Positions 1 to 64,000 of a stretch of 64,000 nucleotides of DNA are shown piece by piece. Position 1 is the first letter of the stretch. Each line of letters opens with the position of its first letter. The stretch comes from Alteromonas pelagimontana (GTDB lineage Bacteria > Pseudomonadota > Gammaproteobacteria > Enterobacterales > Alteromonadaceae), in assembly GCF_002499975.2 (NCBI RefSeq), contig NZ_CP052766.1:1550001-1614000 (forward strand), written 5' to 3'. Both the position numbers and the translations under genes were made by a program. The notes under the pieces were generated by a model. The model was not told the DNA's origin and ran no database searches. It saw only the letters and a list, made by a program, of their open reading frames with translations.

Positions 1-1
1 A

Positions 2-991
2 GCGTTGTTCACTATGGGGTTGCCCAATTCTCCGATGCATGGCGCGCAAATTCGCGTGGCGTCGGGCAATCTTGTGGTAGCTAAACCCATGGGCGTGCGT
101 GGTGGTATTGACTTTGAAAACACCGGTCTGGTTCGGCGTATCGACACTACTGGCATTAATGATCATCTGAACGATGGTTCCATTGTCCTGCTTTCACCCA
201 TGGGATATTCCTCTACCGGCGAAGTCTTCAACCTTTCTCATGAAGACGTCGCTACGCAAGCCGCCATTGCGTTAAAAGCGGATAAGATAATCGTGTTTTC
301 CAATTTTGATGGGATCTTTAATCAAGATGGTAAGTTGTTAAGAACCATTGAACGTCCGCAATTGGAACAGATGATATCGCAAGGAGAAATTCAGACAGAA
401 CAAACGGTACTGAGCGCCCTCACCACCAGCGTTGGCGCCGGCATTCCCCGCGCCCACTGTATCAGCTATGAAAAAGACGGTGCATTACTACAGGAACTAT
501 TTACCCGCGACGGCACCGGCTCCCTGGTACTTGAGCATCATTATGAACAGCTGCGCGGTGCCACTATTGATGACGTTGGTGGTATTCTTAAGCTGATTAA
601 GCCATTAGAAGAAAGTGGAGCACTGGTTAAACGTTCTCGCGAACGTCTTGAAAGTGAGATTAACCAGTTTACCGTTATTGTGCGCGACGGGATGATTATC
701 GCCTGCGCCGCGCTTTATATCTATCCGGCTGACGGTAGCGCTGAACTGGCTTGTGTAGCCACGCATCAGGATTATCGGGGGAAGAACCGCGGTGATCGAA
801 TTTTGGAAGAACTTAAAAAGCGTGCTTTAGAAGCGGAAGTCCACACGTTATTTGTGTTAACCACCGTGACCGGTCATTGGTTTCTCGAGCACGGATTTGT
901 GCCTGCAGATATCAGCGCATTACCTACAGCCAAGAAAGAACTCTACAATTACCAGCGCAATTCAAAAGTTTATACTCTTTCGCTCCTTTAA
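2..991 (+). CDS. argA: Amino-acid N-acetyltransferase ArgA (5' end outside window)
   Basis: N-acetylglutamate synthase, the first step of arginine biosynthesis, making N-acetylglutamate from glutamate and acetyl-CoA. About 329 residues are visible. The family is normally about 440 residues, so roughly the first quarter lies left of the window. The visible part starts inside the amino-acid-kinase-like domain, which in this family senses arginine rather than phosphorylating. It ends with a GNAT acetyltransferase domain over about the last 140 residues, with an acetyl-CoA loop of the YRGKNRGDRIL type. The stop codon lies inside a strong hairpin. Expected regulation is feedback inhibition by arginine, from family knowledge only. 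Confidence 0.93.
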   Translation, partial: ALFTMGLPNSPMHGAQIRVASGNLVVAKPMGVRGGIDFENTGLVRRIDTTGINDHLNDGSIVLLSPMGYSSTGEVFNLSHEDVATQAAIALKADKIIVFSNFDGIFNQDGKLLRTIERPQLEQMISQGEIQTEQTVLSALTTSVGAGIPRAHCISYEKDGALLQELFTRDGTGSLVLEHHYEQLRGATIDDVGGILKLIKPLEESGALVKRSRERLESEINQFTVIVRDGMIIACAALYIYPADGSAELACVATHQDYRGKNRGDRILEELKKRALEAEVHTLFVLTTVTGHWFLEHGFVPADISALPTAKKELYNYQRNSKVYTLSLL

Positions 992-1018
992 CAATGGCAG
1001 CTTATGCTGCCATTGTTA
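989..1018 (+). terminator. Perfect 12 bp hairpin over the argA stop codon
   Basis: Bases 989-1000 and 1007-1018 are perfect inverted repeats around the loop CTTATG, starting at the argA TAA. No T-run follows on either strand. It could be a weak terminator or an mRNA 3'-end stabiliser for argA, or serve the convergent catalase gene. Only the stem is certain. Confidence 0.45.
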
Positions 1019-1187
1019 AACCCAGCGCGACTATTGAGCGTTTTTTGTGCGAAAGCGGCACGTGGTGGATTTGTATCATAGCGATATTGGCAAGACGGGA
1101 GGTGCAGAGCTATTCGACAGGCGGGCGGACGGTCTTGTTCGCTCTCTTGGAGCCTGCCCGAAGGTATTCCCCCGGGCAGAACCACTT

Positions 1188-2645
1188 TTACTCTATCGCC
1201 GCTATTGCCGCTTTTACTCTTGCAGCATAGTCAGGATCGGCTTGCTCATACTGAGCAAACATCGCTTCTTGAACATCTGCGGTTGCCTGACTTAATCCAC
1301 CAGCAATATTTGATGCCAATTGATTTTTCTGATCTTCACTCATCAGACGAAATAGCTGACCCGCTTGGGTGAAGTTATCGTCATTCTCGTTGTTATGTAC
1401 ATCTAGCCAGGCATCTGCTTCCAGCGGCATAGGCGGCTCATCAACCTCCGGTACAGCTACCGGCGCTCCTTGATTACCGCGATTATTCGGATAAAAGTTC
1501 GCCCCGCTGCCTGCAAGATTGGGGTTAATTCCTGCAAATGCGCCGTCCCGCTGATAATTGTGTACAGGGCAACGCGGAGCGTTTACCGGAATCTGATTGT
1601 AGTTTGCGCCCATTCTATAACGATGCGCGTCTTGGTACGCAAGTAGGCGAGCCTGCAGCATCCGGTCTGGCGAAGCGCCAATTCCCGGCACTAAATTACT
1701 GGGTGCAAAAGCAGCCTGTTCATTTTCTGCAAAGAAGTTATCTACGTTGCGATTCAGCTCCAATTGCCCGACTTCAATTAATGGAAAGTCTTTATGTGGC
1801 CAGACTTTAGTAAGATCAAAGGGATTAATGTAATAGTATCTGGCATCATCCTGCGTCATGATCTGCACTTTTACTGTCCAGGAAGGAAAGTCACCTTTGT
1901 CGATACTTTCCACCAAATCCTGTTGCGCGCCATATGCCGGCCTTCTAGCCGCTTCTTCATTAGTCAGCGTTTTAATACCCTGATTAGTTTTAAAGTGCCA
2001 TTTCACCCAATAACGCTCGCCGTCACGGTTCCAGAAGCTCAACGTATGAGAACTGTATCCATTGACATGACGATAGGACAACGGGATACCGCGATCAGAC
2101 ATCAATATGGTAGATTGATGTAACGACTGTGGGTTATTTGCCCAGAATTCGTAGATAGCCTGAGGATCCGGCAAATTAGTGCGCGGGTTCTTCTTTTGGC
2201 TATGGATAAAGTCAGGAAACTTAATGCCGTCGCGCAGGAAAAACACTGGCGTGTTGTTTCCGACCATGTCCCAATTTCCTTGCTGAGTATAAAACTTTAA
2301 GGCAAAGCCGCGGGGATCGCGGGCGTAATCACTTGAATCCTGACCGCCGCCTACTGTAGAGAAGCGCAGCAGCACATCAGTTTGGTGACCCACGTTTTGC
2401 AAGAAGTCTGCAATAGTATAACTTGATAAACTTTTGGTTAATGTAAATGTTCCGTACGCAGCACTGCCTCTGGCATGAACAACTCTTTCAGGTATTCTTT
2501 CGCGATTAAAATGCGCCAGCTTTTCGAAAAGATAGTGATTGTCAAAAGTAACTGGTCCACGAGCTCCCGCAGTGCGACTTTGATTATCTTGCGCTACGGG
2601 GGCGCCTGCGCTGGTAGTCATCGGACAACGTCTTTCATTACTCAT
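1188..2645 (-). CDS. katA: Monofunctional haem catalase (small-subunit clade)
   Basis: Cytosolic catalase that breaks down hydrogen peroxide to water and oxygen. The 485-residue length fits small-subunit (clade III-like) catalases. Visible active-site residues are the distal His57 (RVVHARGSAAYG), the distal Asn near 130 (VGNNTPVFF), and the proximal haem tyrosine in RLLAYQDAHRYRMG. I chose ATG 2645 because GAGGA lies 8 bases upstream. A TTG two codons further up would sit on top of that ribosome site. The gene stands alone, converging on argA. The 250 bp upstream (2646-2897) separates it from the hydrolase and should hold its promoter, though no clear OxyR site was seen. The gene symbol is the generic one for this clade. 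Confidence 0.93.
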   Translation of the reverse strand: MSNERRCPMTTSAGAPVAQDNQSRTAGARGPVTFDNHYLFEKLAHFNRERIPERVVHARGSAAYGTFTLTKSLSSYTIADFLQNVGHQTDVLLRFSTVGGGQDSSDYARDPRGFALKFYTQQGNWDMVGNNTPVFFLRDGIKFPDFIHSQKKNPRTNLPDPQAIYEFWANNPQSLHQSTILMSDRGIPLSYRHVNGYSSHTLSFWNRDGERYWVKWHFKTNQGIKTLTNEEAARRPAYGAQQDLVESIDKGDFPSWTVKVQIMTQDDARYYYINPFDLTKVWPHKDFPLIEVGQLELNRNVDNFFAENEQAAFAPSNLVPGIGASPDRMLQARLLAYQDAHRYRMGANYNQIPVNAPRCPVHNYQRDGAFAGINPNLAGSGANFYPNNRGNQGAPVAVPEVDEPPMPLEADAWLDVHNNENDDNFTQAGQLFRLMSEDQKNQLASNIAGGLSQATADVQEAMFAQYEQADPDYAARVKAAIAAIE

Positions 2646-2897
2646 TTTCAAATCCTCAAGGGTAAACCAATTTCTACCGCCTCAGTGCGATAGCTTCGAC
2701 AACATGGTTATCAGGCGCTTCTTGTTGAGGCCCTTCTTGCGGTGAAGAGTAACTAATCGCTATTATCTAATCTATCTCGCATTACTAATCACTTTAATCG
2801 ATTTAAAAGATTGACCCGTTCCTGCTTCGTTTAGCCGGTTGTTGGAAAGGGAGGATAAGTTAGGCCGCGAAAGGAATTATGAGGCCCGTATTACGAA

Positions 2898-3779
2898 CTA
2901 AGGCAGTGATTTCAGGGAGAGAGATGGCTCAGCATTGCCGTCACCGGGGTTCTCTAACGACTTAAGAAAGGCGCTGTACACTGTATACACTGCTGTATCG
3001 CCCATTACTTCACCATGCTTTAAACCGCGAAATACGTGATATCTTTTGCGCGTAGTGATTGCCTCTTGATAAAGTTTTTTTGATAATTGCGGAGGAGTCT
3101 GCTGATCGTCCTCACCTACCATTATAAGCAGAGGAGCAGTTTGTGACTGCACTACCTCCACGTTATCCACTTTGGTTAACTTATCATCTATTTCCAGCTT
3201 CACAAACGGCGTGGCGTACCAAGGAACGAGGGTATCAGCCCATTCTGTTACGTTAGTTGCTCCAGCTTCTAACACTAAAGCGTCCACAGGACGTCGCATC
3301 GCTACATGCGCTGCCTCAAAGCTACCGAGCGACAACCCGTGCACCAGCAACTTGCCCTTTACCATGCTTTTTACGTAGTCAAAATTTGCCACTGCATTTG
3401 ACTTAAGAGATTCTACAGAAGGAGTGCCTGTACTTTTGCCGTAACCAGGATGGTCAAATAAAAATATGTTCACATTCATTTTGGTAAATGCTTCTACTAT
3501 TCCCGCCCCTTGACTGGAGACATCGAAAGCATTGCCCCCAAAATAAAGGATGGTAATAGAATTATCAGGATGACGCGCTGAAACACCATAGGCTCGCCTG
3601 CCGTCTTCCTGCTCAACCCAATGTGTATGCTGCTGGTAACCCTCGGGTAACGAAGCTATTACTTGTACGGAAGCGACGTCAGAGTGCATCGGCTGCATTA
3701 TCTGAGATTCACTGATGTTAAGCGTAGTGCAACCGCTAACCCACCACAGCAGCAACATTATGGAAATTCCGTTTCTCAT
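2898..3779 (-). CDS. Lipoprotein alpha/beta hydrolase
   Basis: Serine hydrolase of the alpha/beta fold (S33/BEM46-like), 293 residues. The N-terminus is a lipoprotein signal with lipobox VSGC, so the mature protein should be membrane-anchored in the envelope. The nucleophile elbow is GLSLG, the likely acid is in LLIMVGEDDQQTPP and the histidine is in FRGLKHGEVMG, so the triad looks complete. The substrate is unknown. Start 3779 is preferred over an in-frame upstream start because AAGGA sits just before it and the signal peptide begins there. An IS982 element is inserted only about 55 bp upstream of this start, so the native promoter may have been displaced. Confidence 0.8.
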   Translation of the reverse strand: MRNGISIMLLLWWVSGCTTLNISESQIMQPMHSDVASVQVIASLPEGYQQHTHWVEQEDGRRAYGVSARHPDNSITILYFGGNAFDVSSQGAGIVEAFTKMNVNIFLFDHPGYGKSTGTPSVESLKSNAVANFDYVKSMVKGKLLVHGLSLGSFEAAHVAMRRPVDALVLEAGATNVTEWADTLVPWYATPFVKLEIDDKLTKVDNVEVVQSQTAPLLIMVGEDDQQTPPQLSKKLYQEAITTRKRYHVFRGLKHGEVMGDTAVYTVYSAFLKSLENPGDGNAEPSLSLKSLP

Positions 3780-3834
3780 TTCTATTCCTTTTAGACCTGA
3801 AAAGGGAGACAAGAAGTGATGCCCGCTAACTATC

Positions 3835-3840
3835 TACATA
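3835..3840. repeat. Target-site duplication, left copy
   Basis: TACATA immediately left of the IS982 element. The identical hexamer lies immediately right of it at 4829-4834. Confidence 0.75.
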
Positions 3841-4828
3841 ACCCCAGATCGGCTTAAGCAACAACCATCGCATTGCGCTCAATGTCACTGATATTAAGGG
3901 ATGGCTTGTTTTCTTTAAGACAATAAGCCACCAGACCAGCCATTAAATTGAGTGTAAAACCATTTATACTGCGATGCCTTGAGTGCTCAATGTATGAAAT
4001 GTTCTTTAATTGGTCGTTGATAGTTTCAATAATGAAGCGCTTCGATAGCATCGCTCTGTCCCATAAAGACATCGCTTTTGCTTTCATATTTTTGCGAACC
4101 GTGGTGATAAGTTTGACGCCTTTCTCAAATAAATTAGCTTCTAATGCTTTGCTCAAATACCCTTTATCGCCATACAATTTGTCGGGTAAATGTCGAGCTA
4201 ATTCTTCGACAGGTTTTGTGTCATGGACATTCCCCGTCGTCACTTTTGCCGCCACGATTTCACCCAGATGGTTCACTATCAAGTGTAGTTTAAAGCCGTA
4301 AAACCAGCCCATTGTTCCTTTTCCTCTTTGCGCTATCCCGTCAAAGGTTTTATGGCGAGGTATGCGAATGTTATGGCAAACCTTTAGGCTGGTAGAGTCA
4401 ATGAATTCAATGCCTGTAGGCTTTCCCTTTAAAGTACTGAAGTAGGCACACATGGGCACAATTGTTCGCGGCATTACTTCTAAAAAGCGCGTATAACTAA
4501 GCAAATCAGGAAATGCGTTGCGATAAAATACTCTTACATATCCCGAGTAATAATTCTTAAAATCGCGATGATGTGACATGTGAAAACCGATGATGATTGT
4601 CATCATTTCACTCATTGACATACGGCACTCACGTCGTCGTCTTCTGGTGCCGTCTTCAAGTAGCTGCTTTTGCCATTGGGGAATAAACACTTTGCAAAAG
4701 TCATCGACATCGCAAAATAATTCAACTAGATTCTTCATGCCTGTTCCTTGTTGATTTGGTCATTTCTTTGTCGAAAGATCCGATCTTGGAACAGGCTTTT
4801 AGTTCAATTTCTTAAACAGGATTGGGGT
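3841..4828 (-). mobile_element. IS982-family insertion sequence, complete
   Basis: A 988 bp element with one transposase gene. The ends begin ACCCCA on both sides. Comparing the first 18 bases of each end inward gives 13 matches (left 3841-3858; right 4811-4828, read in reverse complement). It is flanked by the 6 bp direct repeat TACATA (3835-3840 and 4829-4834), consistent with a target duplication. Intact ends, an intact transposase and identical target repeats suggest recent insertion and possible mobility. It lies between the hydrolase gene and ygjV, and transposase transcription points toward the hydrolase. Confidence 0.9.
3854..4738 (-). CDS. IS982-family DDE transposase
   Basis: Transposase of 294 residues, full length for the family. 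The catalytic triad is visible: Asp114 (EFIDSTSLK), Asp191 (LYGDKGYLSK) and Glu238 (FIIETINDQ). The basic N-terminal part (TRRRRREC near 31-38) fits DNA binding. Start 4738 is preceded by AAGGA. The stop lies 13 bp inside the left end. No frameshift or internal stop was seen, so the enzyme is probably active. A readthrough transcript would run directly into the lipoprotein hydrolase gene. Confidence 0.95.
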   Translation of the reverse strand: MKNLVELFCDVDDFCKVFIPQWQKQLLEDGTRRRRRECRMSMSEMMTIIIGFHMSHHRDFKNYYSGYVRVFYRNAFPDLLSYTRFLEVMPRTIVPMCAYFSTLKGKPTGIEFIDSTSLKVCHNIRIPRHKTFDGIAQRGKGTMGWFYGFKLHLIVNHLGEIVAAKVTTGNVHDTKPVEELARHLPDKLYGDKGYLSKALEANLFEKGVKLITTVRKNMKAKAMSLWDRAMLSKRFIIETINDQLKNISYIEHSRHRSINGFTLNLMAGLVAYCLKENKPSLNISDIERNAMVVA

Positions 4829-4834
4829 TACATA
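4829..4834. repeat. Target-site duplication, right copy
   Basis: TACATA adjoining the right end of the IS982 element, identical to 3835-3840. Confidence 0.75.
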
Positions 4835-4910
4835 GCTTTTTTGATGGCGCGCGGCTTTTTCCAGACTCAGGTTTGTGACGTTAACGCTCCACTATACCCT
4901 AACTTTTCCG

Positions 4911-4983
4911 ATATGCTACTAAGGCCTGTTGACCTTTGCTGTTCAGTTGTGTAGCAAAGGTCGACAAGTCCAATATGCCACTA
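4911..4983. repeat. Hairpin element flanked by 11 bp direct repeats
   Basis: Arms 4931-4940 (GACCTTTGCT) and 4953-4962 (AGCAAAGGTC) are perfect inverted repeats. Pairing continues outward to about 16 bp with two imperfect positions. The hairpin lies between direct repeats ATATGCTACTA (4911-4921) and ATATGCCACTA (4973-4983), 10 of 11 identical. This may be a tiny non-autonomous element or the remnant end of an insertion sequence. It could also act as the 3' hairpin for ygjV, but no T-run follows. Confidence 0.4.
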
Positions 4984-5007
4984 TTTTCATGCGTGACTGG
5001 AGAGGCG

Positions 5008-5529
5008 CTAGCTTTCGTAAGGAATTGAGGTCTTAGAGGCTTTATGAATACGTCGAATCGTAAACAGGTTCACAACCAGCAAAGTAAATTCCAGTAATGT
5101 GCCCCCAATTGATCCCACCAGAATATTGTTTGTTAGCCAGCAAAGAGCTCCGAGTAAAAATCCTATTCGCATACGGATACCCGTTAAGCAAAAAATAGCG
5201 TAGGTGCCAATGCAACTGCCGACGATAGGAAACATGTCATACCAGAAATCCGACAAGTATATTCCCCAACTAAACGTAATGAATATGAAGATATAAGCAA
5301 CCGGTTTTGAAGATGTTTTTAATGATAAACCGGTACGAGCTACTGATAACAGCGCACTGAGCGCGGCTGTCACTGAACCAAGTAAGGCAAAATGCAAGGT
5401 GTGGTTCAGGTTCATGATTACCATGACAATTTTGAGCCGTCGGTCATCATGCTGATAAAAACACAAAATACCGAGGGCAAAGCTCAACATTCCTACAGCC
5501 TGAGCAAAATTGAAGTCGGGTAAATTCAT
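5008..5529 (-). CDS. ygjV: YgjV-family inner membrane protein
   Basis: Hydrophobic protein of 173 residues with about five or six predicted membrane segments, resembling the YgjV inner membrane family. Typical features are the N-terminal QAVGMLSFALGILCFYQ segment, the motif NLNHTLHFALLG, and the final segment LLEFTLLVVNLFTIRRIH. The function of the family is unknown. The gene is a single unit with a 660 bp region upstream. A 12 bp palindrome lies at 5606-5617, about 80 bp upstream of the start, and may be an operator. Confidence 0.75.
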   Translation of the reverse strand: MNLPDFNFAQAVGMLSFALGILCFYQHDDRRLKIVMVIMNLNHTLHFALLGSVTAALSALLSVARTGLSLKTSSKPVAYIFIFITFSWGIYLSDFWYDMFPIVGSCIGTYAIFCLTGIRMRIGFLLGALCWLTNNILVGSIGGTLLEFTLLVVNLFTIRRIHKASKTSIPYES

Positions 5530-5605
5530 TGGATAGTAGGCAACACGGCGGGTGTGATGGCAAAGATAGAAGTGATGTGCCTACCCTATCAATTTGTGCT
5601 CAATA

Positions 5606-5617
5606 AGACAATTGTCT
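5606..5617. promoter_or_regulatory. Palindrome AGACAATTGTCT upstream of ygjV
   Basis: A perfect 12 bp palindrome 77 bp upstream of the ygjV start. The position suits an operator, but no regulator is recognised. Confidence 0.25.
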
Positions 5618-5742
5618 CCATGAAAGTTACCTAGGGAGAAGTCATAAGGTTTACCGGCAGGATGATGAAAAATCTAACGGAAAATTTGGCCTCTGGAAGA
5701 TCTGAAGCTATCTACCCGACACGAAGGAAATCTCTGGGAACA

Positions 5743-5793
5743 ATTTACACGATGTCGGTAAATTTTACACGAGCGCTTCAATTAGGAATAATT
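5743..5793 (+). promoter_or_regulatory. Candidate sigma-70 promoter with paired direct repeats
   Basis: TTACAC (5765-5770) and ATAATT (5788-5793) are separated by 17 bp, a fair match to a sigma-70 promoter on the plus strand. The decamers ATTTACACGA (5743-5752) and TTTTACACGA (5763-5772) repeat exactly 20 bp apart, two helical turns, and the second covers the -35. No plus-strand gene follows, only the structured region ending in the 6007-6050 terminator. Confidence 0.35.
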
Positions 5794-5890
5794 TATGATG
5801 TAAAACAACGACTTAGCTATTTGGCCCCCATATTGCATTAATGAAAAAATGAAATTGTTGCAATAGTCGCTGTAAGAAATAGGAAAAGCG

Positions 5891-5920
5891 TGGAGGAAAA
5901 CCTCCATACTTTTACGTTTT
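5891..5920 (+). terminator. Terminator-like hairpin within the orphan transcript
   Basis: TGGAGG (5891-5896), loop AAAA and CCTCCA (5901-5906) are followed by the T-rich stretch TACTTTTACGTTTT. Six base pairs with a U-rich tail suggest an intrinsic terminator or attenuator on the plus strand. Confidence 0.45.
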
Positions 5921-6006
5921 TTGGCAAATTCGTTACAACTTCATCCATTCCAAAGTGCATTAAGTTTGGAATTTGCCATCCCCTTTCCATTCCAAAGGAA
6001 GCTGAA

Positions 6007-6050
6007 TGCCCCATTTACTGATCCAAAGCAGTAAACGGGGCATTTTTATT
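6007..6050 (+). terminator. Strong intrinsic terminator without an upstream gene
   Basis: TGCCCCATTTACTG (6007-6020) pairs with 6029-6042 over 14 positions with a single mismatch, loop ATCCAAAG, followed by TTTTTATT. Orientation is plus strand. No plus-strand coding gene lies between ygjV and here, which implies a non-coding transcript. Confidence 0.8.
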
Positions 6051-6188
6051 CATACTCTCATACCCCAAAGTTTTTTTTAGATCGATGAAATTATTAGTGT
6101 CAGAGATTTTTACAACTTAATTTGTAGAAAAAGACGATTTTTCCGTCAGATTTAATACTAAAGTGCGAGAAATGAACATCCTCTTCGC

Positions 6189-7043
6189 TTACTTTACGAT
6201 TGCTTCATCAATGTCTTTAGCACTATGACGTTCGGGTACCTGTCCACTCTCACCCCAAGTACAATTTACGATAATTCCCCGCTGAACCGCCGGACGCTCA
6301 GCAATTTGAGTGGCCCATCGCTTCACATGAGAATACTCATCAACTTGCAGAAATTCTGCCGCGTCATACAATTTTCCCAGTACTAACCCGCCATACCACG
6401 GCCATACCGCAATATCCGCTATGGAATATTCGTCACCGGCTAAGTAATGATTAAACGCCAGATGTTTATCTAACACATCCAACTGGCGCTTTGTTTCCAT
6501 CGTAAACCGATTGATGGGATATTCGAGTTTTTCAGGTGCATAATGATAGAAATGTCCGAAGCCTCCTCCCAAAAATGGCGCTGCTCCTACCTGCCAGAAT
6601 AGCCAGTTACGACATTCTGCTTTCGCTATTGGCTCTGCCGGGATGAAAGCATTAAACTTTTCAGCCAAATACTGCAATATTGCTCCTGATTCGAAAACCC
6701 GTAACGGCGGACTTACGCTATGATCCATCAAGGCTGGTATTTTGGAATTGGGGTTCACCTGCACAAAACCAGAGGAAAACTGATCGCCATCACCAATGTT
6801 AATGGTATAGGCATCATATTCTGCTTCTTTAATACCTAATGCCAGTAACTCCTCCAGCATTATAGCGACTTTCTGTCCATTAGGGGTCGCCATGGAATAC
6901 AGCTGTAAGGGATGTTCACCAACGGGTAACGCTTGTTCGTGAGTTGGTCCAGCGATAGGCCTGTTAGTCTTTGCCCACCCGCTGTCTTCGTCTTGGTTCC
7001 AGCTCCACACTTTAGGCGGAGTGTACTCATCACTTTTGCTCAT
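6189..7043 (-). CDS. yghU: Glutathione S-transferase-like disulfide reductase YghU
   Basis: Soluble thioredoxin-fold GST of the Nu class, 284 residues, the usual length. Glutathione-dependent disulfide-bond reductase and organic peroxide activity are known for E. coli YghU. The sequence shows the active-site stretch YSMATPNGQKVAIMLEEL near residues 49-66, where Thr and Asn replace the usual Tyr/Ser/Cys. It also shows the cis-proline and SNAIL-like region NPNSKIPAL and FESGAILQYLAEK, then an all-helical C-terminal domain. AGGAG lies 7-8 bases before ATG 7043. The gene stands alone and should be transcribed from the long upstream gap. Confidence 0.88.
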   Translation of the reverse strand: MSKSDEYTPPKVWSWNQDEDSGWAKTNRPIAGPTHEQALPVGEHPLQLYSMATPNGQKVAIMLEELLALGIKEAEYDAYTINIGDGDQFSSGFVQVNPNSKIPALMDHSVSPPLRVFESGAILQYLAEKFNAFIPAEPIAKAECRNWLFWQVGAAPFLGGGFGHFYHYAPEKLEYPINRFTMETKRQLDVLDKHLAFNHYLAGDEYSIADIAVWPWYGGLVLGKLYDAAEFLQVDEYSHVKRWATQIAERPAVQRGIIVNCTWGESGQVPERHSAKDIDEAIVK

Positions 7044-7394
7044 CTCTAACTCCTTTTACTGTCTTAAAGTGTGGTACGCGTCAATCGCGACTTTGGTTGA
7101 ATCTACTGCGGGCGACCTTTGCAACGGCATTCAGGGAAATAAAAGGCGGACACTCCGTTGCCCGCAAACTGACAGACTAGTGCTTGTCCTACTAGTCTTA
7201 TAAATTCAGGGAAAGATATGCCATTAATTCTGCTAGCTGATGATTAAACAACAGGCTTGTCGACTCGGTGGCTGCTTTCCATACTTGCTTTCTAGCACTG
7301 TTATAACAAGGTCCGTGCCACTAATTTAAAAGCTTTAATATTCAAATGATTATATAGAAAAAAGAGTACCTTCTGCAGGGTAGATAAAGATTAA

Positions 7395-7412
7395 TGTTGC
7401 AGTTCTGCAACA
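7395..7412. promoter_or_regulatory. Perfect 18 bp palindrome
   Basis: TGTTGCAG-TT-CTGCAACA, two 8 bp arms around TT. It is operator-like, but no adjacent gene start explains it: yghU begins 350 bp to the left. Confidence 0.3.
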
Positions 7413-7586
7413 CTTTCCTTCCAATTTACATAGTTATACTAATCCACATTGATAAGCGATCAGCCCAGAGAAAATAGAGTTCCCGTTCAAGCCTCTTTCG
7501 CAACAGAGCTGCGCAGAATTAGGAAGTCACGTTTTCCTCAGCCAGCTTAGCCGCCTCACTTCCTGAAGCTGTATCAGTCGCACTTG

Positions 7587-7602
7587 CTTTGTGTTCACAA
7601 AG
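7587..7602. promoter_or_regulatory. Perfect 16 bp palindrome
   Basis: CTTTGTG-TT-CACAAAG, two 7 bp arms around TT, in the same gene-free stretch as 7395-7412. Confidence 0.25.
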
Positions 7603-7929
7603 TAACGTACGGCTTCTTTGTCTGCAAACGGGGGGGCACGCTGAGCAATGGCTTGTGTGCGGATCTGCCTATGGAAATAGAGAAAAAACCGATAACATCT
7701 ACGGAAGGCGGACGCGTAAATCAGAATCTATCTTTGTTGCCATTCAAATACGCTGGCCGATTTTTATACTAAAAAAGATTAGCGAACGATGCTTAAGAAA
7801 AGAGAAAAATCAGGCAATAAAAAATAGTGAAAACGCGAGGGACTAAAGCGCCGAAAGCTGCCAGATGGTCCATGCCAAGCGCAGGACCTTCCTATCCTCG
7901 CTGAATGATCACTTCGTTGCGTATTGCTC

Positions 7930-7969
7930 ATAAAAGCAGCACGAACAAAGCTGTTCGCGCTGCTTTTAT
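7930..7969 (-). terminator. Terminator of maeA
   Basis: ATAAAAGCAGC (7930-7940) and GCTGCTTTTAT (7959-7969) form a perfect 11 bp stem. It continues inward with CGAACA/TGTTCG around a four-base loop and directly abuts the maeA stop. The A/T-rich outer stem allows termination on both strands. Confidence 0.8.
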
Positions 7970-9661
7970 CTAAATACTGACGCGCTTATAGGGGCGGTAT
8001 TCAGCTTGCCAGAAATTTCTTTCGATACTGGATCTGAGCGCCTCATCGGTCATTTCAAGCGCCAGTTCTTGCTGCATCGCTACCCGCGCCACAGCAAAGG
8101 CAATTTCTCTGCTGAGTTGAGCAATCTGTGTTAAAGGTGGCAGTAAAGCTCCCACTCCATTGTTCACCATAGGCGAGGCTGAAGCTAAGGCATCACTCGC
8201 TGCCATTAGCATTTCATCGCTTATCAATCTGGCTTTACTGGCTATTACGCCAAGTCCGATACCGGGAAAGATATAACTGTTGTTACATTGAGCAATGAAA
8301 TATGTCTTATCTTTATAAACCACCGGTTTAAACGGGCTGCCGGTCGCAATAATCACCTCGCCATCCGTCCATTCAATAACCTGTTCAGGTCGCGCTTCTA
8401 CCTGACGAGAAGGATTGCTTAGAGGAAAAATGATAGGAAGATGGCAGTTTTGTTTCATCGCCCGAATCACTTGCTCTGAGAATAAACCTGGCTGCCCCGA
8501 AACTCCGATCAATACGTCGGGCTTTGCGCAATACATTACGTCAAGAAGGGAAGGATAATCGCCGCTGTAAGTCCACTGTGCCAAATCGGCCTGCTTTTGT
8601 TGCAGCTTTTGCTGAAAATCCCGTAAACCAACCATTCCTTCGGTGATTAAGCCAAAGCGGTCAATCATAAACACCTGTTTACGAGCTTGTTCGTCAGACA
8701 GACCTTCCTTACACATTTGCTGCACAAGCATTTCGGCGATACCACAGCCGGCTGAACCTGAGCCTACAAATACCACCTTCATAGCAGAAAGTGGTTTTTG
8801 TTTCATACGACACGCGGCTAACAGTGTTCCTAATGTCACCGCAGCAGTACCTTGAATATCGTCGTTAAAACAGCAGATTTCTTTGCGGTAGCGGCTGAGG
8901 ATTGGCATCGCATTAGGCTGAGCGAAATCTTCAAACTGAATCATAACGTCAGGCCAGCGGCGTTTAACTGCTTTGATAAACATATCAACAAATTCATCAT
9001 ATTCGTCTTGAGATATACGCGGGTGCCTCGCCCCCATGTACATAGGATCATTCAATAACTTTTCGTTATTCGTGCCCACATCCAACATAACCGGCAATGT
9101 ATAGGCTGGGCTAATCCCGCCGCATGCCGTGTAAAGCGACAGTTTTCCTATGGGGATCCCCATACCGCCAATGCCCTGATCGCCCAATCCCAAAATACGC
9201 TCACCGTCTGTGACCACTATCACTTTCACTTTACGTTTAGTGGCATTCCTTACTATGTCATCCAGCTGATGCCTTTCTTCCCAGGAAACAAATAAGCCAC
9301 GAGAACTGCGATAAATATCTGAAAACTGTTCACACGCATCGCCTACCGTGGGCGTGTAAATAATCGGCATCATCTCTTCTATATGACGCTGAATAAGACG
9401 ATAAAATAACGTCTCGTTGTTATCCTGAATCGCACGCAAATAGATATGCTTATTTAACGCGTCATCGAAAGTGTTGTACTGCATGTACGCGCGTTCAACC
9501 TGCTCTTCAATACTTTCGTACCGGGGCGGCAACAGCCCAGTCAGGTTAAAGGAAGCACGTTCACGCGCCGTAAACGCGCTGCCCTTGTTCAGCAGCGGTG
9601 TTTCCAGCAACGAAGGCCCCGAATGGGGAATATAGAGGTATCGGTTTGAATCTTCTGACAT
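7970..9661 (-). CDS. maeA: NAD-dependent malic enzyme
   Basis: Oxidative decarboxylation of malate to pyruvate and CO2 with NAD, linking the TCA cycle to gluconeogenic intermediates. The 563 residues match E. coli MaeA in length. Visible features are the N-terminal malic domain with [16 protein letters not shown], the nucleotide and substrate region [20 protein letters not shown], metal-binding acidic residues in FEDFAQPNA and [13 protein letters not shown], and the second Rossmann motif [15 protein letters not shown]. It is a single gene with its own terminator, 54 bp after the mrcA stop. No regulatory site was recognised. Confidence 0.95.
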
Positions 9662-9715
9662 TATGTTTCCGCGTTTTATCAGACGGTGAACGCCTGCGCC
9701 TGTAAGGTAATCAAA

Positions 9716-12358
9716 TTAAAATATCTCCTCGGGCTCAAGGGCCGAGTTATCATCCTCTTGTGCAGGATCCACCACCTCATCATCTCTCACATAGACAGTA
9801 GGTTGGGTTCCTTGCAGGAAATATTCGAACAGTGTCGTATGGTCTGTGCGTCGGGTCAACTTTCCAGTGGTACGATCAATGCGTACACGCACGAGATCAT
9901 CAGGAATCGGCATAGGCGCATAAGGTACGTCATCCAGCATCACTTGCATGAATCTTATCCATGCCGGACCTGCGGCTTTTGCACCATCCTCTGCGCCAAT
10001 CATGGCGTTGCCTATCCAGTTAAATTTCTCTGGATTCCGGTTGATTAAATTTTGATTACGCGTGGCGCGCCCGAGATTTCGATTCGGATCATCAAAACCA
10101 ACCCATGCTGTCGCCACTAAGTCGCGATGAAAGCCACTAAACCAGGTATCGCGCGAATCATTCGTTGTTCCGGTTTTACCCGCAATATCAGTACGCTGTA
10201 GAAGATTGCGCGCCCGCCAGCCGGTGCCCAGCCAGTAGGTTTTCTTGTTCCAGTCTCCGTTAGCACGCACACCCGTTCGCATCATATCTGCTACAAGAAA
10301 AGCATTTTGCGATGAAATAACCTGCGGAGCAGACTTTTTCGTTTTTTGTTCAGCTTCCTGCCCAAGAGCCACTTCACTTCCCAACTGTGCTGCCAACAAT
10401 GCTTCTACGTCAGCATCCTCGCGGGTTGCCACTGCAGCTTCCGATCTTTCATTATCGCTACAGGGATTGCAATCCCACACCGGATCGGTTTTCCACAACA
10501 CCTTGCCTTTTTCATTCAGCACCCTGTCGATGAAAAATGGCTGAACCAAAAAGCCGCCATTGGCTATAACCGACATCGCCCGCACGACTTCCAGTGGCGT
10601 GTGTGAGCCTGACCCTAAAGAGACAGTTTCATCGTGGGGAATATCGTCAGGGTTAAAACCAAACTTTTCCAGGTGTTTCACGGCGACGTCAATTCCCATG
10701 CCGCGCAATAGCCGGACAGACACAACGTTTTTCGACTTTCCTAACGCCACTCGTAGACGGATAGGGCCGTCATATTCTGCAGGCGAATTTTGTGGGCGCC
10801 AAGCCACGCCTGTTGCGGCATTCCACTGATTGATGGGAGCATCATTGATAATACTGGCGAGCGTATAACCATTTTCAATGGCCCCAGAATAAATGAACGG
10901 CTTAATATTTGAGCCTACTTGACGCTTAGCCTGAGTGGCGCGGTTAAACTGGCTTTGATAGAAACTGTAACCTCCGACTATTGCCTGAACTGCACCGTTA
11001 TGAGGATTAATAGCGACAAACGCACCAGCCACTTCAGGGATCTGCGAAATCCGCCACTCTCCTTCCTGCTGACGCAGATAAATTACTGCGCCTGCAGACA
11101 CAATATCATTGGCGGTTTCAGGCTCATCCCCTTGGCGAGAATCTGTAATGTAAGCTCTGGCCCAGTCCAAATTCTCCCAGGTAATGGTTCTTCGCTCGCC
11201 ATCGGCATCCAGTACATCAATACTTTTTTCATTTACGGCAAGAACAGCCGCAGGCACTAACGGATAGTAGCGGGTTACGTGGGCCAACGCGTTGAGAATC
11301 TCTTTTTCGCTCCAAGCATCATTTGCTGGTGACTGATTCTGCTTGGTGGGCTCTTTATTCGCTTTTTGTGAGTCTGGATTTCCCCAGAGATATGAAACAG
11401 GTCCCCGATAGCCGTGACGCTCGTCGTAATCGTGCAGATTACGAACCACCGCTTGTTGCGCCGCTTGCTGGGTTGCAGAAGGTACCGTGGAGTAGACTTG
11501 GTAACCGCCGGTTTCGGCTTCTTCCTTGCCGTAAATCTTTACCATTTCTGAATACATCAGGTCAGCCAGATACGGTGCCCCGATTTCTATTTCGGCGCCA
11601 TGTTTTTTCGCTGAAACTGGCTGAGCAGAAGCTTCGTCAAACTGTGCCTGCGTAATCAATTCTTCATCCAGCATACGCAGTAATACTACCCTGCGGCGCT
11701 CCTTAGAGCGTTCCGGGCCGCTTATCGGATTAAGCACAGAAGGCGCCTTAGGCAGACCGGCAATGGTGGCAAGCTGCGCCAGATCTAAATCTTGTAAAGA
11801 CTTACCGTAATAGACCTGAGCGGCAGCGCCTACCCCAAATGCTCTGTGGCCTAGCTCCACTTTATTCAAATAAAGCTCAAGAATTTCTTCTTTAGAAAGC
11901 ACCTGTTCTATGTGCCACGCAATGAAAACTTCTTTGATTTTGCGGATATACGTTTTTTCCCGGGAAAGGAAAAAGCCTCTCGCCAGCTGCATCGTCAGCG
12001 TACTTGCTCCCTGCTGTTTTTCACCTGTCAGCAGTAAATTAAATGCCGCCCGTGCTAAGCCAATGGGATCGATGCCATAGTGTTCATAGAACCGGCTGTC
12101 TTCTGTGGCTAACACAGCATTGATCAAATCTTGCGGAACATCCTCAAGTTTTACCGGAATCCGCCGTTTAACACCGTACTGGGAAATAAGTTTTCCATCG
12201 TGAGTGTAAATACGCATAGGCGTCTGCAAACGTACATCCTTCAGGACAGTGACGCTTGGCAAGTCAGGTTTGATATAAAAATAGATACCAACCAACGCAA
12301 CAGCTCCAACAAGGCTGCCAATAGAAATGAGTAAAATAAGGAGTTTAATATGCTTCAC
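9716..12358 (-). CDS. mrcA: Penicillin-binding protein 1A (bifunctional glycosyltransferase/transpeptidase)
   Basis: Class A PBP that polymerises and cross-links peptidoglycan at the outer face of the inner membrane, 880 residues. A single N-terminal membrane anchor (about residues 5-28) is followed by a GT51 domain with catalytic glutamate in ATEDSRFYEHYGID. An OB-like insert follows, then the transpeptidase domain with SNIK (the Ser nucleophile), SKN and KTGTT motifs. The C-terminal tail is acidic. It is divergent from pilM across 140 bp, the arrangement typical of many gammaproteobacteria, so that interval should carry both promoters. Confidence 0.96.
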   Translation of the reverse strand: MKHIKLLILLISIGSLVGAVALVGIYFYIKPDLPSVTVLKDVRLQTPMRIYTHDGKLISQYGVKRRIPVKLEDVPQDLINAVLATEDSRFYEHYGIDPIGLARAAFNLLLTGEKQQGASTLTMQLARGFFLSREKTYIRKIKEVFIAWHIEQVLSKEEILELYLNKVELGHRAFGVGAAAQVYYGKSLQDLDLAQLATIAGLPKAPSVLNPISGPERSKERRRVVLLRMLDEELITQAQFDEASAQPVSAKKHGAEIEIGAPYLADLMYSEMVKIYGKEEAETGGYQVYSTVPSATQQAAQQAVVRNLHDYDERHGYRGPVSYLWGNPDSQKANKEPTKQNQSPANDAWSEKEILNALAHVTRYYPLVPAAVLAVNEKSIDVLDADGERRTITWENLDWARAYITDSRQGDEPETANDIVSAGAVIYLRQQEGEWRISQIPEVAGAFVAINPHNGAVQAIVGGYSFYQSQFNRATQAKRQVGSNIKPFIYSGAIENGYTLASIINDAPINQWNAATGVAWRPQNSPAEYDGPIRLRVALGKSKNVVSVRLLRGMGIDVAVKHLEKFGFNPDDIPHDETVSLGSGSHTPLEVVRAMSVIANGGFLVQPFFIDRVLNEKGKVLWKTDPVWDCNPCSDNERSEAAVATREDADVEALLAAQLGSEVALGQEAEQKTKKSAPQVISSQNAFLVADMMRTGVRANGDWNKKTYWLGTGWRARNLLQRTDIAGKTGTTNDSRDTWFSGFHRDLVATAWVGFDDPNRNLGRATRNQNLINRNPEKFNWIGNAMIGAEDGAKAAGPAWIRFMQVMLDDVPYAPMPIPDDLVRVRIDRTTGKLTRRTDHTTLFEYFLQGTQPTVYVRDDEVVDPAQEDDNSALEPEEIF

Positions 12359-12498
12359 GAAGACTATGATACCAAGGCTAACACGCCAAAATGATTTGTA
12401 TTTTATACGTACGAATGGTTATTAGAACCCTAAACTTCAAAAAAATTGCGTAACATCCTAACGTAGAGCATTCATATGAGAATTTCGGAATCCAGCAA

Positions 12499-13566
12499 AT
12501 GAAATCGCTGTTCAAAAAAAAGCTGCCCCCCATTGTGGGCCTTGATATAGGCACACGTCAAATAAAAGCAGTGTTGATCGAACAATCTGGCGACAACTAT
12601 GTTCTGCAAGGATACGCATGTGAAGCCATAAATAAAATTGCCTTTGCCGAACGAGAAATTAAAGATTACGAGGCCGTAAGCATTGCTCTTAAAAAGGTAA
12701 AAAACGCATTAAAAACAAAAAGCAAAAATGTCGCAATCGGGGTGGCGGGAACATCCGTAATTAGTAAAACCGTTTATATGGAGCCGGATCAGAACGACTT
12801 TGAGTTGGAAAGCCAAATCGAAATTGAAGCGGATAGTTTAATTCCTTATCCGCTGGAAGAAGTTTATCTGGACTTCGAGGAGATTGGCCCAAGCAAATCC
12901 CATATCGGTAAAGTGAATGTTTTGCTTTCTGCCGCCCATAAAGATTTAGTAGATAGCCGCATTACTCTGGTGCGGGAAGTTCCTTATGAACCCAAAATTG
13001 TGGATATTGAAGGTTACGCTCTGGGCAATGCTATTGCGTATTTCTATCCCCGCGCCGCAGAAGATGAAAGAGTATGTTGTATTAACGTCGGCGCTTCGTT
13101 GCTTCAGGTTTGCGTTTGGCAAAACGGCCAGGTGATTTACAGTAAAGAGCATGCTTTTGGTATGAACGCTCTTGTTCAGGATATCGCCGCTATCCAGATG
13201 TTGGAACGGGAAGACGCTGAAAAGCAACTCATGAACGGTTCTTTGCCGAGTAGTTGGATACAAGATACGCTACCCATTTTCACCGCCAATTTGCAACAAC
13301 AGATAAACCGCGCTATCCAGATGTATGTCAGTACTCTGCACGCTAGCAGACCGGATAAGCTTCTGCTAAGCGGCGGTGGAGCAACACTTCTTCCGCTGGT
13401 CGAAGCATTGCTTCAGGATTTAGGTATTGAAGTAGAAATGTTTAACCCTTTTGCGGGCATGACAATAAACCCTAAGCTGGATCAGAAACGTTTAGAAGAA
13501 TTGGCTCCCCAGCTTGCTATTGCAGCAGGACTCGCAAGCCGGAGTTTTACCCCATGGCACATGTAA
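12499..13566 (+). CDS. pilM: Type IV pilus assembly ATPase-like protein PilM
   Basis: Cytoplasmic actin-like (FtsA fold) component of the type IV pilus alignment subcomplex, 355 residues, which binds the N-terminal tail of PilN. The phosphate-1 loop VGLDIGTRQIKAVLIE is near residues 13-28 and the adenosine motif LLSGGGATL is near 289-297. It is the first gene of pilMNOPQ, and its last 13 bases overlap pilN. The operon drives twitching motility, adhesion and DNA uptake in related bacteria. Confidence 0.95.
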   Translation: MKSLFKKKLPPIVGLDIGTRQIKAVLIEQSGDNYVLQGYACEAINKIAFAEREIKDYEAVSIALKKVKNALKTKSKNVAIGVAGTSVISKTVYMEPDQNDFELESQIEIEADSLIPYPLEEVYLDFEEIGPSKSHIGKVNVLLSAAHKDLVDSRITLVREVPYEPKIVDIEGYALGNAIAYFYPRAAEDERVCCINVGASLLQVCVWQNGQVIYSKEHAFGMNALVQDIAAIQMLEREDAEKQLMNGSLPSSWIQDTLPIFTANLQQQINRAIQMYVSTLHASRPDKLLLSGGGATLLPLVEALLQDLGIEVEMFNPFAGMTINPKLDQKRLEELAPQLAIAAGLASRSFTPWHM

Positions 13567-14144
13567 ACCTGCTTCCCTGGCGTGAAAAACTGCGTCAGCA
13601 CCAAAAACAACAGTATATTGGCGCGCTGGGCGCTGTGGCGGCAATTGTAGGACTAGTTTGCTGGTTTATCGGGCAGGCTATTGACCAGCAAATAAGTAAC
13701 CAGAACGTCCGCAATAACTATATTCAAGGGGAAATATCTGCGCTGGATTCGCAAATTTCGCAAATTCAAAAGATAAAAGAGAGCAAAAACGCCATCGAGC
13801 AGAGAATGGCGCTTATAGAGCAATTACAGGTAAGCCGGAATGTGGCCCCTGCGGTTTTCGACGAGCTGGCGCGAATTGTTCCTCCCGGAGTATTTTTTAA
13901 GTCAATGCGCCGTATTGGCAACACGATTCAAATGGAAGGCGTAAGTGATTCTAATATCCGCTTGTCTGACTTTATGCGCCGTTTAGATGCCTCAACTGTT
14001 TTTTCCGGTGGAGAACTCTCTTCCATTGTAGCTGATACCAGCGAACGAGACGCTGTTAGTGACTTTACCTTAAAGTTTACCATTAGCCCCAATATTGCGC
14101 CTCCCCAGCCCGAAGACGAAATCAGCACTGGAGGCAAAAAATGA
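13554..14144 (+). CDS. pilN: Type IV pilus inner-membrane protein PilN
   Basis: Bitopic inner-membrane protein, 196 residues. The cytoplasmic N-terminus MAHVNLLPWRE contains the conserved NLLPWR motif that binds PilM. One membrane helix (about 23-43) and a periplasmic coiled coil plus ferredoxin-like domain follow. The start lies inside pilM and the end overlaps pilO by 4 bases, so the genes are translationally coupled. It forms a heterodimer with PilO. Confidence 0.95.
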   Translation: MAHVNLLPWREKLRQHQKQQYIGALGAVAAIVGLVCWFIGQAIDQQISNQNVRNNYIQGEISALDSQISQIQKIKESKNAIEQRMALIEQLQVSRNVAPAVFDELARIVPPGVFFKSMRRIGNTIQMEGVSDSNIRLSDFMRRLDASTVFSGGELSSIVADTSERDAVSDFTLKFTISPNIAPPQPEDEISTGGKK

Positions 14145-14749
14145 ATTTTGATTTCAGTAAGTTAAAAGAACTTAATGAGTTGGATTTCGAACAGATTGCC
14201 ATTTGGCCGAAAGAGGTAAAAATTGTAGTCTCACTGTTTGTTGCCATTTTGGTCGGCGGATTAGGCTACTGGTTTATTGTCAGCCCTAAATTACCGGTCC
14301 TTGATGCCGCGGAGGTTAAAGAGCAAGAACTGAAAAGGCAGTTTGAAGCAAAATATCGCATTGCAGTTAATCTATCGGCCTATAAAGCGCAACTGGATAA
14401 AATTGAAGAAGACTTCTCCTCCATGCTGAAATCTCTTCCCACCAGCAACGAAACGCCCGGGCTGTTGGACGATATAACCTATGTAGGCACTACGGCGGGT
14501 TTGAATTTTAAGTTACTTAACTGGCAACAAGAAATTCCAAAGGAATTTTATACCGAGTTACCTATTGAAATGGAAGTCTCCGGGGGCTACCACAACTTTG
14601 GAGAATTTGTTTCCAAAATCGCCGACTTACCGCGTATCGTTACGCTGCATGACTTTACTATTTCTCAAAACGAAGGCAGATTACGTTTGCAGCTACAAGC
14701 AAAGACGTACCGCACAGCATTAGCAAATGTGCAGGATGATAAAAAATGA
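14141..14749 (+). CDS. pilO: Type IV pilus inner-membrane protein PilO
   Basis: Partner of PilN, 202 residues. A membrane helix at about 30-48 is followed by a periplasmic coiled coil and a ferredoxin-like domain. It overlaps pilN and pilP by ATGA. The N-terminal ELNELDFEQIAIWPK and the later GGYHNFGEFVSKIADLPRIV are typical of the family. It connects the PilMN platform with PilP and the outer-membrane secretin. Confidence 0.95.
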   Translation: MNFDFSKLKELNELDFEQIAIWPKEVKIVVSLFVAILVGGLGYWFIVSPKLPVLDAAEVKEQELKRQFEAKYRIAVNLSAYKAQLDKIEEDFSSMLKSLPTSNETPGLLDDITYVGTTAGLNFKLLNWQQEIPKEFYTELPIEMEVSGGYHNFGEFVSKIADLPRIVTLHDFTISQNEGRLRLQLQAKTYRTALANVQDDKK

Positions 14750-15291
14750 AGATCCGCCCTATCATTTTTTCGCTTTTTTGTCTTGGCTCCCTGAGCGCGT
14801 GCGCGCCTCAGACTGATGATCTGGTGGCATATATTGCTCAGGTAAAGCAAAACACGCAGGTAAGAATTGAGCCTTACCCAGAATTTAAAACACAACCTGC
14901 CTTTACATATAAGGCCGCAAAGTTGCGCAGTCCCTTTGCTCCCCCGTTAGAACGCTCAGAACCGGTTGTCGTGGCAAAGCAGGCAAATTGTGTTCAACCC
15001 GACTTCGGCCGGCGAAAAGAAGCGCTTGAAAATTACGGATTGGACGCCTTGTCTCTAGGGGGAAGTTTTACCAGTCAAGGGGTGAAATGGGTATTGTTTA
15101 AATCGAATGATGGCAGCCTTCATAAAGCGAAAGTTGGCAGCAAGGTGGGGCTGTTTTACGGCACCATAAAAAAAATTACCAATAATTCTGTCATGATAGA
15201 ACAATTGCTGCCGGATGGCGCGGGTTGCTGGCAACGCGAAGAAACCACGCTGACGATGTCTTCGACAGCAGGAGAAAACAAAAATGTCTGA
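14746..15291 (+). CDS. pilP: Type IV pilus lipoprotein PilP
   Basis: Lipoprotein of 181 residues. Its signal peptide ends in lipobox LSAC (Cys near residue 19), so it should be anchored in the inner-membrane outer leaflet. The C-terminal beta domain (about 95-170, with GVKWVLFKSNDG and HKAKVGSKVG) contacts PilQ. It bridges PilNO and the secretin. ATGA overlap with pilO and an 8 bp overlap with pilQ show tight coupling. Confidence 0.94.
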   Translation: MKIRPIIFSLFCLGSLSACAPQTDDLVAYIAQVKQNTQVRIEPYPEFKTQPAFTYKAAKLRSPFAPPLERSEPVVVAKQANCVQPDFGRRKEALENYGLDALSLGGSFTSQGVKWVLFKSNDGSLHKAKVGSKVGLFYGTIKKITNNSVMIEQLLPDGAGCWQREETTLTMSSTAGENKNV

Positions 15292-17062
15292 GCGATACAT
15301 ATTTAATAAAAAACTTAACCGTAGTGGCCGCAAATGGTACTGGTTAAGCGGTTCTGTTGTGATGTTGGTACTTTTTAAAGTTCTGGCAGAACCTGCCGTC
15401 GCTCAAACCGTTGAGCCGGTGCTACTTGATCCTTATTCACAGCAGCAAGCGCCATTTTCTTCTACTTTAATGGATATTCGTTTTAAGCGCCAAGGACAAA
15501 AGGTTGCGATCACCACCATCGAATTTAATAACGAAAAAAGCAAACCGCAGATAATTGAAGCGCAAGGTGAACTTACCGTTTTGCTTCCTGGTACTGAATT
15601 AGCGAACGATCAACTAGTAGAGCTTGATGTGGCGCAATTTGGCACAGCGGTATCAAGTATCGAAACTTTTCAGGATGAAACTGGCGCCCGCGTGATATTG
15701 CGGTACGAAGGGCAAGTGTTTGCGCGCCACAGTCAGGAAGATAAACTTGTTCGCGTTGAAATTGAACCCATGACCGCAGAAGACGTTAAAAAGCTTCAGG
15801 ATGACTCCAAATATACCGGTAATCCGATATCTCTGGATTTTCAAGATGTGCCCGTACGTCAGGTACTGCAAATTATTGCACAGGTAAACAGCTTTAATTT
15901 GGTAACCACCGATACAGTCACCGGCAATGTGACTATTCGTCTTTCTGGTGTGCCTTGGGATCAAGCGCTGGAAATGATTCTAAAAATTAAAGGATTGGAT
16001 AAGCGCTTGGAAGGAAATATTTTGCTTGTTGCTCCCACAGAAGAACTGACCGCCAGGGAAACTCAGCTACTGCAATCGAAAAAACAGGTTGCTGATCTGG
16101 CGCCGTTACGAACTGCAAACATTGTTGTGAATTATGCCAAAGCCGAAGCTCTAGCGAATATTTTAAAAACGCAGGAGGGAGGAATACTGACAGATCGTGG
16201 TTCCGTCACGGTGGATGAACGAACCAACACCGTGTTAGTAAGAGACACGCAGGAATCCATTGACGAAGCTCGTCTGATGATTACGGCCTTGGACGTGCCG
16301 GTAAAACAGGTATTAATTGAATCTCGTATGGTGACTGTGCGTGATAACGTGGGTGAGGAACTAGGCGTCCGCTGGGGTTTTACTGATCAGCAGGGCGATG
16401 ATGGCGTTTCAGGTTCTCTGGAAGGCGCGGGTACTGTCGCTGGCGGCGTTATTCCCTCACTTAACAACCGTCTTAACGTCAACCTTCCTGTAACCAATGA
16501 CTCCGCCGGTAGAATAGGATTTCAGGTAGCCAGCCTGGTCGACGGCACTATTTTAGATTTGGAACTGTCTGCACTTGAGTCTGAAAATAAAGGTGAAATT
16601 ATCGCGAGCCCACGCATTACTGTGGCAAACCAGCAAGAAGCCTATATTGAGCAAGGAACTGAAATTCCATACGTACAGGCCACTTCAAGTGGAGCAACGT
16701 CGGTAGAATTTAAAAAGGCAGTACTAAGTTTGACGGTAACGCCGCACATTACCCCCGATAACCGCATTATTTTAGATCTTGTTGTTACTCAGGATACTCG
16801 GGGCGACACGGTTCAGACCTCTACAGGCCCGGCAGTGGCTATCGACACGCAGGAAATAAAAACCCAGGTACTGGTGGAAAATGGCGAAACCGTGGTATTG
16901 GGAGGTATCTTCCAGCAGATAAACACCGATGATATTTCAAAAATACCGTTATTTGGTGATTTACCCGGAATCGGCGCTCTATTTAGAAACACTTCTACAA
17001 TCTCGCAAAAGCGTGAATTGCTGATATTTGTTACGCCAAAGATAGTCACCGAGAGCCTTTAA
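15284..17062 (+). CDS. pilQ: Type IV pilus secretin PilQ
   Basis: Outer-membrane secretin channel for the pilus fibre, 592 residues. The signal sequence has an unusually long N-terminal basic part, with cleavage likely after AVA near residue 40. Then come one AMIN peptidoglycan-binding domain (about 60-150), a secretin N0/STN domain near 180-230, an N1 domain, and the secretin core from about 340 to the end. The core includes the VPVKQVLIESRMV and LLIFVTPKIV signatures. It is shorter than the about 700-residue Pseudomonas protein, apparently because there is a single AMIN domain. It is the last gene of the pil operon. Confidence 0.95.
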   Translation: MSERYIFNKKLNRSGRKWYWLSGSVVMLVLFKVLAEPAVAQTVEPVLLDPYSQQQAPFSSTLMDIRFKRQGQKVAITTIEFNNEKSKPQIIEAQGELTVLLPGTELANDQLVELDVAQFGTAVSSIETFQDETGARVILRYEGQVFARHSQEDKLVRVEIEPMTAEDVKKLQDDSKYTGNPISLDFQDVPVRQVLQIIAQVNSFNLVTTDTVTGNVTIRLSGVPWDQALEMILKIKGLDKRLEGNILLVAPTEELTARETQLLQSKKQVADLAPLRTANIVVNYAKAEALANILKTQEGGILTDRGSVTVDERTNTVLVRDTQESIDEARLMITALDVPVKQVLIESRMVTVRDNVGEELGVRWGFTDQQGDDGVSGSLEGAGTVAGGVIPSLNNRLNVNLPVTNDSAGRIGFQVASLVDGTILDLELSALESENKGEIIASPRITVANQQEAYIEQGTEIPYVQATSSGATSVEFKKAVLSLTVTPHITPDNRIILDLVVTQDTRGDTVQTSTGPAVAIDTQEIKTQVLVENGETVVLGGIFQQINTDDISKIPLFGDLPGIGALFRNTSTISQKRELLIFVTPKIVTESL

Positions 17063-17231
17063 AATAAGGATTTTTTAAACAGGGTATAGGAAAGCCCCCT
17101 TTTTCTGCTTTTTCTGAAGCCTAACCCTTTGAAAAACAAAGAAGTACATTTTAAGCACAACAAAACTTGCATCGTTACACGGGAAACTGAGATAATCGCG
17201 CTCTCGAAATTTAAGCGAGGTTTTAGGCGTG

Positions 17232-17257
17232 GTGCTTATTGGCAAGTGAATAAGCAC
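17232..17257 (+). promoter_or_regulatory. Perfect 9 bp hairpin upstream of aroK
   Basis: GTGCTTATT (17232-17240) and AATAAGCAC (17249-17257) are perfect inverted repeats with an 8-base loop, 73 bp before aroK. No T-run follows. It could be an operator or an mRNA leader hairpin. Confidence 0.3.
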
Positions 17258-17329
17258 GAGTGAACGGGTGGTCAGAAACAGGCTAGACGCACTACCCTTA
17301 ACATTATAAAAGTTGTGATATAAGCAAAT

Positions 17330-17845
17330 ATGGCTGAAAAACGAAATATCTTTTTGGTTGGCCCAATGGGTGCAGGTAAAAGTACCATAGGCAGACATCT
17401 GGCAGACGAACTTCACCTCGAATTCTACGATTCCGATCAGGAAATCGAACGCCGCACTGGCGCAGACATCACATGGATTTTCGATTTAGAAGGTGAAGAT
17501 GGCTTCCGCAAGCGCGAAGAAACTGTCATCAATGATCTGACAGATAAACAAGGTATCGTGCTTGCCACTGGTGGCGGTTCTATCGTAACTAAAGCTGTTC
17601 GCAACCGTTTATCTGCACGCGGCATTGTTGTCTATCTACAAACCACAATTGATAAGCAAGTTGCTCGTACACAACGCGACAAGCGTCGCCCGCTGCTGCA
17701 AAAGGGTGACCCTGAGCAGGTGTTGCGTGATCTTGCTGATTCGCGTAATCCTTTGTACGAAGAAGTTGCAGATTACATTGTAGATACTGATGATCAGTCT
17801 GCCCGCGCAGTAGCAAATCAAATCATTAGTAAAATTGGTTTATAA
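17330..17845 (+). CDS. aroK: Shikimate kinase I
   Basis: Phosphorylates shikimate to shikimate 3-phosphate in chorismate biosynthesis. It has 171 residues, the normal length. The Walker A loop is GPMGAGKST (residues 11-19), the shikimate-binding DSDQEIE near 34 and the LATGGGS loop near 77. The lid region carries RDKRRPLL. The sequence is very close to E. coli AroK over its whole length. No strong Shine-Dalgarno precedes ATG 17330, but the start is fixed by the conserved [14 protein letters not shown]. It is followed 26 bp later by aroB, a conserved pair. Confidence 0.97.
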
Positions 17846-17871
17846 CTTATAACGAAGAAGGAGCTACGCGC

Positions 17872-18939
17872 ATGTCCCGTTTAACTGTAGAACTTGGGGA
17901 GCGTAGTTATCCTATTCACATTGAAGCCGGTCTGTTAAAGCAGACTGGCTTTTTTGCGTCTTATATAAAAGGCCCGCTGGCAGTCATTGTTACCAACGAC
18001 ACCATCTCTCCCCTTTACCTTGACGATATGATTGCGGCGTGTGGTGACAAGTCTGTTGAAGTCATCACCATACCTGACGGCGAGCAGTACAAGTCGCTTG
18101 AACAGTATGGCGTCATCATGACAAGGTTACTTGAAATGAATGCTGCCAGAGATACAACGCTTATTGCACTGGGTGGTGGCGTAGTGGGCGACCTTTGCGG
18201 CTATGTTGCCGCAACATATCAACGCGGAGTGCCCTTTATTCAGGTGCCCACCACCTTGCTTTCTCAGGTCGATTCTTCAGTAGGTGGCAAAACGGCAGTT
18301 AATCATCCGCTAGGCAAAAATATGATTGGCGCGTTCTACCAGCCCGTTCTGGTTGCCATCGATATTGCGACGCTTTCCACACTCCCGGCTCGAGAATTTG
18401 CTGCCGGTATGGCGGAAGTCATCAAATATGGCATTATTTACGACGCTTCCTTCTTTGATTGGCTGGAAAGCCACCATGATGCGCTGAACAGTTTGGACGA
18501 AAAGGCGTTAAAAGCAACCATTTTGCGATGCTGTGAGATTAAAGCCGATGTGGTAGCAAAAGATGAGCGGGAAGGCGGATTGCGTGCCATACTTAATTTA
18601 GGTCATACTTTTGGTCATGCTATTGAGGCAGAACAAGGGTATGGCAACTGGCTACATGGCGAAGCGGTAGCAGCAGGTACTGTTATGGCCTGTCATACTG
18701 CCATGCACCTGAACTGGATGAGCTCCGCGGAAGCGCTTCGTATTCAGGGACTGTTGGAAGCATTTGCGCTTCCTGTTACTGGTCCAGACAACATGGAGTA
18801 CGATGCTTACATTAAGCACATGCGCAGAGACAAAAAAGTGGAAGCCGGAAATATTCGCTTTGTGTTACCTCAGGGCATTGGAAAGGCTGTTGTCACCAAA
18901 GATGTGACTGAAAGTATTCTGCGGCAGGTTCTTCAATAA
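17872..18939 (+). CDS. aroB: 3-dehydroquinate synthase
   Basis: Second enzyme of the shikimate pathway, converting DAHP to 3-dehydroquinate with NAD and a divalent metal. It has 355 residues. Visible motifs are PDGEQYKSL (NAD region), [34 protein letters not shown] and the zinc ligands in [18 protein letters not shown] and [13 protein letters not shown] precedes the start. It is in an operon with aroK and is followed by the damX-like gene 56 bp later. Confidence 0.97.
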
Positions 18940-18995
18940 ACATTACAGTGCCAAGGGATTTTTCGCAGCAAGGATGACGAACAAAGGTTCAAACG

Positions 18996-20456
18996 GTGCA
19001 CTCCGAATTACACGAAAGACTTGAGTATCTGGTCAATTATTCTTCGCAGCTGATATTTGTCAGCGGGGATTCCATTGCCCAGCAAAAGAAAACCTTAGAA
19101 GCCTTTGTTTTTCAGCAGCATGACGATACGGAAATTGCGTTCATTACTGCTGAAGCCTCCATGGAATTGTCGGATTATCGCCGACAGCTTTGTCGCCAAT
19201 TGCTGGGTCAGGTAGTCGGAAGCTATGTTCGTCCGCTCAATGAATTACTGGCCGATCTTAACCAGCATAGCGGCCCGATACTGATCACAATTACCCAAGC
19301 CGAACATCTTCCCGACAGATTACTTCAGGAGTTGTGGGATTTAGTGCTGCAAAGCCGTTTTGCCAGCAATAAGCAACATTTGAATGTTCTGCTGTTTGGG
19401 GAAACACGTTGGGCCGAAAGCGCGAAGCAGTGGCTACCTGCGAAGAATACAGATACACCACTGTTGATAAGCAGCCAATCTGTAATTTCAGAACAGCTTG
19501 GAAGCGATCTTGACCGCATGATTGCAAAACGACGTGAAGCATTTCACGCCCATCTTGCCAAGCGACAGGAAAGTTCGGCCGTTGCCCTTCCCTCTAATCG
19601 TTTAAAATCACCTTGGTTCTGGGTGGGAATGACAGCGCTTTTTTTGGCTTTTTTCGTCGCTATATTAACCTGGCTTTACGGCGACAATATCAACAGCCTG
19701 TTTGCACCAATAGATGCAGAGCCTACGCAGCAGCCCCAACCGCAGGTAGTCGCAGGTTCCTCATTTGCCGAGCTCGCTGATGTCGAACAAGCACTGGAAG
19801 CGTCCAAAAATTCGCCGTTAAAAGACGAATCTGAAAACGCTGAGTCTGGTGATAATGACCAGCTTGTCAGGCAATGGAAAGACGCCATTGCAGCCACTGC
19901 CCCTGTGGAAAAGGAACCGAACGACAATGAACAAGGCGCTGCCGATAGCGCACTTCAAACTCCTATCACCAACCTTGAAGATAACAATAGCAGCATCAGC
20001 GACAACGCTCCGGCTATTCCACGTGGTGAGACCCCGGAAGAAAGCGCAGAGGTAGCAACAAGTGATGCCGGTGAACTCAAAGCAGTCGCAGCTGATACTG
20101 CTCGTGCTACATCTGAGAGCGTGCCCGAACAACCTGTATCCGTGCAGGTAGACAATGCAATGCTTGCAAATACGCTACGAAATGAGGATTTTGTCATTCA
20201 GTTAGCAGGGCTGAAAGACGGCAATCTATTACAGCAATTTATGGCGGATTACGAATTGCAGTCACAGGTTTGGATTTATCGTACCACGCGCTATGGCGGC
20301 GACTGGTTCGTGCTGATATTTCATCAGCCGTTCTCCTCGCTGGCTTTAGCCAGACAAGCTGCTGATATGCTTCCTCCGTTTCCTGGTAAAGAGAACGCGT
20401 TCGTAAAGCGCGGCTCCCAAGTGTTGGAAGAGCTACAACAAGCGGGCTCCGAATAA
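18996..20456 (+). CDS. damX: DamX-like SPOR-domain cell-division protein
   Basis: Membrane protein of 486 residues. An N-terminal soluble domain (1-200) resembles a degenerate ATPase-like fold without a clear Walker A loop. A single membrane helix lies at about 206-228, then an acidic, Ser/Ala/Pro-rich linker (235-385). A C-terminal SPOR domain (about 395-470) has FVIQLAGLKDG and WFVLIFHQPF. SPOR domains bind denuded septal peptidoglycan, so a septal role is expected. GTG start 18996 is supported by AAAGG seven bases upstream. The position after aroB matches damX, but dam does not follow directly here. Confidence 0.8.
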   Translation: MHSELHERLEYLVNYSSQLIFVSGDSIAQQKKTLEAFVFQQHDDTEIAFITAEASMELSDYRRQLCRQLLGQVVGSYVRPLNELLADLNQHSGPILITITQAEHLPDRLLQELWDLVLQSRFASNKQHLNVLLFGETRWAESAKQWLPAKNTDTPLLISSQSVISEQLGSDLDRMIAKRREAFHAHLAKRQESSAVALPSNRLKSPWFWVGMTALFLAFFVAILTWLYGDNINSLFAPIDAEPTQQPQPQVVAGSSFAELADVEQALEASKNSPLKDESENAESGDNDQLVRQWKDAIAATAPVEKEPNDNEQGAADSALQTPITNLEDNNSSISDNAPAIPRGETPEESAEVATSDAGELKAVAADTARATSESVPEQPVSVQVDNAMLANTLRNEDFVIQLAGLKDGNLLQQFMADYELQSQVWIYRTTRYGGDWFVLIFHQPFSSLALARQAADMLPPFPGKENAFVKRGSQVLEELQQAGSE

Positions 20457-20501
20457 TTTTAGCCGCTTATCTTGTACAAACAAAAAACCTAAAGGAAGGT
20501 A

Positions 20502-20942
20502 ATGAAAATTTGGATAGACGCGGACGCTTGTCCTGTGGTGATAAAGGAAATTTTGTTTCGGGCAGCTGATCGTAAAAAGATCCAAGTGACGCTTATTGCC
20601 AATCAGCCGGTTCGGGTCCCGAATTCCAGATATGTGGATGCAATTCAGGTGAGCAGCGGATTTGATGTAGCAGACAATGAAATTGTTAAACGCGTTGAAG
20701 CGGGTGATCTGGTTATTACCAGTGATCTACCATTAGCAGCGGAAGTCATTGAGAAATCGGCGGCGGCATTAAGTCCCCGCGGAGAGCTTTTTACTTCAGA
20801 AAATATCCGCTCTAGGGTCAATATCAGAGACTTTATGGATACAATGCGAGCTAGCGGTGTGCACACTGGTGGTCCCCCTCCGTTGAATCAACAGGACCGG
20901 CAAGCATTTGCTAATCAGTTAGACCGCTTTCTTGCACGCTAA
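20502..20942 (+). CDS. yaiI: YaiI/YqxD family protein (DUF188)
   Basis: Small soluble protein of 146 residues of the DUF188 family. The N-terminal [18 protein letters not shown] carries conserved Asp and Cys, and a central [12 protein letters not shown] follows. A PIN-like nuclease fold has been suggested for the family, but the function is unknown. AAGGAAGG lies just upstream of ATG 20502. It sits between damX and the GGDEF gene, a place normally taken by dam. Confidence 0.9.
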
Positions 20943-21161
20943 CAGCCCGAGGAAAGCAATTATTTTTATCGATATCATCATATTCTATATTGACGATAAG
21001 GCATTTTAAATATTCTTTAAACATCCCCCTATTAACTGATCCTCCGTCTATAATAGTACGTACTTCCGTATTGAAGATCGGAAATGCATGTTTAGTTTAC
21101 ATATCAACCCAGCCTTTCGCGTTTCAGCGAACGCCTGTGGTCATTAGGTTTCGGAAGTACT

Positions 21162-22595
21162 ATGCAACACGAGCTGCTCAATTCTGCGCCGGGAAAAGGC
21201 CAGTATATATTTATCGCTATTAGTGCGGTATTGGTACTATTGGGCAGCATCTGGACAGTTGGCAGCGCCCAAGAACAGTTAGGGATGGCACTTGGTTTCG
21301 TTGGTATCTATGGTACTACCGTTTTCATCTCTGCAGTCGTCACAGCAATATTACTCTTTTCACAATTTAAAGTGACTCGAAGATTAACTTTTTTATGCTT
21401 ATCTATTGCTTATTCATGGGTGGCACTGCTTGCGCCTTTTCAGGTCGTGCTCTTAGCGGATGCATTTTCTTCCCTTAGTTTTATTTCCGCGAGCAGTACA
21501 GATGCTGCATGGCTGTGGACATTCTGGCATGTCGGATTCCCGGTGTTGATCTCAATCGGTATGCTTCTCAATGGTTCTAAATTTGTCGCTAAACGGAAAT
21601 TTAAGCTGTGGTCTTCTGTGTTACTTACTACCGCAGGCTTCATCGCTTCACTGATCATCTTAAGCACATTGTTCTCGTGGTGGCCACTTCCTAATCTGAT
21701 TGATCTCTCTTATCAATATTCAGACATGTTATCAGTTGTAGTGGGTCCAATTGTTATCCTCAGTTGCATTGTCGCGCTTTTTACAGTGATTGTTAAAGGG
21801 CAGTTTTCCAGCTCAATTTATTCCTGGCTGGCGGTGGCAATGTTAGCTGCAACTTGCGAAGGTATTGTGACGATTTACGGGGGCTCCCGTTTTAGCTATG
21901 GGTGGTACACAGCGCGCGTCCTAAGTATTGTTTCATCCTCAGCAGTAGCCATTGCCTTGGTAATTGAAACTATTTCTTTGCAGCATAAAGTCATTGATCA
22001 AAACCAGTCGCTAAGGAAAATGGCCTCGACGGATGAGCTCACTGGTTTGGCTAATCGTCGAGAACTTGATGAGCGACTAAAAGAAGAAACTTTACGGAGC
22101 ATGCGTGAACGTACTCCCCTAAGCCTGATTTTGCTGGATGTTGATCGTTTTAAAAGATTTAACGATTCCTACGGGCATATTAATGGCGATCGGTGCCTTC
22201 AGCATGTCGCAGACTGCATTCGAGAAGCGGTTCATCGGTACATAGATTTACCTGCCCGATATGGCGGTGAGGAATTTGCTGTTCTGTTGCCCAATACGGA
22301 AGAGGAAGCCGCTGTTGAACTCGCTGAAGAAATACGTTCTGTAATTGAAGAAACATCGTGCAATCTGGAATCGGGGAAGCAGGTTATGGTTACTGCCAGC
22401 CTTGGTGTGGCCAGCCTCGTGGCTAATCATGCGGAGGAAAGTTTAGAACTATTCAGAATTGCGGATGCAGCATTATATCGTGCTAAAGATGCCGGCAGAA
22501 ACAGAGTCGGCCGCCCCTCTGATAGCTGGAATCACTCACGACAAAAAAAGGAAGCAAAAATTGATTCGAATATCCACTTCCTGCGCCACGGTTGA
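21162..22595 (+). CDS. Diguanylate cyclase with MASE4-like membrane sensor
   Basis: Makes cyclic di-GMP from two GTP at the inner membrane, 477 residues. The N-terminal 270 residues have about eight hydrophobic segments resembling the MASE4 sensor, including WTFWHVGFPVLISIGMLLNG near 119-138. The GGDEF domain follows (about 285-455) with active site GGEEF at 368-372. An intact RxxD inhibitory site (RYID, 359-362) lies exactly five residues upstream, so product inhibition is expected. The metal region LLDVDRFKRFND is intact. It is a single gene. The sensor ligand is unknown. Confidence 0.9.
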   Translation: MQHELLNSAPGKGQYIFIAISAVLVLLGSIWTVGSAQEQLGMALGFVGIYGTTVFISAVVTAILLFSQFKVTRRLTFLCLSIAYSWVALLAPFQVVLLADAFSSLSFISASSTDAAWLWTFWHVGFPVLISIGMLLNGSKFVAKRKFKLWSSVLLTTAGFIASLIILSTLFSWWPLPNLIDLSYQYSDMLSVVVGPIVILSCIVALFTVIVKGQFSSSIYSWLAVAMLAATCEGIVTIYGGSRFSYGWYTARVLSIVSSSAVAIALVIETISLQHKVIDQNQSLRKMASTDELTGLANRRELDERLKEETLRSMRERTPLSLILLDVDRFKRFNDSYGHINGDRCLQHVADCIREAVHRYIDLPARYGGEEFAVLLPNTEEEAAVELAEEIRSVIEETSCNLESGKQVMVTASLGVASLVANHAEESLELFRIADAALYRAKDAGRNRVGRPSDSWNHSRQKKEAKIDSNIHFLRHG

Positions 22596-22861
22596 ATGAG
22601 CGAAAGTAGCCTTGCCTGCTGCGCGCTAAGAAGTTTTTCAACCACTCTTGACTCAGTTCCAGGGCGTGAATATGTTCCAATGTCAGCCTTCGCGCTAACG
22701 TCTCGTTTTCTTAAAACGGGTATTATACTGATCCACATTGCACATCGATTAGAATAGATTCCTCTATTTAAGAGTTGATCACGCATCAAAGTGTGATTAG
22801 TATTACCAGGGGTTGCGGTTAGCTGCCCAATACAAAGGTGCAAAGAAGCACCAGAAGCAGA

Positions 22862-23251
22862 TCACTTCCGCTTTCCCTTGGTTGCCGTGAGAAAAGCGAA
22901 ATCGAACACTCCCCAGTAGTAGGGGCACATCAGCAACAGTGATATCCCAAAGCTCGTCATTACAGATAACCAACCATATTGTTGTGCCATGGCATGCAAC
23001 GTATCGTCAAAAAGTGGGACAGCAAAAATGCTTATTAATAGCGCAATAAAATATACTTTCCAGAACAGCCTCGGCCCAAGCTTACGTTTTTTCGCCCTGC
23101 CCCATAACGCAATTATTCCCAAATAGTTGAAAATAATTAATGGTAAGTCGAACTGAAAATCTTCCAGAAGATAGGCTGTGGCACCGAATTGCCAAAGTTT
23201 TGTTCCCAGCCCAAAGAGCAGTAGTAGCAGTGAGTAAAAAAATAAAATCAT
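22862..23251 (-). CDS. Small membrane protein, unknown function
   Basis: A 129-residue hydrophobic protein with four likely membrane helices and a basic loop WGRAKKRKLGPR between the second and third. I do not recognise a family. Its ATG overlaps the stop of the upstream ORF (23248-23514) by ATGA, which suggests coupled translation. It converges on the GGDEF gene. The gap 22596-22861 holds nothing I can name. Confidence 0.6.
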   Translation of the reverse strand: MILFFYSLLLLLFGLGTKLWQFGATAYLLEDFQFDLPLIIFNYLGIIALWGRAKKRKLGPRLFWKVYFIALLISIFAVPLFDDTLHAMAQQYGWLSVMTSFGISLLLMCPYYWGVFDFAFLTATKGKRK

Positions 23252-23514
23252 CGGGTTAAATCCATTCGTAGTGAAAATGGTTCACAACACGCATTCGGCG
23301 TTGACAAGCTACGCTCGCTCATACTTAAAAGAACGCCCCCCTTTAAATAGCGCCTCCGTAGAGCGTTAGCATCTTGGTAATCAACGGGCGTTTCACAAAG
23401 CAGCCTTACTCGGCGTTGTTCGCATTCGATAGAGCACCATGATGTTTTATCCAGGCGTAAGCAACTATCACGCGGATTGAAACTACTGGTAACGAAGTAA
23501 AAGCTGTATTTCAT
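23248..23514 (-). CDS. Hypothetical 88-residue protein coupled to the membrane gene
   Basis: Soluble-looking ORF with several cysteines (CSIECEQ, LLCET, ACCEP). It has no recognised domain and no clear ribosome site. The 4-base ATGA overlap with the following membrane protein is the main support. It may be an artefact. Confidence 0.35.
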   Translation of the reverse strand: MKYSFYFVTSSFNPRDSCLRLDKTSWCSIECEQRRVRLLCETPVDYQDANALRRRYLKGGVLLSMSERSLSTPNACCEPFSLRMDLTR

Positions 23515-23774
23515 GCATGTAACGCTTTTTTATACCGGCCAACGAGCAACAGCGATTACTTACCAAGAATAGCCGTATAGCAGAATAATCCTGCAGAACA
23601 TACGCAAACAGAAACATTGCTGGTTGTGGCGATAACAGATGCCAGATACAATCGGTATATTGGAGCCTGTGGAACTACTTTAATTGATTCTCCAGTGCTG
23701 AACCTCTTAATCATTTCCATTCTGTTTTCACGTAGACTGCGGTTTTTAATGCGTATAGGTAAGATTCGAGCAGC

Positions 23775-24641
23775 ATGATGCAAAAGAAAAACCGTGCCTT
23801 TTTAAAGTGGGCCGGAGGCAAATACAGTCTGGTAGAACATATCAACGCCCAGTTACCACAGGCCAATAAACTTATTGAGCCTTTTGTCGGCGCGGGCTCG
23901 GTGTTTTTAAACACACAGTTCAAACGTTATTTGCTTAATGATATCAATGCCGACCTTATTAATCTTTATAACTTTTTAAAAGAACAGCCTGAGGCAGTCA
24001 TTCACGATGCTCGCCGCTTCTTTACTTCCCATCATAATACTGAAGCAATGTATTACGATTTACGGGAGGAATTTAACCAGACTAACGATGAATATTATCG
24101 TGCTGTTCTGTTCTTATACTTGAATCGTCACGGCTACAACGGACTTTGCCGTTACAGCCTTAGCGGGCGTTTTAATGTTCCTTTCGGACGCTATAAAAAG
24201 CCTTATTTTCCAGCGGAGGAAATGTATAATTTTTCAGAAAAATCTCAGCGTGCTACCTTTACTTGCTTGCCCTTTGAGAAAATTTTCAGCCGTGCCCGCA
24301 AAGGCAATGTAATTTATTGCGATCCCCCCTATGCACCTATCAGTAAAACCGCGGCCTTTACCAGCTACGCTTCTCCAACATTCGGTATGGACGCACAATC
24401 TAAGCTGGCAACCTTAGCCCGACGGGCCTCGAACAATCGTGGTATACCAGTTCTTATCTCTAACCACGATTTACCGATTACCCGGCAGCTCTACCAAGGT
24501 GCGTCAATCAGTATGTTATCGGTTAAACGCTCTATCAGCCAAAATGGTGCACTGCGAAAACCTGCCGCTGAAATACTCGCTTTCTTTCCACCTTCGGCCG
24601 ACCCGTGCGCGGTGTCGCCTAAAAAGTATTCCACGCCATAA
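23775..24641 (+). CDS. dam: DNA adenine methyltransferase Dam
   Basis: Methylates adenine in GATC, guiding mismatch repair and replication control. It has 288 residues, similar to E. coli Dam throughout plus a C-terminal tail of about 15 residues. Motifs are the SAM-binding FLKWAGGKY (10-18) and EPFVGAGSVFLN, the target-recognition stretch NRHGYNGLCRYS, and catalytic DPPYAP. The adjacent rpe-trpS genes fit the usual damX-dam-rpe-trpS order, so this is the housekeeping enzyme rather than a restriction partner. Start 23775 could also be the second Met. Confidence 0.95.
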   Translation: MMQKKNRAFLKWAGGKYSLVEHINAQLPQANKLIEPFVGAGSVFLNTQFKRYLLNDINADLINLYNFLKEQPEAVIHDARRFFTSHHNTEAMYYDLREEFNQTNDEYYRAVLFLYLNRHGYNGLCRYSLSGRFNVPFGRYKKPYFPAEEMYNFSEKSQRATFTCLPFEKIFSRARKGNVIYCDPPYAPISKTAAFTSYASPTFGMDAQSKLATLARRASNNRGIPVLISNHDLPITRQLYQGASISMLSVKRSISQNGALRKPAAEILAFFPPSADPCAVSPKKYSTP

Positions 24642-24649
24642 AAAACGGT

Positions 24650-24850
24650 TTAGTTTGCCAAAACAAGTGAGACAATTAAGAACAGGCAAGCAATTAAGAT
24701 GAGAAACGCCACAATACCAACCGCCAGATAAGCTAAAAAAGTGCCTGTGGTAAAATCGCGCTGATAATTTTTGTGGCTTTGTACCCCGAAACCACTCGCT
24801 AGAACACTCATGATGATATCAATAATTCTTGGACGGCTGCTTTCAGACAT
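24650..24850 (-). CDS. DUF2970 family small membrane protein
   Basis: A 66-residue protein matching the DUF2970 pattern: a short amphipathic start, then VLASGFGVQSHKNYQRDF followed by a single C-terminal membrane helix (about 40-64). The function is unknown. It converges on dam with 8 bp between stops and follows the next gene by 5 bp, so the two are probably one transcript. Confidence 0.75.
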   Translation of the reverse strand: MSESSRPRIIDIIMSVLASGFGVQSHKNYQRDFTTGTFLAYLAVGIVAFLILIACLFLIVSLVLAN

Positions 24851-24855
24851 GCTTA

Positions 24856-25167
24856 TTACCGTGAAGTGGGTGGATTAAATTCTCCATCACCACTTTTCCC
24901 GTAGAGTAACTCAAGCAAATCCAGAAAATGAAACTGATAAGATTGAGACTTTCCAGATACCCAGGATAACCAGCTAACATGGCTGGTTTCGCCGGGTAAA
25001 CAGGGATTTTGCAGATGAGTGGCGGATAACGCTGAATTAAATTCCATTTTCAACTGATGATCGCAGGCAGCTTCTGGCGTGACATGGCCAACCACCTGGC
25101 TCACCCAAATTCCGGTAGCCAGTCCGCAAACTGCCAATAGCGCTTTTGTTCTTCCTGATTTGAACAT
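24856..25167 (-). CDS. Hypothetical exported or anchored protein
   Basis: A protein of about 103 residues with a hydrophobic N-terminus (about 9-27) that may be a signal peptide or anchor. The remainder is soluble with two cysteines (EAACDH and QNPCLPG) that could form a disulfide. No family is recognised. ATG 25167 is preferred to the GTG three codons upstream because the GGTGA stretch then sits at a suitable distance. It is in an operon with the DUF2970 gene. Confidence 0.55.
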   Translation of the reverse strand: MFKSGRTKALLAVCGLATGIWVSQVVGHVTPEAACDHQLKMEFNSALSATHLQNPCLPGETSHVSWLSWVSGKSQSYQFHFLDLLELLYGKSGDGEFNPPTSR

Positions 25168-25379
25168 ACTTGTCACCGCTTAATAATTAACCTCATTATA
25201 ATCTTTCGCCGCAATACCACAACCTGATCTTGAGATTGTTTCTCGCTTTCTAAGCAAGGAAAAAATCCCGAAACCGCCAGCAGGTCAATTATTCACGCCA
25301 CACCTTATTGCTATAATGACAATGAGAAAGCATGCTGCCATTAAAGCTGAGGATACTGCGGGCTGACTTTTCGTATTCC

Positions 25380-25410
25380 AAAAAAAACGGCTCATAAAGA
25401 GCCGCTTTTA
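25380..25410 (-). terminator. Terminator after the TorF-like porin gene
   Basis: CGGCTC (25388-25393) and GAGCCG (25399-25404) with loop ATAAA. The plus-strand A-run at 25380-25387 reads as eight Ts after the hairpin on the minus strand. It lies about 90 bp past the porin stop. Confidence 0.75.
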
Positions 25411-25496
25411 GTAAATCTAAATCGGTTCGCCAACATTCGTAGCGATTTCAAAGGCAGGAGTACAGACAACCTTAGATATTCAAGAGATAACAATAC

Positions 25497-26225
25497 TTAC
25501 AGTTCAAAATCGACCGCATAAGAAACGGTAAATTTCACTGAATCGTTGTCGTAAGCTGTACCTGCGGCTGGCTCATTATCATCCATATCGGTTCCGCTAA
25601 CCATGAAAGCAAAACTATCGCGAGACAATGTAATACCCCAGTCGTTATAGCTCTCAGTCAAACCGTTGAACGCTTCGGCGAAGTCACCTTGATGATGCCC
25701 GATATGTAAGCCAATTTCAGTGCCACTAGCCATTGGAATCACGTAATCCAAGGAAACATAAGACGCTTGTGCAAAACCAAAGTCCTGACCTTCGCCTTCG
25801 TCTGCTTCTGTATTCGCTAACAGATATAACGACGCACTAAAGTTTTCATAGCCAATCGTGCCATAAACTTCACCGAAATCAAATTCTGCAGCATCATCGT
25901 AGTTGTAGTACAAATAGCCGACATCATAAGTAAAACCTTGTGCTTCACCAGAGAAACCAAAGTACAGGTCGTGCTCATAGGAATAAACATCATCGGCGCC
26001 ATAATTTACATTAGAAACCCAGGTGCCGGCATAAAAGCCATTGTCCATTGAATAATCGATACCGCCTTGCACTGCCGCATCATTGGTGGTTTGCGTGAGG
26101 CCCCGCCAAATATAGTTATTGGTCACACTGACATTTGCAGTCAGTGCGTCAGCAAAGGTGGGAGTGGCAATTAGCGTTGCTGATGTCACGGCAACCGCCA
26201 GTATGGATCTTTTAATAATTTTCAC
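25497..26225 (-). CDS. TorF-family putative porin
   Basis: Outer-membrane beta-barrel of the TorF/Gcw_chp family, 242 residues. The signal peptide (residues 1-25) ends TFADA. The mature part begins with the hallmark TANVSVTNNYIWRGLTQT and then DAAVQGGIDY. It is rich in Asp, Tyr and Gly, ends with an aromatic-rich strand and has FEL at the C-terminus. The true start is GTG 26225, preceded by GGAGA. The ORF stays open upstream, but the added residues are basic and would bury the signal. The function is unknown beyond a presumed porin role. Confidence 0.85.
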   Translation of the reverse strand: MKIIKRSILAVAVTSATLIATPTFADALTANVSVTNNYIWRGLTQTTNDAAVQGGIDYSMDNGFYAGTWVSNVNYGADDVYSYEHDLYFGFSGEAQGFTYDVGYLYYNYDDAAEFDFGEVYGTIGYENFSASLYLLANTEADEGEGQDFGFAQASYVSLDYVIPMASGTEIGLHIGHHQGDFAEAFNGLTESYNDWGITLSRDSFAFMVSGTDMDDNEPAAGTAYDNDSVKFTVSYAVDFEL

Positions 26226-26630
26226 GTGTGTTCTCCGTTGAATTTTAACTGGACATTTCCTGCGCAATTTCTGTCTATTTCTTATTCTTTTAGACGGTAA
26301 CGCAAAGTTAATGCCCACAATTTTTCAACGGCAAAAATTAGAGGAATATCGATAAGCTCATGAAATAAAAAGCTTAAATGGATATTACAAAGTGATTATT
26401 TCAAGATGTCTGGGTGCTATTGGGCGGACTCCTGCACCAATACAAGGCAGGCTCCCCAACAAGAGGCAGAGATGAAATCGGTTGAAGTTATCATATTTTC
26501 CAGGCTCGGCTTTCCCTGATAACCGCAGATAAAGTGTAAATGTGCTGTTTTCATTAGCTAGAAAAATATTTAACCGATTAGGTTATACTGCCCGTAAGGT
26601 TAAGGCAGGCGGTTTTAAGATGGAGTTTTT
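26226..26630. other. Divergent intergenic region, 405 bp
   Basis: It lies between the leftward porin gene and rightward rpe and should hold both promoters. I see no gene, terminator or clear operator in it. Confidence 0.4.
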
Positions 26631-27299
26631 ATGAAAGAATTTTTAATTGCACCTTCTATTTTGTCGGCAGACTTTGCGCGACTGGGAGAAGAGGTAGATG
26701 CGGTGGTAGCAGCAGGCGCTGACGTTGTTCACTTTGACGTGATGGACAACCACTACGTGCCGAATCTTACGTTTGGGCCAATGATATGTGAAGCGCTACG
26801 CAAATACGGGGTTAGCGCACCTATTGACGTACATCTGATGGTTTCTCCCGTCGACGATCTTATCAGTAAGTTTGCTGATGCCGGTGCTAGCTATATCAGC
26901 TTCCATCCCGAAGCGGCTACGCATATTGATCGCTCACTACAACTTATTATTGATGCGGGATGTCAGCCTGGGCTGGTATTTAATCCTGCTACCCCCTTGC
27001 ACTATCTTGATCATGTAATGGACAAATTGCACCATATTCTTATCATGTCAGTAAATCCAGGCTTTGGCGGGCAATCATTCATCCCCTCGACTTATGAAAA
27101 GCTGCGGCAAGTAAAAGAGCGCGTCGCCCAAAGCGGACAAAATATTCGAATTGAAATTGACGGCGGAGTAAAAGTGGATAACATTCGCACCATAGCGGAA
27201 GCTGGTGCTGATATGTTTGTTGCAGGGTCAGCAATATTTAATGCTCCTGATTACGCGCAGGTCATAAAGCAGATGCGCAATGAACTGGCTCACGTCTAA
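26631..27299 (+). CDS. rpe: Ribulose-phosphate 3-epimerase
   Basis: Interconverts ribulose 5-phosphate and xylulose 5-phosphate in the pentose phosphate pathway. It has 222 residues as a TIM barrel. Motifs are [14 protein letters not shown], the metal ligands in [29 protein letters not shown] and the phosphate loop [14 protein letters not shown] precedes ATG 26631. In E. coli gph lies between rpe and trpS. Here trpS follows after 52 bp, so gph is absent from this place. Confidence 0.97.
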
Positions 27300-27351
27300 A
27301 CGCTGGCCGTACACCATCATCATATTCTATTTTAAGTAGGTAAAAGAAAGC

Positions 27352-28359
27352 ATGAGTAATAAACCCATAGTATTAAGTGGCTGTCAGCCTTCCGGACAAC
27401 TTACCCTGGGCAACTATATGGGTGCGCTTAAACAATGGGTCTCCATGCAAGATGACCACGATTGCTTATACATGTTGGTGGATTTACACGCTATTACTGT
27501 TCGTCAGGAGCCGGAGGCGTTGACTAACGCCTGTCTCGATGGCTTAGCCCTTTACCTGGCCTGCGGAATTGATCCGCAAAAAAGCACGCTGTTCGTGCAA
27601 TCTCATGTGCCAGAACATGCACAGCTATCCTGGATCCTCAATTGCTACACGCAGATGGGCGAGCTAAACCGCATGACGCAGTTCAAAGATAAGTCAGCGA
27701 AAAATGTCAGCAACATCAACGCCGGGCTTTTTACCTATCCAGCCTTAATGGCGGCCGATATTTTACTTTATCAAGCGAATCAGGTTCCGGTGGGTGACGA
27801 TCAAAAGCAGCATCTGGAGCTATCGCGGGATATCGCGACTCGAATGAACAATCTTTACGGCGACATTTTCACTATTCCCGATCCTTTTATTCCTGAGTTT
27901 GGCGCACGTATCATGAGCCTGCAGGAACCGACAAAAAAAATGTCAAAATCTGATGACAACCCAAATAACTTTATCGGGCTGTTAGAAGATCCTAAAAAGC
28001 TGGCGAAGAAAATTAAACGTGCGGTCACCGACTCTGACGAACAGGCACGCGTCTACTTTGACCAGGCGGAAAAACCCGGTGTATCGAATTTACTGACGTT
28101 GCTTTCGCTTGCCACAGGTAAGCCCATTACTGCGCTGGTTCCTGAGTACGAAGATAAAATGTATGGTCATCTAAAAGGTGATGTCGCTGACGCAGTTGTT
28201 GCCCTGCTTGAACCTATCCAAACGCGTTTTAAGGTTCTGCGTGAAGACCGCGCTTATCTGGACAGCGTAATGAAAGAAGGGGCTGAAAAAGCTTCTGCGC
28301 GAGCAGCTACCACATTAAAGCAGGTGTATAATGCTTTAGGATTTCTGCCTAAACCTTAA
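27352..28359 (+). CDS. trpS: Tryptophanyl-tRNA synthetase
   Basis: Charges tRNA-Trp, class I synthetase, 335 residues. The HIGH-like motif is in [14 protein letters not shown] and the KMSKS motif is KKMSKSDDN near residues 195-203. The tryptophan pocket MVDLHAIT and [12 protein letters not shown] are visible. It is probably co-transcribed with rpe and followed 22 bp later by pabA. Confidence 0.97.
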
Positions 28360-28381
28360 CTTTATTTAGCTGAGCCAGCTT

Positions 28382-28984
28382 GTGTTGTTACTGATTGATA
28401 ATTTTGATTCCTTTACACATAACCTGGCGCGCTATTTTGTTGAGCTGGGTGCGCAAGTAGAGGTTGTACGAAATAATCAGATTTCGTTATCGGATATTGA
28501 GCATCTGGCCCCAGCACAACTGGTGATTTCTCCGGGTCCTTGCACGCCAACTGATGCAGGAATTAGCTTAGCGGCGATTAAACATTTTGCCGGGACGGTT
28601 CCGCTACTAGGTGTGTGCTTGGGCCATCAGGCAATTGGACAGGCTTTTGGCGGTAAAGTGATTGGTGCTAAAGAAATCCGACATGGAAAAGTTTCACAGA
28701 TAGTACACCGCCAGCAACAGCTGTTTAAGGCGTTGCCAACACCCTTCAACGCCACTCGCTATCACTCTCTGGTTGTTGAGCCCACCACCCTTCCCTCATG
28801 TTTTAAGGTAGATGCCTGGTGTGAGCACCAACATGGGTATCAGGAGATTATGGCGATCAGCCACTGCGACTTTCCTTTATGGGGCGTACAGTTTCATCCT
28901 GAATCCCTGTTAACCGAACACGGTCATGGACTGCTGGAGAACTTCCTGCTTTTGTCTGATAGCTACAATGCAGCACGGGTATAA
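28382..28984 (+). CDS. pabA: Aminodeoxychorismate/anthranilate synthase component II
   Basis: Class I glutamine amidotransferase subunit of 200 residues, supplying ammonia to a PabB- or TrpE-type partner for folate or tryptophan synthesis. The oxyanion region SPGPCTP, nucleophile Cys in [11 protein letters not shown] and the His/Glu pair in [12 protein letters not shown] are complete. GTG 28382 is the start: the protein begins directly with the conserved [18 protein letters not shown]. The location beside trpS and upstream of the argD-ast genes is the common pabA position, but a TrpG role cannot be excluded from sequence. Confidence 0.9.
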
Positions 28985-28985
28985 A

Positions 28986-29171
28986 TTACACTCTTTGAAC
29001 AGGTTCAACGCCAAGCGTTGATAGAGTCACAGGGTGATCGTCTGCGGGATCTTCACCAGGCTTTAACAAAATTCGTTCATCGGCAAATTCTTTAATTGCG
29101 CTGCAACAGGTGAATGCCGACAAAATTGCAGCGGATTTGTGTGAGAACACGGATTTTATGCTAATCCTCAT
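28986..29171 (-). CDS. Possible 61-residue hypothetical protein
   Basis: A small ORF whose stop abuts the pabA stop in convergent orientation. The C-terminal half (LLKPGEDPADDHPVTLSTLG) looks protein-like. There is no ribosome site at ATG 29171 and no recognised family, so this call is weak. Confidence 0.22.
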   Translation of the reverse strand: MRISIKSVFSHKSAAILSAFTCCSAIKEFADERILLKPGEDPADDHPVTLSTLGVEPVQRV

Positions 29172-29198
29172 TGGCTAACCAAACAAAGTAAATTTTGT

Positions 29199-29226
29199 GG
29201 ATATTCATGCATGCACATGAATATCC
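29199..29226. promoter_or_regulatory. 28 bp palindrome upstream of the arg/ast operon
   Basis: GGATATTCATG (29199-29209) and CATGAATATCC (29216-29226) are perfect 11 bp inverted repeats around CATGCA, about 260 bp before argD. The half-sites contain ATTCA and TGAAT as in ARG boxes, but they face the wrong way and are too far apart for an ArgR box. It is a candidate operator. The rest of the 28985-29479 gap shows nothing else except the A/T-rich approach to argD. Confidence 0.4.
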
Positions 29227-29479
29227 CGCGCCACCCTGTTCACCTGCTACACTCATTTATTATATAGCCTCACGCTTAATCAACATTTTTATCGTTCTAA
29301 CTAAATAGTTATTCACTTTTCCTGCAAAATATATCAAACCCCTTTAAAAACAAGGGATTCAGCCTAATCACGGCAAGACAACGCATCGCAAAAATGGCAT
29401 ACTAGCAGGCCAAATCTTTCACTTTTTGCATCTGGAAATCATTTTATATTTTCGCCCAGGGTGCACCAAACAGAGGTAA

Positions 29480-30694
<1,215 letters not shown>

Positions 30695-30725
30695 CTCACT
30701 TTTGCAGTTTGTGGAGTAAGCGAAC

Positions 30726-31760
30726 ATGAAGATTATTCGCCCTATCACAGCGAAGGACTATCAAGCGTTGCATGATATTGCGGTTGAATCTGGCATAGGC
30801 TTTACGTCTTTGCCAGTCAACGAAACGCTGTTGAAAAAAAAGATAGACCGAGCTGAAGCGTCATTCGCCAAAAATGCTATGTCGCCTGGTAGCGAGTCAT
30901 ACCTGTTCGTTATGGAAGATACTTTGACAGGTGAAGTTGTCGGTACAACAGGTATTGAAGCTGCTGTCGGTTTGGACGATGCATTTTATCATTATCACTT
31001 AGGCAAAGTGGTGCACGCTTCCAGAGAACTTAACATTCATAACACTGCGGAAATCTTAACGTTCTGTAATGACTACACCGGTGTAACAGAAATTTGCACG
31101 TTGTTCCTGCGTGAGCAGGCGAGAGGCGGCATCAATGGTCGCTTTCTTTCGAAGGTGCGTTTTTTGTTTATGATGGAACACCGTGAACGGTTTTCAGAAA
31201 CTGTTATCGCAGAAATGCGAGGCGTGAGTGATGATGATGGACGTTCACCTTTTTGGGAATGGCTGGAAGAGCACTTTTTCTACATGGATTTCCCCACCGC
31301 AGATTATTTAACGGGTATTGGCAATAAAGTATTTATTGCCGAACTGATGCCTAAATACCCTATTTACGTAAATCTACTGAGTAAAGAGGCGCAGAAGGTT
31401 ATTGGTCAGGTACACACCAAAACCCGCCCTGCGCTGCAATTGTTACAGGAAGAGGGTTTCAGTTGCAGAGGCTATGTAGATATTTTTGATGGCGGCCCAA
31501 CAGTTGAAGCAAATCTGAGCCATATTCGCACTGCGCAAAACAGTCGTAAACTGCCGATAGTCATTGACGATCAGACAGCTGCACATGGACATACCTGCTA
31601 TATCATCAACACCTCTATCGAGGATTTTCGCGCAGTCGCCACTGAAATGGCGGTGAGTGAGGAACAGCAGGTTGCCGTATTGTCACGTCAGGCCGCAGCA
31701 GCGCTCAACCTCTCAGAAGGGGATGCGATTCGCTTTGCCCCCGTTAAATTCAGAGACTAA
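30726..31760 (+). CDS. astA: Arginine N-succinyltransferase
   Basis: First enzyme of the arginine succinyltransferase pathway, adding succinyl from succinyl-CoA to arginine. It has 344 residues with the normal family layout. The N-terminal [19 protein letters not shown], the [16 protein letters not shown] stretch, [18 protein letters not shown] and [26 protein letters not shown] region are diagnostic. TGGAG precedes ATG 30726. It lies in operon argD-astA-astD-DUF1338. A single beta-subunit-like gene is present. Confidence 0.96.
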
Positions 31761-31774
31761 AAAAGGATTCCTAC

Positions 31775-33244
31775 ATGCAAAATACGCACTTTATCAATGG
31801 TCAATGGATAGCTGGTGAAGGACACGACATTCAATCTGTTGATCCAGCAAAAAACGTGGTTATCTGGGAAGGTAAATCAGCGACATCCCCGCAAATTAAT
31901 GCTGCCGTTTCCGCCGCCAGACATGCCGCTCCACAGTGGGCGGCAAAATCTTTTGAAGAACGTTTGAACATCGTCAAGAAATATGGCGAATTACTTGCTG
32001 AGAATAAAGCGCAGCTTAGCAAAATTATTGCTCGTGAAACGGGTAAACCTGAATGGGAAACCGCTACCGAAGTTGCTGCTATGATAGGCAAAATCGGTAT
32101 TTCTGAAAAGGCTTACCATGAACGTACAGGCACAGTGGAAAACCCGATGCCGGTGGGTCAGGCATTTATTCGACATAAACCTCATGGCGTGGTAGCAGTA
32201 TTTGGCCCCTATAACTTCCCAGGTCATCTTCCTAATGGCCACATTGTTCCTGCCCTGATTGCCGGAAATACTATTGTATTTAAACCCAGCGATCTAACCC
32301 CTTTTGTTGCCGAAGAAATGGTGAAACTGTGGGCGCAGGCTGGGTTGCCCGACGGCGTTCTCAATCTGGTTCAAGGTGAAGTCGAAACCGGTAAAGCGCT
32401 GGCCTCTCATCCTGGTCTGGACGGCTTATTTTTCACCGGCAGCTCTCGCACCGGCAAACTTCTTCATGAACAATTTGCCGGTCATCCGGGGAAAATTCTG
32501 GCGCTGGAAATGGGCGGCAACAATCCGCTTATCGTTAAAGATGTTGCCGACACAGATGCAGCGGTACATGACATTGTACAGTCGGCGTTTATTACGTCGG
32601 GACAGCGCTGTACCTGCGCGCGTCGCTTGTTTATCCCCAAAGGAGAACAGGGTGATGCATTAATAACCCGGCTTATTGAAGTCACCAACAATATAAAGGT
32701 TGGTGATTATGACGCCGACGATCAGCCGTTTATGGGTGCTATGATTTCTGCTAGTGCGGCGAAAATGATGGTAAAAGCGCAAGATGAGCTTGAAAATGCG
32801 GGCGGCAGAGTATTGGTGCGGTTAGCGCAAAAAGATGAAACCAAAGGTTTTGTAACTCCAGGAATTATCGACGTCACAGATATGTTAGACGCGCTGCCAG
32901 ACGAGGAACACTTTGGTCCGCTGGTAAAAGTCATTCGCTACGATAATTTTGATAATGCCATTGCTGAAGCCAACAACACGCGCTTTGGTTTATCAGCTGG
33001 CTTCTTAGGCGACAGCGAAGAAGATTATCGTTACTTCTTTCAACGTATTCGCGCTGGCATTGTTAACTGGAACCGGCCTATCACTGGCGCCAGCAGTGCT
33101 GCGCCGTTCGGCGGTATTGGAGAAAGCGGTAATCACAGAGGCAGTGCCTATTATGCAGCAGATTACTGCGCTTATCCGGTGGCCTCTGTAGAACTGGATA
33201 AAGTGACGTTGCCTGGCGCATTAAGCCCTGGCCTGACTCTGTAA
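31775..33244 (+). CDS. astD: N-succinylglutamate 5-semialdehyde dehydrogenase
   Basis: NAD-dependent aldehyde dehydrogenase that makes succinylglutamate in arginine catabolism, 489 residues. The AstD signature [19 protein letters not shown], cofactor loop [11 protein letters not shown], general-base Glu in [13 protein letters not shown] and nucleophile Cys in [13 protein letters not shown] are visible. A good AAAGGA lies before ATG 31775, only 14 bp after astA. astB and astE, needed for the full pathway, are not in this window. Confidence 0.96.
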
Positions 33245-33266
33245 TTCGAAGAAGGATTTACCCGAT

Positions 33267-34076
33267 ATGCATAATGATATTGATGCACTGTATAGCAACA
33301 TGTGGAAGGATTACGTGTCTATTACGCCTTCCGCTCACAAAATTCACGCTTTGCTGGTTAGTGAAGAAGATGGTGAAGAAATCGTTAATGATCATGTAGC
33401 GTTTCGCACCTTTGATTTAGACAAAACCTCGTTAGATAAGTTGGCGGCGCACTTTTTAAACCTGGGTTACGAAGCGAAAGGCGACTACAACTTTGAAGCT
33501 AAAAAGCTCACTGCTAAGCATTTTGAGCATCCTGATGACACCAAGCCAAAAGTCTTTATCAGCGAGTTGCGGGTAAAAGAACTTTCTGATCAAGCGCAGA
33601 ATATTATTCAAAAGCTGGTTGATCAGATGGATGAAGATGTGGTCACCGCAGATAACTTTCTTTATTCAGGTCGTCATTGGGATGTATCCAAGCAAGACTA
33701 TGACACCTTGCTGAGTGAATCTGAATATGCGGCGTGGTTAGCGGCCTGGGGTTTTAGAGCCAATCATTTTACCGTCAGCGTGAACCATTTAGGACAAACC
33801 AATGAATTGGCCGAAGTGAATTCACTTTTAAAAGACGCCGGCGTTGTATTGAATACTTCCGGTGGTGAAATTAAAGGTGGTGAATCGGTATATCTGGCGC
33901 AGTCTTCTACGATGGCTGACCGTGCTGAGGTGAGTTTTTCTGATGAAACAGTGGCTATTCCCAGCTGCTTTTATGAATTTGCCCAGCGCTATAAGTTGCC
34001 GGAAGGTAAGCTGTACCAGGGCTTTGTCGCCGCTTCGGCAGATAAAATCTTTGAAAGTACGAATGCTAAAGGGTAA
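33267..34076 (+). CDS. DUF1338 family (2-oxoadipate dioxygenase-like) protein
   Basis: Vicinal-oxygen-chelate-like iron enzyme of the DUF1338 family, 269 residues. Members such as HglS convert 2-oxoadipate to 2-hydroxyglutarate. Candidate metal ligands are His in VNDHVAFRTF (near 43), His in FRANHFTVSVN (near 171) and Glu in SCFYEFAQRY (near 235). GAAGGA precedes ATG 33267. It is the last gene of the argD-ast unit, so it may act on an arginine- or lysine-derived 2-oxo acid. The actual substrate here is unknown. Confidence 0.85.
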   Translation: MHNDIDALYSNMWKDYVSITPSAHKIHALLVSEEDGEEIVNDHVAFRTFDLDKTSLDKLAAHFLNLGYEAKGDYNFEAKKLTAKHFEHPDDTKPKVFISELRVKELSDQAQNIIQKLVDQMDEDVVTADNFLYSGRHWDVSKQDYDTLLSESEYAAWLAAWGFRANHFTVSVNHLGQTNELAEVNSLLKDAGVVLNTSGGEIKGGESVYLAQSSTMADRAEVSFSDETVAIPSCFYEFAQRYKLPEGKLYQGFVAASADKIFESTNAKG

Positions 34077-34093
34077 ATAGCTTTAGCGTGAGA

Positions 34094-34127
34094 CGGCTCC
34101 CGGTAATTGATAAGTTATTGGGAGCCG
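34094..34127 (+). terminator. Hairpin after the ast operon
   Basis: CGGCTCCC (34094-34101) and GGGAGCCG (34120-34127) form an 8 bp GC-rich stem 18 bp past the DUF1338 stop. The following bases are only weakly T-rich. The rest of the gap to 34459 shows no gene. Confidence 0.5.
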
Positions 34128-34459
34128 GTAGTTCTGCTTCCGAAGATAAAGAACACTGGCATCCTTATCTCCTCTGGAGAGCACAGCAAGCCGTCAAAGG
34201 CCTTTTTCTTCAGCGGCGAAGCAGCATGAGGGAAAGCAAATAAAGCGAGAGTTAAACGTTCATTCAGTCAAGAAGGAAATTTATTTCTTCTGATTACTGT
34301 GTTATCGCCTTTCTTCCAACGTGGCACCTCCTGTTTTACCCGTAGACTTCCCACACTTTTCTTACAATCTTTTCCCTCAACGCTTTTCAGCAGGCTTTTT
34401 CTTACCACCAAATATTGTTACTTTGGGCCTCTTTCTCTTGTTTCAGGCGGATTAGTATT

Positions 34460-34849
34460 ATGACTGAAAAACACCGTTATTCTGGAAGTTGCCACTGTGG
34501 TGACGTTACCTTTGAAGTGCAATGTGCAAACGATATTGAGGTAGACGAATGTAACTGCTCGATTTGTAAGAAGTCGGGATATTTGCACCTAATTGTGCCA
34601 AAGCGTGATTTTCAATTGCTAAGCGGTGAATCAAATTTAGCCTGTTACACTTTCAACACTAAAGTGGCTAAACATTATTTTTGCCGTACTTGCGGCATAA
34701 AATCGTTTTATATTCCCCGGTCTAACCCAGATGGTGTAAGCGTAAACGCGAGATGCCTGGACGATCCGGCGCCGAACTTGAAAATAGTGTCTTTTGACGG
34801 CGCACATTGGGAGGAACACGCGCACAAGCTGGCGCATAAGAGCAAGTAA
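34460..34849 (+). CDS. GFA-family (glutathione-dependent formaldehyde-activating-like) protein
   Basis: A 129-residue zinc protein of the GFA/CENP-V fold. Cysteine motifs that would bind two zinc ions are SCHCGDVTF, ECNCSICKKSG and FCRTCGIKSFY, all complete. The family is named after a formaldehyde-glutathione condensing enzyme, but most small members have no proven activity. Start 34460 is chosen because the family begins a few residues before the CHCG motif and AGGCGG lies upstream. The longer ORF adds 15 unlikely residues. It is a single gene converging on parC. Confidence 0.85.
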   Translation: MTEKHRYSGSCHCGDVTFEVQCANDIEVDECNCSICKKSGYLHLIVPKRDFQLLSGESNLACYTFNTKVAKHYFCRTCGIKSFYIPRSNPDGVSVNARCLDDPAPNLKIVSFDGAHWEEHAHKLAHKSK

Positions 34850-34892
34850 TAGCGTTCCGCAGTGATATTGATCACTACGCACTACGGGATAA

Positions 34893-34925
34893 TAAAAAAA
34901 CTAGCGCGCATGATCGTTGCGCGCT
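34893..34925 (-). terminator. Terminator of parC
   Basis: AGCGCGCA (34903-34910) and TGCGCGCT (34918-34925) form an 8 bp GC-rich stem. The plus-strand A7 run at 34894-34900 becomes the T-run on the minus strand. It lies 23 bp beyond the parC stop. Confidence 0.8.
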
Positions 34926-34947
34926 GATTCGCAGTAATAAATCTCGA

Positions 34948-37251
34948 CTAGAGGTTTATATCGTCGTCTGAGGATTCAGATGATTCTGAAGAAATTTGCG
35001 ACTTGATAACTGAAATTTCATCCACACGCTGTAATCCTCGAGGAAGCTTATTTCCGCGTCTCCCTCTTTCTCCCTGATAGTGCTCAAGATCAGAGGGACT
35101 TAGCGTCATCGCACGTTTACCTGCAACTATCTTCACAGACGCCCCTGCAGGCACAACCGCAATAACTTTGACATATTCCTCCCGTGACTGCGCTTTTGCT
35201 GAAGGTATATTAATAATTTTGTTTCCTTTACCTTTGCCCAGGCTCGGCAAATCTCTTATAGGGAACAGCAACATACGCCCATCAATAGAAATAGACATAC
35301 ACCAGTCCGAGGCCATATCTCCCACCCGCTGTGGCGTTAAGACCTTCGCTCCCGTAGGCAAAGATAGATAAGCTTTACCCGCCTTATTCTTGCTAACCAT
35401 ATCAGCAAAAGTTCCGACAAATCCGTAGCCTGCATCAGAAGCCATAAGATACTTCTGGTTATCGCCCCCCATCAACACGTGGGCAAAGTGCTCTCCCCCT
35501 ACAATGCTGAAGCGTCCTGTCAGTGGTTCGCCCTGACTTCTGGCCGATGGCAGGCTGTGAGCATCGCAGGAAAATGCTCGTCCAGAGCTGTCTAAAAACA
35601 CGACAGGCTGATTACTGCGGCCCGTCGCGCTGACCTGATAACTGTCGCCCGCTTTATAACTCAGTGCTTGTGCGTCTACGTCGTGACCTTTAGCGCAACG
35701 TGCCCAACCTTTCTCCGACAACACGACTGTCACGGCTTCAGAAGGAATTAACTCCTTTTCTGAAAGCGCTCTAGACTCACCACGTTCCACTATCGGTGAG
35801 CGGCGATCGTCACCGTATTTTTCGGCGTCTTCCAAAATTTCTTTTTTGATTAAGCTTTTAAGACGGCGGTCAGAGCCGAGCAGCGTTTCCAGCTTAGCAC
35901 GCTCTTCTTCCAGTTCATTCTGTTCGCCTCTGATCTTCATCTCTTCAAGCTTTGCCAAGTGTCGCAATTTCAACTCAAGAATTGCTTCCGCTTGCTTATC
36001 CGACAATGAAAATCGGCTCATTAACTCCGCTTTAGGCTGTTCATAGGTTCGAATAATCTCAATCACTTCATCAATGTTGAGAAATGCGATCATTAGACCT
36101 TCAAGAATATGAAGCCGCGCAAGCACTTTGTCCAACCGGAACTGTAAGCGGCGGGTAACGGTATCTTTTCGATACACCAGCCATTCAGATAAAATAGTGC
36201 GTAAATCTTTGACTTTCGGCCGTCCGTCCAGCCCAATCATATTCAGGTTAACCCGATAGCTCTTTTCAAGGTCAGTGGTGGCAAACAGATGCTGCATGAG
36301 CTGCTCAACATCCACCCGATTGGAGCGTGGGGTTATCACCAGACGCGTCGGGTTTTCGTGATCGGATTCGTCACGTAAATCACTTACCATGGGCAGCTTT
36401 TTGGCCTGCATTTGACCGGCAATCTGTTCGAGAATCTTGCCACCAGAAGCTTGGTGCGGTAACGCCGTAATTACGATATCGCCACTTTCTTCATGATAAA
36501 CCGCACGCATTTTTATTGAGCCGCGTCCGGTTTCGTAAAGCTTAGCTATATCCGCTCGAGGAGTAATGATTTCTGCATCTGTGGGGTAATCTGGCCCCTG
36601 TACAATTTCAAGAAGCTCGGCTAATTCGGTACGATTGTTATCCAGTAATTTTGCGCAGGCATTTGCCACTTCCCGAACGTTGTGCGGAGGAATATCTGTA
36701 GCCATGCCCACTGCAATTCCCGTTACGCCGTTCAGCAGAATGTGGGGCAGGCGCGCGGGCAAAATTTTTGGCTCTTTTAGCGTGCCGTCAAAGTTAGGTA
36801 TCCAATCCACCGTTCCCAGGGCAGCTTCGTTAAGCAGAATTTCGCTGAATTTCGACAACCGCGCTTCGGTGTAACGCATGGCCGCAAAAGACTTGGGATC
36901 GTCTGGTGCTCCCCAGTTGCCTTGTCCGTCTACTAAGGGATATCGGTAAGAAAATGGCTGCGCCATCAGCACCATAGCTTCATAACAAGCTGAATCGCCG
37001 TGGGGGTGGAACTTACCGAGCACGTCACCTACTGTCCGGGCCGACTTTTTATACTTGGCAGCAGCGCTTAAGCCAAGTTCAGACATAGCGTAGATGATAC
37101 GTCGCTGCACGGGTTTAAGGCCGTCAGCCACATGAGGCAGAGCCCGATCCATGATGACGTACATAGAATAGTTCAGATAGGCGTCTTCGGTGAAACGCCT
37201 TAACGGCAATTGTTCAATTCCGTCTCGATTGATGGTGATCTGGTCGCTCAT
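34948..37251 (-). CDS. parC: DNA topoisomerase IV subunit A
   Basis: Decatenates daughter chromosomes together with ParE, 767 residues. The catalytic tyrosine is in [10 protein letters not shown] (near 127). The quinolone-resistance region [12 protein letters not shown] has Ser87 and Glu91, the wild-type (sensitive) residues corresponding to E. coli Ser80 and Glu84. The C-terminal beta-pinwheel ends in a Ser/Asp-rich tail. parE is not adjacent: the upstream neighbour is a divergent histidine kinase gene 273 bp away. It is a single gene with its own terminator. Confidence 0.96.
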
Positions 37252-37524
37252 GAAGCCTTATTCATTATGTTTTTTACCACTACAACTTAACTTTATTGTG
37301 GGGCAAAGCCATCTTCAACGCAATACGCAGCTCCGCGGTAATTTGTGCGGCGCGCATAATCCATAGCGCGTGTTAGCCTTTGCTGTTCATTTTTTCAAAG
37401 ATCAACATGCTCTAATCATCCTTTCCAGAATTAGCTTCTTTTAGCCACCTTTTCTTCAAATGTACAAAAATGATTAGGGGTGGTTTAATAGAGCGCATAA
37501 TTATAATTTTGTAAATAAGCACGT

Positions 37525-40500
37525 ATGCGCGTCGGAACATTGTTAAAACTCAGCCTTTGGGTGATGCTGATGCTCGCTTGTGCGAGTGCAAAAGCACAAT
37601 CCACCATACAATTGTTTGATGAAGACGCAGAGATAGAACTGTCAAATAACTTCGCGTTTTACTATGAGAGAGAAACGCCTCTTACCATCGGCGAAGTGCT
37701 CAAACATCGTCAGGATTTTCAGTGGCACGTCGACGACAATCCAAATTTCGGCTTTCACAACAGTGGGCTTTGGCTTTATAACAAGCTTAGCAATGTCAGT
37801 AATACCACTGACTGGGTTTTCGCTATCAATTTCAGTCAGCTGGATAAAGTGGACTTTTATCTTGTGGCTGGTGATGAAGTTATTTTACAAAGTCATCAGG
37901 GAAAACTGCAAAGCGAACAAATTTATCGCGTACCCACGTTACGCGCCAGTTTGCCAATCGCCACGCCATTAGAATTATTTGTGCGGGTGGAAAGCCACTC
38001 TTCCAGCCTTATTGTGCCGTTGGCCGTTGAGCCGGAAAAACGTCACAGCTATGAATCGCAATTAGATAGCCTGCTGTGGGGCTTGTTTTATGGCGGGTTA
38101 TTTATTCTTGCCGTGTATAACTTAGTGCTTTACGTGGATGTGCGGGAACCGAGCCTGATTGCCTATGTAGGTTATATAGCGGCCGTTATTCTTTGGCAGT
38201 TTGTCTGGGGCGGTCACATTCAACTTTTTGCCACTGAAGGTTTGCCGCCTTGGCTGGCTTCTCACACCGAAATGATTTTTGTTGTAATTGGTATCAGCTC
38301 CGGTCTTTTTACCTTGTTTTTTCTGGAAACCAAACATCACGCTCCCACTGCCCATCCCGTTGTTTTAGCTTTATTGGCAGCGCAGGTATTTGTCGGTATT
38401 GTCTGTATGTTAAACCTGTTGCCCCATATCTGGAAAAACAACATTGTTTACGGCGTGGGTATGGCGGCAATCTGCAGCTATATTTATGCGGGTTTTGAAG
38501 CTTTCATTAATCGTTTTCAGCCTGCCAGATACTTCATTTTCGCCTGGACGATGCTCGCTTCCGGCGCCATTGTAGGCATGTTAAGTTTAATCGGGCTGCT
38601 GCCTAGCAATGTCTTTACCACCTATTGCTTTCAAGTGGGGGTATTTTTAGAAGCGGCATTGTTCTCTTTAGCTTTAATGGAAAAAAGCCGCAGCCAGCTT
38701 GAATCAGAAGTAGAGCAGGCTACCAATGATCTGCGTCATAACATGGAACTGATAGAAGAGCAAAACGCGCGTCTGGATATTGCCCGTAAAGATGCCATTA
38801 AAGCCAGCAATGTTAAATCGCAATTTTTGGCCAATATGAGCCACGAAATTCGAACGCCCTTAAATGCCATTTTAGGATTCAGCCGGGAACTCACGCATAC
38901 TGCCCTACCTTCAGAGCAGCAGGAGCAGGTGCGTATTATCAATACTGCCGCAGATAACCTGTTAAGCATTGTTAACGACGTGCTGGATTTCTCCAAAATC
39001 GAAGCGGGCAAGTTGCAAATTAATAATCAGCCGTTTTCACCAAACCAGTTGCTGGAGGAGATGGTGACGATTATGTCTAAGTCGTCCCATTCCAAACGGC
39101 TTGAATTTATTTATGAACTTGCTCCGTTGCCGGAAAAACTCATCGGCGATGTATTTCGCATAAAGCAGATTCTAAATAACCTGCTGAGTAACGCGCTCAA
39201 GTTCACCTCTGCTGGCACCATCACTTTTGGGGTAAAAGGACGCTCCTTACCTCATGGAATTCATGAGCTGGAATTTAAAATTGAAGATACCGAGATTGGC
39301 ATCAGCCGACAGGACCGAAAGAAACTTTTTAATGCTTTTTCTCAGGTTGATGATTCTCTTAACCGCAATTACCAGGGTACTGGGTTAGGACTGGTAATTT
39401 GTCGCGAACTGGTGCGCCTGATGCGCGGCACCCTTAACCTGAAAAGTGCGCCTGGGGCGGGAAGTACTTTTATGGTTACGTTAAGAACCAATCAGCTAAG
39501 CCAAAAATTTTCACTTACGCCTTCACCAGACTGGACTGATAAACAGGTCGTGTTGTTTGATCCCGTTCCGGGCACGCGCCGCGCTTCTGCCACCATGCTG
39601 ACTTATTTAGGAGTAAAAGTCACTTCGGTAGAGTCGCTGGCGTATCTCAGTACTGTGGATATAAACCCCGACTATCTGTTTGCAGTATTGCCGGTAAGTA
39701 AACTTGATCAGCGAAATACCATGCTGGCCGAATTAATGCAGTTCCCCGCGCAAAAGCGAATCCTTTGGTATTCCGGACCTGATCCTTTTAATCAATACCC
39801 AAATCTGACTCAACAATTCCACACGCAAATCCGTATGCCTTTCACGCTGACCAAACTTGACGGTCTACTGCATTACCGCGCGAAAAGCAGCAAAAATCCC
39901 ATGCAGGATAAAATCAGTAATTTACCTAAAGCACGTATTCTGGCGGTGGATGATATGGAAATGAACCTTAAGCTACTGCAGACCTGGCTGGATAATTCCC
40001 CCGTCCGGTTAACCACATCAATGAGCGGTCAGGAAGCGGTAAATTTATGTCAGTCGCTGGAATACGATCTGATTCTCATGGATGTACAAATGCCGGGCAT
40101 GGATGGTCTACAGGCATCGAAACTTATTCGCCAGTCGCCGCTAAATTTGGGTACGCCGATTATCGCAGTCACCGCTCATGCTTTTAAAGAAGAGCAGGAA
40201 CGTTTACTGCAATCGGGAATGGATGACTATTTACCTAAGCCGATGGAAATCGGCACCCTGCTCGATTTGATCAAGCGCTGGTGCCAGCCGAACGCCCCCA
40301 CAAGTCTCGCTTTGCCTACGCTGGACTGGCAACTTGGATTAAAGCGCAGTAATCACAATTCCGCTGCCGCCCGGGAATTGCTTGGAGATTTTGTCCGCCT
40401 GCTTTCTCCTTCTATCGAAATTATCAAGCAGGAATGGGACAACCGTAACTACCCTGAGCTGCAAGCAGAGATCCATAAACTTCATGGCGCCACTTGTTAT

Positions 40501-40659
40501 ACCGGCGTACCCAAGCTTCAGAGCTTGGCTGAAGAGCTCGAAAGCGCGCTAAAACTAGGACAGCACTTTCTTGTTGCTGAACATCTACCCAGTTTTATTC
40601 TGGAAGCCGAAATCGTGTCTGCCGAAGGCAAGAAGCTTCTGAGAGAAATGGCGCACTAG
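37525..40659 (+). CDS. 7TMR-DISM hybrid sensor histidine kinase with receiver and HPt domains
   Basis: Multi-step phosphorelay kinase of 1044 residues. Layout: signal peptide 1-24; periplasmic 7TMR-DISMED2-like domain about 25-175; seven-helix 7TMR-DISM region about 183-385; coiled coil 390-430; HisKA with His440 (FLANMSHEIRTP); HATPase about 540-655 with N box NNLLSNALKF and G2 box YQGTGLGL; a degenerate receiver about 675-780; a true receiver about 803-915 with Asp853 (LILMDVQMPGMDG); and an HPt domain with His984 (EIHKLHGA). The G1 box reads DTEIGI instead of the usual DTGIGI (Glu590). The ligand and response partner are unknown. It is divergent from parC. Confidence 0.9.
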   Translation: MRVGTLLKLSLWVMLMLACASAKAQSTIQLFDEDAEIELSNNFAFYYERETPLTIGEVLKHRQDFQWHVDDNPNFGFHNSGLWLYNKLSNVSNTTDWVFAINFSQLDKVDFYLVAGDEVILQSHQGKLQSEQIYRVPTLRASLPIATPLELFVRVESHSSSLIVPLAVEPEKRHSYESQLDSLLWGLFYGGLFILAVYNLVLYVDVREPSLIAYVGYIAAVILWQFVWGGHIQLFATEGLPPWLASHTEMIFVVIGISSGLFTLFFLETKHHAPTAHPVVLALLAAQVFVGIVCMLNLLPHIWKNNIVYGVGMAAICSYIYAGFEAFINRFQPARYFIFAWTMLASGAIVGMLSLIGLLPSNVFTTYCFQVGVFLEAALFSLALMEKSRSQLESEVEQATNDLRHNMELIEEQNARLDIARKDAIKASNVKSQFLANMSHEIRTPLNAILGFSRELTHTALPSEQQEQVRIINTAADNLLSIVNDVLDFSKIEAGKLQINNQPFSPNQLLEEMVTIMSKSSHSKRLEFIYELAPLPEKLIGDVFRIKQILNNLLSNALKFTSAGTITFGVKGRSLPHGIHELEFKIEDTEIGISRQDRKKLFNAFSQVDDSLNRNYQGTGLGLVICRELVRLMRGTLNLKSAPGAGSTFMVTLRTNQLSQKFSLTPSPDWTDKQVVLFDPVPGTRRASATMLTYLGVKVTSVESLAYLSTVDINPDYLFAVLPVSKLDQRNTMLAELMQFPAQKRILWYSGPDPFNQYPNLTQQFHTQIRMPFTLTKLDGLLHYRAKSSKNPMQDKISNLPKARILAVDDMEMNLKLLQTWLDNSPVRLTTSMSGQEAVNLCQSLEYDLILMDVQMPGMDGLQASKLIRQSPLNLGTPIIAVTAHAFKEEQERLLQSGMDDYLPKPMEIGTLLDLIKRWCQPNAPTSLALPTLDWQLGLKRSNHNSAAARELLGDFVRLLSPSIEIIKQEWDNRNYPELQAEIHKLHGATCYTGVPKLQSLAEELESALKLGQHFLVAEHLPSFILEAEIVSAEGKKLLREMAH

Positions 40660-40903
40660 CCTGCAAAAAGCTATTGAGGCGACGCACGTTCGCACGTTAA
40701 AGGCGCTTAATGAAGACTGTCGCTTTATTCACATTTCTATTGTTAACGCCGCTCAGATGTTTCACTGTTCGAACTCTGTTATAAATAAACCTGTTTTGAT
40801 CGCGGCGCAGACGGCGAAGCCCCTTCTAGTCAAGAAATGTCAGCTAAGCAAATCATGAGCAAGGCAGGTATATAACAAAGCTTTTTGGCGACGCTTGCAG
40901 GCC

Positions 40904-41602
40904 CTAGGTAGTACCTAACACCTGATGTCGGGTTTGCTGACACTGACGCATCAGACTAACAAACTCCAATGGCTCGCGATCTAAATCCGCAGAGGAAATA
41001 AAGACATCGTAACCCAGCCTTTCACGAAGGTGCGTCATACGATTAGCCAGCATAGCTTTCACGCCCGATAGCACTTCCCCGTCTGCTAATTGAAAATGCT
41101 TATCATCGAACATCTCGTGGCCATAACATGCACCTGTAGAGCAGTTGGTATCAGGATTTTGCATTAACAATGGGCGCTGTTCCATAAGAATATGGGTGGC
41201 CAGCCGGGGGGAAACGCTACGTAAAAAGGGATCATAACTTTTTAGCCTGAACCCTATAGCTTCTAATTCGACCTGTTCTAATCCCCGCGCCACTCTGGGA
41301 CAATCGATTCGCTGTATGTTGTCCCAGTCAAGCCTCCAGTTACCTAGCCGGTGATGATAAACAACAGCAGCGGGAGAGATTTCGATGCTGTGGTCGGGCT
41401 CACGCAGCTTAAACCAGCCAATAAGCAAAGTGACAATTGATGCGCTGGTAAGGAATACGCCTGCCAGGAACAGCCATTCTGGTGCAACGGACAGCCACAA
41501 CGCCGATAATAACAAGCCGGTTATACCAATGATGAGCGTGGTAATTCCGTTGCGCTTAGATGTTGCGCGGATAAAAATAGGTTCGGCTTCAGTTGAAGAC
41601 AT
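40904..41602 (-). CDS. DUF2982 family membrane protein
   Basis: A 232-residue protein with two adjacent N-terminal membrane helices (about 19-38 and 42-62), then a soluble domain with a PH-like start (SIEISPAAVVYHHRLGNWRLDWDNI). It fits the DUF2982 family found in Vibrio, Shewanella and Alteromonas. The function is unknown. The start lies downstream of, and overlaps, a 46-residue CxxC membrane protein, suggesting one transcript. Confidence 0.75.
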   Translation of the reverse strand: MSSTEAEPIFIRATSKRNGITTLIIGITGLLLSALWLSVAPEWLFLAGVFLTSASIVTLLIGWFKLREPDHSIEISPAAVVYHHRLGNWRLDWDNIQRIDCPRVARGLEQVELEAIGFRLKSYDPFLRSVSPRLATHILMEQRPLLMQNPDTNCSTGACYGHEMFDDKHFQLADGEVLSGVKAMLANRMTHLRERLGYDVFISSADLDREPLEFVSLMRQCQQTRHQVLGTT

Positions 41603-41729
41603 AAAAATATACCACCAGCATTATCAAAGCCCAAATCGCATACAGGCGCATGCGACGACATTGCTCGCAATCTGTTCGCCACCAGCGTTGCTGACGCTTT
41701 TTTTGCTGATTTTGATTAAATCGCTGCAC
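41589..41729 (-). CDS. 46-residue basic membrane protein with CxxC motif
   Basis: A short ORF starting at GTG 41729 with GAGAG a few bases upstream and ending inside the start of the DUF2982 gene (14 bp overlap). The sequence is a Gln/Arg-rich cytosolic head (QRFNQNQQKKRQQRWWRTD), a CEQC motif, then one membrane helix (ALIMLVVYFYVF). The layout, the overlap with the next gene and the lack of low-complexity artefacts support a real gene. No family is recognised. It could bind a metal or form a membrane adaptor for the DUF2982 protein. Confidence 0.6.
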   Translation of the reverse strand: MQRFNQNQQKKRQQRWWRTDCEQCRRMRLYAIWALIMLVVYFYVFN

Positions 41730-41921
41730 GACACTCTCGAAGAATACGAAGGATATCAGTCACTAGTTTATCTTAAATTGTACTTAACAGGGGAGAGCTT
41801 CTTGCAGTTACGTTCATTTATACTTATTTTCAATGGCACATGCGGCGTTTGGGTGGCCTAATCACGTCAATTAATACCAAGCGGTTTACGTTTGGCAGGT
41901 ATAACTTCGCAGAGCGTGATC

Positions 41922-42081
41922 GCGAATACTTATTAAACAATAAGTGAAGGTTTCCTGGCCGAACTTCTGGAGCATGGATGCTCCAGCAGAGCCATCAGAG
42001 ATGATTTTACGGCGTTGCGGAAAAGAAAATTTCACATGTTTTTCACAGCCGATGATTTTTCACTCACTCATGCGGTTGCCC
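41922..42081. repeat. Dispersed repeat, copy 1 (upstream of pyrB)
   Basis: About 160 bp matching 51221-51379. The first 77 bases differ at about ten positions by eye, with weaker similarity and one indel further on. This copy contains a perfect hairpin CTGGAGCA-TGGA-TGCTCCAG (41967-41986) and a smaller one CTTATT-AAAC-AATAAG (41929-41944). It ends about 110 bp before pyrB. The rest of the 41730-42190 gap shows no gene. Confidence 0.7.
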
Positions 42082-42190
42082 TGTATAATTTCAGCAATAA
42101 TAAAATTCTTGTCACCGCAAACTTGAACGCTCTACAGAACCAGCGGACTTTGCTAAACTACGCCAGTTTTCATTGATTGATGAGTGCACC

Positions 42191-43204
42191 ATGTCAGACT
42201 TTACCGGCAACCATATTCTTTCGGTTAATCAATTTGACCGCGACGCCATTGATAAAATCTTTGCAGTGGCCAAAAGTATGCAGCCGTACGCCCGCAGAGA
42301 GAAACGCACTACCGTTCTGGATGGAGCCATTCTGGGCAATCTTTTTTTCGAGCCCAGCACCCGTACACGCGTCAGCTTTGGCACTGCATTTAATTTGCTT
42401 GGCGGTGAGGTTCGTGAAACCACTGGCATGAGCAGCTCAGCCTTGGCAAAGGGTGAATCTTTATACGATACTGCTCGTGTCCTCAGCGGCTACTCAGATA
42501 TTATCGCCATGCGCCATCCCGCCGCTGGCTCGGTGGCAGAATTTGCCGAAGGCAGTCGCGTTCCGGTGATCAACGGTGGCGACGGCGCCAATGAACACCC
42601 TACTCAGGCGCTACTTGACCTGTTTACCATTAAGCGTGAAGTCGAGTACCACGGAAAAGATATTGATGGCTTACATATCGCCATGATTGGGGATTTACGA
42701 TACGGCCGCACCGTCCACTCTTTATCGAAAATGTTATGCCAGTACAACAATCTGCATTTCACCTTGATTTCACCTAAAGAGCTGGCAATGCCCGCTCCCA
42801 TTGTCGATACAATCGAAAATGCCGGTCACCGCCTGACAATTACTGATCAGTTAGAAGGCAACATGGATGCGGATATTTGTTACCAGACCCGTATTCAGGA
42901 AGAACGCTTTCCTTCCCAGGAAGAAGCCAACAAATACCGGGGCAAGTTTCGCCTCAACCAGGCCATTTACACCAAACATTTTCAGTCCAAAACCGTTATT
43001 ATGCATCCGCTTCCACGGGATTCCCGTAAAGAAGCCAATGAGCTGGATAACGATTTAAATCTAAACCCGAACCTTGCTATATTCAGACAAACCGATAATG
43101 GCGTACTGGTAAGAATGGCGCTGTTCGCGCTAACGCTAGGCGTAGAAAACCTGGTAAACCAGTACGAACGCGATGTCATATGGCACAGCAATAAGAGCAG
43201 TTAA
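42191..43204 (+). CDS. pyrB: Aspartate carbamoyltransferase (long form)
   Basis: Condenses carbamoyl phosphate with aspartate, the committed step of pyrimidine synthesis. It has 337 residues, longer than the 311-residue E. coli catalytic chain but typical of the long PyrB form. The carbamoyl-phosphate loop is [16 protein letters not shown], the 80s-loop equivalent is [20 protein letters not shown], then MRHPAAGS and [19 protein letters not shown], with the aspartate loop in [16 protein letters not shown]. No pyrI follows. ATG 42191 is the start. The longer ORF begins with a TTG lacking a ribosome site. Confidence 0.95.
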
Positions 43205-43208
43205 TTTC

Positions 43209-44489
43209 ATGCACAAATCTGAAGAACTTTTTACTCGCGCGCAAAAAACCATTCCAGGTGGAGTTAATTCTCCGGTTAGAGCTTTTAAAGCGGTAGGAGG
43301 AACACCGCGTTTTATTACTAAAGCTGACGGTGCCTATATCTGGGATGCTGACGGCAAAAAGTATATTGATTATGTGCAATCGTGGGGGCCAATGGTTCTC
43401 GGTCATAACAATGATAAAATTCGCGAAGCCGTAATCCAGGCAGCTGCGAATGGCTTAAGCTTCGGCGCACCCACCGAAGCTGAAGTAATCATGGCAGAAA
43501 AAGTAGCTGAGATGGTGCCTTCCATGGAAATGGTTCGAATGGTAAATTCCGGCACAGAAGCCACTATGTCTGCTATCCGCTTAGCCAGAGGCTACACCAG
43601 TCGCAACAAAATTGTAAAATTTGAAGGCTGTTACCACGGGCATGCCGATTCATTATTGGTTAAAGCCGGGTCTGGCGCGTTAACATTGGGAGTGCCTAGT
43701 TCACCCGGTGTGCCAGCGTCCGTCGCCGAACATACTATTACCGTTGAATATAATAATATCGACAGTGTAAAAGCGGTGTTTGAAGCAGAAGGTGAGGACA
43801 TTGCCTGTATTATTGTTGAGCCCGTGGCCGGTAATATGAATTGTATTCCTCCGGTAGAAGGCTTTCTCGAAGGCTTACGAAAAATCTGCGACGACTACGG
43901 CAGCCTGCTGATTTTTGACGAAGTGATGACTGGCTTTCGCGTATCCCGAGGCGGCGCACAAGAACGCTATCAGGTTTTACCCGATTTAACCTGCCTGGGC
44001 AAAGTAATTGGTGGCGGAATGCCCGTAGGCGCATTTGGTGGAAAGCGCGAAATCCTTACTCATATCGCCCCAACTGGCCCTGTGTATCAGGCTGGTACGC
44101 TGTCAGGCAATCCGGTGGCAATGGCGGCAGGATTAGCGGCGCTGGAACAGCTTCAGGATGCTAATTTGTACGAAGGAATTTTCGCACAAACTCAAGCTTT
44201 GGCAGACGGTTTTGCAAAGTTGGCTGACAAACATGGCATTCCTTTAACCACCAATGTCGCCGGCAGCATGTTCGGCATCTTTTTTACCGAGGAAAAACGC
44301 GTTACCAATTATCAACAGGCGATAAATTGCAATACTGAACAATTTAAAAAGTTCTATCACGGCATGCTGGAACAGGGTGTGTATCTTGCTCCAGCTTCCT
44401 ATGAAGCAGGGTTTGTTTCTAAAATGCATGATGCTTCTGTAATTGCCGCCACCCTTGATGCAGCCGATAAGGTATTTGGCAGCCTTTAA
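43209..44489 (+). CDS. hemL: Glutamate-1-semialdehyde 2,1-aminomutase
   Basis: Last step of the C5 route to 5-aminolevulinate for haem, 426 residues, PLP-dependent. Motifs are [17 protein letters not shown], the [15 protein letters not shown] loop, [18 protein letters not shown] and Schiff-base lysine in [19 protein letters not shown]. Start 43209, four bases after the pyrB stop, gives the canonical [12 protein letters not shown]. The in-frame extension overlaps pyrB. It is probably in a transcript with pyrB and the downstream cyclase gene 24 bp later. Confidence 0.97.
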
Positions 44490-44513
44490 TTAGGCCGCCA
44501 TAAGGGCTCTGGC

Positions 44514-45605
44514 GTGGCTTACACAACGCTGTTATTGGTACTGCTGATCGCTGCCGCTAGTTACAGCGTTGTAGTCACGTTCCTGTATCTACGCCAAAAA
44601 CATCATAGCTCCACCCCTGCTGTCTCCAAGGCTCCTCAATTTCTTACAAAGTCCAGTGACAATGCTTCAGAGGTGGACAAAGAAAGGCGTTTTAAGGAAA
44701 AGGCAGATGAGGCCATGCGACTCACACAGACTTTCCGAAAGTTTGTACCCAGACAATTCGTTGAACACTTTGCCAAACACGGTACAAACACATTAGAGCT
44801 CGGGCATGCTGATGAAGATGAAGTTGCTATTTTGTTCTGTGATATTCGCGGCTTTACCGGCTTATCGGAACTGATGAAACCTCAGGAGCTGATGAATTTT
44901 CTCAATTCCTATTTCCTGCGTATGAACGACCCCATTCATCAAAATAATGGCTTTATCGATAAGTTTATTGGTGACGCCATTATGGCGTTATTCGATCACC
45001 CAGGCGGCACCCACAAAAACAAAGCGCAAGATGCGATCAGCGCTGCCATTGATTTGCGTAAAGCGCTGTCTATTTATAACGAACATCGGCGCAACAGTGG
45101 CTATACCGCAATAAATATCGGCATAGGCGTTCATTTCGGGCCGGTAATTATTGGCACCGTAGGCTCAGATGATCGCATGGACACAACTGTGCTGGGCGAC
45201 AGTGTCAATATTGCCTATCGTCTGGAATCCCTCGCGCCTAAATACAATGCCGATATCGTAGTAAGCGCTCAGTTGCTGAAAACCGTGGGCGCAGATTATC
45301 CGCTTAAAACGCGGCTGCTGGACTGGGTGCGGGTAAAAGGGCGCCGAGCCCCAATTGAAGTGTACGAAGTGTTAAGTCACCTGCCACTGCAAGAGCAGCA
45401 AAAGCGTTACGCCATAAATAGTCATATTGTAGAAGGCCTGGCGTGTCGGATTCGTCAGGATTGGGATGGCGCGCTTAATCATTTTCATCGCGCTTTGCAG
45501 ATAAATCCTGAGGATATTCTGCCCCAGCATCACATTGATGTTTGCCAACAATATCGGCATGCTGCTCTGGAGAGCAACTGGGATGGAGCCTTAACTATTC
45601 AGTAA
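44514..45605 (+). CDS. Class III adenylate/guanylate cyclase
   Basis: Nucleotide cyclase of 363 residues. One N-terminal membrane helix (about 3-25) and a short coiled linker are followed by the catalytic domain (about 100-280). The metal aspartates are in ILFCDIRGFTGL and KFIGDAIMALF. The purine-selecting pair looks like Lys (DKFIGD) and Thr (TTVLGDSVN), which favours ATP, with Asn and Arg in VNIAYRLE. The C-terminal part (about 295-355) has a TPR-like repeat. GTG 44514 follows AAGGG. It probably makes cAMP, and its signal input is unknown. Confidence 0.88.
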   Translation: MAYTTLLLVLLIAAASYSVVVTFLYLRQKHHSSTPAVSKAPQFLTKSSDNASEVDKERRFKEKADEAMRLTQTFRKFVPRQFVEHFAKHGTNTLELGHADEDEVAILFCDIRGFTGLSELMKPQELMNFLNSYFLRMNDPIHQNNGFIDKFIGDAIMALFDHPGGTHKNKAQDAISAAIDLRKALSIYNEHRRNSGYTAINIGIGVHFGPVIIGTVGSDDRMDTTVLGDSVNIAYRLESLAPKYNADIVVSAQLLKTVGADYPLKTRLLDWVRVKGRRAPIEVYEVLSHLPLQEQQKRYAINSHIVEGLACRIRQDWDGALNHFHRALQINPEDILPQHHIDVCQQYRHAALESNWDGALTIQ

Positions 45606-45656
45606 AAGCAGATTATTGCATCTTACTTTTTATTTCTGCAGCCAGGACGGGGTTAA

Positions 45657-46418
45657 ATGTCGGCAAACAAATCCTCAAAAGTGGTTATTATTACTGGCGC
45701 AAGCCGTGGGATAGGCGCGGCCACAGCATTAGAGTTCGCAAAAAATGACTATGCAATAGCCATTAATTATCGCACGAATAACGCCGCTGCTGAAAAGCTT
45801 CAAGCTGAAGTTCAGGCTCTGGGAGCTACGTGTATTATCGTCAAAGCCAATGTCGCCATAGGTAGTGAGGTAACCCACCTTTTTAATACGGTAGACAACG
45901 AGCTAGGCCCGGTTACCGTGCTGGTAAACAACGCCGGTATTCTGCAAGCTCAGTCACGAATGGAAGAGATTGACGAAGCGCGTTTTAGCCACATTATGCA
46001 GACGAATGTGATGAGCTGTTTCCTTTGTTCAAAAGCCGCGGTCGAACGTATGTCTTACCGCTACGGGGGTAATGGCGGCGCAATAGTGAACGTATCTTCT
46101 GCTGCTGCCAGAACTGGCGCACCTAACGAATATATCGATTATGCCGCTTCAAAAGGCGCAATGGATACAATAACTTTAGGACTGGCGAAAGAAGTCGCTT
46201 CACAGGGCGTTCGGGTAAATGGCGTGCGACCGGCATTAATCTATACAGATATGCACAGCGATGGAGGTGAGCCTTTGCGGGTAGATCGCTTAAAAGCACA
46301 AATTCCTCTTAAACGCGGCGGTCGGGCAGAAGAAGTGGCAAAAGCAATCTACTGGTTAGCGTCTGACGACGCCTCTTTTACCACCGGCAGTTTTATTGAA
46401 GTGACCGGCGGCTTGTAG
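45657..46418 (+). CDS. SDR family oxidoreductase (YgfF-like)
   Basis: Classical short-chain dehydrogenase, 253 residues. The cofactor loop is TGASRGIG near residue 13, LVNNAGIL is near 92, and catalytic Ser is in IVNVSSAAARTG with Tyr/Lys in YIDYAASKGAMD. The tail YWLASDDASFTTGSFIEVTGG matches E. coli YgfF closely. The substrate is unknown. It lies 51 bp after the cyclase gene with a GGGG-type ribosome site. Its stop is 21 bp from that of the convergent DyP gene. Confidence 0.85.
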   Translation: MSANKSSKVVIITGASRGIGAATALEFAKNDYAIAINYRTNNAAAEKLQAEVQALGATCIIVKANVAIGSEVTHLFNTVDNELGPVTVLVNNAGILQAQSRMEEIDEARFSHIMQTNVMSCFLCSKAAVERMSYRYGGNGGAIVNVSSAAARTGAPNEYIDYAASKGAMDTITLGLAKEVASQGVRVNGVRPALIYTDMHSDGGEPLRVDRLKAQIPLKRGGRAEEVAKAIYWLASDDASFTTGSFIEVTGGL

Positions 46419-46439
46419 ATTTGTTAAGTAATAATCTTG

Positions 46440-47357
46440 CTAACGTTGGCCCTCATTACGAATAAATGAAACTGATGGCGCAAAAAAGGCCGCGCCGGTT
46501 TCCGCACTGGTAAAGTCGAGCCAGCGGTCATAGTCTCCATCACCTGGGCCGACGATCTGGCTATGCAACATAGCTTTAAAAGGCTGTGAACTGGCCGAGC
46601 AACTGACAAACACCAAACCCTGAATATTCATGTCACCGTATGGCATGCCCTGTTTTAGCAAGCGCGAAGTATCATCATCAGGCCCTTTGGCGCTGGCGCG
46701 TATGCAATGAGACGCTGCGGTCTGTTCCGGACTCGGCAGATTATGCTGGCGACTGGTCCCCATCACCTGCTCCTGCTGGCGTTCAGATAGACTAAACCAG
46801 CGCCGCAGATCATGCCGATAACGCTGCACGTGGATGTAACTGCCACCGGTAAAATCCGGATCCTGTTCGCCGACAATTGCCACTTCCCGCCGCTTCATTC
46901 CCCGCGGATTATCGGTACCATACAGATAGCCGTTCAAATCGCGACCATCTAAATAACGAAAGCCACGAATTTGTTCTACCAACTCTACATGCAGGCGCAG
47001 CAAGTTCATCACTTCAAGACCTACTGCGTGACAAATATCCAGCCGATCCGCGCGAATTTGAATGAACAGATCGCATGGCTGTACCGGCGCGCTGCGATCT
47101 TCGCACTGCATTTCGGGAAAGGGAGACAACTCGGTTGGAATTAAACCGGGATACAGTTCTGTCCAGTAATTAGCCCCAATAGCAACAACGCCGGTGACCA
47201 TTGCTTCATAATGTTCATTTTCAAAATGTTCAAATATGTCCAGCACTCGCCCCAGCTTCGCCCGAACGGCCTGACTATCCTCGTCAACAACGTTCAGTAA
47301 CAAATATTGTGCATGCAGGTTGGGTTCAGCGCACACGCCTTTTTGTGGTTGAGTCAT
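46440..47357 (-). CDS. DyP-type peroxidase family protein with altered distal site
   Basis: A 305-residue member of the YfeX-like DyP family. The fold signatures are present: RDLNGYLYGTDNPRG, GGSYIHVQRYRHDLRRW, a likely haem-ligand His217 (AASHCIRA) and the closing LDFTSAETGAAFFAPS. The usual GxxDG motif is G143-Y-L-Tyr146-G147, so the catalytic Asp appears to be Tyr. The distal Arg of the usual R-x-x-MP pattern appears as Lys235 (LLKQGMPYG). It may still bind haem but is unlikely to be a normal peroxidase. It has no signal peptide, so it is cytosolic. Confidence 0.85.
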   Translation of the reverse strand: MTQPQKGVCAEPNLHAQYLLLNVVDEDSQAVRAKLGRVLDIFEHFENEHYEAMVTGVVAIGANYWTELYPGLIPTELSPFPEMQCEDRSAPVQPCDLFIQIRADRLDICHAVGLEVMNLLRLHVELVEQIRGFRYLDGRDLNGYLYGTDNPRGMKRREVAIVGEQDPDFTGGSYIHVQRYRHDLRRWFSLSERQQEQVMGTSRQHNLPSPEQTAASHCIRASAKGPDDDTSRLLKQGMPYGDMNIQGLVFVSCSASSQPFKAMLHSQIVGPGDGDYDRWLDFTSAETGAAFFAPSVSFIRNEGQR

Positions 47358-47417
47358 GCTAAGTTTTCCGCTTGCCCGATATGGCTGTTATATTATTTTG
47401 GCGATCATTAAGTTTGA

Positions 47418-49106
47418 CTAATACCCAGCAGCTTGTCCATCTTTTCGGCTTTCAGATGCACCGATAAAAAATTTTCTTTTTGCGTCCCAGCCGATAGCCT
47501 GATAACCGCCATAGGCACCGGTCACCGGCTGCAAAACATGCCCTCGCTCCATTAACTCACGCTTTACTTTTTCTTCAAAGCCGGATTCAAGATGCACTTC
47601 ACCGGCATCCATCATGAGAGCGCCGGTAGGGCTACTTGACCCGCTATGCAGAATTCGCGGAGCATCTCCGGCTTCCTGCAAGTTCATGCCAAAGTCAATA
47701 AGGTTGACCAGAATTTCGGCGTGCATTTGCGGCTGCGTTGCTCCCCCCATAACTCCTAAACTTAACCATGGTTTTCCATTATGCGTAACAAAAGCAGGAA
47801 TTATTGTATGAAAAGAGCGTTTTCCAGGCGCATATTCATTCCCATGGCCGGCCTGCATAGTGAATAATTCGCCGCGATTTTGCAGTACAAAGCCCAATCC
47901 CGGCGGCGTCATTCCTGACCCCATCCCGCGATAGTTGCTCTGAATAAGCGAGACCATGTTGCCCTCTTTATCAGCCACGGTTAAATACACCGTATCTCCC
48001 TCATACACGCCAGCATCATAGTGGGTACTCGCTTTATCGGGCTTTATCAGTGCCTGACGTTTGGCAGCGTAGTCTTTGGAGATCAACCAATCCACAGGAA
48101 TGTCGCTAAAATCCATATCGGCGTAAAATTTTGCTCTGTCTTCAAAGGCCAGTTTTTTAGCTTCCACGAAGGTATGGATATAATCAGCGGAACCAAAACC
48201 CATACTTTCTAAATCGTAACGCTCAAGAATATTTAAAATCTGCAAGGCAGCTATACCCTGACCGGTGGGCGGTAACTCCCAGACATCATAGCCTCGATAG
48301 TTTGTAGAAACCGGCGATACCCATTCCGATTTGTGAGAGGCAAGATCTTCGTAGCTGAGAAAGCCGCCTTGCTCTTTCATATAAGCAGCTATGGTTCGGG
48401 CAATGTCGCCTTTATAAAAAGCATCTCGTCCCGCCGTAGCAATCTTTTCATACGTTGCTGCCAACGCCGAATTTTTAAAAATATCTCCTTTTGCGGGCGC
48501 TTTGCCATTGGGCAAAAAAGTCTCGGCGAAGCCGTCGTACTTGCCAATACGATCAGCGTTCATCTGCCAATAATAAGCAACGAGCTCAGAAACCGGATAG
48601 CCATTGCGGGCATATTCAATCGCTGGGGTTAATAACGTTGTCATCGGCAAAGACCCAAAGCGTTCGTGAAGCATGAACCAGCCATCTACGGCCCCTGGCA
48701 CGGAAACAGGAAGAGGGCCGAAAGAGGGAATTTTTACCAAGCCCTGTTCGGCAAAATAGTTTTTCGTGAGGCTCTTCGGGGAGCGGCCAGAGGCATTAAG
48801 TCCGATGAGCGTTTTCTTATTAGCATCCCAGACGATAGCGAATAAATCACCTCCTACCCCACTACCTGTTAGTTCAACCACCCCTAACATGGCACTGGCT
48901 GCGATGGCAGCGTCTACCGCAGTGCCGCCTTTCTTTAGAATATCCAACGCGACCTGTGTCGCCAATGGTTGACTAGTGGCCGCCATACCGTGCTGAGCCA
49001 TTACCTCTGAACGGCTGGCAAACATTTCACCCGTAACCCGGTCATATCCTGCAGCTTGAGCACACCATAACAGCGTCAACGCCAACAAAAACTTGTGTAT
49101 TTTCAT
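47418..49106 (-). CDS. ggt: Gamma-glutamyltransferase
   Basis: Periplasmic enzyme that hydrolyses or transfers the gamma-glutamyl group of glutathione, 562 residues. The signal peptide is residues 1-18 (cleavage after AQA). The protein self-cleaves before the catalytic Thr, here in GDTVYLTVADKEGNMVSLIQ (near 384-403). The GSGVGGDLFAIVWD substrate loop and SLIQSNYRGMGSG oxyanion region are present. The N-terminal stretch GMAATSQPLATQVALDIL is typical. GGAG lies seven bases before ATG 49106. It is a single gene. Confidence 0.93.
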   Translation of the reverse strand: MKIHKFLLALTLLWCAQAAGYDRVTGEMFASRSEVMAQHGMAATSQPLATQVALDILKKGGTAVDAAIAASAMLGVVELTGSGVGGDLFAIVWDANKKTLIGLNASGRSPKSLTKNYFAEQGLVKIPSFGPLPVSVPGAVDGWFMLHERFGSLPMTTLLTPAIEYARNGYPVSELVAYYWQMNADRIGKYDGFAETFLPNGKAPAKGDIFKNSALAATYEKIATAGRDAFYKGDIARTIAAYMKEQGGFLSYEDLASHKSEWVSPVSTNYRGYDVWELPPTGQGIAALQILNILERYDLESMGFGSADYIHTFVEAKKLAFEDRAKFYADMDFSDIPVDWLISKDYAAKRQALIKPDKASTHYDAGVYEGDTVYLTVADKEGNMVSLIQSNYRGMGSGMTPPGLGFVLQNRGELFTMQAGHGNEYAPGKRSFHTIIPAFVTHNGKPWLSLGVMGGATQPQMHAEILVNLIDFGMNLQEAGDAPRILHSGSSSPTGALMMDAGEVHLESGFEEKVKRELMERGHVLQPVTGAYGGYQAIGWDAKRKFFIGASESRKDGQAAGY

Positions 49107-49311
49107 AATTTTCTCCAGTTACTTAAACCGAGAGTACCGCGCTTCGGATATTTCGCCAATTGCTCTGGTAAAATGAAGTTGTACTCAATCCTGTCGAAAA
49201 AAACGAGGATAGATAGCTCCCGCTGCAATCAAAAAGGTATATTTTGAACCAAGTCCGGGCACCAAAAATCAACACGCGCTAAACGCTTCTTATGCGGATC
49301 GGTATTAATAG

Positions 49312-49335
49312 AAAAAAGCCTCGCAACCTCGAGGC
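49312..49335 (-). terminator. Terminator of glnK-amtB
   Basis: GCCTCG (49318-49323) and CGAGGC (49330-49335) form a stem. A plus-strand A6 run at 49312-49317 gives the T-run on the minus strand. It is about 80 bp after the amtB stop. Confidence 0.75.
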
Positions 49336-49412
49336 TTAACAGTGGTGACTCAGGCATTATCAGTTATTATTATAGTTGCCTGCTCAAGATCTCATTATTC
49401 CATTTAAAATGG

Positions 49413-50651
49413 TTACGAACGTCCGCCGGTAAAGTCTGGATAAGCTTCTAATCCGCATTCGCTTGCGTCAACGCCATCAAACTCTTCTTCTTCTGTTACC
49501 CGAATGCCGATAACCGCTTTCAAGATAACCCAAACAATTAGACTCGCCACGAAAACCCATACAAAGATGGTTAATGCGCCAACCAGCTGTCCAGTAAAAG
49601 AACTTCCGTCGTTAGTAAAAGGCACCAGAAGCAAGCCAAGCAACCCTGCGGTACCGTGCACTGAAATTGCGCCTACGGGATCGTCTATTTTCAGCTTATC
49701 CAGGGCTACTATGCTGAACACCACCAGCAGACCGCCCAAAGCACCAAATAAAGTAGCTGTCAGAGGAGTAGGCGTTGAAGGTTCAGCAGTGATAGCCACT
49801 AGTCCGGCAAGAGCGCCATTGAGTGCCATTGTTAGGTCCGCTTTGCCAAACATGATACGTGCGAGGATCAATGCAGCAATACAACCTCCGGCGGCAGCGG
49901 CATTGGTATTCATAAACACTACTGCCACACTGTTGGCACTTTCTACAGTTGCCGTTGCTAACACTGAACCACCATTAAAGCCAAACCAGCCCATCCAAAG
50001 AATAAAGGTTCCAATGGTAGCAAGAGGCAGGTTTGCGCCAGGAATGGCGTTAATTTTACCGTCGGCAGTATATTTGCCTTTCCGGGGGCCAAGAATCAGT
50101 ACGCCAGCAAGAGCCGCTGACGCGCCAGCCAAGTGAACGATACCGGAACCTGCGAAGTCGGAGAAGCCTAAATCTCCCAACGTATACATACCAAAAACAG
50201 CGTCACCGCCCCATGTCCAGGAACCTTCCATAGGATAAATCAAGCCGGTCATTACTACCGCGAAAGCCAGAAATGCCCATAACTTCATACGTTCTGCAAC
50301 GGCACCAGAGACAATTGACATCGCTGTCGCCACAAACACTACCTGAAAGAAAAAGTCCGCTGATGGAGCGTAAGTAGCTGGCTCTTCTGTCACGCCCGTT
50401 GCGCCATCAATCATAATGCCATCTAAGAAAATGCCGCCGTCATACATAATGCTATAGCCACAAATCATATACATGGTGCTGGCAATGGCGAACAGAGCAA
50501 TATTTTTCGTTAGAATTTCTGTTGTATTTTTAGCTCGTACCAGCCCCGCTTCCAGCATGGCAAAACCGGCTGCCATCCACATTACCAAGGCGCCACATAT
50601 TAAAAAGTAAAAAGTATCTAGTGCATACCCAAGTTCAAAGGTTGTTTCCAT
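49413..50651 (-). CDS. amtB: Ammonium transporter AmtB
   Basis: Trimeric inner-membrane ammonium channel, 412 residues, about eleven membrane helices. The pore twin histidines are in GIVHLAGASAALAG (near 172) and AISVHGTAGLLG (near 320). The family motif AGFAMLEAGLVRAKNTT is near residues 28-44. The C-terminal cytosolic tail, where GlnK binds, is acidic (TEEEEFDGVDASECG). It lies 32 bp after glnK, the conserved glnK-amtB pair. Expression should follow nitrogen limitation through the sigma-54 promoter upstream of glnK. Confidence 0.96.
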   Translation of the reverse strand: METTFELGYALDTFYFLICGALVMWMAAGFAMLEAGLVRAKNTTEILTKNIALFAIASTMYMICGYSIMYDGGIFLDGIMIDGATGVTEEPATYAPSADFFFQVVFVATAMSIVSGAVAERMKLWAFLAFAVVMTGLIYPMEGSWTWGGDAVFGMYTLGDLGFSDFAGSGIVHLAGASAALAGVLILGPRKGKYTADGKINAIPGANLPLATIGTFILWMGWFGFNGGSVLATATVESANSVAVVFMNTNAAAAGGCIAALILARIMFGKADLTMALNGALAGLVAITAEPSTPTPLTATLFGALGGLLVVFSIVALDKLKIDDPVGAISVHGTAGLLGLLLVPFTNDGSSFTGQLVGALTIFVWVFVASLIVWVILKAVIGIRVTEEEEFDGVDASECGLEAYPDFTGGRS

Positions 50652-50683
50652 TATGCTTATCTCCGCAAATTCATTATTCTTAT

Positions 50684-51118
<435 letters not shown>

Positions 51119-51161
51119 TCAAAGAGTTAACATTTAACGGAGACATTTACTTAAATTTTAA

Positions 51162-51178
51162 TGCACCTCGACAGTGCA
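51162..51178. promoter_or_regulatory. NtrC-type enhancer site
   Basis: TGCACCTCGACAGTGCA matches the NtrC dyad TGCAC-N7-GTGCA exactly, about 75 bp upstream of the sigma-54 promoter. A looser pair of half-sites, GCACAG and CTGTGC, lies at 51181-51206. Confidence 0.75.
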
Positions 51179-51220
51179 TCGCACAGTAAATGAACCATGA
51201 CTGTGCAGGAGGGAGAGATG

Positions 51221-51379
51221 GCGAATAATTTTTAAACAATAAGTGAAGATTTCTTGGCCTAACTTCTGGAGCAGGGTTACTCCCGCAGAGCTATCAGGGG
51301 CCAATTTTCAGCGTTTCCGGTAAGAAATTTTGCTTATTTCTCTAATCTGCTGAATTTCTATTCATTCATGCTCTTGCCC
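51221..51379. repeat. Dispersed repeat, copy 2
   Basis: Matches 41922-42081. Its central hairpin (CTGGAGCA...TACTCCCG) has two mismatches, so this copy is more decayed. It ends about 85 bp before the TonB-like gene. Confidence 0.7.
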
Positions 51380-51464
51380 AAGACTGTGCAGACGCAATTT
51401 CACGGAAATATCCCGATTTGAAAATCAGGGAACTATCAAGGGTAAGACAGGTCTGCAACAAGGT

Positions 51465-52229
51465 ATGACATCATCTATTATTGCCCCTGTGTACGCGCCA
51501 GAGCGCGCTGTTGTTATGGCCAAAACCCATGGCAGGAATAATAGTGGCAGATGGCTGTGGATAATTTCACTGTTGCTGCACACAGGAGTCGTTTTGATTG
51601 TCATTTTTTCTTCTTTCTCAAGGTCGCCAAAGACGCTTTATTCTCCCCCCATAAAGGCAAAACTAATTATTGCCGCACCACCGATAGCGCCATCTTTGTC
51701 AGAAGAAAAAAGCGTTCTGCAGGAACGGAGCCCTGAGGAGAAGAAGGAAGAAGCGAATCCACCGACCGCCTCCGCGCCAGCACAGCCAGCGAATATTACA
51801 CCGGCACCTGCTACAACCAGTGAGGTTTCAGACAGTTTTGCTCCTGAACACCCGGTAAAGCCAAAATTAACGACAAGGCAAACGCTTAATAATTATTTCA
51901 GCCAACGTCAGAGCGCTCAGATTGATGCGTTAGCCGAAGAAGCCACCAAAAATTATCATCAACAGCAAAAATCTCCGGTTATTACAGACAGCCGCAAAGG
52001 AAGTGAAAAGGGGAAAGCCAGTGATGCGCCCGCGCCAGTGAATGTGAACTGTTCAAGTACAATTAACAAAACTGTGGCTCTGTTTAGCCAATGGACCGGG
52101 GGAAGACTAAAGTGCACGCCAAGAAACGGTGAAATTAACAAATATATTGATGCGCGTATTAAGCGATATCCGCAAGAAAAACGGCTAACAGACTCGCCGA
52201 CAGAAGAAAACCGATCAGAACGCCAGTAA
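51465..52229 (+). CDS. Single-pass membrane protein with TonB-like layout, unknown
   Basis: A 254-residue protein. The basic N-terminus is followed by one membrane helix (about 30-50), then a Pro/Ala/Glu-rich linker (70-130) like the periplasmic spacer of TonB. The C-terminal region (about 135-245) has two cysteines (NVNCSSTINK and RLKCTPRNG) that may form a disulfide. The terminal domain does not look like TonB. No family is recognised. The start could also be Met18. The 3' end overlaps the convergent exoD by 15 bp. Confidence 0.7.
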   Translation: MTSSIIAPVYAPERAVVMAKTHGRNNSGRWLWIISLLLHTGVVLIVIFSSFSRSPKTLYSPPIKAKLIIAAPPIAPSLSEEKSVLQERSPEEKKEEANPPTASAPAQPANITPAPATTSEVSDSFAPEHPVKPKLTTRQTLNNYFSQRQSAQIDALAEEATKNYHQQQKSPVITDSRKGSEKGKASDAPAPVNVNCSSTINKTVALFSQWTGGRLKCTPRNGEINKYIDARIKRYPQEKRLTDSPTEENRSERQ

Positions 52230-52796
52230 ATATACCGTTCCGGCAGCTACGATACTGGCTGTAATTAAACCAATCAAAATAACCAACCCGTCTCGGGTAC
52301 TTAAACCTACTGCAAATAATGCAATGGCCAACGCCGGTGCTGATGATGCGAAAGGAAACAATTCAAGCGGCGGCATGGCCAGTGCCAATAGGATGCAGAT
52401 ACCGCCCACCACTCTTTTCATTGTATCGCTGGTGAATTGTGATAAGCGGGGTTTTAATATTCGATCAATTTTATTGGTATAAGGATAAAGTTTCTCCCGT
52501 GCTTTAGTAAATTTATCTCGATTAAATCCTTTTTCCGCCAGCTTTTGAGGAACCTTCGGGCTTTCCCGGCCCGCTAACAATTGACCCGCCACCATTACAA
52601 TCAACACAGAAACAAAAGTAGGTACACCTGGTATCGCACCAGTAGGTAAAATCTCAATTAAAGTTAATGCCAGTAACAGGGGCCCGTAGCCCCGACCACC
52701 AAACGTCCTTACTACCTGCCCAATCGTAAGTTTCTGATCATCGGCATCGTCGTCAAGATGCTTAAGCACTCCGGTCAAAGATAATTGTTCTGCCAT
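52215..52796 (-). CDS. exoD: ExoD-family protein
   Basis: Membrane protein of 193 residues of the ExoD family, named after a Rhizobium gene needed for exopolysaccharide production and alkali tolerance. Motifs are GGRGYGPLLLALTLIEILP and IPGVPTFVSVLIVMVAGQ near 33-70. The C-terminal half has three helices. The biochemical function is unknown. It sits next to a large glycan cluster but is transcribed away from it, so a functional link is only suggestive. Confidence 0.85.
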   Translation of the reverse strand: MAEQLSLTGVLKHLDDDADDQKLTIGQVVRTFGGRGYGPLLLALTLIEILPTGAIPGVPTFVSVLIVMVAGQLLAGRESPKVPQKLAEKGFNRDKFTKAREKLYPYTNKIDRILKPRLSQFTSDTMKRVVGGICILLALAMPPLELFPFASSAPALAIALFAVGLSTRDGLVILIGLITASIVAAGTVYLLAF

Positions 52797-53376
52797 AGAA
52801 ATTTAACACCTTACGAAATGATGCAAACGGTCAAGCAAGGTGTAGACCCTGCTGACAAATGAGCTCGCTAAAAATTTAATCGGTTGTGCAAAAGGATGAT
52901 ACAAATCTTCAGCGCCATACGTGCGCAGATATTCTAATGTCGATCCGTGAGCATACGAGTAACTACTTATCTATGCGGGTCAATTTTAGGCGTTCTGTCA
53001 CAAGAATTGCAGGCATGAAATTAAAGAAAGTGTAGGTGTAACGAGGGGTAGAAGTTAAAAAGGTCGGCTATACTTTAACCAGCAGTTTTAATTGCAAATA
53101 TTTCCAAACCTCCACTTCTTGCAATAACGTTGACTAAGAAAATATTACAAAAGATGTGTAACTTTAACGGAATGTTAAAACTCTTCGACCTATTGCTATA
53201 CCTTTTCAGAATATTCCAACTTACCCCTTGAAGACACTGCTGTAGAAGCTTATAGCCTTCCCTCTACCTAATCATTAAATAAGTTTAATAAAGCGGCACA
53301 TTTATGGCATTTCCTCCCATTCGAATGCCTTATGCAGTAACTAGGTAACTTCTTTAGTTTCTACGACGGAGGTTCT
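52797..53376. other. 580 bp leader region of the glycan cluster
   Basis: Between leftward exoD and the rightward glycan genes. It is A/T-rich from about 53040 on and must contain the cluster promoter. I could not place -35/-10 boxes or an operator with confidence and see no coding ORF. Confidence 0.4.
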
Positions 53377-54372
53377 ATGGCACATCTTAAAAAAAGAGTG
53401 CTTATCGCCGGCGGGGCTGGATTTATAGGTACGAATCTAAGTCACCGGTTATTACGTGATGGCTACAAAGTTTTTTGTGTAGATAACTTTTCAAGCGGCA
53501 CCAAAGCCAACTTGTCATCTCACGAAAATTTCTTTCTTCTTGAACAAGACGTGGCGCAGCCGATAGACATTGATGTCGACTGGATTTTTAACCTCGCCTG
53601 TTGCGCTTCTCCCGTTCAGTATCAGGCAGACCCGCTCCAAACCATCCGTACTAATACTTTAGGCGTGGCAAATTTGCTGACGCTTGCCAGAAACTGTAAT
53701 GCCACTTTACTGCAAGCGTCTACCAGCGAAGTTTATGGTAATCCCAGTGTGCATCCGCAAACAGAAGATTATTTTGGCAACGTTAATCCTATCGGGCCCC
53801 GCGCCTGTTATGACGAAGGCAAGCGGTGCGCCGAAGCTACATGTATGGATTTTCATCGCACTTACGGCACACCTGTCAAAATTGCGCGTATTTTTAACAC
53901 CTACGGCCCAGGCATGCAGCCGGATGATGGCAGAGTAATTTCAAACTTTATTGTTCAAGCGCTGAAAAATGAACCTATTACGGTTTACGGCGATGGCAGT
54001 CAGACCCGGTCCTTCTGCTTTGTTGACGATCTGGTAGAAGGTTTGCTGGCGTTAATGTTCTCACCTTCGGATTTCGTTGGACCGGTAAATCTTGGTAATC
54101 CAGGCGAATTCACTGTAGAAGAACTCGCTCATCAGGTTATTGCCATGACCGGCTCTACATCAGAAATTGTTTATCACCCTCTTCCTACAGATGATCCTGT
54201 GCGGCGCAAACCGGATATCAATCGAGCAAAGGAAGCATTGGGTTGGAAACCACGTATTCCTCTTGAGAAAGGCCTTAAGAGCACAATCAGCTATTTTGAT
54301 GATTTGCTGGCGGTAAAAAGCGCTGTACGACGGGATGAAGAACCCGTTCTTATGCCCATTGCGACCGGTTGA
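53377..54372 (+). CDS. UDP-glucuronate decarboxylase-like SDR
   Basis: Extended SDR of 331 residues resembling UDP-xylose synthase (UXS). The cofactor loop is GGAGFIGTNL (12-21). The catalytic motif YDEGKR (near residues 147-152), with Thr/Ser in ASTSEVYGNP, is the UXS hallmark, and RIFNTYGPGMQPDDGRVISNF follows. It would make UDP-xylose from UDP-glucuronate, a precursor for the glycan. GGAGG precedes ATG 53377. It is the first gene of the cluster, with a 104 bp gap to the next gene. Confidence 0.85.
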   Translation: MAHLKKRVLIAGGAGFIGTNLSHRLLRDGYKVFCVDNFSSGTKANLSSHENFFLLEQDVAQPIDIDVDWIFNLACCASPVQYQADPLQTIRTNTLGVANLLTLARNCNATLLQASTSEVYGNPSVHPQTEDYFGNVNPIGPRACYDEGKRCAEATCMDFHRTYGTPVKIARIFNTYGPGMQPDDGRVISNFIVQALKNEPITVYGDGSQTRSFCFVDDLVEGLLALMFSPSDFVGPVNLGNPGEFTVEELAHQVIAMTGSTSEIVYHPLPTDDPVRRKPDINRAKEALGWKPRIPLEKGLKSTISYFDDLLAVKSAVRRDEEPVLMPIATG

Positions 54373-54476
54373 ATAACCCGTCGTTCACAGGGTAACAATA
54401 TTTGTTCGTTGTAAAACGGCGAGCGCATTCATTCTCGATCATTAATAAAAGCCTCTGAAAATTACTGGAGATAACA

Positions 54477-55589
54477 ATGAAGGATCGTATCCTCATAACA
54501 GGCGGTGCAGGTTTCGTAGGTTCACATCTTGCTGATCAACTGTTACAAGCCGGCTATAACGTTCGGGTTTTAGATAACTTGACTCCCCAGGTTCATGAAA
54601 CCAATGACTGGCCGGACTATCTTGACAAGCGAGTAGAGAAATTGCGCGGTGATGTGCAAGACATGGACGCCGTTACACAAGCTTTGGAAGATGTCGATGC
54701 CGTCTTTCATTTGGCGGCAGCGGTGGGTGTTGGGCAAAGCATGTACGAAATCTGTCACTACACGCAAACCAATAATGTTGGCACCGCGGTACTGCTGGAA
54801 GCGATAGCGAAAAAGCCTGTGAAAAAGCTGGTAGTGGCTTCCAGCATGAGTCTGTATGGCGAAGGTGCTTATTTGGACGAAAGTGGTAATACTGTTTTTC
54901 CACATGAACGGTCGCCGGAAGAGCTGAAGAAAAGCAATTGGGACCCCCGACTTAATGGGCAGGTTTTACGACCCATTGCTACTGACGAAAATAAGCTTCC
55001 CGCTCCTTCCTCAGTTTATGCATTATCCAAGTATGACCAGGAAAAGCTCTGTTTGATGGTAGGTGAAGCCTACAACATTCCCACCACAGCCCTGCGCTTT
55101 TTCAACATCTACGGCCCACGACAAGCACTGTCTAATCCTTACACTGGTGTGCTTGCTATCTTTTCGTCGCGCTATTTAAATGATCGTGCACCAGTAATTT
55201 TTGAAGATGGTCAGCAAAGGCGTGATTTTGTGAGCGTTCATGACATTGCCCAGGCCTGTGTAAAGGCACTGGAATCCGATGCCGCCAACGGACAAGTCTT
55301 TAATATCGGTAGCGGAAATAATTACTCTATTCTCGAACTGGCCGAAAAGGTCGCCGCTCAACTGGGCAAATCCCATCTCACACCGGAAGTGTGCGGAGAA
55401 TATCGGGTAGGAGATATTCGCCATTGCTTCGGTGACATCAGCAAAGCGGAAAAGCTGCTGGGTTACCGCCCCCAGGTTTCATTAGAGCAAGGGTTGGACG
55501 AGCTTGCTCAGTGGCTGCAAAAACAAAGCGCCAATGATCGCGTTGACAGCATGCGTAGCGAGTTATCCAGCAGGGGGTTGAGCAGATGA
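54477..55589 (+). CDS. NAD-dependent nucleotide-sugar epimerase
   Basis: Extended SDR of 370 residues. The cofactor loop is GGAGFVGSHLADQ near 9-21. Catalytic Tyr/Lys are in SVYALSKYDQEK, with Ser in VVASSMSLYGEG. An insertion before the Tyr motif (residues about 140-178) resembles dTDP-L-rhamnose 4-epimerases, but the substrate is not certain. The stop overlaps the following fusion gene by ATGA, so the two are translationally coupled. Confidence 0.78.
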   Translation: MKDRILITGGAGFVGSHLADQLLQAGYNVRVLDNLTPQVHETNDWPDYLDKRVEKLRGDVQDMDAVTQALEDVDAVFHLAAAVGVGQSMYEICHYTQTNNVGTAVLLEAIAKKPVKKLVVASSMSLYGEGAYLDESGNTVFPHERSPEELKKSNWDPRLNGQVLRPIATDENKLPAPSSVYALSKYDQEKLCLMVGEAYNIPTTALRFFNIYGPRQALSNPYTGVLAIFSSRYLNDRAPVIFEDGQQRRDFVSVHDIAQACVKALESDAANGQVFNIGSGNNYSILELAEKVAAQLGKSHLTPEVCGEYRVGDIRHCFGDISKAEKLLGYRPQVSLEQGLDELAQWLQKQSANDRVDSMRSELSSRGLSR

Positions 55590-57679
55590 GAGAAGAAAAC
55601 GCCAATAACTCCCCCGCTCTGGGGGTACTGGAATGGCTGCGACCTGGAGAGCACGAAAGAGCCTTAGCGCTAATTAAAGATCTTCGTAAATTAAATATCA
55701 AGTATCTGCGCACAGGCCTTTCCTGGGCCGATTGGCACACTGAAGAAGGTCGTGAATGGTTTCGCTGGCTAGTGCCCACGCTGGCAAAAGAGGTGCAGAT
55801 TCTTCCATGCTTTACCTACACACCGCCGTCAATCGGCATTGAAGAAAAGACCTCGGCACCGCCCCGGGATATTTCTTACTACGTTCACTTTGTTGAAACC
55901 ATGATCAACGACTATGACGAACATTTTTCGTGGATCGAACTTTGGAACGAACCGAATAACCTCAATGATTGGGACTGGCACCTGGATCCTAACTGGGAAA
56001 TTTTCAGTGAAATGATCACCATGGCAGCCAAGCGCGCCCGGGAAATGGGGAAAAAGACGGTATTAGCAGGCATGTGTCCTACCGATCCCAATTGGCTTAG
56101 TTTGATGTGTGAGCGCGGCGTAGTTCAGAATTTCGACGCTGTTGGTATTCATGGTTTCCCCGGTACCTGGGAGTTCACTCAAGAAACCTGGGCCGACAAA
56201 ATCCGTCAGGTAAAAGAAGTACTGGATTACCACCAGCTTAAGCCCGAAGTATGGATAACCGAAGTTGGATATTCCACCTGGCGACATGACGAAATTATTC
56301 AGGTTAAAAAATTCATTGAAGTGCTTGAAGCACCTGCAGATCGGATTTACTGGTACTGCGGCTATGATCTTCACCCTTATGAAAGCCATCAGGATGGTTT
56401 TCACGAAGATGAACGCCACTATCACTTTGGTTTGAAAACGGCAGACGGGACGCCAAAACTTATTTACCGCATTTGGGAACAAAGTGGCATCGATGGGTTG
56501 CGGAAACTGTCGCAGTCGGTTTTTGACAGCGGTGCTGGTTTAAAACGTGCGCCGACTAACGGCCCGCGGCCACAAATTTCCAAAGCCTCCAGCTCGTCTC
56601 GAAACGAAAAGCCAGTGCTAATCACCGGCGGCGCGGGTTTTGTGGGTACCAACCTCGCCAAGCATTTACTTAACGAAGGCAAACAAGTCTTGATTTTCGA
56701 TAATCTCGGCCGCGCTGGCGTTGAGCAGAATCTTGAATGGCTGTGTGACGAATTTGGCGATCAGGTACAACTGGAAATCGGCGATATTCGCGATGCTCAT
56801 CTGGTGCGGGATGCCGTTGACCACGCTTCTCAGGTTTATCATTTCGCCGCTCAGGTGGCGGTGACTACCAGCCTTGACAGCCCAGAATACGATTTCGATA
56901 TTAACTTGCGCGGCACGCTGAATGTTCTGGAGTCCATGCGCCGACTGTCGTCGCCACCGCCCTTGCTGTTTACCTCGACCAACAAGGTGTACGGCGCGCT
57001 TGAAAACGTGGAGCTGGAAATGCGGGGCGAAAGGTATGTTCCCAAAGCGACCCAGTTTCAAAATGGCGTGAGCGAACAGCAGCATCTGGATTTTCATAGT
57101 CCGTATGGATGTTCAAAAGGCGCTGCAGATCAATACGTACTGGATTATGCCAGAAGCTACAACCTCCCTGCTGTCGTTTTCAGAATGAGCTGCATTTACG
57201 GTGAACATCAGTTTGGCACTGAAGATCAAGGATGGGTAGCTCACTTCCTGCTGCAAGCGCTACGGAATAAACCGCTGACCATTTACGGGGATGGCTGTCA
57301 GGTTCGTGATGTGCTGTATGCGAAAGACTTAATTAACGCTATGACTACCGCGCAGGCAAATATTCAGCAGCTTTCCGGGCGCGCCTTCAATATCGGCGGC
57401 GGCAAGGCCAATGCAATCAGTTTACGGGAATTATTAAGCCGGCTGGAAGCATTGACTGGCGTAAAACCAGATTGCCGGTTCGACGATTGGCGTCAAGGCG
57501 ACCAAAAATATTATGTCTCTAATACTAGCGCGTTCGAAAAGGCCACTGGCTGGAAACCTCAAGTCGGCATTGAAGAAGGGCTCGCTAATATGCGCTTATG
57601 GATCGAACGAAACACTTCTTATTCCCCATTAAACCTGCAATTGGCTAAAAAAGGAGTTGACCATCATGCAATTGCTTGA
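55586..57679 (+). CDS. Fusion: glycoside-hydrolase-like domain plus tyvelose-epimerase-type SDR
   Basis: A 697-residue two-domain protein. Residues about 10-310 form a clan-A TIM-barrel glycosidase-like domain, with the acid/base candidate Glu122 (WIELWNEPNN) and nucleophile candidate Glu226 (VWITEVGYST), both present. A Ser/Pro-rich linker covers 313-342. Residues 343-685 are an SDR close to CDP-paratose 2-epimerase (Tyv): GGAGFVGTNLAKH, STNKVYG, SPYGCSKGAADQY with Tyr507 and Lys511, and TEDQGWVAHF. No signal peptide is present, so the glycosidase domain would act in the cytosol. It overlaps both neighbours (ATGA upstream, 14 bp downstream). I know of no named function for this arrangement. 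Confidence 0.85.
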   Translation: MREENANNSPALGVLEWLRPGEHERALALIKDLRKLNIKYLRTGLSWADWHTEEGREWFRWLVPTLAKEVQILPCFTYTPPSIGIEEKTSAPPRDISYYVHFVETMINDYDEHFSWIELWNEPNNLNDWDWHLDPNWEIFSEMITMAAKRAREMGKKTVLAGMCPTDPNWLSLMCERGVVQNFDAVGIHGFPGTWEFTQETWADKIRQVKEVLDYHQLKPEVWITEVGYSTWRHDEIIQVKKFIEVLEAPADRIYWYCGYDLHPYESHQDGFHEDERHYHFGLKTADGTPKLIYRIWEQSGIDGLRKLSQSVFDSGAGLKRAPTNGPRPQISKASSSSRNEKPVLITGGAGFVGTNLAKHLLNEGKQVLIFDNLGRAGVEQNLEWLCDEFGDQVQLEIGDIRDAHLVRDAVDHASQVYHFAAQVAVTTSLDSPEYDFDINLRGTLNVLESMRRLSSPPPLLFTSTNKVYGALENVELEMRGERYVPKATQFQNGVSEQQHLDFHSPYGCSKGAADQYVLDYARSYNLPAVVFRMSCIYGEHQFGTEDQGWVAHFLLQALRNKPLTIYGDGCQVRDVLYAKDLINAMTTAQANIQQLSGRAFNIGGGKANAISLRELLSRLEALTGVKPDCRFDDWRQGDQKYYVSNTSAFEKATGWKPQVGIEEGLANMRLWIERNTSYSPLNLQLAKKGVDHHAIA

Positions 57680-58670
57680 CGCCCTCGCCCGCAAGCTACC
57701 TGAACAACAAATGCAGCAACGCGCAGCAATAGTCGGCGCACCAGCAACAGTTTCGGTAGAAGAACGTGAAATTGCTGCTCCTAAAGCCAACGAACTGCTA
57801 ATCAAAGTAGAAGGTTGTGGAGTGTGCGCTTCAAGCCTGCCTGATTGGCAGGGCCGGGAATGGACAAAGTACCCGCTCCCGCCGGGTAATCCTGGACACG
57901 AACCTTGGGGCCGGGTTGTTGAGTGTGGTTCTGAGGTTGGCGGCTTTAAGCCAGGGCAGCGAGTTGCTTTTTTGACTGAAAATGGGTTTGCCGACTATGA
58001 CTGTACCGACGCTTCACAAGCGGTTCTACTACCGGATGAGCTCGAAGGTCGCCCTTTTCCCGGCGAGGCCATTGGCTGTGCCATGAATATCTTTCGCCGC
58101 GCCGATATTCAGGCCGGTCAAGATGTGGCTATTGTAGGTGCTGGCTTTCTCGGCTTGCTGCTAGTTCAGTTGGCCGTGGGAGCAGGAGCGAACGTCCACG
58201 TGCTTTCCCGACGGCAGTTTGCCCGAGATAAAGCGCTGGAATTCGGAGCCACCACAGCGCTGGATACCGAAGATTGGTGGGGCAACGCCTGCAAAATTGT
58301 TGAGAAAACCAACGGTGTGGGATGCCAGCGCGTGATTGAAGTCACAGGCTTACAGTTTGCCTTAGATACCGCCACCGAAATGATTGCCGAGTACGGCAAA
58401 CTTATTATTGCTGGCTTTCATCAGGATGGGCTGCGCCAGGTCAATATGCAAACCTGGAACTGGCGCGCAATTGACGTAATCAACGCCCATGAGCGGGCGC
58501 CAGAGCGTTATGTTGAAGGCATGCGTGCGGGCATAAAAGCCACTCTTGGTGGCAGGATATCACCCGAATCAGTACTGACTCATAAATTTTCGTTAGCAGA
58601 AGTGGATAAAGCGTTTTCTATGATGGAAGAACGACCCGATGGATTTATTAAAGGATGGATTGAGCTATGA
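57666..58670 (+). CDS. Zinc-type alcohol dehydrogenase without structural zinc lobe
   Basis: Medium-chain dehydrogenase of 334 residues. Catalytic zinc ligands are Cys in GCGVCASSLPDW and His/Glu in NPGHEPWG. The Rossmann loop is VGAGFLGLLLVQLAVGAGA. The four-cysteine structural zinc cluster that normally follows the catalytic loop is missing. ATG 57666 lies nine bases after AAGGAG; the in-frame TTG three codons earlier would touch that site. It probably oxidises or reduces a sugar hydroxyl in the glycan pathway. Confidence 0.82.
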   Translation: MQLLDALARKLPEQQMQQRAAIVGAPATVSVEEREIAAPKANELLIKVEGCGVCASSLPDWQGREWTKYPLPPGNPGHEPWGRVVECGSEVGGFKPGQRVAFLTENGFADYDCTDASQAVLLPDELEGRPFPGEAIGCAMNIFRRADIQAGQDVAIVGAGFLGLLLVQLAVGAGANVHVLSRRQFARDKALEFGATTALDTEDWWGNACKIVEKTNGVGCQRVIEVTGLQFALDTATEMIAEYGKLIIAGFHQDGLRQVNMQTWNWRAIDVINAHERAPERYVEGMRAGIKATLGGRISPESVLTHKFSLAEVDKAFSMMEERPDGFIKGWIEL

Positions 58671-59692
58671 CGTTAGCCGCAGTAATGGATGCCCCGCCCG
58701 CCACAAGCGTAAAACCACGGCTGGGATTTATAGGAACTGGCTGGATAGGTCAGTTGCGCATGGAAGCGCTGGCAAATAGCGGCCACGCTGAAATTGCCGC
58801 GATTTGTGACTCTCATCAGCAGAACGCGCTTGAGGCCCAAAAAAAGTGTGCACAGGATGCTGAGGTAACAACTTCTTTGGAAGAACTTCTTACTCATGAT
58901 CTTGATGGTGTAGTCATCGCCACCCCAAGCGCGCTCCATAAAGAACAATGTTTAGCCGCCCTGGCCGCTAAAAAAGCGGTGTTTTGTCAAAAGCCTCTGG
59001 CGCGCACGAGCGACGAAACCACGGCTGTCATTGAAGCGGCTCGCAATGCCGACAGGCTCCTCGGCATCGACTTTTCCTATCGCTATCTTGATGGCGTGAA
59101 GAAAATGCGCGAACTGATCAACAGCGGCGAGCTAGGTGAAATTTTCAGTGTTGAGCTGGTGTTCCACAACGCGTACGGCCCCGACAAGCCTTGGTTTTAT
59201 GACTTCTCCCGCTCAGGCGGCGGTTGTGTTATTGACTTAGGCATTCATCTAATCGACCTGGCGCTTTGGCTGCTGGGACCCAACGAGATACGTGGCTTAT
59301 CCAGTCACTTATATAAGGGAGGTAACCGTCTCCAAACTCCGATTAACGATGTTGAAGACTATGCCAATATTGGCTTCCAGCTGGGCAATTGCGATGTACA
59401 GCTAGGCTGCTCATGGAATTTACATGCAGGCCAGGATGCGGTCATTAGTGCTCGCTTTTTTGGCACCCAAGGAGGCATGGAGCTTCGCAATGTGAATGGA
59501 TCTTTCTTTGATTTTGAGACTTTTCATTTGCGAGGAACCCAGCGCAATCAATTAGCCAGCTTTCCCGAAGATTGGGGCGGTCGCGCCTTATGTCATTGGG
59601 CTCAGCAACTGGGTACCAGTCCTCGCTTTGACGCTGAAGTAGAGCAAGTTGCCACGGTTGCTCAAATCATCGACAGGATCTATCAGCGATGA
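58667..59692 (+). CDS. Gfo/Idh/MocA family oxidoreductase
   Basis: NAD(P)-dependent sugar oxidoreductase of 341 residues. The Rossmann loop is GFIGTGWIGQLRME (near 19-32). The usual EKP motif appears as CQKPLART, retaining the Lys. The catalytic D-x-x-x-H stretch is in GGGCVIDLGIHLIDLALWLLG. It overlaps the dehydrogenase upstream and the GT4 gene downstream by ATGA. Together with the zinc dehydrogenase it suggests a two-step oxidation/reduction of a nucleotide sugar. Confidence 0.85.
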   Translation: MTLAAVMDAPPATSVKPRLGFIGTGWIGQLRMEALANSGHAEIAAICDSHQQNALEAQKKCAQDAEVTTSLEELLTHDLDGVVIATPSALHKEQCLAALAAKKAVFCQKPLARTSDETTAVIEAARNADRLLGIDFSYRYLDGVKKMRELINSGELGEIFSVELVFHNAYGPDKPWFYDFSRSGGGCVIDLGIHLIDLALWLLGPNEIRGLSSHLYKGGNRLQTPINDVEDYANIGFQLGNCDVQLGCSWNLHAGQDAVISARFFGTQGGMELRNVNGSFFDFETFHLRGTQRNQLASFPEDWGGRALCHWAQQLGTSPRFDAEVEQVATVAQIIDRIYQR

Positions 59693-60843
59693 AGATACTG
59701 ATGACCGCTGACACCGTCGGCGGAGTTTGGACCTATGCAATTAGTCTTTGTCGTGCGCTCAATCAGTTAGGTGTGGAGGTAGGTCTTGCCACCATGGGTG
59801 CGCCAATGACAGAGCAGCAGCGCCGACAATCGGCACAGCTAAGCGCAACAACAATATTTGAAAGCAATTTTCGACTGTGCTGGATGGAAGACTCGGAACA
59901 GGATGTAAACGCAGCTGCCCAGTGGCTATTGGAGCTGCAAGAGGAATATAAACCGGATCTCGTACACTTGAATGACTTGGCGCATGGGGATCTCAATTGG
60001 CATGCACCAGTGTTGATGGTGGTTCACTCTTGCGTTTATACCTGGTGGCAAGCCACGCTGGGTCGTGATCCTGATGAACAGCGCTGGAAGCAGTATAAAT
60101 CAATGGTGACTGCAAGTGCGCAATCAGTCGATACGTTAGTTGCGCCTACTTATGCAATGTTGAATAGCTTTCAAAACGTATACGGTTCCGTTCGTCGCTC
60201 ACAGATAATTTATAACGGCCGGGATTGGCCAGCCTTGCCCGCGAGTGACACCAAGCCCATTCTGGAAGAACCTCAGAACATTCCCTCAGCGCCCTACATT
60301 TTTGCCGCGGGTCGACTGTGGGATCAAGCTAAAAATCTGGCTCTGCTTGCCAGCATCAGCGCTGATTTGAGCTGGCCGGTATATGTCGCCGGGCAAAGCG
60401 AGGATCCCAACGGCGGCAGTGCTGAATTTGAAAATGTGCACTGTCTGGGAATGCTGGCAGAAGACCAACTGGCACCATGGCTTTACCAAAGTCAGATATA
60501 TGTCGCCCCTGCCTTTTATGAGCCTTTTGGTCTGGCTATTTTAGAAGCAGCGCGCGCGGGAAATGCGCTGGTACTAAGCGATATTCCGAGCCTGCGAGAA
60601 GTCTGGGAAGATGCAGCAACCTATGTGAATCCTCATGATGCGCAGTCTTTAAACACCGCGTTAGCATCACTAACCGACGACCCCGAGCTACGCCGCTTAC
60701 AAGCTGCGAAAGCCCAGCGCCGAGCGGCTCGTTATAGCGAAAGCGCTATGGCGCAAGGCTACTATGATACTTATCACCAGATGTTAACTAGTCGCCATTC
60801 ACCGTCTAAAACGTCTTTTGCTTCTGCTGGAGTAACTTTATGA
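59689..60843 (+). CDS. GT4-family glycosyltransferase
   Basis: GT-B glycosyltransferase of 384 residues. The N-terminal half starts MKILMTADTVGGVWTYAISL, typical of glycogen-synthase-like GT4 enzymes. The C-terminal half carries the donor-binding E-x7-E motif EPFGLAILEAARAG (near 282-290). The donor and acceptor are unknown. It is cytosolic or membrane-associated. ATGA overlaps link it with the oxidoreductase and the first CgeB gene. Confidence 0.87.
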   Translation: MKILMTADTVGGVWTYAISLCRALNQLGVEVGLATMGAPMTEQQRRQSAQLSATTIFESNFRLCWMEDSEQDVNAAAQWLLELQEEYKPDLVHLNDLAHGDLNWHAPVLMVVHSCVYTWWQATLGRDPDEQRWKQYKSMVTASAQSVDTLVAPTYAMLNSFQNVYGSVRRSQIIYNGRDWPALPASDTKPILEEPQNIPSAPYIFAAGRLWDQAKNLALLASISADLSWPVYVAGQSEDPNGGSAEFENVHCLGMLAEDQLAPWLYQSQIYVAPAFYEPFGLAILEAARAGNALVLSDIPSLREVWEDAATYVNPHDAQSLNTALASLTDDPELRRLQAAKAQRRAARYSESAMAQGYYDTYHQMLTSRHSPSKTSFASAGVTL

Positions 60844-61997
60844 ATTTTGTGCTTTTTTACCATTCTCTGGTTTCCGACTGGAATCACGGCAACGCGCACT
60901 TTTTGCGCGGCGTTGTCACTGAATTACTAGCTAAAGGACATACGGTAACAACCTATGAACCTGCTGATAGCTGGAGCAAAGCTAACTTAGTTAAAGATCA
61001 TGGCGAGCAACCGCTAAAGGAGTTCAGCCAGCACTATCCCAATCTAAGCAGTATTCAATATGACAAAAATTCGTTGGATCTCACTCAGGCCACAGATAAC
61101 GCTGATGTGGTTATCGTACACGAATGGAATGAAGACTGGCTGGTAAATGGCCTGGGCAAAGTGAGAAAAACCAATCCAGCTTTTCGCCTGCTATTTCACG
61201 ATACCCATCACCGCGCCATTAGCGATCCTAACGGCATAAAAGCTTTCGAGCTTGAATATTACGATGGCATTCTTGCTTTCGGTGAGGTGCTAAGCGAAGT
61301 GTACCGGCAGCACGGGTGGCATAATCAGGTGTGGACGTGGCATGAGGCTGCTGATACCAATGTATTCTACCCTCACCAGCCAAGCGACGATATTGTAAAG
61401 GGAGATGTAGTTTGGGTGGGCAACTGGGGCGACAATGAGCGCACTCAGACATTGCAGGAATTTCTGTTTCAGCCCACGCAGGAACTTAAATTGACCACCA
61501 ATATCTTTGGTGTTCGTTATCCTCCGGAAGTTCTGACTAAACTGAAAGCCTGGGAGATCAAGTATCACGGCTGGCTAGCCAACTTTCGCGCGCCCGACGT
61601 CTTTGCCAATCATCGGATGACGGTGCACATTCCACGTAAATTCTATACCGAACAGCTTCCGGGTATTCCTACCATTCGCCCTTTTGAAGCTATGGCTTGC
61701 GGTATTCCGCTAATTTGCGCCCCCTGGGAAGATGCTGAAAATCTGTTCACTCCAGGCGAAGATTATCTTGTTGTCAAGAATGGCGACCAGATGCAAAAAG
61801 CCATGCAAGCGCTACTGAATGATGACGACTATGCTGCTGAAATGGCGCAACATGCCCTGAACACCATTCTCTCTGGCCACACCTGCGCCCACCGCGTCGA
61901 CCAATTATTAAAAATTTGCAACAGTATGGATGTGAAACCTCGCAGCCTCAGTACGCCCCGTGATTCACAATTGCTTACTCAGGAAACTTATCTATGA
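60840..61997 (+). CDS. CgeB-family glycosyltransferase 1
   Basis: A 385-residue protein of the CgeB/Glyco_trans_1_2 group. The N-terminal half has YHSLVSDWNHGNAHFLRGVV and RGVVTELLAKGHTVTTYEP. The C-terminal donor-binding half has TIRPFEAMACGIPLICAPWED (near residues 281-301). CgeB proteins are best known from Bacillus spore coats, where they are thought to add sugars. Here three in a row suggest stepwise addition of different sugars. ATGA overlaps with both neighbours. Confidence 0.8.
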   Translation: MNFVLFYHSLVSDWNHGNAHFLRGVVTELLAKGHTVTTYEPADSWSKANLVKDHGEQPLKEFSQHYPNLSSIQYDKNSLDLTQATDNADVVIVHEWNEDWLVNGLGKVRKTNPAFRLLFHDTHHRAISDPNGIKAFELEYYDGILAFGEVLSEVYRQHGWHNQVWTWHEAADTNVFYPHQPSDDIVKGDVVWVGNWGDNERTQTLQEFLFQPTQELKLTTNIFGVRYPPEVLTKLKAWEIKYHGWLANFRAPDVFANHRMTVHIPRKFYTEQLPGIPTIRPFEAMACGIPLICAPWEDAENLFTPGEDYLVVKNGDQMQKAMQALLNDDDYAAEMAQHALNTILSGHTCAHRVDQLLKICNSMDVKPRSLSTPRDSQLLTQETYL

Positions 61998-63088
61998 AAT
62001 TAAACATCGCGTTTTTTGGTTCGAGCTTGGTGTCATCTTACTGGAATGGCGCCGCAACCTATTACCGTGGCATCATTCGTGCCCTTGCCGAACGCGGCCA
62101 CACAGTGACATTTTACGAACCCGATGCGTTTGATCGCCAGAAGCACCGTGATATGGAAGATCCTTCCTGGGCACGGGTCAGGGTGTATCAACCTACCGAA
62201 GAAGCAGCTCTGGCGCAGCTAAAAGAAGCAGCGAAGGCTGACATTGTGGTAAAAGCCAGTGGCGTGGGCGTGCTTGATGAATGGCTGGAGCAAGCAGTGT
62301 TGGAATATTGTGGCGATAGCACCACAATATTTTGGGACGTTGATGCGCCAGCCACGCTGGCACGGGTAAAAGAGAACGCCAACGACCCCTTTCGTGAGTT
62401 AATTCCGGAATATGACATGGTCTTAACCTATGGTGGCGGCAATCCGGTTATCGACGAATACACCAAGCTGGGCGCGCAATATTGCCAGCCTATTTATAAT
62501 GCGCTGGATCCCTCTACTCACCACCCGGTAGAACCGGATTCACGATTTAGCTCCGCACTGTTAGGGTTCTTGGGAAATCGTCTACCCGATAGAGAAGCCA
62601 GAGTGAAAGAGTTCTTTTTTAAGCCTGCCCAGCAGTTGCATGATAAGCAGTTTTTGTTAGGAGGCAGCGGATGGGAAGATGTTGCGCAAACCATTCCTAA
62701 TTTAGATTACGCCGGTCATATTTATACTCGGGATCACAATGCCTTTAACTGTAGCCCGCTGGCGGTACTTAATATCAACCGTGACAGTATGGCAGCAACA
62801 GGATTCTCACCCCCTACCCGGGTTTTTGAAGCCGCCGGAGCCGCAGCCTGTCTGATCATGGACTATTGGCAAGGTGTAGAACAATTTTTAGAGCCAGACA
62901 CCGAAGTATTGGTTGCCCGAAATGGTGATGAAGTCACTGCACACCTGCAAAATTTGTCGGTAGAGCGAGCTAAGAGCATTGGTCAGGCGGCGCGAGCGCG
63001 CGTGCTGGCAGAGCATACTTATAGTCATCGCGCAGAACAATTCGAGCAGATTATGAAGGCCGAACGCACCAGTCGTGCCTATGTATAA
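61994..63088 (+). CDS. CgeB-family glycosyltransferase 2
   Basis: A 364-residue paralogue of the preceding gene, with the same layout. FGSSLVSSYWNGAATYYRGII is at the N-terminus, a D-V-D-A-P motif (IFWDVDAPATLARV) in the middle and TRVFEAAGAAACLIMDYWQG near 275-294. It shares the mid-protein DIDTP/DVDAP motif with the third copy rather than the first. It is translationally coupled to the first by ATGA. Substrate unknown. Confidence 0.8.
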   Translation: MKLNIAFFGSSLVSSYWNGAATYYRGIIRALAERGHTVTFYEPDAFDRQKHRDMEDPSWARVRVYQPTEEAALAQLKEAAKADIVVKASGVGVLDEWLEQAVLEYCGDSTTIFWDVDAPATLARVKENANDPFRELIPEYDMVLTYGGGNPVIDEYTKLGAQYCQPIYNALDPSTHHPVEPDSRFSSALLGFLGNRLPDREARVKEFFFKPAQQLHDKQFLLGGSGWEDVAQTIPNLDYAGHIYTRDHNAFNCSPLAVLNINRDSMAATGFSPPTRVFEAAGAAACLIMDYWQGVEQFLEPDTEVLVARNGDEVTAHLQNLSVERAKSIGQAARARVLAEHTYSHRAEQFEQIMKAERTSRAYV

Positions 63089-63106
63089 AAGAGTAGAGGG
63101 TAATTT

Positions 63107-64000
63107 GTGAAGCAACTAAATATTGTTTTTTTTGGCTTATCTATCACCTCTTCCTGGGGCAACGGACATGCTACTACATTTCGCAGTCTGATTAAGGCAT
63201 TAAACCGGCGCGGCCACCAGGTGACATTTTTTGAAAGAGATGTTCCCTGGTATGCCAATCATCGGGATATGCCAGAGCCAGCATTTTGTCAAACCGTGCT
63301 TTACCAGGAACTGGCTGAACTGGATAAACATCGGGAATTAATAAATGATGCCGATTTTATTATTCTCGGTTCATACACTCCCGATGCCGCTGCACTGACT
63401 GATCTTATTGAGAAGGTATCAGCTCCGTGTTTTGCCTTTTATGACATCGACACTCCGGTCACGCTTGCCAAATTGGCAAAAGAAGAATGTGAATATCTCA
63501 CTGCGGATGATATCTCGCGTTTTGATCTCTATCTGTCTTTTACCGGCGGGCCTACTCTTGAATTTTTAGAGCAGAAGTACGGCGCGCGCTGTGCCAAGCC
63601 GCTGTATTGCTCTGTTGATCCCGAACTTTACTATCCTGAAAAGGATACGGAGCGCAAATATGACCTCGGCTACCTTGGTACCTACAGCGATGATCGGCAG
63701 CCGACGGTAGAAGAATTGCTGCTACAGCCTGCGCGCCAGCAATCGTCGCTACAAATGCATGTTGCCGGAGCACAGTATCCTGAAAGCGTAAGCTGGCCTG
63801 CCAATGTATTACACAGCGAACATATTCCGCCTCACTTGCACCGCCATTTTTATAATGAACAGCGTTTTACTCTCAACGTAACCCGACAGGATATGATCCG
63901 CGCGGGATATTCCCCCAGCGTACGACTGTTTGAAGCTGCCGCTTGCGGCACGCCAATCATCAGTGACGTGTGGTCCGGTATTGATGAGTTCTTCAGCATT
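63107..64000 (+). CDS. CgeB-family glycosyltransferase 3 (3' end outside window)
   Basis: An open frame of 298 codons with no stop, running off the right edge. GTG 63107 follows AGAGGG. The protein starts MKQLNIVFFGLSITSSWGNG, has YDIDTPVTLAKLA in the middle and ends SVRLFEAAACGTPIISDVWSG, so it is a third CgeB-type enzyme, closest in layout to the second. The gap from the second gene's stop is 18 bp, the only junction after the second epimerase without overlap. Roughly 70-90 residues are missing at the C-terminus. Confidence 0.82.
   Translation, partial: MKQLNIVFFGLSITSSWGNGHATTFRSLIKALNRRGHQVTFFERDVPWYANHRDMPEPAFCQTVLYQELAELDKHRELINDADFIILGSYTPDAAALTDLIEKVSAPCFAFYDIDTPVTLAKLAKEECEYLTADDISRFDLYLSFTGGPTLEFLEQKYGARCAKPLYCSVDPELYYPEKDTERKYDLGYLGTYSDDRQPTVEELLLQPARQQSSLQMHVAGAQYPESVSWPANVLHSEHIPPHLHRHFYNEQRFTLNVTRQDMIRAGYSPSVRLFEAAACGTPIISDVWSGIDEFFSI

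What the first reader, a model, noticed from the sequence alone, without database searches (positions are those of the whole stretch)
53377..64000. Uncharacterised, tightly coupled glycan cluster with three tandem CgeB-type glycosyltransferases
Nine rightward genes combine a UXS-like decarboxylase, two epimerase modules, a glycosidase-epimerase fusion, two redox enzymes, one GT4 and three CgeB-family enzymes. From 54477 to 61997 every junction overlaps by 4-14 bases. No flippase or polymerase is seen inside the window, so the product could be a soluble or lipid-linked oligosaccharide, or a protein or surface-layer modification. CgeB enzymes are known mainly from spore-forming bacteria, and a marine gammaproteobacterium makes no spores. 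This is the strongest candidate system in the window.
Basis: partly seen in the sequence, partly recalled or inferred. Interest (0 to 1): 0.78.

Follow-up and report, generated by a model that had tools for sequence, protein, structure and literature searches.

The report
Conserved ten-gene glycan synthesis cassette
A row of about ten enzyme genes, shared by distantly related bacteria but with no product that I could find described, looks like a factory for a small, methyl-capped sugar chain that probably stays inside the cell and may help it survive stress.

Summary
The operon runs past the window end: a tenth gene, methyltransferase TIGR04290 (64224-64991), then an 86-aa ORF (65015-65275). 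Orthologous cassettes lie in records of cyanobacteria, Desulfobacterota, Bacteroidota, alpha- and gammaproteobacteria. Within the window's family only its own genome has TIGR04290 (1 of 15 sampled).
Three regularities: (1) a dehydrogenase pair (ADH+Gfo) or a B12 radical-SAM enzyme (TIGR04295): 19 versus 30 of 50 loci, one truncated locus with ADH alone, none with both; at least seven switches on the tree. (2) The glycosidase is fused to a CDP-tyvelose-2-epimerase-type domain, or stand-alone and circularly permuted, mostly beside inositol-phosphate synthase. (3) The 86-aa protein lies within 16 kb of the cassette in 14 of the 18 cassette genomes that have it (27 searched).
Best reading: cytosolic synthesis of a short, O-methylated, pentose-containing oligosaccharide, stress-associated in relatives (EcfG-like promoters, DUF892 neighbours). 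Product, acceptor and role are unproven. The spore argument fails: PF13524 occurs in 14 of 14 control genomes.

The parts
53377..54372 (+). g1, UDP-glucuronate decarboxylase (UDP-xylose synthase type)
   Evidence: 371 bits to human UXS1 (4gll), 70 bits to plant UDP-apiose/xylose synthase 6h0p. Seen in 36 of 50 cassette stretches.
54477..55589 (+). g2, NAD-dependent epimerase of the 4-epimerase type
   Evidence: Best PDB matches are UDP-sugar 4-epimerases, 159 bits (4zrm); below the cut-off of every NCBIfam model shown.
55586..57679 (+). g3, fusion: glycosidase-like barrel (about residues 10-315) + CDP-tyvelose 2-epimerase-type domain (about 340-680)
57657..58670 (+). g4, Zn-dependent alcohol dehydrogenase-like oxidoreductase (start may be 57666)
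   Evidence: ADH_N and ADH_zinc_N; best NCBIfam IolM 94 bits, cut-off 450, so not that enzyme.
58667..59692 (+). g5, Gfo/Idh/MocA oxidoreductase
   Evidence: PF01408, PF22725; best NCBIfam IolG 117 bits, cut-off 355; best PDB DgpA, 99 bits.
59689..60843 (+). g6, GT4 glycosyltransferase
   Evidence: PF13439, PF13692; PDB matches PimA 40 bits, MshA 25 bits.
60840..61997 (+). g7, CgeB-type glycosyltransferase 1
   Evidence: PF13524 123 bits; own clade, support 1.0.
61994..63088 (+). g8, CgeB-type glycosyltransferase 2
   Evidence: PF13524 129 bits; own clade, support 1.0; model pLDDT 89.8 with GT-B matches.
63107..64000 (+). g9, CgeB-type glycosyltransferase 3; runs on to 64207. Beyond the window end, same strand: g10, methyltransferase TIGR04290, at 64224-64991 (G000:C1:1614224-1614991), and the 86-aa companion at 65015-65275 (G000:C1:1615015-1615275)
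   Evidence: g9: PF13524 126 bits, own clade, support 0.99, full ORF. g10: 321.6 bits, cut-off 300, seen in 41 of 50 cassette stretches. Companion; no Pfam or NCBIfam match.

Best explanation
The operon makes a short, capped hetero-oligosaccharide (or small glycoside) in the cytoplasm. Proposed route: UDP-GlcA is decarboxylated to UDP-xylose (g1; family shown, activity inferred). The NDP-sugar is epimerised at C4 (g2, inferred) and C2 (g3 C-domain; family shown, substrate unknown), giving one or more rare pentosyl donors. GT4 (g6) starts the chain and three distinct CgeB-type enzymes (g7-g9) each add one residue, which would fix the length at about four sugars (inferred). The pair g4+g5 oxidises and re-reduces one ring carbon, the same step that a B12 radical-SAM enzyme does in other bacteria (inferred from the swap). 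TIGR04290 (g10) O-methylates and so caps the product (inferred). The glycosidase domain trims or recycles it (inferred). With no evident membrane segment in the cassette and no exporter recognised to its right, the product most likely stays inside; in relatives it is probably made under stress. Many relatives add inositol-phosphate synthase and a phosphatase, which suggests an inositol acceptor or cap there; the window's genome has no such synthase, so its acceptor must differ or be taken up.
For: Enzyme families. No evident membrane segment in g1-g10 by a simple hydropathy scan; the highest window (2.28) lies in g4, where a Rossmann strand-helix is expected. Three CgeB groups form three clades and all three are present in 45 of 50 stretches. 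Same cassette in records of several phyla. ADH+Gfo or TIGR04295, never both: 19, 30 and one truncated of 50, nine ADH-Gfo loci in the slot that TIGR04295 uses, at least 7 changes on the tree. NCBI's own short name for TIGR04295 is B12_rSAM_oligo. Stress link in relatives: DUF892 within 20 kb in 7 of 25 genomes, 0.44 expected; EcfG-like sites 49 in 426 kb against 15 in 400 kb of control.
Against: No substrate, product or mutant is known. g1 was not seen in 14 of 50 stretches and g10 not in 9 of 50, so UDP-xylose supply and methylation may come from elsewhere or not be universal; some stretches are cut short. Polysaccharide pyruvyl transferase stands beside some cassettes, exopolysaccharide genes lie near the Rhizobium etli copy and ExoD beside the window's: all these hint at surface glycan. 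The window's own locus has no EcfG-like site, its DUF892 gene is 0.5 Mb away, and it has no Mn catalase, so the stress link is not shown for this organism. In L047 the second catalytic Glu is replaced and in three fused proteins (G859, G721, G714) the exact WNEPNN motif was not matched.
Confidence: 0.5

Rival explanations
1. Surface glycan: the cassette builds a repeat unit or a decoration of LPS, capsule or exopolysaccharide, and lipid carrier, flippase and polymerase are encoded elsewhere in the genome.
For: ExoD is the divergent neighbour; pyruvyl transferase stands beside the cassettes of Paracoccus, S. meliloti and G382; exopolysaccharide genes lie about 10 kb from the R. etli methyltransferase; the glycosidase resembles PslG, an enzyme of an exopolysaccharide locus (its role is recalled).
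Against: No flippase, polymerase or initiating membrane transferase is named in the annotated cassettes that I looked at or was recognised right of the window. I did not search the whole genome for them. The core is the same in several phyla, unlike O-antigen loci, which vary between strains (general knowledge).
Confidence: 0.25
2. Secreted or signalling natural product: the cassette makes a glycosylated small molecule or cofactor, for example an inositol- or cyclitol-based glycoside, that is exported or used as a cofactor and is not a protectant.
For: In 22 of 50 stretches inositol-phosphate synthase and a histidine phosphatase stand beside the cassette; that of S. meliloti scores 557 bits to the mycothiol-type INO1 model, below its cut-off of 638; g6 matches PimA and MshA weakly; radical-SAM, methyltransferase and dehydrogenase genes are common in natural-product loci (general knowledge).
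Against: No INO1 in the window's genome and in 18 of the 21 other fused-type genomes searched; no carrier-protein, resistance or dedicated exporter gene noticed within the annotated cassettes.
Confidence: 0.15
3. Protein glycosylation: the chain is put on a protein, perhaps on the 86-aa companion itself.
For: The companion is single copy in 17 of the 18 genomes that have it (two matches in G617) and lies beside the cassette in 14; it is inside the operon in Xanthomonas, Luteimonas and a Bacteroidota MAG.
Against: The companion was not found in 9 of 27 cassette genomes. I noticed no flagellin, S-layer or oligosaccharyltransferase gene in the annotated loci, without a family search.
Confidence: 0.08

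Closest known systems
Mycobacterial 3-O-methylmannose polysaccharide (MMP) cluster (PMC9883506; abstract and section list seen)
   Same: A small gene cluster in which glycosyltransferase, methyltransferase and a glycosidase make a methylated glycan; a glycosidase that recycles the product is the model for g3N.
   Different: MMP is a mannose polymer made by one mannosyltransferase and an alpha-endomannosidase. Here there are four GTs, dedicated NDP-sugar enzymes, a redox pair or a radical-SAM enzyme, and a GH-A-like barrel. I did not compare the sequences.
CDP-tyvelose (CDP-paratose) 2-epimerase, PDB 1orr and 9rl0
   Different: Fused to a glycosidase-like domain in 28 of 50 stretches. I saw no sign of CDP-sugar enzymes in the cassette; its substrate is unknown.
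Bacterial apiose operon of Xanthomonas pisi (PMC6193724, PMC5607165; part 1 of 6 of each read)
   Same: A Xanthomonas glycan operon that starts from UDP-GlcA decarboxylation.
   Different: That operon has a UDP-apiose synthase with a GT90 and a GT2 enzyme; here g1 is far closer to UXS than to UAS and the GTs are GT4 and PF13524.
NCBIfam TIGR04290 and TIGR04295 families
   Same: The curators defined both; g10 is a member of TIGR04290, and relatives carry TIGR04295. The name B12_rSAM_oligo suggests that the curators saw a sugar context.
   Different: Both are 'hypothetical equivalogs' without function, and no paper in the open library names either.
PslG (PDB 5bx9, 4zn2)
   Same: Closest solved sequence to the g3 glycosidase domain, over most of the barrel (E 1.2e-5).
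   Different: Weak similarity; here the domain is fused to an epimerase, or stand-alone and permuted.

Membership tests
UDP-xylose synthase (g1) | Closest to characterised UXS rather than to UAS, ArnA or epimerases | tested here: met
   371 bits UXS; 135 bits next different enzyme (4zrm); ArnA up to 85; UAS 70
UDP-xylose synthase (g1) | Makes UDP-xylose from UDP-GlcA | not testable with these tools
   Needs an enzyme assay
CDP-tyvelose 2-epimerase family (g3 C-domain) | Sequence and fold nearest to TyvE | tested here: met
CDP-tyvelose 2-epimerase family (g3 C-domain) | Acts at C2 of a CDP-sugar | not testable with these tools
   Substrate unknown
TIGR04290 methyltransferase (g10) | Score above the curated cut-off | tested here: met
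   321.6 against 300
CgeB-type glycosyltransferases (g7-g9) | PF13524 over the gathering score | tested here: met
   123-129 bits, cut-off 25
Spore-coat CgeB function | Domain restricted to spore formers | tested here: not met
   Over cut-off in 14 of 14 control genomes
Wzx/Wzy-type O-antigen or capsule locus | Flippase and polymerase in or beside the locus | tested here: inconclusive
   None recognised by eye in 46 kb to the right; left side and whole genome not scanned
MMP-type cytosolic methylated glycan cluster | GT, methyltransferase and glycosidase together | tested here: met
MMP-type cytosolic methylated glycan cluster | Sequence relatives of ManT, MmpH and MeT enzymes | not tested
   Analogy of gene content only; not filed as a member
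Bacterial apiose operon | UDP-apiose synthase as closest relative of the decarboxylase | tested here: not met
   371 bits UXS against 70 bits UAS
Mycothiol-like inositol glycoside pathway | Inositol-phosphate synthase in the genome | tested here: not met
   PF01658: 0 matches in G000; met in relatives such as S. meliloti

The most novel reading that the evidence does not exclude
A hitherto undescribed class of soluble, O-methylated pentosyl oligosaccharide, spread by horizontal transfer across at least four phyla, acts as an intracellular stress protectant. One stereochemical step in its synthesis is done interchangeably by an oxidation-reduction enzyme pair or by a B12 radical-SAM epimerase, and its glycosidase exists in two natural circular permutations, one of them tied to an inositol branch.
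Probability: 0.3. Interest if true: 0.85.

Novelty: new variant of a known kind. Interest (0 to 1): 0.62.

Why it matters
If right, many environmental and plant-associated bacteria, among them the model Sinorhizobium meliloti (its CgeB2-to-methyltransferase part lies at 242403-246460 of pSymB of strain 1021), make an unrecognised intracellular glycan. The cassette would give a function to two orphan NCBIfam families (TIGR04290, TIGR04295), predicts a redox pair and a B12 radical-SAM enzyme that replace each other, offers naturally circularly permuted glycosidase barrels for study, and ties a small orphan protein family to a pathway. All of it can be tested in a genetically tractable, harmless host.

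Tried and rejected
CgeB as a spore marker: rejected. Apiose glycan: rejected by g1 scores and by the gene content of the apiose operon. Inositol acceptor made by the window's own organism: weakened, no INO1 found. My first INO1 probe, PF07994, was unsuitable: the S. meliloti-type INO1 matched PF01658 and not PF07994; one search replaces it. 'Fused glycosidase excludes INO1' holds by blastp per locus (0 of 28 fused loci) but not per genome: G721, G859 and G963 have INO1, and in G859 it lies in the same 46-kb stretch, too diverged for my blastp reference.

S. meliloti literature: locus tags that I guessed from memory gave no papers; 'find' in four papers on S. meliloti gave no such tags (the tags sought may be wrong), and one on Ensifer aridi gave inositol catabolism only. 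The searches on MMP and on circular permutation gave analogies only. The fold search of g3 was filled by its epimerase half, so the glycosidase was judged from sequence. Mn catalase beside the cassette: 2 of 25 genomes, too few to lean on.

Not done: a scan of the window's genome for flippase and polymerase genes; naming the organism; searches of Desulfobacterota and Bacteroidota genomes.
Full report
OBSERVATION. One search shows nine rightward ORFs at 53377-64000 with the overlaps described. The window is G000:C1:1550001-1614000 of a 4,314,189-bp contig. To its right, g9 ends at 64207, a TIGR04290 methyltransferase follows at 64224-64991 and an 86-aa ORF at 65015-65275. Next come minus-strand genes: DUF421/YetF, a DUF326 Cys-rich protein and an SDR. 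To the left lies a divergent ExoD gene.

DISTRIBUTION. The search for related loci with g3 gave 13 loci whose titles name Desulfobacterales/Desulfobulbaceae, Xanthomonas, Luteimonas, two cyanobacteria, a Bacteroidota MAG, alphaproteobacteria and an unclassified proteobacterium. The methyltransferase hits 171 plasmid records, 133 of them over at least 80% of its length; the weakest include CmoB. Genome samples: TIGR04290 over cut-off in 14 of 398 genomes of the phylum, and in 1 of 15 of the window's family, its own; 15 of 337 in the class of G071. CgeB2: 5 of 274 in the window's class, its own included, and 2 of 194 in the phylum of the cyanobacterium G962, itself included. Core proteins are mostly 50-75% identical to the nearest reference, GT4 down to 36%. 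On a tree of four core proteins from 47 loci (quick method, SH-aLRT only) the window's cassette is sister to the two Desulfobacterota loci (100*; best identity 65%), which suggests horizontal transfer.

HOW CONSTANT THE SET IS. Of 54 stretches that I annotated by blastp, 50 hold g2 or the g3 epimerase. In these 50, all three CgeB types are seen in 45, the methyltransferase in 41, UXS in 36. Some stretches are cut by contig ends, so the numbers absent are upper bounds. Some loci are near copies (three of Tistrella type, two Xanthomonas, two Bradyrhizobium), so counts are not independent.

SWAP 1. Of the 50, 30 have TIGR04295 and neither dehydrogenase, 19 have ADH+Gfo and no TIGR04295, one truncated locus (L043) has ADH only, none has both or neither. 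TIGR04295 stands alone between the g3 epimerase and GT4 in 25 loci and with one more gene in 4; ADH-Gfo stands there in 9, among them the window; in 10 nothing stands between and ADH/Gfo lie elsewhere in the stretch. All 30 TIGR04295 proteins hold a CxxxCxxC motif. The label changes at least 7 times on the tree, 6 of them forced by starred branches. I infer that both do one step, most simply inversion of a ring carbon; B12 radical-SAM enzymes do other chemistry too, so this may be wrong.

SWAP 2. In 28 of 50 stretches the glycosidase is fused to the epimerase; in 21 a stand-alone glycosidase sits with inositol-phosphate synthase (INO1) and a histidine phosphatase; G457, cut short, shows INO1 and phosphatase but no glycosidase. 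The label changes 5 times on the tree. The stand-alone form is a circular permutation: with a profile of the fused form, the 24 intact stand-alone proteins match twice in reversed order (profile ~115-295 first, then ~8-112). Two further fragments match once: L057 is cut by the locus end, and L054 is a piece of a split fused gene. The stand-alone proteins carry the WNEPNN motif near their start by alignment. INO1 genome-wide: absent from 19 of 22 fused-type genomes, the window's among them; G721, G859 and G963 have it; G1030, whose glycosidase I did not type, lacks it; three INO1-type controls were found. G721 and G859 hold a fused-type cassette and, apart from it, a module with permuted glycosidase, phosphatase, methyltransferase and INO1. 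So the inositol branch looks like a module of its own.

THE 86-aa COMPANION. Of 27 cassette genomes searched 18 have it, and in 14 of these it lies within 16 kb of a cassette gene (0.15 expected within 20 kb); the exceptions are G265, G539, G714 and G778. The four same-genus genomes without the cassette lack it. It lies between CgeB3 and the methyltransferase in Xanthomonas and Luteimonas, between Gfo and GT4 in a Bacteroidota MAG, and after the methyltransferase here. By tblastn at E 1e-6 it is in 20 of the 53 other stretches and, at E 1e-3, in 0 of 20 control stretches.

STRESS LINK. Annotated neighbours in plasmids include Mn catalase, DUF892, DUF1003, YsnF, Ku/LigD, TreZ and DUF4142. I then tested two of these families by place in 25 cassette genomes: DUF892 lies within 20 kb of the methyltransferase in 7 (G171, G283, G384, G411, G481, G539, G645; 0.44 expected, p 4e-7), Mn catalase in 2 (G283, G384). 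N16+N17 sites number 49 in 426 kb of 14 loci against 15 in 400 kb of 20 control stretches from the same genomes (p 4.9e-5); two control stretches hold 11 of the 15, and two of the 14 loci hold none. The window's locus has no such site. So the stress role is supported for relatives and only inferred here.

MECHANISM AND LIMITS. The best reading and its rivals are given in their sections. Shown: gene content, families, swaps, permutation by sequence, companion. Inferred: substrates, order of steps, O-methylation as cap, cytosolic product, stress function.

LITERATURE. Searches for TIGR04290, TIGR04295, rhizo-twelve (a name I recalled), CgeB clusters, S. meliloti tags and enzyme combinations showed no description of the cassette in the listings from the open PMC library; most subscription papers are not held, so it may be described there. 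Seen: part 1 of 6 of PMC6193724 and PMC5607165; abstract and section list of PMC9883506; passages of PMC3616915 and PMC8877191; 'find' without a hit in PMC6180224, PMC12239276, PMC2651895; listings for the rest.

Noticed in passing
L063:13880-14956; also G315, G426, G539, L048, L049, L051, L053: A bacterial DNA topoisomerase IB gene (Pfam match for the L063 copy) lies in or near the cassette in 8 of 54 stretches by blastp, inside the operon before the methyltransferase in Tistrella.
   Followed up: partly
L058:187-1149, L060:15732-16685 and 22 further stand-alone proteins: Natural circular permutation of a glycosidase barrel, cut just before the strand with the WNEPNN motif. My one search for such cases in clan GH-A listed none that I recognised as the same.
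   Followed up: yes
L047:10001-12070: In the Bacteroidota copy the second catalytic Glu of the glycosidase domain is replaced by Ala (ITASG instead of ITEVG).
   Followed up: no
L059:20399-22833; L103:103-2578; G382: Polysaccharide pyruvyl transferase and a coenzyme-F420-hydrogenase-like gene stand together beside some INO1-type cassettes.
   Followed up: no
L060:13059-14971 and 16673-17878: INO1-type cassettes of rhizobial type carry a fourth PF13524 enzyme and a nucleotidyltransferase, in Bradyrhizobium also a phosphopentomutase: perhaps a salvage route to an NDP-pentose.
   Followed up: no
G000:C1:1616229-1616558 (right of the window): DUF326 Cys-rich four-helix protein with a sub-threshold match to the Csp1 copper-storage family (36.9 bits, cut-off 100), next to a YetF-type gene.
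   Followed up: no
L010:8052-11786: About 34 kb right of the cassette: a GT4-like ORF, a heptosyltransferase-like ORF and a possible outer-membrane capsule-assembly ORF, named by eye; only a PF13524 match to the first was computed.
   Followed up: no
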